25,471 nt of DNA, taken from a virus. Positions within the stretch are counted from its first letter, which is position 1. Each line of letters starts with the position of its first letter. Positions 1 through 25,471 of this stretch are shown here, in pieces. The stretch covers positions 1 through 25,471 of IMG/VR virus record IMGVR_UViG_3300039106_000302; one strand, 5' to 3'. The position numbers were made by a program, and so were the translations under genes. Under the pieces are notes generated by a model. It did no database searches. It saw nothing but the letters and a program-made list of their open reading frames with translations, and was not told the origin of the DNA.

Positions 1-1
1 A

Positions 2-409
2 TCATCTACAGCACCAAAGATGGTTGAAGGAGTTCCTGCACGTTCAGCTAATCCTTTAGCTAAGTATTACCCACAGGCTATGAAGGATCCTACTAAAACT
101 GTAAACGCATACAACATGCCTACTCTAAAGAGATACTTAGAGTCAGACACAACAGGTCGACGTAGAAACACACCATTTCAGGATCCTGCTAAAACAAATG
201 AAATTATTGAAAAGTTTATGAGTATGTCATCCCGTGAAGAGTATCTCAAAGAAAATCCAAATATGGAAACCGTCATCTCTGGCGGTGCCAACTTTATAGA
301 CCCAGTGCGACTTGGTATTAGAAAACCAGACCAAGGATTTAAGGAGGTTCTACAGCGCATTCACGAAAAAACACCTGGAAGTCAACTTAATAAAAACTCA
401 AATATCTAA
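2..409 (+). CDS. Unknown phage protein, 5' end cut by window
   Basis: The reading frame is open from base 2 to the stop at 407-409. The first ATG (base 20) has no Shine-Dalgarno (SD) sequence before it and open codons precede it, so the gene most likely begins outside the window. The visible C-terminal part is about 135 residues, hydrophilic, rich in Lys, Arg, Asn and Pro, with no membrane segment or motif I recognise. Its stop overlaps the SD (AAGGA, 408-412) of the PhoH-like gene, so the two are probably co-transcribed. The function is unknown; a structural or DNA-metabolism role cannot be told apart from the sequence. Confidence 0.7.
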   Translation, partial: SSTAPKMVEGVPARSANPLAKYYPQAMKDPTKTVNAYNMPTLKRYLESDTTGRRRNTPFQDPAKTNEIIEKFMSMSSREEYLKENPNMETVISGGANFIDPVRLGIRKPDQGFKEVLQRIHEKTPGSQLNKNSNI

Positions 410-417
410 GGATTAAA

Positions 418-1185
418 ATGGCCAGAAGAACACGACCGCAAATTACTCCAATCGAAACAGAAACATATGAACAACAGCGCAATCCCGTTGCCACAAATCG
501 TTTAAAACTCCGAATTGATGATCTTCATACATTTAAACCTTTAACAGAAAATCAAAAGAAATTCTTTGATGCTTATCGTGTTGGTGACTATTTCATAGCA
601 CTACACGGAGTAGCTGGTACTGGTAAAACGTTTTGTGCTTTATATAAAGCCATTGAAGAAGTATTGGATAAAAGTAATCCATTTAGTCAGATTATTATTG
701 TTCGCTCAGCCGTACAAGGTCGAGAGATTGGACATCTTCCAGGAGATGTAAACGAGAAGATGGAGATCTTTCAGCAACCTTATCGTCAGATTTGTGAAAC
801 TTTATTCGATCGCAAAGATGCTTGGGATCGTTTGGAAGAACAACATCACATTCAGTTTATCTCAACGTCATTCATTCGTGGTATGTCATTTGATAATGCG
901 ATTATTATCGTAGATGAGATGCAGAACCTAAACTACGAAGAGATTGATACAGTTATGACTCGTGTTGGTCATCAGTCTAAGATTATCTGGTGCGGTGACT
1001 ATCGCCAGACAGACTTGACCAAGAAAAAGAATGACGTAACAGGTATTCTTAAGTTCTTTGATATTGCTCAGCATATGAGTTCTTTTACTCGTATTGAGTT
1101 TACTGTTGACGATATCGTACGATCATCTTTAGTTAAGGATTATATTCTAGCTAAGTTAAGATACGAAGATGCGACTCCAGATTAA
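418..1185 (+). CDS. phoH: PhoH-like P-loop ATPase
   Basis: This 255-residue protein carries a Walker A motif GVAGTGKT (residues 64-71) and a hydrophobic Walker B strand ending in VDE (about 162-167). A GDYRQTDL segment (193-200) follows in the place of the sensor/motif III of PhoH ATPases. This spacing and the RSAVQGREIGHLPGD block after the P-loop are typical of the PhoH family, which is common in marine T4-type phages. Cellular PhoH proteins are linked to phosphate starvation and RNA metabolism; the phage role is unsettled. The start has AAGGA five bases upstream. I am sure of the family, not of the substrate. Confidence 0.92.
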   Translation: MARRTRPQITPIETETYEQQRNPVATNRLKLRIDDLHTFKPLTENQKKFFDAYRVGDYFIALHGVAGTGKTFCALYKAIEEVLDKSNPFSQIIIVRSAVQGREIGHLPGDVNEKMEIFQQPYRQICETLFDRKDAWDRLEEQHHIQFISTSFIRGMSFDNAIIIVDEMQNLNYEEIDTVMTRVGHQSKIIWCGDYRQTDLTKKKNDVTGILKFFDIAQHMSSFTRIEFTVDDIVRSSLVKDYILAKLRYEDATPD

Positions 1186-1191
1186 TAAATA
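1184..1191 (+). promoter_or_regulatory. Possible late promoter box (7 of 8 match)
   Basis: AATAAATA differs at one base from the T4 late box TATAAATA. Transcription would start near 1197, just before the SD (AGGGA, 1204-1208) of the endolysin gene, a typical late gene. It overlaps the end of phoH and is AT-rich, so a chance match is possible. Confidence 0.3.
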
Positions 1192-1215
1192 ATATCTTTA
1201 GATAGGGAAATTAAT

Positions 1216-1854
1216 ATGGCATTACCATTTAAATTTACAGCAGATACTTTTAGAGAATTATTTCCAAAGAATAAAGATCCTGAAATTTGGGCTGACGCGA
1301 TCAATGAAATCTTACCAGACTATGATATCAATACACCTAAACGTGTTGCAGCATTTCTAGCTCAATGTGGTCACGAGTCTGGTGGGTTCACCACACTTTC
1401 CGAGAACCTAAATTACGGTGCAGCTGGTTTGCGTGGTATCTTTGGTAAGTATTTCCCAGATGATGCCACTGCTAATGCATATGCCCGTCAACCAGAAAAG
1501 ATTGCAAATAAGATTTACGCCAATCGTATGGGTAATGGTGATACTGCATCTGGCGAAGGATATAAGTTCCGAGGTCGTGGTCCAATTCAACTAACTGGTA
1601 AAGCAAACTATACAGCATTTGCTAATGATATGTTTGAAGATCCAGAAACTGTTCTGGATAATCCAGACGTGGTGGCTCTTGATAAAGAAACTGCGTTGAC
1701 ATCTGCTGTGTGGTTTTGGAATAAGAACAAACTAAATGCTCTTGCAGATGTTGGTGACATTAAAACAATGACTAAAAAGATTAATGGTGGCTATATCGGT
1801 CTTGAAGATCGCATTAAACACTATGACCACGCTTTACACGTTCTAGGTGCATAA
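1216..1854 (+). CDS. GH19 chitinase-like endolysin
   Basis: This 212-residue protein has the glycoside hydrolase family 19 pattern: CGHESGG with the likely catalytic Glu54, followed by SENLNYGAAGL with Glu63, then GYKFRGRGPIQLTGKANY (115-132), which lines the substrate cleft. Phage GH19 enzymes of this length act as endolysins that cut the glycan strands of peptidoglycan at lysis. There is no signal peptide or membrane segment, so export would need a holin; a holin-like gene is present at 21856-22326 on the other strand. The start has AGGGA eight bases upstream. Confidence 0.9.
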   Translation: MALPFKFTADTFRELFPKNKDPEIWADAINEILPDYDINTPKRVAAFLAQCGHESGGFTTLSENLNYGAAGLRGIFGKYFPDDATANAYARQPEKIANKIYANRMGNGDTASGEGYKFRGRGPIQLTGKANYTAFANDMFEDPETVLDNPDVVALDKETALTSAVWFWNKNKLNALADVGDIKTMTKKINGGYIGLEDRIKHYDHALHVLGA

Positions 1855-1859
1855 TAAAC

Positions 1860-1888
1860 TTGTTATTAAATAAAGCTTGGGGTATAAT
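1860..1888 (+). promoter_or_regulatory. Sigma70-type promoter
   Basis: TTGTTA (1860-1865), a 17-bp spacer and TATAAT (1883-1888) lie just ahead of the exonuclease gene. Spacing equals that of the promoter family found in this phage, although the spacer sequence is less similar. Confidence 0.6.
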
Positions 1889-1921
1889 TATTGAATAAAT
1901 GTTATATCCCTAAGGAATACT

Positions 1922-2569
1922 TTGAAGCAATTTATTGAACATGGATTTAAGAAGCTAAGTAGAGTTGAGATTGCTGGTGTTAGATACTATGACACTGGTG
2001 AAGGGAAATACCCATCGGTAACTACTGTTACTGGGTTGTTAAGTAAAGATAGCATTCTGGCATGGCGCAAGAGAGTTGGTGAAGAAGAAGCCAATCGTGT
2101 GTCTGCCAGAGCTTCAAAACGTGGAACAGAAATCCACTCACTATGTGAGAATTATCTAAAATATGATAAAGCAGAACCGAGTATCTTTGATGCTCAGATG
2201 TTCAACTCTCTAAAGCCAATCCTCAATAACATAGATAATATCCATGCTTTGGAGTCACCACTTTATTCACATAAGTTAAAGGTGGCAGGAACGGTTGACT
2301 GTATTGCAGAATACAATGGTGTCTTGTCGGTAATTGACTTTAAGACATCTGGTAGAATTAAAAATCGTGATGATATTCACGGATACTTTCTTCAGACATC
2401 GGCATATGCTTACATGTTCTGGGAGCAAACGAAAATGTCTCCAACACAAATAGTAATTATTATGGGTGTTGACGACGAGAACCCTTTGGTATTCATCGAG
2501 CCAATAACTCCATGGTTGCCGAAGTTTATTGATGTGAGAAACCAATTCAAACAGTTGAATGGGTATTAG
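1922..2569 (+). CDS. PD-(D/E)XK exonuclease-like protein
   Basis: This 215-residue protein shows a RecB/MGME1-like nuclease core: RGTEIH (67-72), GTVD with Asp126, then a strand ending in D139-F-K141 (IDFKTSG), and a following LQTSAYAYM helix with Gln158. This order is that of Cas4/RecB-type PD-(D/E)XK exonucleases, which trim single- or double-stranded DNA ends. The start is TTG: AAGGA lies at 1912-1916, five bases upstream, and no in-frame ATG occurs before the conserved part. A dedicated promoter precedes it. The role is inferred to be DNA recombination, repair or host DNA recycling. Confidence 0.82.
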   Translation: MKQFIEHGFKKLSRVEIAGVRYYDTGEGKYPSVTTVTGLLSKDSILAWRKRVGEEEANRVSARASKRGTEIHSLCENYLKYDKAEPSIFDAQMFNSLKPILNNIDNIHALESPLYSHKLKVAGTVDCIAEYNGVLSVIDFKTSGRIKNRDDIHGYFLQTSAYAYMFWEQTKMSPTQIVIIMGVDDENPLVFIEPITPWLPKFIDVRNQFKQLNGY

Positions 2570-2578
2570 GAGAATTAT

Positions 2579-2845
2579 ATGGCTAAATTAGTTCCTATCA
2601 AGGATAAAATCGCAGTAGTGCGAATTAAAAGTAAACTAGAAACTGACTCAGGTATTGTTATTGAGTCATCACGTAGTGACGGAGTCGATAAGGCAAAGGT
2701 AATAGCCATCGGTCCAAATGTGGATTTGGTGCAGGTTGACCAAACCGTTTTAATTGACTGGTCAAAAGTAGTTCATGCTACAATTGAGAATAACCCAGTT
2801 TATGTGTTGTCGCAAGATGATGTTAACGCAATTCTAGAAGAGTAA
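2579..2845 (+). CDS. GroES-like co-chaperonin
   Basis: This 88-residue protein follows the GroES layout: an N-terminal strand LVPIKDKIAVVRIK, a mobile-loop region with SGIVI, the KVIAIGP turn, a VDQTVLI strand and a C-terminal YVLSQDDVNAILEE ending. Phage co-chaperonins (T4 gp31 is the analogue) replace host GroES on GroEL to fold the large capsid protein. The segment after the mobile loop is shorter than in E. coli GroES (97 residues). AGGAG overlaps the stop of the exonuclease gene, so the two are one operon. Confidence 0.85.
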   Translation: MAKLVPIKDKIAVVRIKSKLETDSGIVIESSRSDGVDKAKVIAIGPNVDLVQVDQTVLIDWSKVVHATIENNPVYVLSQDDVNAILEE

Positions 2846-2849
2846 TTAT

Positions 2850-2942
2850 ATGTTTGCAGGATTAATTAACATTGCTTTCTGGATTGCCATGGCATTCGCA
2901 TTGTGTTTGTGGGTTCTACCTGCATTAGAAAAAGTTTTTTAA
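2850..2942 (+). CDS. Small single-span membrane peptide
   Basis: This is a 30-residue ORF beginning MFAGLINIAFWIAMAFALCL, nearly all hydrophobic, followed by a short charged end. It fills the gap between the GroES-like gene (4 bases away) and the beta-barrel gene (12 bases away) and is on the same strand. No strong SD is seen; translation could be coupled to the upstream stop. Function unknown. Confidence 0.45.
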   Translation: MFAGLINIAFWIAMAFALCLWVLPALEKVF

Positions 2943-2954
2943 AAGGGAGTAATT

Positions 2955-3533
2955 ATGAAGAAAAGTATTTTATTAGCAGCACTATTAGCAGTTTCAACAA
3001 GTGTAATGGCTGAAGGCAATTTCGCCCACATCCAATACGCTTTCCGTGATACGGTATCTAGTAATAGCCAAGATCCAAATCGTCAAGGTGTAAACTTCAC
3101 ATTTGGAACTAAAGTATATCCAGGTGTTACCTTAGATATCAATAATCAATTCCGTACTGAACGTTTAAATTCAGATACTGGATCAAGTTCTAATCGTCTT
3201 GAAGCTGGTTTAACAGGACAGTTTGATGTTCTTAAAGATGTTGCTGTTTATGGTCGTGGTGCTCTTGGTCAGAAGTTTGCAACTAGCGAAGACCATACGT
3301 ATTATAGCTTAGAGGGTGGCGTAAAAACTCAAGTAACTCCTGACTTAAATGTTCGTGTTGCATATCGTTTCCGTGACTCCTTCAATGATACTTACGCTGA
3401 CAAAACGAACACTATTCGTTTAGGTGCTGAGTATGCATTGAATAAAACAAGTGCGTTGACTTTAGGTATCGATCGTGCTTATGGCGATTCAGAGTTTATC
3501 GGTTACAATGCAGGTTACGTAGTTAAGTTCTAA
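2955..3533 (+). CDS. Outer-membrane beta-barrel (porin-like) protein
   Basis: The 192-residue product starts with a clear Sec signal peptide (MKKSILLAALLAVSTSVMA, cleavage expected after residue 19). The mature part is built of short alternating strands with aromatic girdles and Asp/Ser/Asn turns (for example VRVAYRFRDS, RLGAEYAL) and ends in Phe (GYVVKF), the usual C-terminal signal for the Bam assembly machine. It resembles small KdgM/porin-type barrels in style, but no specific family is certain. It would sit in the host outer membrane during infection. A strong SD (AGGGAG) is present. Possible roles are receptor masking, permeability change, or aid to lysis. Confidence 0.75.
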   Translation: MKKSILLAALLAVSTSVMAEGNFAHIQYAFRDTVSSNSQDPNRQGVNFTFGTKVYPGVTLDINNQFRTERLNSDTGSSSNRLEAGLTGQFDVLKDVAVYGRGALGQKFATSEDHTYYSLEGGVKTQVTPDLNVRVAYRFRDSFNDTYADKTNTIRLGAEYALNKTSALTLGIDRAYGDSEFIGYNAGYVVKF

Positions 3534-3540
3534 ATAAACA

Positions 3541-3640
3541 ACAGTCCAGCCAAAACTGCGGTATAGCTAGAATTTACTAGTGAACCTAGAGGACGCTTTA
3601 GGGTATGGACATCTCGGGAGGACAACTCCCAACTTACATG
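3541..3640 (+). promoter_or_regulatory. Structured 5' leader of the Lys-rich peptide gene
   Basis: About 100 noncoding bases separate the barrel gene from the next SD. They contain a hairpin GGGAG-gacaa-CTCCC (3616-3630) close to the SD and several further short pairings (for example CCTA/TAGG around 3584-3603). A late-box-like TCTAAATA lies at 3529-3536. The length and structure suggest a regulatory leader, but no known riboswitch is recognised. Confidence 0.35.
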
Positions 3641-3649
3641 GAGAATAGT

Positions 3650-3865
3650 ATGAAAGCAGTTTTACTAGCAGTATTATTGGCTTTCTCTTTTTCAACGGTA
3701 ACTATGGCTGCACCAGCTTATACAGTAATTGCTAATGCTTCTAATGCAAAAGCACCAGCTAAGAAAGTTAAAGCTAAACCAGCAGCAGTAGTTAAGAAAG
3801 AAGAAAAGAAAGAAGCATCAGTTACTTACAAGAAGCCAACACGTAAGAAAGTAGTTAAGAAGTAG
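3650..3865 (+). CDS. Secreted Lys/Ala-rich small protein
   Basis: The 71-residue product begins with a signal peptide (MKAVLLAVLLAFSFSTVTMA, cleavage near Ala20-Ala21) followed by a low-complexity mature part rich in Lys, Ala, Pro and Val, ending in RKKVVKK. It would be exported to the periplasm and is strongly basic. The start is set by GGAG at 3640-3643; an upstream ATG at 3605 lies in the structured leader and lacks an SD. An intrinsic terminator follows at once. A basic exported peptide could bind peptidoglycan, LPS or nucleic acid; none of these is shown. Confidence 0.7.
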   Translation: MKAVLLAVLLAFSFSTVTMAAPAYTVIANASNAKAPAKKVKAKPAAVVKKEEKKEASVTYKKPTRKKVVKK

Positions 3866-3869
3866 CAAG

Positions 3870-3890
3870 AAAGGGGTGAAATTCCCCTTT
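3870..3890 (+). terminator. Intrinsic terminator
   Basis: AAAGGGG-tgaaatt-CCCCTTT forms a seven-base-pair stem five bases after the stop of the Lys-rich gene, followed by the T-rich ACTTTTATT. Its last bases are also the -35 box of the next promoter. Confidence 0.75.
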
Positions 3891-3916
3891 ACTTTTATTA
3901 ATAAATAGTGTATAAT
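3888..3916 (+). promoter_or_regulatory. Phage promoter, TTTACT-17-TATAAT
   Basis: TTTACT (3888-3893), a 17-bp spacer and TATAAT (3911-3916). It belongs to the recurring promoter family and drives the cell-wall hydrolase gene, leaving a leader of about 75 bases. Confidence 0.85.
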
Positions 3917-3998
3917 AGCAGTTATTCATTAAATCGCAGCAGTTTCTATTTTGTTATTGGTAGTAGTTGGTTAGCAGTAAATAATACAGGAGAACAAT

Positions 3999-4613
3999 AT
4001 GCGCATAATTCTAGCAGGATTAGTCATCGCAGCATCTTTAATCGGTCTTAGTTTACTAGTAGATTATAACAGCGAAGTTCCAAAACTTGTATCGTATGAT
4101 GATATGATACCGAAAGCTAAAACAGAAATTGATTGTTTAGCAAAGAATATATATTTTGAGGCAGGCAATCAAGACGATAATGGTAAGATTGCCGTTGCTC
4201 TAGTAACAATGAATAGAGTTGCCAGTGGGCAATTCGCAGGTAGTGTATGTAGTGTAGTAAAAGAGAAATCGGCAAAAGTTTGCCAGTTCTCTTGGTGGTG
4301 TGATGGTAAATCACATAAGATACTAGAGAGATCTACATATAATAAATCTCGACAAGTAGCTATGTTCGTTTACCTAAATTATGGTAAGGTTAAGGATATT
4401 ACAAAGGGAGCTACGTATTACCATGCGAACTATGTAAGTCCAGGATGGTCAAATTTGAAGAAGACCATTTCAATCGGGCAACACATTTTTTATAAACCAA
4501 AGAGAGATAATAATTATGATGAACAAACTAAATTTAGTATTAGGCAACAGTTCCAGTCCCAACCAAAGTTCGTTCATGTTGTTGATGGAAGATATCTCAC
4601 TCCAGTCTTGTAA
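3999..4613 (+). CDS. SleB-type cell-wall hydrolase, membrane-anchored
   Basis: This 204-residue protein starts with a signal anchor (about residues 2-21). The Hydrolase_2/SleB domain follows: CLAKNIYFEAGNQ with the likely catalytic Glu54, ALVTMNRV, CQFSWWCDG, GATYYHANYVSPGW and IGQHIFYK. These enzymes cut peptidoglycan glycan strands. The domain ends near residue 172; the last 30 or so residues overlap the start of the ClpP-like gene in another frame and look unrelated to the family. AGGAG lies at 3988-3992. With the GH19 protein it makes two peptidoglycan enzymes in the window; this one may act at entry or on the periplasmic side. Confidence 0.85.
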   Translation: MRIILAGLVIAASLIGLSLLVDYNSEVPKLVSYDDMIPKAKTEIDCLAKNIYFEAGNQDDNGKIAVALVTMNRVASGQFAGSVCSVVKEKSAKVCQFSWWCDGKSHKILERSTYNKSRQVAMFVYLNYGKVKDITKGATYYHANYVSPGWSNLKKTISIGQHIFYKPKRDNNYDEQTKFSIRQQFQSQPKFVHVVDGRYLTPVL

Positions 4614-5073
4614 GAGCACTATTGAGTGGATTGTCGAAGCTAACTTTGCAGAAGATAAACCTGAGTCATTAAACCTAATGATATGTTCTCCAGGTGGAGA
4701 TCTGCATGCAGCGTTTGCTCTGATTGATGTAATGAAAGGTAGTAAGATCCCAGTAAATACTATTGGGCTTGGTGAGATCGCTTCAGCTGGTCTATTGATT
4801 TTCTTGGCTGGTGCAAATCGTATTCTTACACCAAATACCGCTATCCTATCTCATCAGTATTCATGGGGTGCATTCGGTAAAGAGCATGAGTTATTTGCAA
4901 CAATTAAAGAGTTTGATCTTACAACTAAACGTATGATTGCACACTATAAGAAAAATACGAAACTAAATGAAACAGAAATTCGTGATGTACTACTTCCACC
5001 ACACGATGTATGGATTAGTCCTAAAGATGCTTTGAAGTATGGCATCTGTGACGTGGTAAAAGAATTATATTAA
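4516..5073 (+). CDS. clpP: ClpP-like serine protease
   Basis: The 185-residue product has the S14/ClpP pattern: ICSPGGDLHAAFALID (56-71), GLGEIASAGLL with the likely nucleophile Ser90, LSHQYSWG with His113, and PPHDVWISPKDALKYGICD with Asp164. A ClpP fold would form a degradation barrel or act alone in prohead or host protein processing. The start at 4516 lies inside the hydrolase gene, giving a 98-base overlap; the ClpP fold needs residues from about 19 onward, so the overlap is real even if a later Met is used. Marine T4-type phages often carry such genes. Confidence 0.85.
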   Translation: MMNKLNLVLGNSSSPNQSSFMLLMEDISLQSCKSTIEWIVEANFAEDKPESLNLMICSPGGDLHAAFALIDVMKGSKIPVNTIGLGEIASAGLLIFLAGANRILTPNTAILSHQYSWGAFGKEHELFATIKEFDLTTKRMIAHYKKNTKLNETEIRDVLLPPHDVWISPKDALKYGICDVVKELY

Positions 5074-5098
5074 GTTTGCAATAATAAGTAAAAATAAT

Positions 5099-5127
5099 TT
5101 GTCTTTAATTAGTAATTAGCGTATAAT
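5099..5127 (+). promoter_or_regulatory. Phage promoter, TTGTCT-17-TATAAT
   Basis: TTGTCT (5099-5104), a 17-bp spacer and TATAAT (5122-5127), about 20 bases before the first tRNA. The spacer shares the TTAATT start of the family. Confidence 0.75.
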
Positions 5128-5145
5128 GTTACTAAATAAAGTTAT

Positions 5146-5219
5146 AGCGGTGATAGGGTAATGGCAATCCGCTAGCCTCATAAGCTAGAGACGTGGTTCG
5201 ACTCCACTGACCGCAACCA
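5146..5219 (+). tRNA. tRNA-Met (CAT), possibly initiator
   Basis: The anticodon arm CTAGC-CTCATAA-GCTAG is perfect and the anticodon CAT lies at 5179-5181. The acceptor GCGGTGA pairs with TGACCGC with one mismatch, leaving unpaired A on both sides before the encoded CCA, which recalls the unpaired 1-72 of initiator tRNA. The three G-C pairs of initiator anticodon stems are absent, so identity among fMet, Met and Ile2 is open. Confidence 0.85.
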
Positions 5220-5268
5220 AATTTTTAAAATATATTTTCAAAATAATTGAAAATCATCGGGCAATTGT

Positions 5269-5276
5269 TATAAATA
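5269..5276 (+). promoter_or_regulatory. T4-type late promoter box
   Basis: Exact TATAAATA. By T4 geometry transcription would begin at about 5282, and an intrinsic terminator lies at 5427-5460, framing a transcript of about 180 bases. Confidence 0.6.
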
Positions 5277-5281
5277 GAATT

Positions 5282-5401
5282 ATGAACAAATTAAACATAA
5301 ACCATAGCAGTAATTTTAAATCAGCGGTGCTTTTAGCGCAGCCGATGAATGCTGGCTCACGCTCATGGGATTATACGATCGAGGGCTGGGATGGGTTTTA
5401 A
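5282..5401 (+). CDS. Possible 39-residue peptide, or part of a small late RNA
   Basis: An ATG-started frame of 39 codons (ends WDYTIEGWDGF) sits between an exact late box and an intrinsic terminator, flanked by tRNA units. There is no SD, and the predicted transcription start coincides with the ATG, so it would be a leaderless message. The alternative is a noncoding RNA of about 180 bases. No family is recognised. Codon content is compatible with its neighbours but too short to judge. Confidence 0.3.
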   Translation: MNKLNINHSSNFKSAVLLAQPMNAGSRSWDYTIEGWDGF

Positions 5402-5426
5402 AGTTTAATTGTTTCATACGAATTTT

Positions 5427-5463
5427 AAAAACCCGATCCAAGAAATTGTTTCGGGTTTTTTGT
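5427..5463 (+). terminator. Intrinsic terminator
   Basis: AAAAACCCGA (5427-5436) pairs perfectly with TCGGGTTTTT (5451-5460) around a 14-base loop, followed by more T residues. It ends the unit that starts at the late box 5269. Confidence 0.88.
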
Positions 5464-5472
5464 TTTTAGTTG

Positions 5473-5501
5473 TTTACTTTAATTAATAATTAGCGTATAA
5501 T
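5473..5501 (+). promoter_or_regulatory. Phage promoter, TTTACT-17-TATAAT
   Basis: TTTACT (5473-5478), 17-bp spacer, TATAAT (5496-5501). It drives the main tRNA block that starts with tRNA-Glu. Confidence 0.88.
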
Positions 5502-5550
5502 GGCTGTAAATTAAGTAGTACTGTTCTTTTACAATTTAGATGTTGTTTAT

Positions 5551-5625
5551 ATACCGTGAGTCAGCTGGTGTGGACACTTGCCTTTCAAGCAAGCTAGATG
5601 GGATCAAAACCCATACGGTATACCA
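5551..5625 (+). tRNA. tRNA-Glu (TTC)
   Basis: Acceptor ATACCGT/ACGGTAT, anticodon arm CTTGC-CTTTCAA-GCAAG with TTC at 5584-5586, T arm ATGGG/CCCAT, A73, encoded CCA. Its CCA is also the start of a long inverted repeat. Confidence 0.9.
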
Positions 5626-5747
5626 TATTAAAACATATTTGACGGATGGGATACCTGCAATGCCGCAGGATCTTGTTCGGTGCAGCTGACACTGTGCGAA
5701 AATCTTTCTTGTCAGAGATAGAAAATATTGAGTATGTTTTAATATGG
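5623..5747 (+). ncRNA. Structured non-tRNA RNA closed by a 15-bp stem
   Basis: CCATATTAAAACATA (5623-5637) is matched perfectly by its reverse complement at 5733-5747. Inside lie the hairpin CCTGC-aatgcc-GCAGG (5654-5669) and a stem CTGACA/TGTCAG (5686-5691 with 5710-5715). No anticodon arm or T loop is present. T4 has two small stable RNAs of unknown function within its tRNA cluster; this may be comparable. After tRNA-Glu is cut at its CCA, 12 bp of the closing stem would remain. Confidence 0.5.
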
Positions 5748-5753
5748 TTTTAT

Positions 5754-5839
5754 GAGTGTTCGGGGACGTTGGAGTGTCTCGGCTGGCTGTAACCCAGTTG
5801 CCTCGTGCTTAGTAGGTTCGAATCCTACAACACTCACCA
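5754..5839 (+). tRNA. tRNA-Tyr (GTA)
   Basis: Acceptor GAGTGTT/AACACTC, anticodon arm GCTGG-CTGTAAC-CCAGT with GTA at 5789-5791, long class II variable region, T arm GTAGG/CCTAC, A73 and encoded CCA. Confidence 0.92.
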
Positions 5840-5841
5840 TT

Positions 5842-5917
5842 GGGAGTATAGTATAATGGCTTATTACATTCGGCTTTTAACCGATCAATCTGGGTTCGAT
5901 TCCCAGTGCTCCTACCA
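5842..5917 (+). tRNA. tRNA-Lys (TTT)
   Basis: Acceptor GGGAGTA/TGCTCCT, anticodon arm TTCGG-CTTTTAA-CCGAT with TTT at 5876-5878, T arm CTGGG/CCCAG, encoded CCA. Two bases after tRNA-Tyr. Confidence 0.92.
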
Positions 5918-5925
5918 AGAATTAT

Positions 5926-6000
5926 AGCGGTTAAATCGAATGGCTCAGATACTACTCTTTGAAAGTAGGTAAGATGGATCGTAACCATCAACCGCTGCCA
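5926..6000 (+). tRNA. tRNA-Gln (TTG)
   Basis: Acceptor AGCGGTT/AACCGCT, anticodon arm CTACT-CTTTGAA-AGTAG with TTG at 5959-5961, T arm GATGG/CCATC, G73 as usual for Gln, encoded CCA. Confidence 0.9.
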
Positions 6001-6005
6001 GTTAT

Positions 6006-6100
6006 GTCGTGGTTCCAGTTTTACCGATCTCTCAGTTAAAAGCTGTCGGTAAGTAAAGGGTAGGGAAAGCCAAACCTTCTGGCAATAAGCCACGACACCA
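6006..6100 (+). ncRNA. tRNA-like RNA: acceptor stem and CCA without tRNA body
   Basis: GTCGTGG (6006-6012) pairs perfectly with CCACGAC (6090-6096), followed by A73-like A and an encoded CCA (6098-6100), exactly as in the neighbouring tRNAs. The 77 bases between do not form D, anticodon and T arms and contain no T-loop motif. They offer CCAG/CTGG (6015-6018 with 6079-6082), a long hairpin TTACCGA/TCGGTAA (6021-6027 with 6046-6052) and AAGG/CCTT (6056-6059 with 6075-6078). It would be matured like a tRNA. Function unknown. Confidence 0.6.
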
Positions 6101-6102
6101 GT

Positions 6103-6181
6103 TTCGTAGTAGTTTGAGTAGGCACTCATGCTGGAAGATTCCAGTCAAGATCGCAACTTGGGGTTCGAGTCCCAGCTACGG
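6103..6181 (+). ncRNA. Aberrant tRNA or tRNA-like RNA
   Basis: TTCGTAG pairs with CTACGGA (6174-6180 region) and a T-arm-like GGGG-TTCGAGT-CCC is present. Where the anticodon arm should be, GCTGG-AAGATT-CCAGT has a six-base loop without T33, so no anticodon can be read; an alternative arm TCAAG-ATCGCAA-CTTGG overlaps the T arm. No CCA is encoded. It may be a decayed tRNA, a tRNA mimic, or a tRNA with a base lost. Confidence 0.45.
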
Positions 6182-6193
6182 ATTTAGTTTTAC

Positions 6194-6284
6194 GGAGGGT
6201 TATGCACTCGGGGATAGTGCGTCTGTTTTGAAAGCAGAGCGAACGTGAAAACGTCAGGGGTTCGATTCCGCCATCCCTCCGCCA
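6194..6284 (+). tRNA. tRNA-Ser (TGA)
   Basis: Acceptor GGAGGG/CCCTCC, D stem GCAC/GTGC, anticodon arm TCTGT-TTTGAAA-GCAGA with TGA at 6229-6231, class II variable arm with ACGT/ACGT pairing, G73 and encoded CCA. One extra A near the acceptor-T junction. Confidence 0.88.
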
Positions 6285-6458
6285 GTTTTAAAGTTTGGAA
6301 GAAAGCTATGACATTATGTATTCGAGGTTAGGAGAGCATAGCAAACCGTCCGATTTTGAGTAAAAGGTAGAAATGCCTGACTGCTCTAAGCTAAGTTGCT
6401 AAAGCGTTATGAAGATTTTCACTGGAGCGATCGAAAATGCAACATCCAGTAAGAATAT
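6285..6458 (+). other. 174-base gap in the tRNA block with pairing potential
   Basis: No gene or tRNA is recognised. Pairings visible: GCTATG/CATAGC (6305-6310 with 6337-6342) and ACTGG/CCAGT (6421-6425 with 6446-6450). By position and length it could hold one or two further small RNAs. Confidence 0.3.
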
Positions 6459-6545
6459 GGAAGATGATTGTACAAGGTTGTACACACTGATTGCTAATCA
6501 GTAGGATCCGAAAGGATTTGGGATCGATACCTACTTCTTCCGCCA
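6459..6545 (+). tRNA. tRNA-Ser (GCT)
   Basis: Acceptor GGAAGA/TCTTCC, anticodon arm ACTGA-TTGCTAA-TCAGT with GCT at 6493-6495, class II variable arm GGATCC-gaaa-GGAT(TT), G73, encoded CCA. Confidence 0.9.
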
Positions 6546-6634
6546 AAGCAAACGATACATGAAGCTACTAAACATAGTGGATTGGATCCAACGGTTGTAA
6601 GTGACGATGGGTGATATCGGAACTTTCAAGATTT
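6546..6634 (+). other. 89-base gap in the tRNA block
   Basis: No tRNA is recognised. A small hairpin CTACTA-aaca-TAGTGG (6565-6580, one G-T pair) and CGATA/TATCG (6553-6557 with 6615-6619) could form a larger structured RNA. Confidence 0.25.
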
Positions 6635-6711
6635 GCCCTCGTAGCCCAATTGGCAGAGGCACTGGTCTTAGAAGCCAGTCAGTGACAGTTCGAATCTGTC
6701 TGAGGGCACCA
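6635..6711 (+). tRNA. tRNA-Leu (TAG), short variable arm
   Basis: Acceptor GCCCTCG/TGAGGGC, anticodon arm CTGGT-CTTAGAA-GCCAG with TAG at 6669-6671, T arm GACAG/CTGTC, A73 and encoded CCA. The variable region is only five bases (TCAGT), although bacterial Leu tRNAs are normally class II. Confidence 0.88.
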
Positions 6712-6720
6712 AGTTTTATG

Positions 6721-6819
6721 TAGTATGTTATGCTGTGTACGACTTCTCTAGGTGAGAAGGCTTGACTGTTAATCAAGATGCGCTAGGTTCGAATCCTAGG
6801 TACACAGCATAACATACTA
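6721..6819 (+). repeat. 20-bp perfect inverted repeat around tRNA-Asn
   Basis: Bases 6721-6740 are the exact reverse complement of 6800-6819. The inner seven pairs are the acceptor stem of tRNA-Asn; 13 more pairs continue outward, giving a long precursor helix. Confidence 0.9.
6734..6807 (+). tRNA. tRNA-Asn (GTT), no encoded CCA
   Basis: Acceptor TGTGTAC/GTACACA, anticodon arm CTTGA-CTGTTAA-TCAAG with GTT at 6768-6770, T arm CTAGG/CCTAG, G73. The genome continues CAT instead of CCA, so the end must be added after processing. The acceptor stem is extended on both sides to 20 bp. Confidence 0.9.
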
Positions 6820-6828
6820 TAAAGAATA

Positions 6829-6903
6829 CTCTGTGTGGGTCAAAGGTTGATCACTACGTTTGGGGCGTAGACGATGTAGGTTCGAGTCCTACCACAGAGA
6901 CCA
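6829..6903 (+). tRNA. tRNA-Pro (TGG)
   Basis: Acceptor CTCTGTG/CACAGAG, anticodon arm CTACG-TTTGGGG-CGTAG with TGG at 6861-6863, T arm GTAGG/CCTAC, A73, encoded CCA. Confidence 0.92.
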
Positions 6904-6911
6904 TTTTTATT

Positions 6912-6987
6912 GGGCTATGATTGAGCTGGGGTTCTTGAATGCTTTGCAAGCATTTATCGGTGGGTTCGATTCCCACATGGTCCACCA
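6912..6987 (+). tRNA. tRNA-Ala (TGC)
   Basis: Acceptor GGGCTAT/ATGGTCC with two G-T pairs, anticodon arm AATGC-TTTGCAA-GCATT with TGC at 6945-6947, T arm GTGGG/CCCAC, A73, encoded CCA. Confidence 0.9.
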
Positions 6988-6993
6988 AGTAAT

Positions 6994-7070
6994 GCGGGTA
7001 TGGTGTTTAACGGCTAGCACGACAGTCTTCCAAACTGATAGTAACGGTTCGAATCCGTTTATCCGCTCCA
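6994..7070 (+). tRNA. tRNA-Gly (TCC)
   Basis: Acceptor GCGGGTA/TATCCGC, loop CTTCCAA with TCC at 7029-7031, T loop TTCGAAT, T73 as usual for Gly, encoded CCA. Confidence 0.92.
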
Positions 7071-7077
7071 GATTTAC

Positions 7078-7153
7078 ACACGATTGACTCGAGTGGTTAG
7101 AGACTATCCTTACAAGATAGATTATGTAGGTTCGATTCCTACATCGTGTACCA
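7078..7153 (+). tRNA. tRNA-Val (TAC)
   Basis: Acceptor ACACGAT/ATCGTGT, anticodon arm CTATC-CTTACAA-GATAG with TAC at 7111-7113, T arm GTAGG/CCTAC, A73, encoded CCA. Confidence 0.92.
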
Positions 7154-7159
7154 AGTTCT

Positions 7160-7234
7160 GCCCAGTTCGTATAATGGCTATTACTCCTGTTTTGTAATCA
7201 GGTTATGAGGGTTCGACTCCTTCATTGGGCACCA
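7160..7234 (+). tRNA. tRNA-Thr (TGT)
   Basis: Acceptor GCCCAGT/ATTGGGC, anticodon arm CCTGT-TTTGTAA-TCAGG with a T-T mismatch at the loop edge, TGT at 7193-7195, A73, encoded CCA. Confidence 0.9.
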
Positions 7235-7244
7235 AGTTTTATGG

Positions 7245-7281
7245 CTTCCATCCGTAGAATACCTCACGGTCGGCTTGGAAG
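7245..7281 (+). ncRNA. Bulged hairpin between tRNA-Thr and tRNA-Asp
   Basis: CTTCCA (7245-7250) pairs with TGGAAG (7276-7281) and inside it CCGT (7252-7255) with ACGG (7266-7269). It fills the gap between two tRNAs and could be a processing signal or a small stable RNA. Confidence 0.35.
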
Positions 7282-7288
7282 TTCTTTT

Positions 7289-7364
7289 GGCTCGATCGTA
7301 TAACGGTCTATTACGTTGGATTGTCTATCCAATCATCGGGGTTCGATTCCCCGTCGAGTCGCCA
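7289..7364 (+). tRNA. tRNA-Asp (GTC)
   Basis: Acceptor GGCTCGA/TCGAGTC, anticodon arm TTGGA-TTGTCTA-TCCAA with GTC at 7323-7325, T arm CGGGG/CCCCG, G73, encoded CCA. Confidence 0.92.
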
Positions 7365-7369
7365 ATTAT

Positions 7370-7447
7370 GTCCTGTTAGCTCATTTGGAATAGAGCGCAA
7401 CGCTACGAACGTTGAGGTGAATGGTTCAAATCCATTACGGGACTCCA
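7370..7447 (+). tRNA. tRNA-Arg (ACG)
   Basis: Acceptor GTCCTGT/ACGGGAC, anticodon arm CAACG-CTACGAA-CGTTG with ACG at 7405-7407, T arm AATGG/CCATT, encoded CCA. Confidence 0.92.
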
Positions 7448-7454
7448 GTTTTAT

Positions 7455-7531
7455 ACTCGTGTAGCTCAGTGGTTTAGAGCGATCGGCTGATAACCGATAG
7501 GTCGACAGTTCAAATCTGTCCTCGAGTACCA
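7455..7531 (+). tRNA. tRNA-Ile (GAT)
   Basis: Acceptor ACTCGTG/CTCGAGT with one mismatch, anticodon arm ATCGG-CTGATAA-CCGAT with GAT at 7489-7491, T arm GACAG/CTGTC, A73, encoded CCA. Confidence 0.92.
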
Positions 7532-7532
7532 T

Positions 7533-7608
7533 GGATCTCAGACCAATCTGGTGATGGTGCAAGTCTGAAAAGCTTGAGAGGTGGGATCGAAACCCACGGG
7601 ATCCACCA
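7533..7608 (+). tRNA. tRNA-Phe (GAA)
   Basis: Acceptor GGATCTC/GGGATCC, anticodon arm CAAGT-CTGAAAA-GCTTG with GAA at 7567-7569, T arm GTGGG/CCCAC, A73, encoded CCA. It lies one base after tRNA-Ile. Confidence 0.92.
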
Positions 7609-7617
7609 ATATTTTGC

Positions 7618-7646
7618 TTTACTTTTATTAACTATTAATGTATAAT
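7618..7646 (+). promoter_or_regulatory. Phage promoter, TTTACT-17-TATAAT
   Basis: TTTACT (7618-7623), 17-bp spacer, TATAAT (7641-7646), ending 17 bases before the phosphatase start. Confidence 0.88.
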
Positions 7647-7663
7647 AATGTTTTATTGGAGTT

Positions 7664-8080
7664 ATGATGATTAAAAGAAACCAATTAGGAGTATTATTTA
7701 ATGCGTATCAAGGAAAACACAAGAAAGTCCTTACGGTCTGTTCAGCTGGCTGTTTACGTAGCCCTACTGCTGCTCATATACTCAGTAGTGAACCTTTTAA
7801 TTTTAATACCAGATGTGCTGGTACTAGTAAAGAATATGCCATTATCGCATTAGATGAAGCATTGATTGTTTGGGCTGACGTTATTCTGTGTATGGATAGC
7901 GACCAACAATATCTTATTAATCAGATGCAAAACAAGTTAGCTGCAGAAGCTAGTGCTATGTTTGAATATGATTACAAACAGGTTATTAATTTAGAGATTG
8001 AAGATGACTATGCTTATCGAGATCCTAAGTTGGTGGAAATTATGACGGAGAAGTTCAAAGAACTATTTCCAATGGAGTAG
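7664..8080 (+). CDS. Low-molecular-weight tyrosine-phosphatase-like protein
   Basis: The 138-residue protein has the P-loop CSAGCLRS (Cys26 to Ser33, C-X5-R-S) near the N-terminus after a TVC strand, and the general-acid RDP motif (Asp120-Pro121) near the C-terminus, in the order of low-molecular-weight protein tyrosine phosphatases and related arsenate reductases. Length fits a short member of that fold. GGAG lies at 7658-7661. It starts an operon with the metallophosphoesterase (4-base gap) and tRNA-Cys. The substrate is unknown: host phosphotyrosine proteins or another phospho-compound. Confidence 0.75.
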   Translation: MMIKRNQLGVLFNAYQGKHKKVLTVCSAGCLRSPTAAHILSSEPFNFNTRCAGTSKEYAIIALDEALIVWADVILCMDSDQQYLINQMQNKLAAEASAMFEYDYKQVINLEIEDDYAYRDPKLVEIMTEKFKELFPME

Positions 8081-8083
8081 ATT

Positions 8084-8632
8084 ATGACAGCAACGTTTCT
8101 AGTTTCAGATACGCACTTCGGTCATGCTGGGGTGTGTAAGTTTCTCTGTGAAGACGGAATTCACAAAATTAGACCTTGGACAGATCCTGATGAGATGAAC
8201 GAGGATATGATTAGAATGTGGAACGAAACGGTTCGCCCTAACGATAAAGTTTATCATCTTGGTGACGTAGTTATCAATAGAAGATACCTACCTATCCTTG
8301 ATAGACTTAACGGTGATAAGGTACTGATTAAAGGTAACCACGACATCTTTAAACTTGAAGACTATGCGAAATACTTTAGAGATATTCGTAGTTGTCATAA
8401 GATGGGTGAATATATCCTTACTCATATTCCTCTCCATCCTGACAGTCTAGCTAGATGGTGTGGTGGTAACTTTCATGGTCATCTTCATACTAATAGAGTT
8501 ATGGAGTATAGAAAGTCTATTAAGATGACAGTTATCGATCCGCGTTATTTCAACGTATCAGTCGAACAAATTGGATTCAAACCTATTCTGTTCGAGGAAG
8601 CAGTAAAAGCAATGAAGTATCAACAAGAATAG
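8084..8632 (+). CDS. Calcineurin-like metallophosphoesterase
   Basis: This 182-residue protein has all metal-binding blocks of the family: SDTHFGH (8-14), GDVV (60-63), GNHD (84-87), THIPLH (113-118) and GHLH (132-135). Two divalent metals would hydrolyse a phosphomonoester or diester. Small phage enzymes of this kind act on nucleotides, 2',3'-cyclic phosphates or RNA ends; the substrate here cannot be deduced. Its stop codon ends one base before tRNA-Cys, so tRNA processing and the mRNA end are tied together. Position inside a tRNA array makes RNA-end repair an attractive but unproven idea. Confidence 0.88.
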   Translation: MTATFLVSDTHFGHAGVCKFLCEDGIHKIRPWTDPDEMNEDMIRMWNETVRPNDKVYHLGDVVINRRYLPILDRLNGDKVLIKGNHDIFKLEDYAKYFRDIRSCHKMGEYILTHIPLHPDSLARWCGGNFHGHLHTNRVMEYRKSIKMTVIDPRYFNVSVEQIGFKPILFEEAVKAMKYQQE

Positions 8633-8633
8633 T

Positions 8634-8708
8634 GTACACGTGGCTGAATAGATAGGCGAATGTCTGCAAAACATTTCCATGCTGGTGCAAATCCAGTCGT
8701 GTACTCCA
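8634..8708 (+). tRNA. tRNA-Cys (GCA)
   Basis: Acceptor GTACACG/CGTGTAC, anticodon arm AATGT-CTGCAAA-ACATT with GCA at 8666-8668, T73 as in Cys tRNAs, encoded CCA. Confidence 0.92.
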
Positions 8709-8715
8709 GTTTTAT

Positions 8716-8791
8716 TACGGTGTAGTGTTAACGGCTAGCACAGTGGTTTCCAAGTCCTCAAGTGGCGGTTCGAATCCGTCCATCGTCGCCA
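8716..8791 (+). tRNA. tRNA-Trp (CCA), weak anticodon stem
   Basis: D stem GTG/CAC fixes the register so that the loop TTCCAAG (8748-8754) gives anticodon CCA at 8750-8752. G73 and encoded CCA agree with Trp. The anticodon stem GTGGT/TCCTC has two T-T mismatches and the first acceptor pair is T-C. A Gly (TCC) reading is possible only by shifting the arm by one base. Confidence 0.75.
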
Positions 8792-8793
8792 AA

Positions 8794-8838
8794 TATACCC
8801 TATAGGGTATAAAATTAAAATATACCTTAGAGGGTATA
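8794..8838. repeat. Two tandem 18-bp hairpins/dyads
   Basis: TATACCC-tata-GGGTATA (8794-8811) and TATACCT-taga-GGGTATA (8821-8838) are separated by a nine-base AT linker. The only stem difference changes a C-G pair to a T-G pair, which an RNA hairpin would tolerate. They lie between tRNA-Trp and tRNA-His. Confidence 0.85.
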
Positions 8839-8844
8839 TTCAAT

Positions 8845-8919
8845 GTTGTCCTTAGTGTAGTGGAAGCACCTAATCCTGTGAAGATTATAGTACGAGATCG
8901 ATACTCGTAGGACAACCCA
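8845..8919 (+). tRNA. tRNA-His (GTG)
   Basis: Anticodon arm TAATC-CTGTGAA-GATTA with GTG at 8878-8880. An extra 5' G (8845) faces C73, the hallmark of His tRNAs; acceptor TTGTCCT/AGGACAA, encoded CCA. Confidence 0.93.
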
Positions 8920-8920
8920 T

Positions 8921-8997
8921 AGAAGTATAGCATAGTGGCTTAATGCAGATGCCTCATACGCATCCTATCGTGGGTTCGAATCCCTCTACTTCTACCA
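8921..8997 (+). tRNA. tRNA with anticodon CAT (Met or Ile2)
   Basis: Acceptor AGAAGTA/TACTTCT, D stem GCAT/ATGC, anticodon arm GATGC-CTCATAC-GCATC with CAT at 8955-8957, A73, encoded CCA. One of three CAT tRNAs; an A1-T72 pair and no GGG/CCC stem speak against the initiator. Confidence 0.9.
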
Positions 8998-9005
8998 TTT
9001 AGCTG

Positions 9006-9034
9006 TTTACTTTAATTCGTAGTTGATGTATAAT
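9006..9034 (+). promoter_or_regulatory. Phage promoter, TTTACT-17-TATAAT
   Basis: TTTACT (9006-9011), spacer TTAATTCGTAGTTGATG, TATAAT (9029-9034). A typical full member of the family. Confidence 0.92.
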
Positions 9035-9065
9035 ACAACTCCATTGATTGTTACGGAGTTGAAAA

Positions 9066-9362
9066 ATGAACGCTTTTATTTCTAAATACGGTAGCTTTCC
9101 TAAAAAATCTAAATCTAAATCTAAGTTTATGCCTAGCTATGATGATATTGACGCTACGAAAAGATGGGTTCAAATTAGTTTAGATATTTTTGAAATGAAT
9201 AAAATTTTACTCACTACAAAAAACTTTAACGAAAAAATGGATTTATTGATTTGTTTAGAATTAGCTGAGAAAAAACGTGCTTGGATGGTTCGTCATGAAA
9301 ATTTCGATTCAAAACGGGCTAGATTTTTATTTGACTCAGTTAAAAATTTACCGAAAAAATAA
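9066..9362 (+). CDS. Unknown small basic protein
   Basis: The 98-residue product is rich in Lys, Phe and Asn, with a repeated KSKSKSK stretch (residues 14-20) and no membrane segment. It has its own promoter and a good SD (GGAG, 9055-9058). The middle and C-terminal parts look helical. No family is recognised. By position behind an early-type promoter it may be an early host-takeover protein. Confidence 0.75.
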   Translation: MNAFISKYGSFPKKSKSKSKFMPSYDDIDATKRWVQISLDIFEMNKILLTTKNFNEKMDLLICLELAEKKRAWMVRHENFDSKRARFLFDSVKNLPKK

Positions 9363-9364
9363 TT

Positions 9365-9541
9365 ATGAAAAATGAAGTCCCCAAGTGGGTTGAAGACAAG
9401 AATAAAATACGCCACGATGAAGAAATAGAATTCGTTGGTGAATCTGGTGCAGATGGAGTTATTGATGGTAAGTTACCCAATGGTGACACCTATGAATGGA
9501 CGAAATATGCAAGCAGACGGTTGAAGAAACCAAAAGAATAA
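9365..9541 (+). CDS. Unknown 58-residue protein
   Basis: The frame begins MKNEVPKWVEDKNKIRHDEE, is charged and soluble, and ends in a basic RRLKKPKE. It starts two bases after the preceding stop and has no clear SD, so translation is probably coupled. Its stop ends one base before tRNA-Leu (TAA). No family is recognised. Confidence 0.6.
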   Translation: MKNEVPKWVEDKNKIRHDEEIEFVGESGADGVIDGKLPNGDTYEWTKYASRRLKKPKE

Positions 9542-9542
9542 T

Positions 9543-9619
9543 GCGGGTGTGATGGAATTGGCATACATATCGCTCTTAAACAGCGAGTTCTGAGGGTTCG
9601 AGTCCCTCCTCCCGTACCA
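9543..9619 (+). tRNA. tRNA-Leu (TAA), short variable arm
   Basis: Anticodon arm TCGCT-CTTAAAC-AGCGA with TAA at 9577-9579; Leu-type D loop (AATTGGCA); T arm GAGGG/CCCTC; A73; encoded CCA. The variable region is only five bases (GTTCT), as in the other Leu tRNA of this phage. The acceptor has one T-T mismatch and a terminal G-T pair. Confidence 0.88.
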
Positions 9620-9626
9620 GTTTCGT

Positions 9627-9703
9627 GGACTGGAAGCTCATTTGGTATGAGCGATCGGCTCATAACCGAAAGGCACTGGGTTCGAATCCCAGACGGTCCA
9701 CCA
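9627..9703 (+). tRNA. tRNA with anticodon CAT (Met or Ile2)
   Basis: Acceptor GGACTG/CGGTCC, D stem GCTC/GAGC, anticodon arm with TCGG/CCGA around CTCATAA (CAT 9661-9663), T arm CTGGG/CCCAG, A73, encoded CCA. Initiator, elongator and Ile2 identity cannot be settled without modification data. Confidence 0.9.
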
Positions 9704-9709
9704 TAAATA
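9702..9709 (+). promoter_or_regulatory. Possible late promoter box (7 of 8 match)
   Basis: CATAAATA overlaps the CCA end of the tRNA. Transcription would start near 9715, 27 bases before the HNH gene. Confidence 0.35.
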
Positions 9710-9741
9710 AGACGACATCTAAATTAACCTTTGAGAGTATC

Positions 9742-10305
9742 ATGGAAACTAGAGTATTAGGACTTGACATTGCAGGTAACCCATTTAAATGGCTTTCACC
9801 AGAAGAAGCTGTGCATTACTACGCTTCAGATAAAGTGGTATGGGATCTTGGACAAGACTTTCAAACGTTTCATGGTGGTCATCAAAAAGATGGACATCAG
9901 TCTGAAATCGTCTTAAAATCTATCATCGCTGTTCGTGGTGAAACGAAACGTCAGCATACTAGATCTACAATCAACACTCACGGTAACTTCTTACTGTTTA
10001 GACGTGATCATCATATCTGCGCTTACTGTGCTGATGAATTTGAAGGTAAAGATCTAACACGTGACCATGTGCATCCAAGAAGTCGTGGTGGTTCAAACGA
10101 TTGGGTGAACTCTGTAACTGCATGCAAATCTTGCAATATGCGTAAGGCAAACAAAACACCAGAAGAAGCTGGTATGCAATTGCTTTATGTGCCATACCGT
10201 CCATGCAGCTGGGAACACTTCATCCTACAAAACAGGAACGTTATCGCTGACCAAATGGAGTATCTTAAGTCTAAGTTACCAAAACATTCAAGATATTTCA
10301 ATTAA
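9742..10305 (+). CDS. HNH endonuclease
   Basis: The 187-residue protein holds a standard HNH module: CAYC (93-96), DHVHPRSRGG (108-117), Asn123, and CKSCN (128-132) with a following basic helix. The two CxxC pairs bind a structural zinc and the His/Asn residues a catalytic metal. The N-terminal 90 residues are unrelated to known homing modules that I recognise. The start is at 9742 because the longer frame runs through a tRNA gene. It may be a free-standing homing nuclease inserted behind the tRNA block, or a phage-specific nuclease. Confidence 0.88.
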   Translation: METRVLGLDIAGNPFKWLSPEEAVHYYASDKVVWDLGQDFQTFHGGHQKDGHQSEIVLKSIIAVRGETKRQHTRSTINTHGNFLLFRRDHHICAYCADEFEGKDLTRDHVHPRSRGGSNDWVNSVTACKSCNMRKANKTPEEAGMQLLYVPYRPCSWEHFILQNRNVIADQMEYLKSKLPKHSRYFN

Positions 10306-10308
10306 CTG

Positions 10309-10337
10309 TTTACTTTAATTCGTACTTGATGTATAAT
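10309..10337 (+). promoter_or_regulatory. Phage promoter, TTTACT-17-TATAAT
   Basis: TTTACT (10309-10314), spacer TTAATTCGTACTTGATG, TATAAT (10332-10337). Confidence 0.92.
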
Positions 10338-10365
10338 AGCTCTATAGTTGATTATGGAGAAAGAT

Positions 10366-10572
10366 ATGAATTTACGTCAAATTGAGCAAACTTTTAAAAC
10401 CGATGTGAACGCATTTGTTCGTACTGGTGATATGAGTGAACCACTGTATGATGTTTTGTATGAGTATTATTTACTCACAGCTGGTGAAATGCCCTATGGT
10501 ATTGCAAAAGCACGTGATGGCGATCCAGTAGAGTGGATCTGTGATAAGTTTGAGCAGTACTTAGACGCTTAG
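10366..10572 (+). CDS. Unknown 68-residue protein
   Basis: An acidic soluble protein starting MNLRQIEQTFKTDVNAF with mainly helical character and a C-terminal WICDKFEQYLDA. The start is fixed by GGAG at 10355-10358; a TTG 18 bases earlier in the same frame lacks an SD. It has its own promoter and is followed directly by tRNA-Arg. No family is recognised. Confidence 0.75.
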   Translation: MNLRQIEQTFKTDVNAFVRTGDMSEPLYDVLYEYYLLTAGEMPYGIAKARDGDPVEWICDKFEQYLDA

Positions 10573-10578
10573 TTTTAC

Positions 10579-10655
10579 ATCCCGATAGCACAGTGGACTA
10601 GTGCAAAGAGCTTCTACCTCTTAGGTCGGTGGTTCGAATCCACCTCGGGATACCA
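10579..10655 (+). tRNA. tRNA-Arg (TCT)
   Basis: Acceptor ATCCCGA/TCGGGAT, anticodon arm AAGAG-CTTCTAC-CTCTT with TCT at 10613-10615, T arm GGTGG/CCACC, A73, encoded CCA. It is the last tRNA of the window, alone between two small genes. Confidence 0.93.
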
Positions 10656-10675
10656 TTTTTATGAAGGAGTATATT

Positions 10676-10903
10676 ATGAAACACGAGTATATCGTAACAG
10701 TAATTGCAGTAACTTTAGTAATCATCGCAGGATTTGTCAGCTATAATAACTTAGAAGACAAACGTCTCACCTCTCTAGAAAAATCTCTAGAAACTGCCTC
10801 AAGTCGAGGTATCAATCCAGTAGCTGTACGTTGCGCTTTCGCAAGTTCTAACGATAACATCTGTATCGTGTATGCTGCTAAACAAGTAACAGTCAAGGAG
10901 TAA
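10676..10903 (+). CDS. Small membrane protein
   Basis: The 75-residue product has one membrane span (about residues 6-25: IVTVIAVTLVIIAGFV) followed by a charged helix and a segment with two Cys (AVRCAFASSNDNIC). The start has AAGGAG at 10664-10669; an ATG at 10661 in the same frame overlaps the SD region and is less likely. The layout, span first and then a soluble part, suits an inner-membrane-anchored periplasmic domain. No family is recognised. Confidence 0.7.
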   Translation: MKHEYIVTVIAVTLVIIAGFVSYNNLEDKRLTSLEKSLETASSRGINPVAVRCAFASSNDNICIVYAAKQVTVKE

Positions 10904-10905
10904 TT

Positions 10906-11052
10906 ATGAATTCAATTGAAATTAAACAGGTATCAAACGGTTTCCTAGTAACAGTGGTTGATGGCATCGATAGCTTTGAGAATAAAGAGTTTGTATTCAC
11001 CAAAGAATATCAAGTTATCAAGTTCTTGAAAGACCACTTCAAATCTGAATAA
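10906..11052 (+). CDS. Unknown 48-residue protein
   Basis: The frame starts MNSIEIKQVSNGFLVTVVDG and continues with alternating hydrophobic residues (EFVFTKEYQVIKFLKDHF), suggesting a small beta-beta-alpha fold. AAGGAG lies at 10895-10900 and the gap to the previous stop is two bases, so it is co-translated with the membrane protein. This kind of protein is frequent in T4-type hypervariable regions; function unknown. Confidence 0.7.
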   Translation: MNSIEIKQVSNGFLVTVVDGIDSFENKEFVFTKEYQVIKFLKDHFKSE

Positions 11053-11057
11053 AAGTG

Positions 11058-11086
11058 TTTACTTTAATTCCTAATTGCTATATAAT
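11058..11086 (+). promoter_or_regulatory. Phage promoter, TTTACT-17-TATAAT
   Basis: TTTACT (11058-11063), spacer TTAATTCCTAATTGCTA, TATAAT (11081-11086). Confidence 0.92.
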
Positions 11087-11119
11087 AGTCTTAAGTTGAT
11101 TATGAGAGGGAATTAAATT

Positions 11120-11308
11120 ATGAAGAAAACTGAATATAATTTTAAAGTTGGTAAAAAACATTACCGTGTTAAAGCTGAAACTGCAGGACACGCTATGGAA
11201 TGGATGAATCGTAACGTGATGGATAAGTTAAATGCTCATCCGTTTGCATGGTTCGACAGTTCTGAACAAAACAGTTACTATGCAGCTAGTGGAAATTTCT
11301 TCGACTAG
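11120..11308 (+). CDS. Unknown 62-residue protein
   Basis: A single small soluble protein, MKKTEYNFKVGKKHYRVKAE at the start, with aromatic-rich C-terminal third (HPFAWFDSSEQNSYYAASG). It has its own promoter and a GAGAGGG SD. It is a one-gene transcription unit followed by the next promoter within 14 bases. No family is recognised. Confidence 0.72.
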   Translation: MKKTEYNFKVGKKHYRVKAETAGHAMEWMNRNVMDKLNAHPFAWFDSSEQNSYYAASGNFFD

Positions 11309-11321
11309 ATCAAGATAACTG

Positions 11322-11350
11322 TTTACTTTAATTCGGTGTTGATGTATAAT
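11322..11350 (+). promoter_or_regulatory. Phage promoter, TTTACT-17-TATAAT
   Basis: TTTACT (11322-11327), spacer TTAATTCGGTGTTGATG, TATAAT (11345-11350). Confidence 0.92.
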
Positions 11351-11380
11351 AACTTATACTTGAGATTTGGAGATTATATA

Positions 11381-11728
11381 ATGACTTTTACTTATTCTGA
11401 TGAACTTTACAGCGACCTTTATAAAGATGCACGTGGTGTGCGTCCAGGTAACGCTGGTTATGTTTACTGGGACACTCTTAGTCCTGCTGAAAAGCAGGTT
11501 CAGTGGGATGGTCTTATTCGTGAGATGAACCAACGCTGTGATGAAGAAGCAGCAATGGAGAAATTGGCGATTGCTCGTTTCGAAACACAGATCCAAAGCT
11601 GGATCGAAATTGGTGCTAAGACACGTGAAGATGCCATTCGCTGGTTTCACCAAGCTGAAGAAACTAACGGTGATGGTGATTATCTTTGCTATCGTCTAGG
11701 TCTTCCATACGGTTACGTGACGGAGTAA
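11381..11728 (+). CDS. Unknown 115-residue acidic protein
   Basis: A soluble, acidic, mostly helical protein beginning MTFTYSDELYSDLYKDARGV with a WDTLSPAEKQVQWDGLIREM block. The start is placed at 11381 by GGAG (11369-11372); the longer frame would include the promoter. The SPAEKQ block is reminiscent of small phage proteins from hypervariable regions, but I cannot name a family. Confidence 0.75.
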   Translation: MTFTYSDELYSDLYKDARGVRPGNAGYVYWDTLSPAEKQVQWDGLIREMNQRCDEEAAMEKLAIARFETQIQSWIEIGAKTREDAIRWFHQAEETNGDGDYLCYRLGLPYGYVTE

Positions 11729-11733
11729 TTATT

Positions 11734-12120
11734 ATGACTATGCATATGATGCACGCTTCATTCACCACCACTGGTAAAAAGAAAACCAAACAAAAGTTTA
11801 AGTCTGCTGCTCATGCAGCAAAAGCTAGAGAGAATGCAGAAAACTGGAAACGGTTGATGGAGAAATGGGATGTTAAACCTGAAGTTCGAAAATCTACCAA
11901 GCTGGATTCAAAACCTAGTCCTAGTACTGTATATCGTCGCCAGTGTTCTACCGACCATATTCCTAGCTTGGATACTGGGAAAGCTGTAGCAACAAAGAAA
12001 GAAGTTATTCAATACACTGGTGATGCAATGATTGGTATTGGTCAGTTACATAAATCAAATGCTGTGCCAATCTTCAGTCAAGCAGATGCTATCGATATCT
12101 CAAAAATGAGAAGAGGATAA
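11734..12120 (+). CDS. Unknown 128-residue basic protein
   Basis: The protein is Lys/Ala-rich at the N-terminus (KKKTKQKFKSAAHAAKARE), with a helical WKRLMEKWDV block, a Ser/Pro-rich linker and a C-terminal part with KKEVIQYTGDAMIGIGQLHKS followed by SNAVPIFSQADAIDISKMRRG. The last segment resembles a C-terminal element seen in other small phage proteins from such regions, but this is impression only. GGAG (11722-11725) decides the start. It is in the operon of the preceding gene. Confidence 0.75.
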   Translation: MTMHMMHASFTTTGKKKTKQKFKSAAHAAKARENAENWKRLMEKWDVKPEVRKSTKLDSKPSPSTVYRRQCSTDHIPSLDTGKAVATKKEVIQYTGDAMIGIGQLHKSNAVPIFSQADAIDISKMRRG

Positions 12121-12123
12121 ATA

Positions 12124-12156
12124 ATGTATCGGTGCGACAAAATCTATCCGATACAT
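12124..12156 (+). promoter_or_regulatory. Nine-bp hairpin ahead of small gene
   Basis: ATGTATCGG (12124-12132) pairs with CCGATACAT (12148-12156) around a 15-base loop, between two genes of one operon. There is no following T tract, so it is not a standard terminator; it may block RNA decay or tune expression of the next gene. Confidence 0.55.
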
Positions 12157-12179
12157 CTTAACAAAATTAAGGATCAATC

Positions 12180-12332
12180 ATGTCGCAGCTATTACTAGAA
12201 GTACCAGATCAAAAAAATAAACCAGAAGAAAAAGCACAAGTTCTAGTGGAAACTGATAAAGTTCCTTGTGACAGTAAAACCGACACAGAATGTACTAAAC
12301 GCTGGTTAGAGTCTCAATCTGACTGTGTTTAA
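12180..12332 (+). CDS. Unknown 50-residue protein
   Basis: The frame starts MSQLLLEVPDQKNKPEEKAQ and has three Cys in its second half (VPCDSKTDTEC and SDCV at the end). AAGGA lies six bases upstream (12169-12173). It overlaps the start of the next gene by eight bases. It is too short to assign. Confidence 0.6.
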   Translation: MSQLLLEVPDQKNKPEEKAQVLVETDKVPCDSKTDTECTKRWLESQSDCV

Positions 12333-12558
12333 AAACTTTGATTATAAATGGATAGCAACTGCGCTATTCATCTTCGGTGGCACCAACTGCGCTTTAAAAA
12401 CTCCTCTAATACAATACGCATTTCCGTGTTTTGTAATTGCCCACTGCATTCTAATTTACTACTTTGTTACGCATCATAGAAGTAAACCGTTAATCTTCCA
12501 GAACGTATACTTCTTGATCATCAATATAATTGCCACTTATCTGTGGAATTTTCAATAA
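12325..12558 (+). CDS. Small multi-span membrane protein
   Basis: The 77-residue product has about three hydrophobic spans (roughly residues 9-25, 31-49 and 57-76). The start is GTG at 12325 within the end of the previous gene (eight-base overlap), without a good SD, so translation is likely coupled. The opening MFKNFDYKW is alike to that of another small membrane protein in this window (16185). It could be a small transporter-like or lysis-regulating protein; no family is certain. Confidence 0.62.
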   Translation: MFKNFDYKWIATALFIFGGTNCALKTPLIQYAFPCFVIAHCILIYYFVTHHRSKPLIFQNVYFLIINIIATYLWNFQ

Positions 12559-12563
12559 AAGTG

Positions 12564-12592
12564 TTTACTTTAATTCGTAATTAAGGCATAAT
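12564..12592 (+). promoter_or_regulatory. Phage promoter, TTTACT-17-CATAAT
   Basis: TTTACT (12564-12569), spacer TTAATTCGTAATTAAGG, CATAAT (12587-12592). The only family member with a changed -10 first base. Confidence 0.85.
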
Positions 12593-12629
12593 AGTCTTAA
12601 GTTAGTTAATTATGAGAAGGAAATTGAAA

Positions 12630-12782
12630 ATGAAAACAAGTACTGCAATGAATGTTATTTTAAAAGAAGCACTATTTCTAGGTATGTCTGTAGTAGAAGT
12701 TATGAAAGACGTACAGAAAAATGGTCGTATGATTTATAGCGATCGTGTTGTTGAAGCTGTTAAAGTTATTGCGAACAACTAG
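12630..12782 (+). CDS. Unknown 50-residue protein
   Basis: A short helical protein, MKTSTAMNVILKEALFLGMS followed by VVEVMKDVQKNGRMIYSDRV. The start at 12630 has AGAAGGA nine bases upstream and follows its own promoter by 38 bases. It leads a unit that continues with a membrane protein and an SPFH lipoprotein. No family is recognised. Confidence 0.65.
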   Translation: MKTSTAMNVILKEALFLGMSVVEVMKDVQKNGRMIYSDRVVEAVKVIANN

Positions 12783-12790
12783 GAGTTATT

Positions 12791-12970
12791 ATGCGATTTT
12801 TAATTATGCCATTTTTTATTTTTATTCTAATGTTTGTTATTCTACGAACATCAAACATCTGGTCTACTAAGAAAAACTGGAAACGTATTGCGTTAGAAAC
12901 TGGGGTAGCTTTCGCTGCAACTCTACTTTCTATCACTGCAATTGGTGCTATTGTTATTTTATTTAATTAA
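12791..12970 (+). CDS. Small two-span membrane protein
   Basis: The 59-residue product has two hydrophobic spans (about 2-18 and 39-57) joined by a basic loop (WSTKKNWKRI). AGGAG lies at 12781-12785. The positive loop suggests both ends in the periplasm with the loop inside. It lies directly before the SPFH lipoprotein and may work with it at the inner membrane; this is inference from position. Confidence 0.65.
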   Translation: MRFLIMPFFIFILMFVILRTSNIWSTKKNWKRIALETGVAFAATLLSITAIGAIVILFN

Positions 12971-12979
12971 GGAATTTAT

Positions 12980-13768
12980 ATGAAAAAGATTATGTTAGTT
13001 TTAGTTGCAGCAGGTATTGTTTCATTAACTGGTTGCACTCGTGTTGAAACTGGTCATGTTGGTATTCGGACAACGTTCAATGGTGAAGTAGATCCACAGG
13101 AATTGGGTGTTGGTTTCCATCAGACATTAATTGGTACAGTACACACTTACGTTGCTAATGAGATTACATGGAAAGTAGAGAACCTAACTCCGCAGACCAA
13201 AGACCGTAGTCAATTGGAAGACTTAGACTTGGCTTATACATACTCGGTAAACCCAGCGTCAATTGGTGATCTAGTAGTTAAGTATAAAGGTCGTGATGCA
13301 GTGGATGATAATGGTGACCGTTACCCATTAGCTTTATATGTTGAGAACGTAGTTAAGACTGCGACAACTGATGTCGTATCTCACTACGATGCATTAGAGG
13401 CAAATGAGAAGCGTGAAACTATTCGTAATGAAATCCGAACACAAGCTGAACGTATGTTTAAAGAAGATGGATTGGCTGAAGCTGTAAACATTCACCAAGT
13501 GTTCGTTAAGAACCTACAGTTAAGTAAAGCAATTATGCAGTCAGCTAATGCTGTAATTATTAGTCAAAATGAATTAAAATCAAAAGCGTTTGAAGTTGAT
13601 ACTGCACGTAAAGAGGCTGAACGTTTAACTCTATTAGCTAATAACAAATCAAGTATTGATTACATGAATGCTAAGTCATTAAGTGATATTGCTGAAGGTA
13701 TCAAGAACGGTAAAGTTAATGCTGTAGTTGTTCCTTACGACTTTAAAGGTATCGTAAATGTTAAGTAA
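12980..13768 (+). CDS. SPFH (band 7/prohibitin-like) lipoprotein
   Basis: The 262-residue protein begins with a lipoprotein signal and lipobox LTGC (lipidated Cys19). The region RVETGHVGIRTTFNGEVDPQ through about residue 160 matches an SPFH/band 7 domain, followed by a long charged helix (about 185-225: DTARKEAERLTLLANN) typical for prohibitin oligomerisation. Such proteins form membrane rings that gather partners or regulate proteases. In a phage it could protect or remodel the host membrane. It overlaps the next lipoprotein gene by 11 bases. Confidence 0.82.
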   Translation: MKKIMLVLVAAGIVSLTGCTRVETGHVGIRTTFNGEVDPQELGVGFHQTLIGTVHTYVANEITWKVENLTPQTKDRSQLEDLDLAYTYSVNPASIGDLVVKYKGRDAVDDNGDRYPLALYVENVVKTATTDVVSHYDALEANEKRETIRNEIRTQAERMFKEDGLAEAVNIHQVFVKNLQLSKAIMQSANAVIISQNELKSKAFEVDTARKEAERLTLLANNKSSIDYMNAKSLSDIAEGIKNGKVNAVVVPYDFKGIVNVK

Positions 13769-13967
13769 ATTATTGATTGTTATGGCAACCATTATGTTGG
13801 TTGCATGTGGGCGATGTGAAAATTGTAAATCAGGAAACCCAACTTCATTATCAGATCCGATTAAATATTATCGAGTTTCTAAGTTATTTGATTATGAAGG
13901 ATGTTCTGTATATCAATATAACTATCATGGACATTGGGAAACTTATCATAACTGTGAAACTAAATGA
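13758..13967 (+). CDS. Small lipoprotein, DUF4884-like
   Basis: The 69-residue product has a lipobox MLVAC (Cys17), and a mature part with the pattern KLFDYEGCSVYQYNYHGHWETYHNC, which resembles small phage proteins of the DUF4884 type (DGCTVYRF...YFxxC). The gene overlaps the SPFH gene by 11 bases and the next gene by ATGA, so it belongs to the same translated unit. It would be exported and lipid-anchored. Function unknown. Confidence 0.7.
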   Translation: MLSKLLIVMATIMLVACGRCENCKSGNPTSLSDPIKYYRVSKLFDYEGCSVYQYNYHGHWETYHNCETK

Positions 13968-14713
13968 AAATTAGATTACTATCTGACCTTCATCTAGAGG
14001 GTTATTCATACTACTACGAATACGCTGGCGAGGACATCGTAGTCCTTGCTGGTGATATTCATACTCAGTATCGTCATCGGTTTATCCTAGACCAAATCCC
14101 AGCCAATGTAAAGGTGTTGTTCGTTGCAGGTAATCACGAGTACTACGGTAGTACATTCGAGGGTGTTAATGACTTCTTCTATGAGTTGCAGGCAGAGTAT
14201 ACAAACTTCTACTGGCTCCATAACGAGTCTATTGTTATCGATGGTGTAAACTTCTTTGGTGGTACTATGTTTACCGACTGGGAGTTATATGGCGATACAT
14301 GGACAGCAAAACAGTTTGGAAAGAACGGTGTTGCAGACTTCCATTGGATTAGTAAGATCGGTAGAGATGGGTTAAAGCGCATGTGGAACCCTGAAGACCA
14401 CTTACAGGAATTCCTAGCATTTAGAGATCGCTTGGTGCAGTGGCTCGAGAAACCTGCAGAGAAGCGTGTAGTAATCTCTCACTTTGTTCCACACCCAGAG
14501 GGTTCTGACGAGAAATATAAAGGCTCTGCATTGAATCCATACTTCCTATGCGATATGACCAAGTATATGGAGAACGTCAACCTATGGTTATATGGACATA
14601 CGCATAGTAGCAAAGATATGATGGTAGGTAACTGCCGTCTAGTTTGTAACCCACGTGGCTATGGCGAAGAGAACGCCAATGGTTGGATTAAAGATTTAGT
14701 ATTGGAGATTTAA
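13964..14713 (+). CDS. Calcineurin-like metallophosphoesterase
   Basis: The 249-residue protein has SDLHLE (7-12), GDIH (30-33), GNHEYY (56-61), ISHFVPH (171-177), GHTH (211-214) and NPRGY (229-233), all metal-binding blocks of the family. It is longer than the other such enzyme of this window (182 residues) and not closely alike. Family members of this form are common in T4-type phages and remain unassigned; phosphodiesterase activity is expected. It starts in an ATGA overlap with the lipoprotein gene. Confidence 0.9.
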   Translation: MKIRLLSDLHLEGYSYYYEYAGEDIVVLAGDIHTQYRHRFILDQIPANVKVLFVAGNHEYYGSTFEGVNDFFYELQAEYTNFYWLHNESIVIDGVNFFGGTMFTDWELYGDTWTAKQFGKNGVADFHWISKIGRDGLKRMWNPEDHLQEFLAFRDRLVQWLEKPAEKRVVISHFVPHPEGSDEKYKGSALNPYFLCDMTKYMENVNLWLYGHTHSSKDMMVGNCRLVCNPRGYGEENANGWIKDLVLEI

Positions 14714-14714
14714 T

Positions 14715-15116
14715 ATGGCAGTAATGAAACCTAACAACCCATTTGATATGCTAGCATCTGTTTCGTCAGCACCATCTGTGGCAGTATCACCTTATGACTA
14801 TTCTGCTAACACTAATATTACAATGACTACACAACATCAGCAGAATATTGATTACTTCATGTCGTATGCTTCGCCGAACCTACTGACTATTCAAGAAACT
14901 ATCAGTAATGATGTTCTGGCTGATATTGGTGAAGATTCAATGAAGAAACGGATCAAGCAAGATGTTGCTAGGAAATTGGCTGAAGAGATTGTTTCAACTA
15001 AAGTAACCTTTACCTCTCAGGAAAACTATGCAGAACATACTAGAATTATTCGTGCTAAAACATATGTATTTACTGCAGATGAACTGAAACTTTTTATTGA
15101 AAAATGTATAAAATAA
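14715..15116 (+). CDS. Unknown 133-residue protein
   Basis: A soluble protein with an N-terminal Pro/Ser/Ala-rich tail (MAVMKPNNPFDMLASVSSAP) and a mixed C-terminal domain with VARKLAEEIVSTKVTFTSQ and RIIRAKTYVFTADELKLFI. The start has GGAG seven bases upstream and follows the phosphoesterase stop by one base. A promoter follows right after its stop. No family is recognised. Confidence 0.75.
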   Translation: MAVMKPNNPFDMLASVSSAPSVAVSPYDYSANTNITMTTQHQQNIDYFMSYASPNLLTIQETISNDVLADIGEDSMKKRIKQDVARKLAEEIVSTKVTFTSQENYAEHTRIIRAKTYVFTADELKLFIEKCIK

Positions 15117-15119
15117 GTG

Positions 15120-15148
15120 TTTACTTTTATTCTTAATTACTGTATAAT
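15120..15148 (+). promoter_or_regulatory. Phage promoter, TTTACT-17-TATAAT
   Basis: TTTACT (15120-15125), spacer TTTATTCTTAATTACTG, TATAAT (15143-15148). It starts the unit that leads into the gp33/gp59/gp32 block. Confidence 0.9.
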
Positions 15149-15178
15149 AGCTGTATTAGTTGATTATGGAGAAAGAAA

Positions 15179-15277
15179 ATGATTGAAAATACTATTTTGT
15201 TAATGATTGGTTTGACGTTTATTTGTTTAGTTTTTGTTGTTGGTGAAGTTCTTGCTAAAAAATTCGGTTGGGAATAA
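15179..15277 (+). CDS. Small single-span membrane peptide
   Basis: A 32-residue peptide, MIENTILLMIGLTFICLVFV and then GEVLAKKFGWE: one membrane span with a short charged C-terminus. GGAG lies at 15168-15171 right behind the promoter, so it is very likely translated. Its stop is two bases before the next start. Function unknown. Confidence 0.6.
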   Translation: MIENTILLMIGLTFICLVFVVGEVLAKKFGWE

Positions 15278-15279
15278 TT

Positions 15280-15693
15280 ATGAAAATTGTTATTAATAAA
15301 TGTTATGGTGGTTTTGGTTTATCTGATGCTGGCATGATGCGTTATGCTAAGATTAAAGGTATTACTCTTTATCCAGAAGATGCTTCTTATGGTAAAACTT
15401 ACTATAGAGTTCCAACAGAGTTACGTCAGCCAGATCTCGGTGAGGGTTTCTATAAATTATCTGTAGACGAACGTCGCAAATATAATGAAGTTGCCAGTGA
15501 GCAAACTTTGTATTCACGTGAGATAGAACGTGATGATCCAGCATTAGTTCAAGCAGTTGAAGAACTTGGTGAAGAAGCCAATGGTGACTTTGCAGAATTG
15601 GCTATAGTTGAAATTCCAGATGATGTTATCTGGGATATTGATGAGTATGATGGTAAGGAATGGGTAGCCGAACAACACAGGACTTGGAGTTAA
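15280..15693 (+). CDS. Conserved phage protein of unknown function
   Basis: The 137-residue protein begins MKIVINKCYGGFGLSDAGM and ends with IPDDVIWDIDEYDGKEWVAE followed by HRTWS. Both end motifs are known to me from a widespread phage protein of unknown function (N-terminal INKCYGGFxLS, C-terminal YDGxEWVxExHRTW). The start at 15280 makes the protein begin exactly at this motif; an upstream TTG in frame is not needed. It is cytoplasmic and acidic. Confidence 0.8.
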   Translation: MKIVINKCYGGFGLSDAGMMRYAKIKGITLYPEDASYGKTYYRVPTELRQPDLGEGFYKLSVDERRKYNEVASEQTLYSREIERDDPALVQAVEELGEEANGDFAELAIVEIPDDVIWDIDEYDGKEWVAEQHRTWS

Positions 15694-15695
15694 TT

Positions 15696-15941
15696 ATGTA
15701 TAATGTTTATGACTTGGCACGTGCTGATAAAGCATCTCTTAAAACTATGTATTCTGATTTACTTAAGGAACGTATGAGGCAGGACAAATTCTTCTCTATG
15801 TTCTTGGAGAAGTTCGAACGTAAAATGGATCACGAGAAAGCAGATACCCCTATCTGGAAACTGTATAAAAAGAAACGTGAAGCATATGCAGTAATAGCTA
15901 GTCTTATTAAATCTGCAGAATATCAAATGAGGAAATTTTAA
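15696..15941 (+). CDS. Unknown 81-residue helical protein
   Basis: A charged, mostly helical protein (MYNVYDLARADKASLKTMYS, then KERMRQDKFFSMFLEKFERK). GGAG (15686-15689) selects the ATG at 15696. Its stop overlaps the start of the gp33-like gene (TAATG), which suggests an obligate co-expression with late-transcription factors. No family is recognised. Confidence 0.7.
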   Translation: MYNVYDLARADKASLKTMYSDLLKERMRQDKFFSMFLEKFERKMDHEKADTPIWKLYKKKREAYAVIASLIKSAEYQMRKF

Positions 15942-16192
15942 TGGGTGATGATTTAGAAGTTGAACAACCGCAGAAGCTATTCAAGTCATCGAATGAATTC
16001 TCTCTATATATTGAGATGATGGTGCAAGAACATAAAATCTCTCATATGGATGCAGTGCTTAAGTATTGTGAAGATAATATGTTGGAACCTGCAGACATTG
16101 CTAGTAAAATTAACAAGTCACTTAAAGATAAAATCGAACTGAATATGCGTGAACTTAATTATTTACCCAAACAGGCAACCCTAGATGTTTAA
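15941..16192 (+). CDS. 33: T4 gp33-like late transcription co-activator
   Basis: The 83-residue protein resembles T4 gp33: FSLYIEMMVQEHKISHMDAV matches the gp33 helix with FIIEKMVEEFGMSYLEA, then a helix with Glu-Asn, LKDKIEL, and a C-terminal hydrophobic TLDV that recalls the TLDFL tail by which gp33 contacts the sliding clamp. In T4, gp33 binds the RNA polymerase flap and with gp55 and the gp45 clamp drives late promoters. It is shorter than T4 gp33 (112). The presence of TATAAATA boxes in this window agrees. It is placed next to gp59 and gp32 as in T4-type phages. Confidence 0.75.
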   Translation: MGDDLEVEQPQKLFKSSNEFSLYIEMMVQEHKISHMDAVLKYCEDNMLEPADIASKINKSLKDKIELNMRELNYLPKQATLDV

Positions 16193-16388
16193 GAATATTA
16201 ATTATGATAAGTTTGGATTTTACCTTACTGCAATTACAGTTGTACTTTACATTATTGTGTTTGCTAGTTATACCTGGAGAATGGATAAGAACACAATTAG
16301 GTATGACTGTAGAGTTGCAGAAATCGCTGTAGATTATCCAGTTAAAGTAAAAGAGGATTGTAGGAAGAAACTGAATGGACGGTCTTAA
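16185..16388 (+). CDS. Small single-span membrane protein
   Basis: The 67-residue product begins MFKNINYDKFGFYLTAITVV with one span (about 11-27) and a charged C-terminal part holding two Cys (YDCRVAEIAVDYPVKVKEDC). It overlaps the gp33-like gene by eight bases and the gp59 gene by 14 bases. The start MFKN is shared with the 12325 membrane protein. Such one-span proteins sit between replication genes in several T4-type phages; function unknown. Confidence 0.65.
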   Translation: MFKNINYDKFGFYLTAITVVLYIIVFASYTWRMDKNTIRYDCRVAEIAVDYPVKVKEDCRKKLNGRS

Positions 16389-16998
16389 AGCTTACAAATA
16401 CTACATGGCTATCAAGTTACACTTCAATAATGATAAATTTGATGTGTTCCAAAACCGTGGAAGAATTAACTGCCCAAGAGAAACTTTTGAAAACCGCAAC
16501 GATAGATTTACATTCGAGAAACTTGCACGTAAGTATGATACCGATAAAGAGCTAGTTCAATTCTATGCTTCAAACTTTGCTTATGGCAACGAGAATGTAA
16601 TTTACTCTATCGAAGAGGGTGAAGAAAACTACTTTGAGTGGAACCGTCGTAAAGAGAGTATGACAAAGATATTCTCTGACGACTGCAATACTATTATCCT
16701 AAATGCTCAGATGAACGATTTACAAAAAGACGACATCTTTAATTTTACTTTAAATGATTATCCATGTATAATTAAGTTATTCCTTGGTGGTAAAATCACT
16801 TTGGAGTCGGTTAGAATTATTGATGATATTAAACCATTTTTGGATAAACCTATTAGTCCATCGTTCTTAATGATAATGGAAAGAGAAATTCGTAGGATTA
16901 AAAAGGCAACTGGCTTTGTTAAGTATGACATTAATCGAGTCAAACCAATTTATGATCATTTTATGCAGGAGTTCGAAGAACTAAGTTATCATGGGTAA
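16375..16998 (+). CDS. 59: T4 gp59-like helicase loader
   Basis: The 207-residue product matches gp59 in the N-terminal part: YKYYMAIKLHFNNDKFDVF corresponds to the T4 YKLYLMIKQHMNGKYDVI, and NRNDRFTFEKLARKYDTDKE to the RRDKYFFQKLSEKY block, followed by the FYASNFA strand. Length is close to that of T4 gp59 (217). gp59 binds forked DNA and gp32 and loads the gp41 helicase; gp32 is the next large gene. Start at ATG 16375 in overlap with the membrane protein. Confidence 0.88.
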   Translation: MDGLKAYKYYMAIKLHFNNDKFDVFQNRGRINCPRETFENRNDRFTFEKLARKYDTDKELVQFYASNFAYGNENVIYSIEEGEENYFEWNRRKESMTKIFSDDCNTIILNAQMNDLQKDDIFNFTLNDYPCIIKLFLGGKITLESVRIIDDIKPFLDKPISPSFLMIMEREIRRIKKATGFVKYDINRVKPIYDHFMQEFEELSYHG

Positions 16999-17200
16999 TA
17001 CTTACAAAAGACATCGCAGTGATGTAGAAGAAGAATTTGCTGGTAAGCGTCAAGGTAAGATCAGCAAACATTCCAACAATAGAAAAACTGGTGGAATGAA
17101 GACGCTAAATAGTTATGTTGAAGATTATGATGGTGATGACAATTTTGATGATGAGATTGAAATACTTGATGATTTACAAATACAACATATACAAAACTAA
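16991..17200 (+). CDS. Unknown small bipolar protein
   Basis: The 69-residue protein has a basic N-terminal half (MGNTYKRHRSDVEEEFAGKR, then KISKHSNNRKTGG) and a strongly acidic C-terminal half (YVEDYDGDDNFDDEIEILDD). It overlaps gp59 by eight bases and stands before gp32. The charge split suggests a disordered nucleic-acid or protein-binding adaptor of the replication complex; this is inference. Confidence 0.65.
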   Translation: MGNTYKRHRSDVEEEFAGKRQGKISKHSNNRKTGGMKTLNSYVEDYDGDDNFDDEIEILDDLQIQHIQN

Positions 17201-17224
17201 TATACTTAATATAAAGGAAATACG

Positions 17225-18142
17225 ATGGATATCAATGCACTTCGCAAAATGCGCAACAACGACTTCTCAAAAATCTCTGGCGAGTTTGAAAAAATCGCTA
17301 ATCCCCAATCTGAATCACGCTCCTTCGCTGATGACCGTTTCTGGAAATTAGAAGCAGATAAAGCTGGCAATGGCACAGCAACAATTCGTTTCCTACCTCG
17401 CGTAGAAGGTGATGAGTTACCATGGGTTCGTATCTTCTCTCATGGCTTCCAAGGTCCAACTGGTAAATGGTATATCGAGAACTCTCTTTCTACATTGAAC
17501 GAGAACGATCCAGTAGGTGAGTTGAACACTAAACTATGGAACTCTGGCTCTGAAGCAAATAAAGAAATCGCACGTAAACAAAAACGTCGTCTATCTTTTA
17601 TCGCTAACGTTTTAATTGTAGATGATCCAAAACATCCAGAAAATAACGGTCAAGTAAAATTGTTCCGTTTCGGTAAGAAAATCTTTGACAAGATTATGGA
17701 TAAGGCTCGCCCAACTTTTGAAGATGAAACACCAGTAAATGTGTTTGACTTCTGGGAAGGCGCAAACTTCAAATTGCGTCAACGTAAGGTAGAAGGTTTC
17801 ACTAATTACGATCAATCTGCATTTACAGAACCACAAGCATTATCTGATGATGATGAAAAGATCTTGGTGATTGCTAATGCTCAATACAAGTTATCTGAGT
17901 TTACAGATCGTAAGAACTTTAAGACTTATGAAGAACTATCACGTAAGTTGGCTGATGTTTTAGATGGTGAGGGTGGTGGTTTTAGTACTGCTGCTCAGAT
18001 GGAAGATGTTCCAGTGATGGAGGCACCTAAGGTTGCAGCGAAACCTGCTCCAACTCCAGCTGTATCTAAACCAATCCCTGAAATCAACAATGATGAAGAT
18101 GATGTAATGTCATACTTCCAATCTATTGCTGACGAGGATTAA
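17225..18142 (+). CDS. 32: T4 gp32-like ssDNA-binding protein
   Basis: The 305-residue protein follows gp32: FWKLEADKAGNGTATIRFLP, IFSHGFQGPTGKWYIEN, VLIVDDPKHPENNGQVKLF and FRFGKKIFDKI, NVFDFWEGANFKLR, and an acidic C-terminal tail (EINNDEDDVMSYFQSIADED) used for partner binding. It coats replicating ssDNA. The zinc ligands of T4 gp32 are not kept: His73 remains, but the ENC..CPVC region reads ENSLSTLNENDPVGEL without any Cys. SD AAAGGA lies at about 17212-17217. A strong bidirectional-looking terminator follows. Confidence 0.93.
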   Translation: MDINALRKMRNNDFSKISGEFEKIANPQSESRSFADDRFWKLEADKAGNGTATIRFLPRVEGDELPWVRIFSHGFQGPTGKWYIENSLSTLNENDPVGELNTKLWNSGSEANKEIARKQKRRLSFIANVLIVDDPKHPENNGQVKLFRFGKKIFDKIMDKARPTFEDETPVNVFDFWEGANFKLRQRKVEGFTNYDQSAFTEPQALSDDDEKILVIANAQYKLSEFTDRKNFKTYEELSRKLADVLDGEGGGFSTAAQMEDVPVMEAPKVAAKPAPTPAVSKPIPEINNDEDDVMSYFQSIADED

Positions 18143-18158
18143 TCTAGTTTAGATTGAG

Positions 18159-18183
18159 AATGGGAGCTTCGGCTCCCATTTTT
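18159..18183 (+). terminator. Intrinsic terminator with TTCG loop
   Basis: AATGGGAGC (18159-18167), TTCG, GCTCCCATT (18172-18180), followed by TTTA. It ends gp32 and lies exactly between two convergent genes; the minus-strand gene's stop (18182-18184) adjoins it, so it may serve both. Confidence 0.92.
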
Positions 18184-20512
18184 ACATTGCAAATCTAGTT
18201 TTAATATATCCAGCAAGCGTATTATCAGAATTTCTAACTGGAGATTTGACAACAGCATTTTGAGTTTGGTTATTAACTTGGGTAGGTGCACTAACAATTG
18301 TTGGTGCTGCCTGTTTAGCTGGAACTTTATCCATTGCTGCGTTTTGACCAGAAGTATTATAAATCTCAGTACCTTTAGATGATGGGGTTGGAGTGACTTG
18401 ATTAGGTTTAACAGCATTCGCTTTAACCATATCAGATTTAACTTGTTCTGCAGCTTCATTGTATGCATCACCATCTGAAGTTCCAGGGAATGATTTAGCT
18501 TCCTGATAATATTTCTTATAATTAGGATGTGATTTGATCTGATCAGTAGTTACACCTTTTAATGTTCCGCTAGAAGACTCTGTCGTAACAGTAGGTGTAG
18601 AATTTGTCATTGGTGCTTTTTTAACTGGTGCAGCTTGACTAGTTGATGGTGGTAGTTTAGATCCATTTTTAGCAATTTTTTCTGAAGCGTCTACTGCTTT
18701 ATCTAACTTATCAGAATCTACTGCGCCAAATCTTTCCATGGCATCTGCCATACGTTCAAGACCAGATGCTGCTTTCTCTATACCTGCTCCAGCTTTACCA
18801 ATTTTTTCTAATTGTTCTACTGGGCTATCTTGTCCAATTGATAAGAAGTTGGTAACCAAATTTTCCATTGCTGTTACCATACCAGCAGCACCAAATAATG
18901 CCATAGCTGCTCCAACGGCAACAATACCTGCAGCAACTCCTATCAATTCTGCACCACCAATATCTGCTAGACGTTGAAGCCCATCAGTAAATGCTGGCAT
19001 ACTTTCTGCAATATTCTCGAATGCTTTACTCAAAACCCAGATGGCAGAACCAAATACCAAAAATGCTGCAGCGGTAATAGCAATAGGTATAGCAAGTAAA
19101 GACATTGCTGCTAAACCTGCACCAAGCAATCCAATAACTACTACACCTTTCATTAGATCACCCCAATCCAACTCAGCAAAGTTGGCGAATGCTTTAGATA
19201 CTACCCATACTGCAGCTCCCATTGCCAATAATGCTGCAACTCCACCAGCAGTGCCATCTAATGCTTTAACTGCTAATGTTAACGCGCCAATTGCAATAAC
19301 ACCTTTTAGAATTCCAGAGAAATCAAGTTCAGCAAAGTTTGAGAATGCTTTGGAAGTTATCCAAAGAGCAGCACCAAGTGCAAGTAGAGATTCTACTCCA
19401 CCTTTAGCACCATCAAGAGCTTTAACTGCAACAACTAGAGCTCCCATTGCTAGGATACCCTTAAACATTCCACCCCAATCAACCTCTGCAAAGTTGGCGA
19501 ATGCTTTGGAAGTTATCCAAAGTGCTCCAGCAAGAGCTAATAATCCCTTCGCTGCACCACTTAGAGCTCCACCAGAACCTTTAAATGCGCTACCAATACC
19601 ACTTAAAATGCCACCTTTAGATTCTTTTTCCTCTTTAGGTTTAACATTATCTGCGTTTGCACCTCTGGTATTCTCTTCAATTTTACTTAGAAGTTCTGTT
19701 TGGTCTTCATTTGTTTGTGCCTGTTCAATTTCAGATTCAGACATATCATTTTCATCTGCTGCTTTAGATTTGATAGATTCTTTATCTTGGAAACGAACAT
19801 CGCTAGCAGAAAGTTTATCGGAAACTTCTTTACGTTGGTCTATCAACTCTTTAGGTGGGGTTAGCCCTGCCTTCTCGTATTCTGAGATTTGAGATTCTAT
19901 TTTTCTAGACTGTTTGACGTTTTTATTAGATTCTTCAACAATACCTTTGGCAGTTTCTTTATCAACACCAGTTGACTTGGAATACATATCGATTTGTTTA
20001 CGCTTCTCTTCTGATGCATCAGCCATTTGACTTAATAATCCAGTACCACCGCGTTTAGCAATACCTGTTTTATCTAAGAAACCTCTAGCAGAAAAGAAAT
20101 CTTTGAAGCTGTTTTTAATACCAGCGATTCTATCTCCCATAGTTTTATAGGTAGATGCATCTTTTGCCTTACCAGCTACATCTTTTGCCTGCTGTTCTAG
20201 GAGTTTATTACTTTTCTCGATAGCTTTTAACATTTTAATGATGTTAGCGTTTGCTCCATCACCAGTTTTATCAATTAAACCTTTCTTTAATTCTTCTTTA
20301 CTTAGAGATTCATCATTCTCAGATTTAATCGATTCTACTGTTTGAATGGTTTGCAGGATTTTATCTTGATGTAGAGATTTATTGGTCTGCGTCATCTCTT
20401 TTAGTTGAGCTATTGATATTCTCTCTTGAGAGTCGGCTGCAGATTTTTGATTTTCTGCAAGTCGTTTCTGCCCCTCAATGAGCTCTTCTAATGATAATCC
20501 TGATTTTGCCAT
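18182..20512 (-). CDS. Tape-measure-like tail protein
   Basis: The 776-residue protein has a long helical, charged N-terminal part (1-300), a hydrophobic middle with repeats and a low-complexity Thr/Pro/Ser C-terminal part ending in NSDNTLAGYIKTRFAM. The motif LWITSKAFANFAE(V/L)DW recurs at about 324-346, 376-398 and 428-450, a 52-residue period, with a diverged copy at 484-504. It follows gp26 and a gp51-like gene, as a hub or tape-measure gene (T4 gp29 position) would, and is the longest gene here. Hydrophobic helices in the tail lumen fit ejection. I cannot exclude another hub protein. Confidence 0.6.
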   Translation of the reverse strand: MAKSGLSLEELIEGQKRLAENQKSAADSQERISIAQLKEMTQTNKSLHQDKILQTIQTVESIKSENDESLSKEELKKGLIDKTGDGANANIIKMLKAIEKSNKLLEQQAKDVAGKAKDASTYKTMGDRIAGIKNSFKDFFSARGFLDKTGIAKRGGTGLLSQMADASEEKRKQIDMYSKSTGVDKETAKGIVEESNKNVKQSRKIESQISEYEKAGLTPPKELIDQRKEVSDKLSASDVRFQDKESIKSKAADENDMSESEIEQAQTNEDQTELLSKIEENTRGANADNVKPKEEKESKGGILSGIGSAFKGSGGALSGAAKGLLALAGALWITSKAFANFAEVDWGGMFKGILAMGALVVAVKALDGAKGGVESLLALGAALWITSKAFSNFAELDFSGILKGVIAIGALTLAVKALDGTAGGVAALLAMGAAVWVVSKAFANFAELDWGDLMKGVVVIGLLGAGLAAMSLLAIPIAITAAAFLVFGSAIWVLSKAFENIAESMPAFTDGLQRLADIGGAELIGVAAGIVAVGAAMALFGAAGMVTAMENLVTNFLSIGQDSPVEQLEKIGKAGAGIEKAASGLERMADAMERFGAVDSDKLDKAVDASEKIAKNGSKLPPSTSQAAPVKKAPMTNSTPTVTTESSSGTLKGVTTDQIKSHPNYKKYYQEAKSFPGTSDGDAYNEAAEQVKSDMVKANAVKPNQVTPTPSSKGTEIYNTSGQNAAMDKVPAKQAAPTIVSAPTQVNNQTQNAVVKSPVRNSDNTLAGYIKTRFAM

Positions 20513-20514
20513 TT

Positions 20515-20700
20515 TTATTTCCTGCTATTTTCTATTCGTTGTTTTTCTTCTTCTAAGTACTGAACCAACATAGCAACGTAAATCTCTCTCTCGAATGGTA
20601 TCATCATTTCAACATCTTCTAATGAATACTGGTGATACTGCATTAACGCAAAATTCATTTTATAGTAATTATAAAGTGACTCATGCGAGAGATTTATCAA
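20515..20700 (-). CDS. 51: gp51-like baseplate hub assembly protein
   Basis: The 61-residue product contains YSLEDVEMMIPFEREIYVAM followed by LVQYLEEEKQRIE. The MxPFEREIYVxxL block is typical of small assembly proteins placed between gp26 and the hub/tape genes in T4-type phages, usually called gp51-like. It is far shorter than T4 gp51. Start in an ATGA overlap with gp26; two bases separate it from the tape-measure gene. It may correspond to a tail assembly chaperone. Confidence 0.55.
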   Translation of the reverse strand: MINLSHESLYNYYKMNFALMQYHQYSLEDVEMMIPFEREIYVAMLVQYLEEEKQRIENSRK

Positions 20701-21410
20701 AAAAAACTGTTAAGTCCTTCTAAAACTTTATTATGAACTTTACCGCAAACTGGACATGCATATGTAATTTCTTGCTTAAGTCTTGGTATAGTTTCAAAAA
20801 ACTTCTGTACTTTAATGAACTGATCTGAAGTTAAGTTATTTAAAAATTCCATCAGTTCTTGTTTTGTTTGTTCCTTTGCGTGGAACACTTCACTTGATGT
20901 ATAGATAAAGTCAATACAATCTACAACAATACCAAATACACTTTCAATATCTGATTGATTTGCAGATTCTAGTTTTTTAATAACATCCATTGTTGGATAT
21001 TTTAATTGAATACCAACATCATCGAACAATTCAATTTTATTAGTGTGCTCTGCTGACTTCTCGACTTTAATAGTTGTCAAATCAATATTAACTTTAGCGA
21101 CAGCTTTTTCGTCTGTGCAAGTATCGCACTTTAAAAACAATTCTACAATTTCACCAACAGATTTTGCTCTGATTTGTGTGAAAATATATTCCAAATCGAA
21201 TGTGGCTAATTTATCTACATCAACCTCATCTTTAATACAAGATTTAATAACATCTTTAAGTGACTCTACCATCACCATCGGATCTTCAGATTGTTGTGCA
21301 ATCAATAAAGACTTCTCTTCTTTAATCAAAAACGGTCTATACTTAACTAACTTCTCCGTAGAAGGGATAGTGAGTGTATAGGTTGGTGTGCTATTAATAG
21401 GTAATGCCAT
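20697..21410 (-). CDS. 26: T4 gp26-like baseplate hub protein
   Basis: The 237-residue protein starts MALPINSTPTYTLTIPSTEK followed by KYRPFLIKEEKSLLIA, a signature of the T4 baseplate protein family containing gp26. Two Cys pairs, CDTC (95-98) and CPVC (219-222), could bind a zinc. It would serve in assembly of the central hub. Starts in a TAATG overlap with the terminase gene and ends in an ATGA overlap with the gp51-like gene. Confidence 0.9.
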   Translation of the reverse strand: MALPINSTPTYTLTIPSTEKLVKYRPFLIKEEKSLLIAQQSEDPMVMVESLKDVIKSCIKDEVDVDKLATFDLEYIFTQIRAKSVGEIVELFLKCDTCTDEKAVAKVNIDLTTIKVEKSAEHTNKIELFDDVGIQLKYPTMDVIKKLESANQSDIESVFGIVVDCIDFIYTSSEVFHAKEQTKQELMEFLNNLTSDQFIKVQKFFETIPRLKQEITYACPVCGKVHNKVLEGLNSFF

Positions 21411-21856
21411 TAGTTATCTCCCGAATTCATTTTGTTAATCATTTTGTTTAGTTCAGTTGTGCTACCAACGAAAATAGCATTGTTATTTGTTACATTTTTC
21501 GTTGAAATCTCTTCTTTTTTCTCTAATTTTCCATCTAATTTCTGTTTTTTCTCGTGTATTTCTAGAAGCTGGGCATTTACCTCAGAAAGTTGCTTAACTA
21601 GGTTGCCTACTACTTCGAATGCACGAGGATGCTCTGAAGATTTTGCAACCTCCAGAGCATGCATTAATGCTTCTTGTCCCTGAGCCAATAGACTATGAAG
21701 ATTAGCTCTAGTCTTATCATAGTCATAGTCTATTTTCTCGTTTTGTACTGATGTAGAAGGAACTACAACTTCTCCGCTACTAGCCATAATTACCTCACCT
21801 TGTTTCACAGGTTCCATGTCGAATACCTGTGATAAATTATTATCAATTTTAGTCAT
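21410..21856 (-). CDS. 16: T4 gp16-like small terminase subunit
   Basis: The 148-residue protein matches T4 gp16: YDYDKTRANLHSLLAQGQEA corresponds to DDYGVVRRNMHFQQQ, SSEHPRAFEVVGNLVKQLSE to the DSPRHMEVFATLMGQM helix, and NNAIFVGSTTELNKMI to NATVFMGSPTEL. The protein recognises DNA and regulates the large terminase gp17 during packaging. The central long helices form the oligomerisation hairpin. It overlaps the genes on both sides (TAATG). Confidence 0.9.
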   Translation of the reverse strand: MTKIDNNLSQVFDMEPVKQGEVIMASSGEVVVPSTSVQNEKIDYDYDKTRANLHSLLAQGQEALMHALEVAKSSEHPRAFEVVGNLVKQLSEVNAQLLEIHEKKQKLDGKLEKKEEISTKNVTNNNAIFVGSTTELNKMINKMNSGDN

Positions 21857-22326
21857 TAAAAGTTAGGTTTCTTTCTAGTTGGTTTACCACTTGTATTTAG
21901 TGGCGCAGTTGGAACGTCTTCAACCACAGGTGGTGTTGGAACATTTACAACTGGTGTTACTGGAGCTGGAGTAGGCACACTGTATGATGGCTCAACGACT
22001 GGTGCTGGTTGAGAAATCATAACTGGTGCCTCAGGCTTTGGGTCTGCAGCACCATTAATTTTCTCTTGACCACGTGACCATGCTGAGATACCTAAAATAG
22101 CACCCATGGCGATATGATACATACCACCACCTTGTAGTGTTAGAGGTGTCCACATACCTACTGCTTGACCTGGATTCCAGAACTGTAATAGGTTAAATAG
22201 AATTGGTCCAAGAATAAAGTCAAAAATACACGTTGCCATGTAAGTCCAACCCATGGCAGGACGCCATTTCTTAACCATCCAATCTTCTTGCGCTACTTTT
22301 AAATCTTTCATTTCTTGATTTGCCAT
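21856..22326 (-). CDS. Holin-like membrane protein with Pro-rich tail
   Basis: The 156-residue product (start at MANQEMKD, with AGAGGA upstream) has KKWRPAMGWTYMATCIFDFI and a second hydrophobic region, then GGGMYHIAMGAILGISAWSR and GQEKING, the arrangement of three-span holins of gene-transfer-agent type (RP.. first helix, G..H.A.GA...GISAW last helix). A long Pro/Val/Ala-rich tail (about 80-150) follows. It could release endolysin at lysis. Its place among structural genes is known for such genes in marine T4-type phages. The longer upstream frame overlaps the previous gene and is unlikely. Confidence 0.6.
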   Translation of the reverse strand: MANQEMKDLKVAQEDWMVKKWRPAMGWTYMATCIFDFILGPILFNLLQFWNPGQAVGMWTPLTLQGGGMYHIAMGAILGISAWSRGQEKINGAADPKPEAPVMISQPAPVVEPSYSVPTPAPVTPVVNVPTPPVVEDVPTAPLNTSGKPTRKKPNF

Positions 22327-22336
22327 TTTAATTCCT

Positions 22337-22999
22337 CTAAAATCTTGGGTATACCTGATTAGTTTCCACATTAAAGTTTGGTGCAGCTGCACTATCATTA
22401 AATGGATCGTTTTGTGGTTGTTGTTGAATAATTTCTTCTTGATTTACAACTAATCCACTACTACCTTCTATCACTTTATCAGATCTCCAATATCTGTAAT
22501 TCATAGACACTTGAAGTTTCATCACATCACGTGACGCATAGTCCATGTTAATTTGAGCTACAGATTTTGGATAGCATTCATATAGTTTAACATTATATCT
22601 GGATTCGTCATCTCTGTCATCAACAAAGATATCGATGTCTGTTGTATATTCATTATAATAATTAAATTGGCGAGTTACTGGATCTTGTATAGAATTGATC
22701 CAAGTATCGAATAAAAATTTAGAACCCATTGAGTTATCAACCATGAAAGTCATAGTGATATTATCAAAAGTTCTTTCATAAGGCATTTCTCTAAACTCAC
22801 CATATGTTCTAGCCTGTTGAGTGGAGATAGACATTCCTGGGAGAGTTAAACCTTCGCATTGCATAGCAACGGTTCTAAGGTCTCCGAGATAATCTATGGT
22901 TCTAATAATAGAAGGTAAGGCAAATTCTACAGAGAATCTGTTGGTTGTCATCAACCCCTTATCTCTTACGGATGCAATAAATTCGTTTAGTGTACTCAT
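22337..22999 (-). CDS. Tail-tube-family protein (gp19/gp54-like)
   Basis: The 220-residue protein has features of the phage tail-tube fold: NRFSVEFALPS near the N-terminus, LTLPGMSI, PYERTFDNITMTFMVDNSMG and FDTWINSIQDPVTRQFNYYN, then YNVKLYECYPKSVAQINMDY and the strand VMKLQVSMNYRYW. T4 gp19 (tube) and gp54 (tube initiator) share this layout, and WVNSVQDPVTG is found in gp54, which makes gp54 the better guess. The last 45 residues are Gln/Asn/Pro-rich and extra. Starts in an ATGA overlap with the previous gene. Confidence 0.75.
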   Translation of the reverse strand: MSTLNEFIASVRDKGLMTTNRFSVEFALPSIIRTIDYLGDLRTVAMQCEGLTLPGMSISTQQARTYGEFREMPYERTFDNITMTFMVDNSMGSKFLFDTWINSIQDPVTRQFNYYNEYTTDIDIFVDDRDDESRYNVKLYECYPKSVAQINMDYASRDVMKLQVSMNYRYWRSDKVIEGSSGLVVNQEEIIQQQPQNDPFNDSAAAPNFNVETNQVYPRF

Positions 23000-23592
23000 T
23001 TTCTCATAATTCTCTTAGAGTCTTGCCATACTTGTTGTTTATTAGCACCAACGAATTGTTCCACTGGAAGCATCATGGCAGTTGCCCAGTCATTGGCTAT
23101 AACTTTCTTAAATGGTGATTTTACATGCTCGCTTAAATACTGTTTAATACAAGGTTGTGCTGCTCTGAATTTAGAAACACCATCAATTAAAGCCCATGAA
23201 TATTTAATTCTTGTAGTTTCATCCATATTTTTATTAGTTGCAAAATAAGTTAGCTTATCTAATAATTGAACTCGAAATTGATATGGCAAATAATGCATAT
23301 TCAATCCCATAAATCCATCAGGAGTCTTTTTGTATGGGAGTAGAAGTGGGAATCTATCCCAGTATGGTAATGTATCTTTATGTTTAGCATCATAGAAAAA
23401 CATATACATATTTCCAGGAATAATAGTTGCAGTTAGTGTATCTGACTGCGACTTCATTACTCTATTTGGAGTAACTCCCTGTCTTCGAATTAGGTTAACC
23501 TGTTGTTCAAACCAGTCTTGTGATTTACGTGCAGATGCCTTCAGATTATACTGATTACGTTTAAATACATCCAATAAGGTTTCTGTTTTCAT
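22996..23592 (-). CDS. Unknown virion-type protein of T4-like phages
   Basis: The 198-residue protein contains ATIIPGNMYMFFYDAKHKDT, PYWDRFPLLLPYKKTPDGF and GLNMHYLPYQFRVQLLDKL, a pattern I know from conserved proteins lying among structural genes of marine T4-type phages. No reliable function is attached; a capsid-associated or DNA-end role has no direct support here. No SD is visible before the ATG; a late-box-like CATAAATA (23597-23604, minus) is only four bases from the start, too close to serve it with a leader. Confidence 0.8.
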   Translation of the reverse strand: MKTETLLDVFKRNQYNLKASARKSQDWFEQQVNLIRRQGVTPNRVMKSQSDTLTATIIPGNMYMFFYDAKHKDTLPYWDRFPLLLPYKKTPDGFMGLNMHYLPYQFRVQLLDKLTYFATNKNMDETTRIKYSWALIDGVSKFRAAQPCIKQYLSEHVKSPFKKVIANDWATAMMLPVEQFVGANKQQVWQDSKRIMRK

Positions 23593-23627
23593 CTATTATT
23601 TATGTTTTAATTTGCAAGAAGATATAC

Positions 23628-23656
23628 TTGTTTTTTATTTGTCGATGGTGTATAAT
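23628..23656 (+). promoter_or_regulatory. Phage promoter facing antisense, TTGTTT-17-TATAAT
   Basis: TTGTTT (23628-23633), spacer TTTATTTGTCGATGGTG, TATAAT (23651-23656). Twelve of the 17 spacer bases equal those of the 9006 promoter. It lies between two minus-strand genes and points into the gp4 gene from its 3' side. Confidence 0.65.
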
Positions 23657-23677
23657 CAACGGTGTCTGGGGTTGATA

Positions 23678-24115
23678 TTAGATACCTAAATCTTTCTCTG
23701 TAATTATCTTAAATTCCCATCCTCTGTCTTTTGCATATTCTGTTGCTGCTTTCCATTTAGATTGGTTCTTAATGAATGTAAGGGATTCTGTAAGATATCG
23801 TTTAGTTTGTCTTCCAGGAAATTTAGGTGGAGAGGTTTGAATTAGAGGTTTTACTTCTACAAGATAAGTTTTAGTATTACCATCTCTGCTTAATACTTGT
23901 ATTTTAAAATCTACAAAATACCTATGTAGTCTATTATCTGTTCCGCATCTATAAGGGATAACAGTTTCTTCAGAAGAATATTTGAGGATGTTGGGGCTGG
24001 AGTCACACCAATTTAAGAATTTTAATTCCCAAGAAGATCTATAAATTATATTTGTGTGGTCTCCCGAATATTTTTCGGGATGCTTTGGTTTGTATTTTCC
24101 TTGGTGGTACTTCAT
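23678..24115 (-). CDS. 4: T4 gp4-like head completion nuclease
   Basis: The 145-residue protein matches T4 gp4: GKYKPKHPEKYSGDHTNIIY, RSSWELKFLNWCDSSPNILK, EETVIPY, then YFVDFKIQ (Asp69) and LVEVKP (Glu87, Lys89). The E..D..ExK order is that of TnsA-type PD-(D/E)XK nucleases. gp4 acts in finishing DNA-filled heads before tail joining. Its length is near T4's 150. It is the first gene of the minus-strand late operon and is preceded by an exact late box. Confidence 0.9.
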   Translation of the reverse strand: MKYHQGKYKPKHPEKYSGDHTNIIYRSSWELKFLNWCDSSPNILKYSSEETVIPYRCGTDNRLHRYFVDFKIQVLSRDGNTKTYLVEVKPLIQTSPPKFPGRQTKRYLTESLTFIKNQSKWKAATEYAKDRGWEFKIITEKDLGI

Positions 24116-24122
24116 TTTTGCT

Positions 24123-24130
24123 TATAAATA
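24123..24130 (+). promoter_or_regulatory. T4-type late promoter box for gp48
   Basis: Exact TATAAATA; expected start near 24136, 32 bases before gp48, which has an AAAAGG SD at 24157-24162. Confidence 0.8.
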
Positions 24131-24149
24131 ATACATAATTATAATTATC

Positions 24150-24157
24150 TATTTATA
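24150..24157 (-). promoter_or_regulatory. T4-type late promoter box for gp4 operon
   Basis: The plus strand reads TATTTATA, so the minus strand has exact TATAAATA; expected start near 24144, 29 bases before the gp4 ATG. Confidence 0.8.
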
Positions 24158-24167
24158 AAAGGCTACC

Positions 24168-25328
24168 ATGGCTGAAGATTATATCCCGTCCCACTTAAAA
24201 GCTAATAACGCTAAAGATAAAGTTGGAGATACTCTCTACGACATCAAACAGATTCGTGGTACTAGAACATCATTCAACGAGAAGGGTGACTATAAAGTAG
24301 ATAATCTAATGTACCCGACAGATCTGTTGAGTGCTAATACCAATGAAAAATACACCAGAACTGGTAATACTGAATATGGAAATAACTATATTGTATTCTA
24401 TATTAATATCAACGAAAGTTCTAAACTCCTAACAGACAAATATCAAAAAGACCATAATACTACTGTTGCAGATTGGTCCGCAAACGATAAAGATAGAATT
24501 GTTGGTCAAAAAATGACTGCAGTAGATGCTGGAATTGGTTCTGGTATTGAAGGTGCAATTGCTGGTGGTGCATTAAAGGGTGATGTTACTGGGGCAGCAC
24601 AAGGTGGCGCAATTGCTGCAGTTGGAGTTGGGGCTATTGCTTCTCAAACTGCAACATTTACTAGACAGATGAAACGTTTAACAGCTGCCGTTGCTTTGCA
24701 TACACCAAATCAATTATCTGCCAGATACGGTATGCAGTGGTCTGAAGAAGATACTAACATGTTCCAGATGGCCAAATATGGTGCTGAAGGTTTAGCTAAA
24801 GCTGTATCAGAATTTGCAGATCCAAATAGAGAAGTTAGTCAGCAAACGAAAGACCAATTAGGTGGAGTTGCTGCAGCTATTTCTTTAAATACAGTTCCAG
24901 GTAAAGCTGCAATCTCTGCTATTACTGGGTTAGCTGCAAATCCTAAAAAGGAACAGGTATTTAAGGGTGTAGATTTTAGAAACTTCACTTTTGAATATCA
25001 ATTCTACCCAAAATCTGCACAAGAATATCAAAACGTTCAAAATATCATTTACTTATTTAAGTTACATATGCATCCAGAATATAAAGATGCTGACAATTTC
25101 TTGTTTATGTATCCTTCAGAATTTGACATTGTGCACTATAATGGTATTGATGAAAACTTTAATTTACCAAGACATACATCTTGCGTTTTAACAGAGATGG
25201 TTGTTAATTATGCTCCACAGTCACAGTTTACTAGTTTTGCTGGCGGTAAACCTACACAAATTAACATTACATTATCGTTTAAAGAACTTTCTATTCTTAC
25301 TAAAGAACGTATTCAGGAAGGTTACTAA
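24168..25328 (+). CDS. 48: T4 gp48-like baseplate tail-tube cap
   Basis: The 386-residue protein has the gp48 C-terminal domain: DFRNFTFEYQFYPKSAQEYQ, VQNIIYLFKLHMHPEYKDAD, FLFMYPSEFDIVHYNGIDEN, LPRHTSCVLTEMVVNYAPQ and PTQINITLSFKELSIL. The middle holds a Gly/Ala-rich hydrophobic stretch (about 120-165). T4 gp48 (364 residues) sits on top of the baseplate and starts tube polymerisation with gp54. SD AAAAGG five bases before the ATG. Its stop overlaps the start of gp53 (TAATG). Confidence 0.9.
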   Translation: MAEDYIPSHLKANNAKDKVGDTLYDIKQIRGTRTSFNEKGDYKVDNLMYPTDLLSANTNEKYTRTGNTEYGNNYIVFYININESSKLLTDKYQKDHNTTVADWSANDKDRIVGQKMTAVDAGIGSGIEGAIAGGALKGDVTGAAQGGAIAAVGVGAIASQTATFTRQMKRLTAAVALHTPNQLSARYGMQWSEEDTNMFQMAKYGAEGLAKAVSEFADPNREVSQQTKDQLGGVAAAISLNTVPGKAAISAITGLAANPKKEQVFKGVDFRNFTFEYQFYPKSAQEYQNVQNIIYLFKLHMHPEYKDADNFLFMYPSEFDIVHYNGIDENFNLPRHTSCVLTEMVVNYAPQSQFTSFAGGKPTQINITLSFKELSILTKERIQEGY

Positions 25329-25471
25329 TGTATTTTAATAATTTCGATAAGATTTACTATGACTTTGAGATTAATGGAGAGCGTAAACTCTTTGTTGTTT
25401 CAGATATCACTAAAAACGTTAGAATTAGAAAAGAGATTCTAGCTAATATTACATTATACGATGAATATGAT
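25328..25471 (+). CDS. 53: gp53-like baseplate wedge protein, 3' end cut by window
   Basis: The 48 visible residues start MYFNNFDKIYYDFEINGERK and continue VVSDITKNVRIRKEILANIT, matching the N-terminal (M.F..FD.I.Y...G....V.DI...V) part of gp53 wedge proteins from T4-type phages. gp53 joins wedges to the hub. It begins within the stop of gp48, so both are translated together. The frame is open to the window end. Confidence 0.75.
   Translation, partial: MYFNNFDKIYYDFEINGERKLFVVSDITKNVRIRKEILANITLYDEYD

Follow-up and report, generated by a model that had tools for sequence, protein, structure and literature searches.

A 95-nt element in the tRNA array of an uncultured T4-type phage combines the acceptor-like stem and encoded CCA of a tRNA with a structured body that is not a tRNA, and 58 distinct sequences from uncultured phages share this architecture. 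We rate these sequences as a new RNA family, absent from Rfam, within the known kind of small RNAs from phage tRNA clusters. How the RNA matures and what it targets are inferences, and there are no transcript, 5′ or 3′ end, or binding data for the element.

The window analysed here is the whole stretch of 25,471 nucleotides, a 25-kb fragment of an uncultured T4-type phage (Pfam T4_baseplate, gp19 tail tube, gp32 and PhoH). The array surrounding the element holds 24 tRNAs by ARAGORN and covers all 20 amino acids. Within the element, GUCGUGG is fully complementary to CCACGAC, 77 nt are enclosed, A6097 has no partner and positions 6098–6100 encode CCA; each of these features had been described in the initial annotation and is present in the letters. 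According to a first-order Markov control, a perfect 7-bp stem followed by NCCA at tRNA-like spacing is expected by chance 0.15 times in this array, and the remaining perfect-stem matches in this array are tRNAs. The annotation had also proposed a different multi-helix body and a tRNA slot two bases ahead of the next tRNA-like element. Both hold: the predicted fold of the 95-mer has an energy of −33.0 kcal/mol (z = −4.5; all 200 shuffles were less stable) and covarying P1, P2 and P3, and an element with a T arm (about 6103–6187) starts 2 nt past its end. The family consensus, slightly unlike the single-sequence fold of the 95-mer, consists of P1 (7 bp), P2 (about 4–5 bp), P3 (7 bp) with a UCUCU bulge and the hairpin CAGUU-NAA-AGCUG, and then P4. 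The features are as follows.

6006–6100, + strand: whole element, 95-nt CCA-ended non-tRNA structured RNA (fold z −4.5; covariance models R1 and R2)
6006–6012, + strand: P1 5′ strand, acceptor-like stem, GUCGUGG (P1 pairing 99.8%; 3–5 pair types per position)
6015–6018, + strand: P2 5′ strand CCAG, partner 6079–6082 (P2 pairing 98.6%; all five family pairs compensated)
6021–6027, + strand: P3 5′ strand UUACCGA, partner 6046–6052 (P3 pairing 98.0%; six of seven pairs compensated)
6028–6032, + strand: invariant 5-nt bulge UCUCU (constant in all members, including the six homologues found without the tip as key)
6033–6045, + strand: P3b, invariant apical hairpin CAGUU-AAA-AGCUG, first loop base variable
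6046–6052, + strand: P3 3′ strand UCGGUAA
6053–6058, + strand: semi-conserved single strand GURAAG, GUAAAG in the window (alignments A3 and A5)
6058–6078, + strand: P4 hairpin region, variable in length and sequence (64–78% of cells paired)
6079–6082, + strand: P2 3′ strand CUGG
6090–6096, + strand: P1 3′ strand CCACGAC
6097–6100, + strand: discriminator-like A and encoded CCA (NCCA in 52 of 63 unique family rows)
5926–6000, + strand: upstream neighbour tRNA-Gln, 5 nt from the element (ARAGORN)
6194–6284, + strand: tRNA-Ser(TGA), downstream in the same array (ARAGORN)

BLAST with the element gave no match in isolate phages, and exact-acceptor pattern scans of IMG/VR returned only chance matches or coding sequence, none of it in tRNA arrays. 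Early searches with R1, a covariance model built from the single sequence at 6006–6100 of the window, found nothing in approximately 90 array loci of moderately related phages and 50 whole contigs. When 42 further stretches were fetched by the conserved motif TATTCGAGGTTAGGAGAG between two serine tRNAs, R1 recognised six full-length homologues among them (E-values 2e-14 to 2e-12). These six were found without the tip as a search key. Their acceptor stem has changed from GUCGUGG/CCACGAC to GUCGCAG/CUGYGAC, and their tip core is constant except for one free loop base. Using the tip as key fetched 89 IMG/VR stretches, and R1 matched all of those that were searched with it. R2, a covariance model from 19 sequences, detected 75 loci at E ≤ 6e-9, and it is these loci, all from uncultured phages, that yield the 58 distinct sequences. 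No true member was found by searching for the exact core in approximately 85,000 bacterial and archaeal species genomes, where two matches were rejected as chance with no tRNAs close by, or by BLAST in 50,697 isolate phage records. Near-matches in the isolate phages PspYZU08, UFJF_PfSW6 and Javan271 were also rejected; the conserved pairing is broken or the core is missing, and no annotated tRNA adjoins them.

The initial annotation had stated that an absence of covariation among homologues would refute its reading. Homologues exist, and nearly every position of P1, P2 and P3 covaries. Members share a 7-bp acceptor-like stem, a 5-bp stem, a stem tipped by the bulge and hairpin, a variable hairpin and, mostly, an encoded NCCA. 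The pairing percentages listed above were measured over the 58 distinct sequences, in which all pairs of P1 and P2 and six of the seven in P3 have compensatory changes; acceptor positions show up to five pair types each. The covariation score was 0.674 in a sequence-only MAFFT alignment, compared to 0.220 for shuffled columns and no more than 0.14 when partners were slid, and 0.645 for the 58 distinct sequences. The alignment of the 58 was fitted to the model and alignment A5 was not. Column shuffles keep the make-up of the columns but not their relatedness, so these comparisons do not amount to p-values; the slid-partner control keeps relatedness. P4 is real though variable, and it is clear in the single folds of three members (L419, L391 and L459). 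Two compact members lack P2 and keep the 7-bp stem with ACCA or UCUA. Together, the homologues and the covariation support the suggestion in the annotation of a new small RNA class. Another of its suggestions, a decoy for tRNA-binding factors, stays no more than a possibility.

The most constant part of the family is the tip, AUCUCU-CAGUU-NAA-AGCUG-U. P3b, the UCUCU bulge and the closing A-U pair never vary. The exact tip was the key that fetched most of the 75 loci; the invariance is thus circular in part, and variants could exist. The six homologues found without that key, and the absence of tip variants from approximately 155 further array loci searched with R2, argue from sequence comparison that the invariance is real. 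An intramolecular pseudoknot between UCUCU and AGGGA is possible in the window, but it is not general to the family and was rejected.

As the annotation had it, the enclosed bases make neither a T arm nor an anticodon arm. ARAGORN passes over the element and reports no tRNA on any family member examined, and there is no match to the Rfam tRNA model RF00005 for the window at E ≤ 10 or for eight other members at E ≤ 1. Nine members scanned against 4227 Rfam models (E ≤ 1 to 10) gave no match, and neither the models of tmRNA (RF00023), GOLLD and ROOL nor that of YrlA/Y RNA-like (RF02553) matched the elements. Selenocysteine tRNA, which is also about 95 nt, was rejected with no RF01852 match on the element. 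The element resembles a tRNA in genomic slot, strand, size, 7-bp acceptor, discriminator and CCA, but differs in having no D, anticodon or T arm and, in the members examined, no match to a tRNA model. We found no account of the family in the open-access literature, a scope that leaves out most subscription papers.

The encoded CCA behaves differently from that of the surrounding tRNAs. Among the 63 unique rows, those without NCCA after P1 include incomplete, misregistered and point-variant (NCUA) rows; a few members have NCUA, NCCC or no CCA. In 25 arrays whose tRNAs are mostly CCA-less, CCA is encoded by 39 of 437 tRNAs (9%) compared to NCCA in 21 of 25 elements (84%; Fisher p-value 6e-17), with the tRNA counts depending on the tRNA ends assigned by ARAGORN. 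Because the elements encode CCA where the tRNAs mostly do not, we infer that it is kept for its own sake. Its retention in these arrays and by the compact members shows that the acceptor-like end belongs to the element itself and is not taken over from the habits of the phage's tRNAs. In several arrays with CCA-less tRNAs, the next tRNA starts 0–1 nt past the CCA of the element. The CCA-adding enzyme may not recognise a body without a T arm; this is established enzyme knowledge, untested for the element, and if recognition fails an encoded CCA would be expected. An encoded CCA among CCA-less tRNAs is a natural experiment on the substrates of the CCA-adding enzyme and RNase P.

At the family level, same-strand tRNAs accompany 55 of the 56 distinct elements whose acceptor stem is clear, and of the 1310 tRNAs counted at element loci, 1309 are on the same strand and 1 is on the opposite strand. 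The upstream tRNA lies within 10 nt in 32 of 53 cases and the downstream tRNA in 34 of 49. Neighbours vary by lineage, with elements following Tyr, Trp, Asn or Gln, or standing between Lys and Val. All carriers with a detectable gp23 capsid gene belong to the T4 superfamily, with gp23 identities down to 27%. Distribution is patchy, and because the element is missing from the closest syntenic arrays (Glu-Tyr-Lys-Gln-Ser-Ser; L328, L329, L330, L334 and L336 in the series L328–L336), it must be dispensable. The family is kept across phages with capsid proteins only about 30% identical, yet it is unrecorded in Rfam.

Several other RNAs were observed in phage tRNA arrays. In the window, a second conserved structured motif, GGRAGAAAGCYRYRAC...GUAUUCGAGGUUAGGAGAG...GCAAACCGYCC, lies at 6297–6351 between tRNA-Ser TGA and tRNA-Ser GCT. 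Its 22 distinct copies come from phage loci that have tRNA arrays and keep 98.5% of pairs; the covariation score is 0.628 compared to 0.228 when shuffled, there is no Rfam match, and the motif is possibly another new RNA family. The neighbour at 6103–6187 and an element of a second phage in the same slot (L334, 6136–6211) have a T arm and acceptor stem without an encoded CCA; the anticodon stem is apparently capped by a 4-nt loop (AGAT, or GATT in L334), and both are apparently tRNAs without an anticodon. Between tRNA-Glu and tRNA-Tyr, positions 5626–5744 form a multibranched RNA closed by a stem of about 17 bp (UAUUAAAACAUAUUUGA/UUGAGUAUGUUUUAAUA; z −4.7), with a clear homologue in L329 at about 2826–2947. 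Many relatives have inverted-repeat arms like those of this RNA (AAACAYAYU..AGURUGUUU) between their tRNAs. ARAGORN overlooked a tRNA-Ser(GCT) at 6457–6543 with the T-loop variant GATCGATAC, and tRNAs of several relatives have the variant T loops AGCGTTA and GATCGTTAC. Elements of 61–133 nt with an acceptor stem and NCCA but no recognisable tRNA body occupy tRNA slots elsewhere and are unrelated by R2 (L258 4642–4774 and 5903–6020; L289 8144–8265; L257 6306–6366; L212 11414–11478; L249 2229–2289). Phage arrays may hold several kinds of such RNAs. tRNA-like genes of about 130 nt with a hairpin inserted in the tRNA body occur in L287 (8446–8575, reverse strand) and L203 (9530–9658). Finally, related phages (ClpP relatives, L004–L073) have permuted tmRNA genes, most of whose tags end in ALAA, approximately 1–3 kb upstream of ClpP; none is found there in the window.

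Decayed and odd tRNAs do occur in phage arrays, and the neighbour at about 6103–6187 is tRNA-like without an encoded CCA. The element could in principle be a degenerate or rearranged tRNA gene whose acceptor stem survived by chance or reflects recent decay. However, a single non-tRNA fold is kept by 58 distinct sequences across T4-superfamily phages, and decay does not produce compensation at nearly every P1–P3 pair together with an invariant tip. This explanation is refuted by the covariation, and we give it next to no credence. An unusual decoding tRNA, or a tRNA mimic that enters the ribosome, is another reading: P1 and P2 (12 bp) would correspond to the acceptor and T arm, P3 and P3b (approximately 10 layers) to the D/anticodon arm, and the tip UUNAAAG to a 7-nt anticodon loop. 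The CCA and the arm lengths fit tRNA geometry (alignments A5 and A6), and the tip has U33-like and A37-like bases. Against this, the first base of the 'anticodon' is A, C, G or U across members, there is no T loop, the 5-nt bulge breaks the arm, and neither the acceptor stem nor the discriminator has common identity bases. Decoding is, in our judgement, quite unlikely.

The invariant, unpaired pyrimidine bulge and a layout suited to an autonomous stable small RNA would also fit a trans-acting antisense or regulatory RNA, with the UCUCU/NAA tip pairing to, for example, purine-rich Shine-Dalgarno sites or host RNAs and the tRNA-like end serving processing and stability only. The unpaired part is, however, very short and confined to the bulge, and the complementarity of the tip to E. 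coli rRNA was not above that of shuffled tips and suggested no target. We consider antisense action unlikely, without dismissing it. An element that acts in cis, in processing or attenuating the array transcript (as a spacer or RNase site, for instance), and is never a free RNA would explain the position inside a polycistronic tRNA array, but only a minority of arrays carry the element, its positions differ and lie between different tRNAs, and cis-processing alone needs neither the invariant tip nor the CCA end. It is very unlikely to account for the family.

The best explanation overall, which we hold to be rather probable, is a stable small RNA matured from the tRNA operon that shows its invariant tip to a host partner. 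The suggestion in the annotation that tRNA enzymes mature the element fits its tRNA slot, its same-strand operon, its acceptor-like stem and its retained CCA, but it has not been shown. The element would be co-transcribed inside the polycistronic tRNA precursor, and host RNase P would cut its 5′ end. Bacterial RNase P is reported to cleave a non-tRNA pseudoknot RNA with a required 3′ RCCA (PMC12710915). Either a cut at the following tRNA or ordinary trimming from the 3′ side could free the 3′ CCA end; where the next tRNA lies 0–1 nt downstream, the cut freeing that tRNA would directly release the CCA. The predicted product is a stable, exonuclease-resistant 95-nt RNA that owes its stability to the CCA-ended stem, with the tRNA-like end acting as a device for maturation and stability. 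The working part would be the AUCUCU-CAGUU-NAA-AGCUG-U tip, offered to a conserved host partner on a rod about as long as a tRNA arm. This tip is likely the binding site of a trans partner, though no partner is indicated and there are no binding data. A protein of translation, of tRNA metabolism or of a tRNA-targeting defence seems the most likely partner, for which the RNA may be a decoy or adaptor. More tentatively, and as a possibility we cannot yet call probable, these RNAs would constitute a new class of phage effector, with tRNA look-alike ends and rod length, a non-tRNA body and maturation by host tRNA enzymes, whose tip captures a host factor, of translation or of a tRNA-targeting defence, in infection.

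Phage tRNA arrays are interpreted as devices for codon supply or anti-defence, and their non-tRNA contents are usually ignored. Plant-virus tRNA-like structures are non-decoding RNAs whose tRNA-type CCA end is used by tRNA enzymes, but they differ from the element in lying at the 3′ ends of viral genomes and in having other folds. tmRNA is likewise non-decoding, with a CCA end of tRNA type on which tRNA enzymes act (PMC3985003), but unlike the element it contains both a T arm and a tag ORF. GOLLD and ROOL are structured RNAs of phages and prophages, often beside tRNA islands and, like the element, without a known function (PMC12286853). They differ in being far larger multimeric cages (many GOLLD exceed 800 nt) and Rfam families, and a tRNA-type CCA end has not been reported for them.

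By setting, the nearest analogues are T4 species 1 (rnaC, 139 nt) and species 2 (rnaD, 119 nt), small stable RNAs inside a T4-type tRNA cluster that were detected by northern blot, are expressed late and have unknown function (PMC9697503). rnaD ends in ..CACC(A), similar to the element. In contrast to the element, neither RNA has the invariant tip; rnaC retains a T arm, and rnaD has no terminal acceptor stem. R2 reached at best 8.9 bits in the T4 region (L293; E about 1, filters off), with no match at E ≤ 1 under default filters; judged by this model, the element is not homologous to rnaC or rnaD. A GGTAAGT motif common to rnaD and two other array RNAs was dropped, as it is not kept by the family. 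rnaC and rnaD have had no known function for decades. Strong covariation and an invariant tip make the function of the present family testable, with the tip usable as bait.
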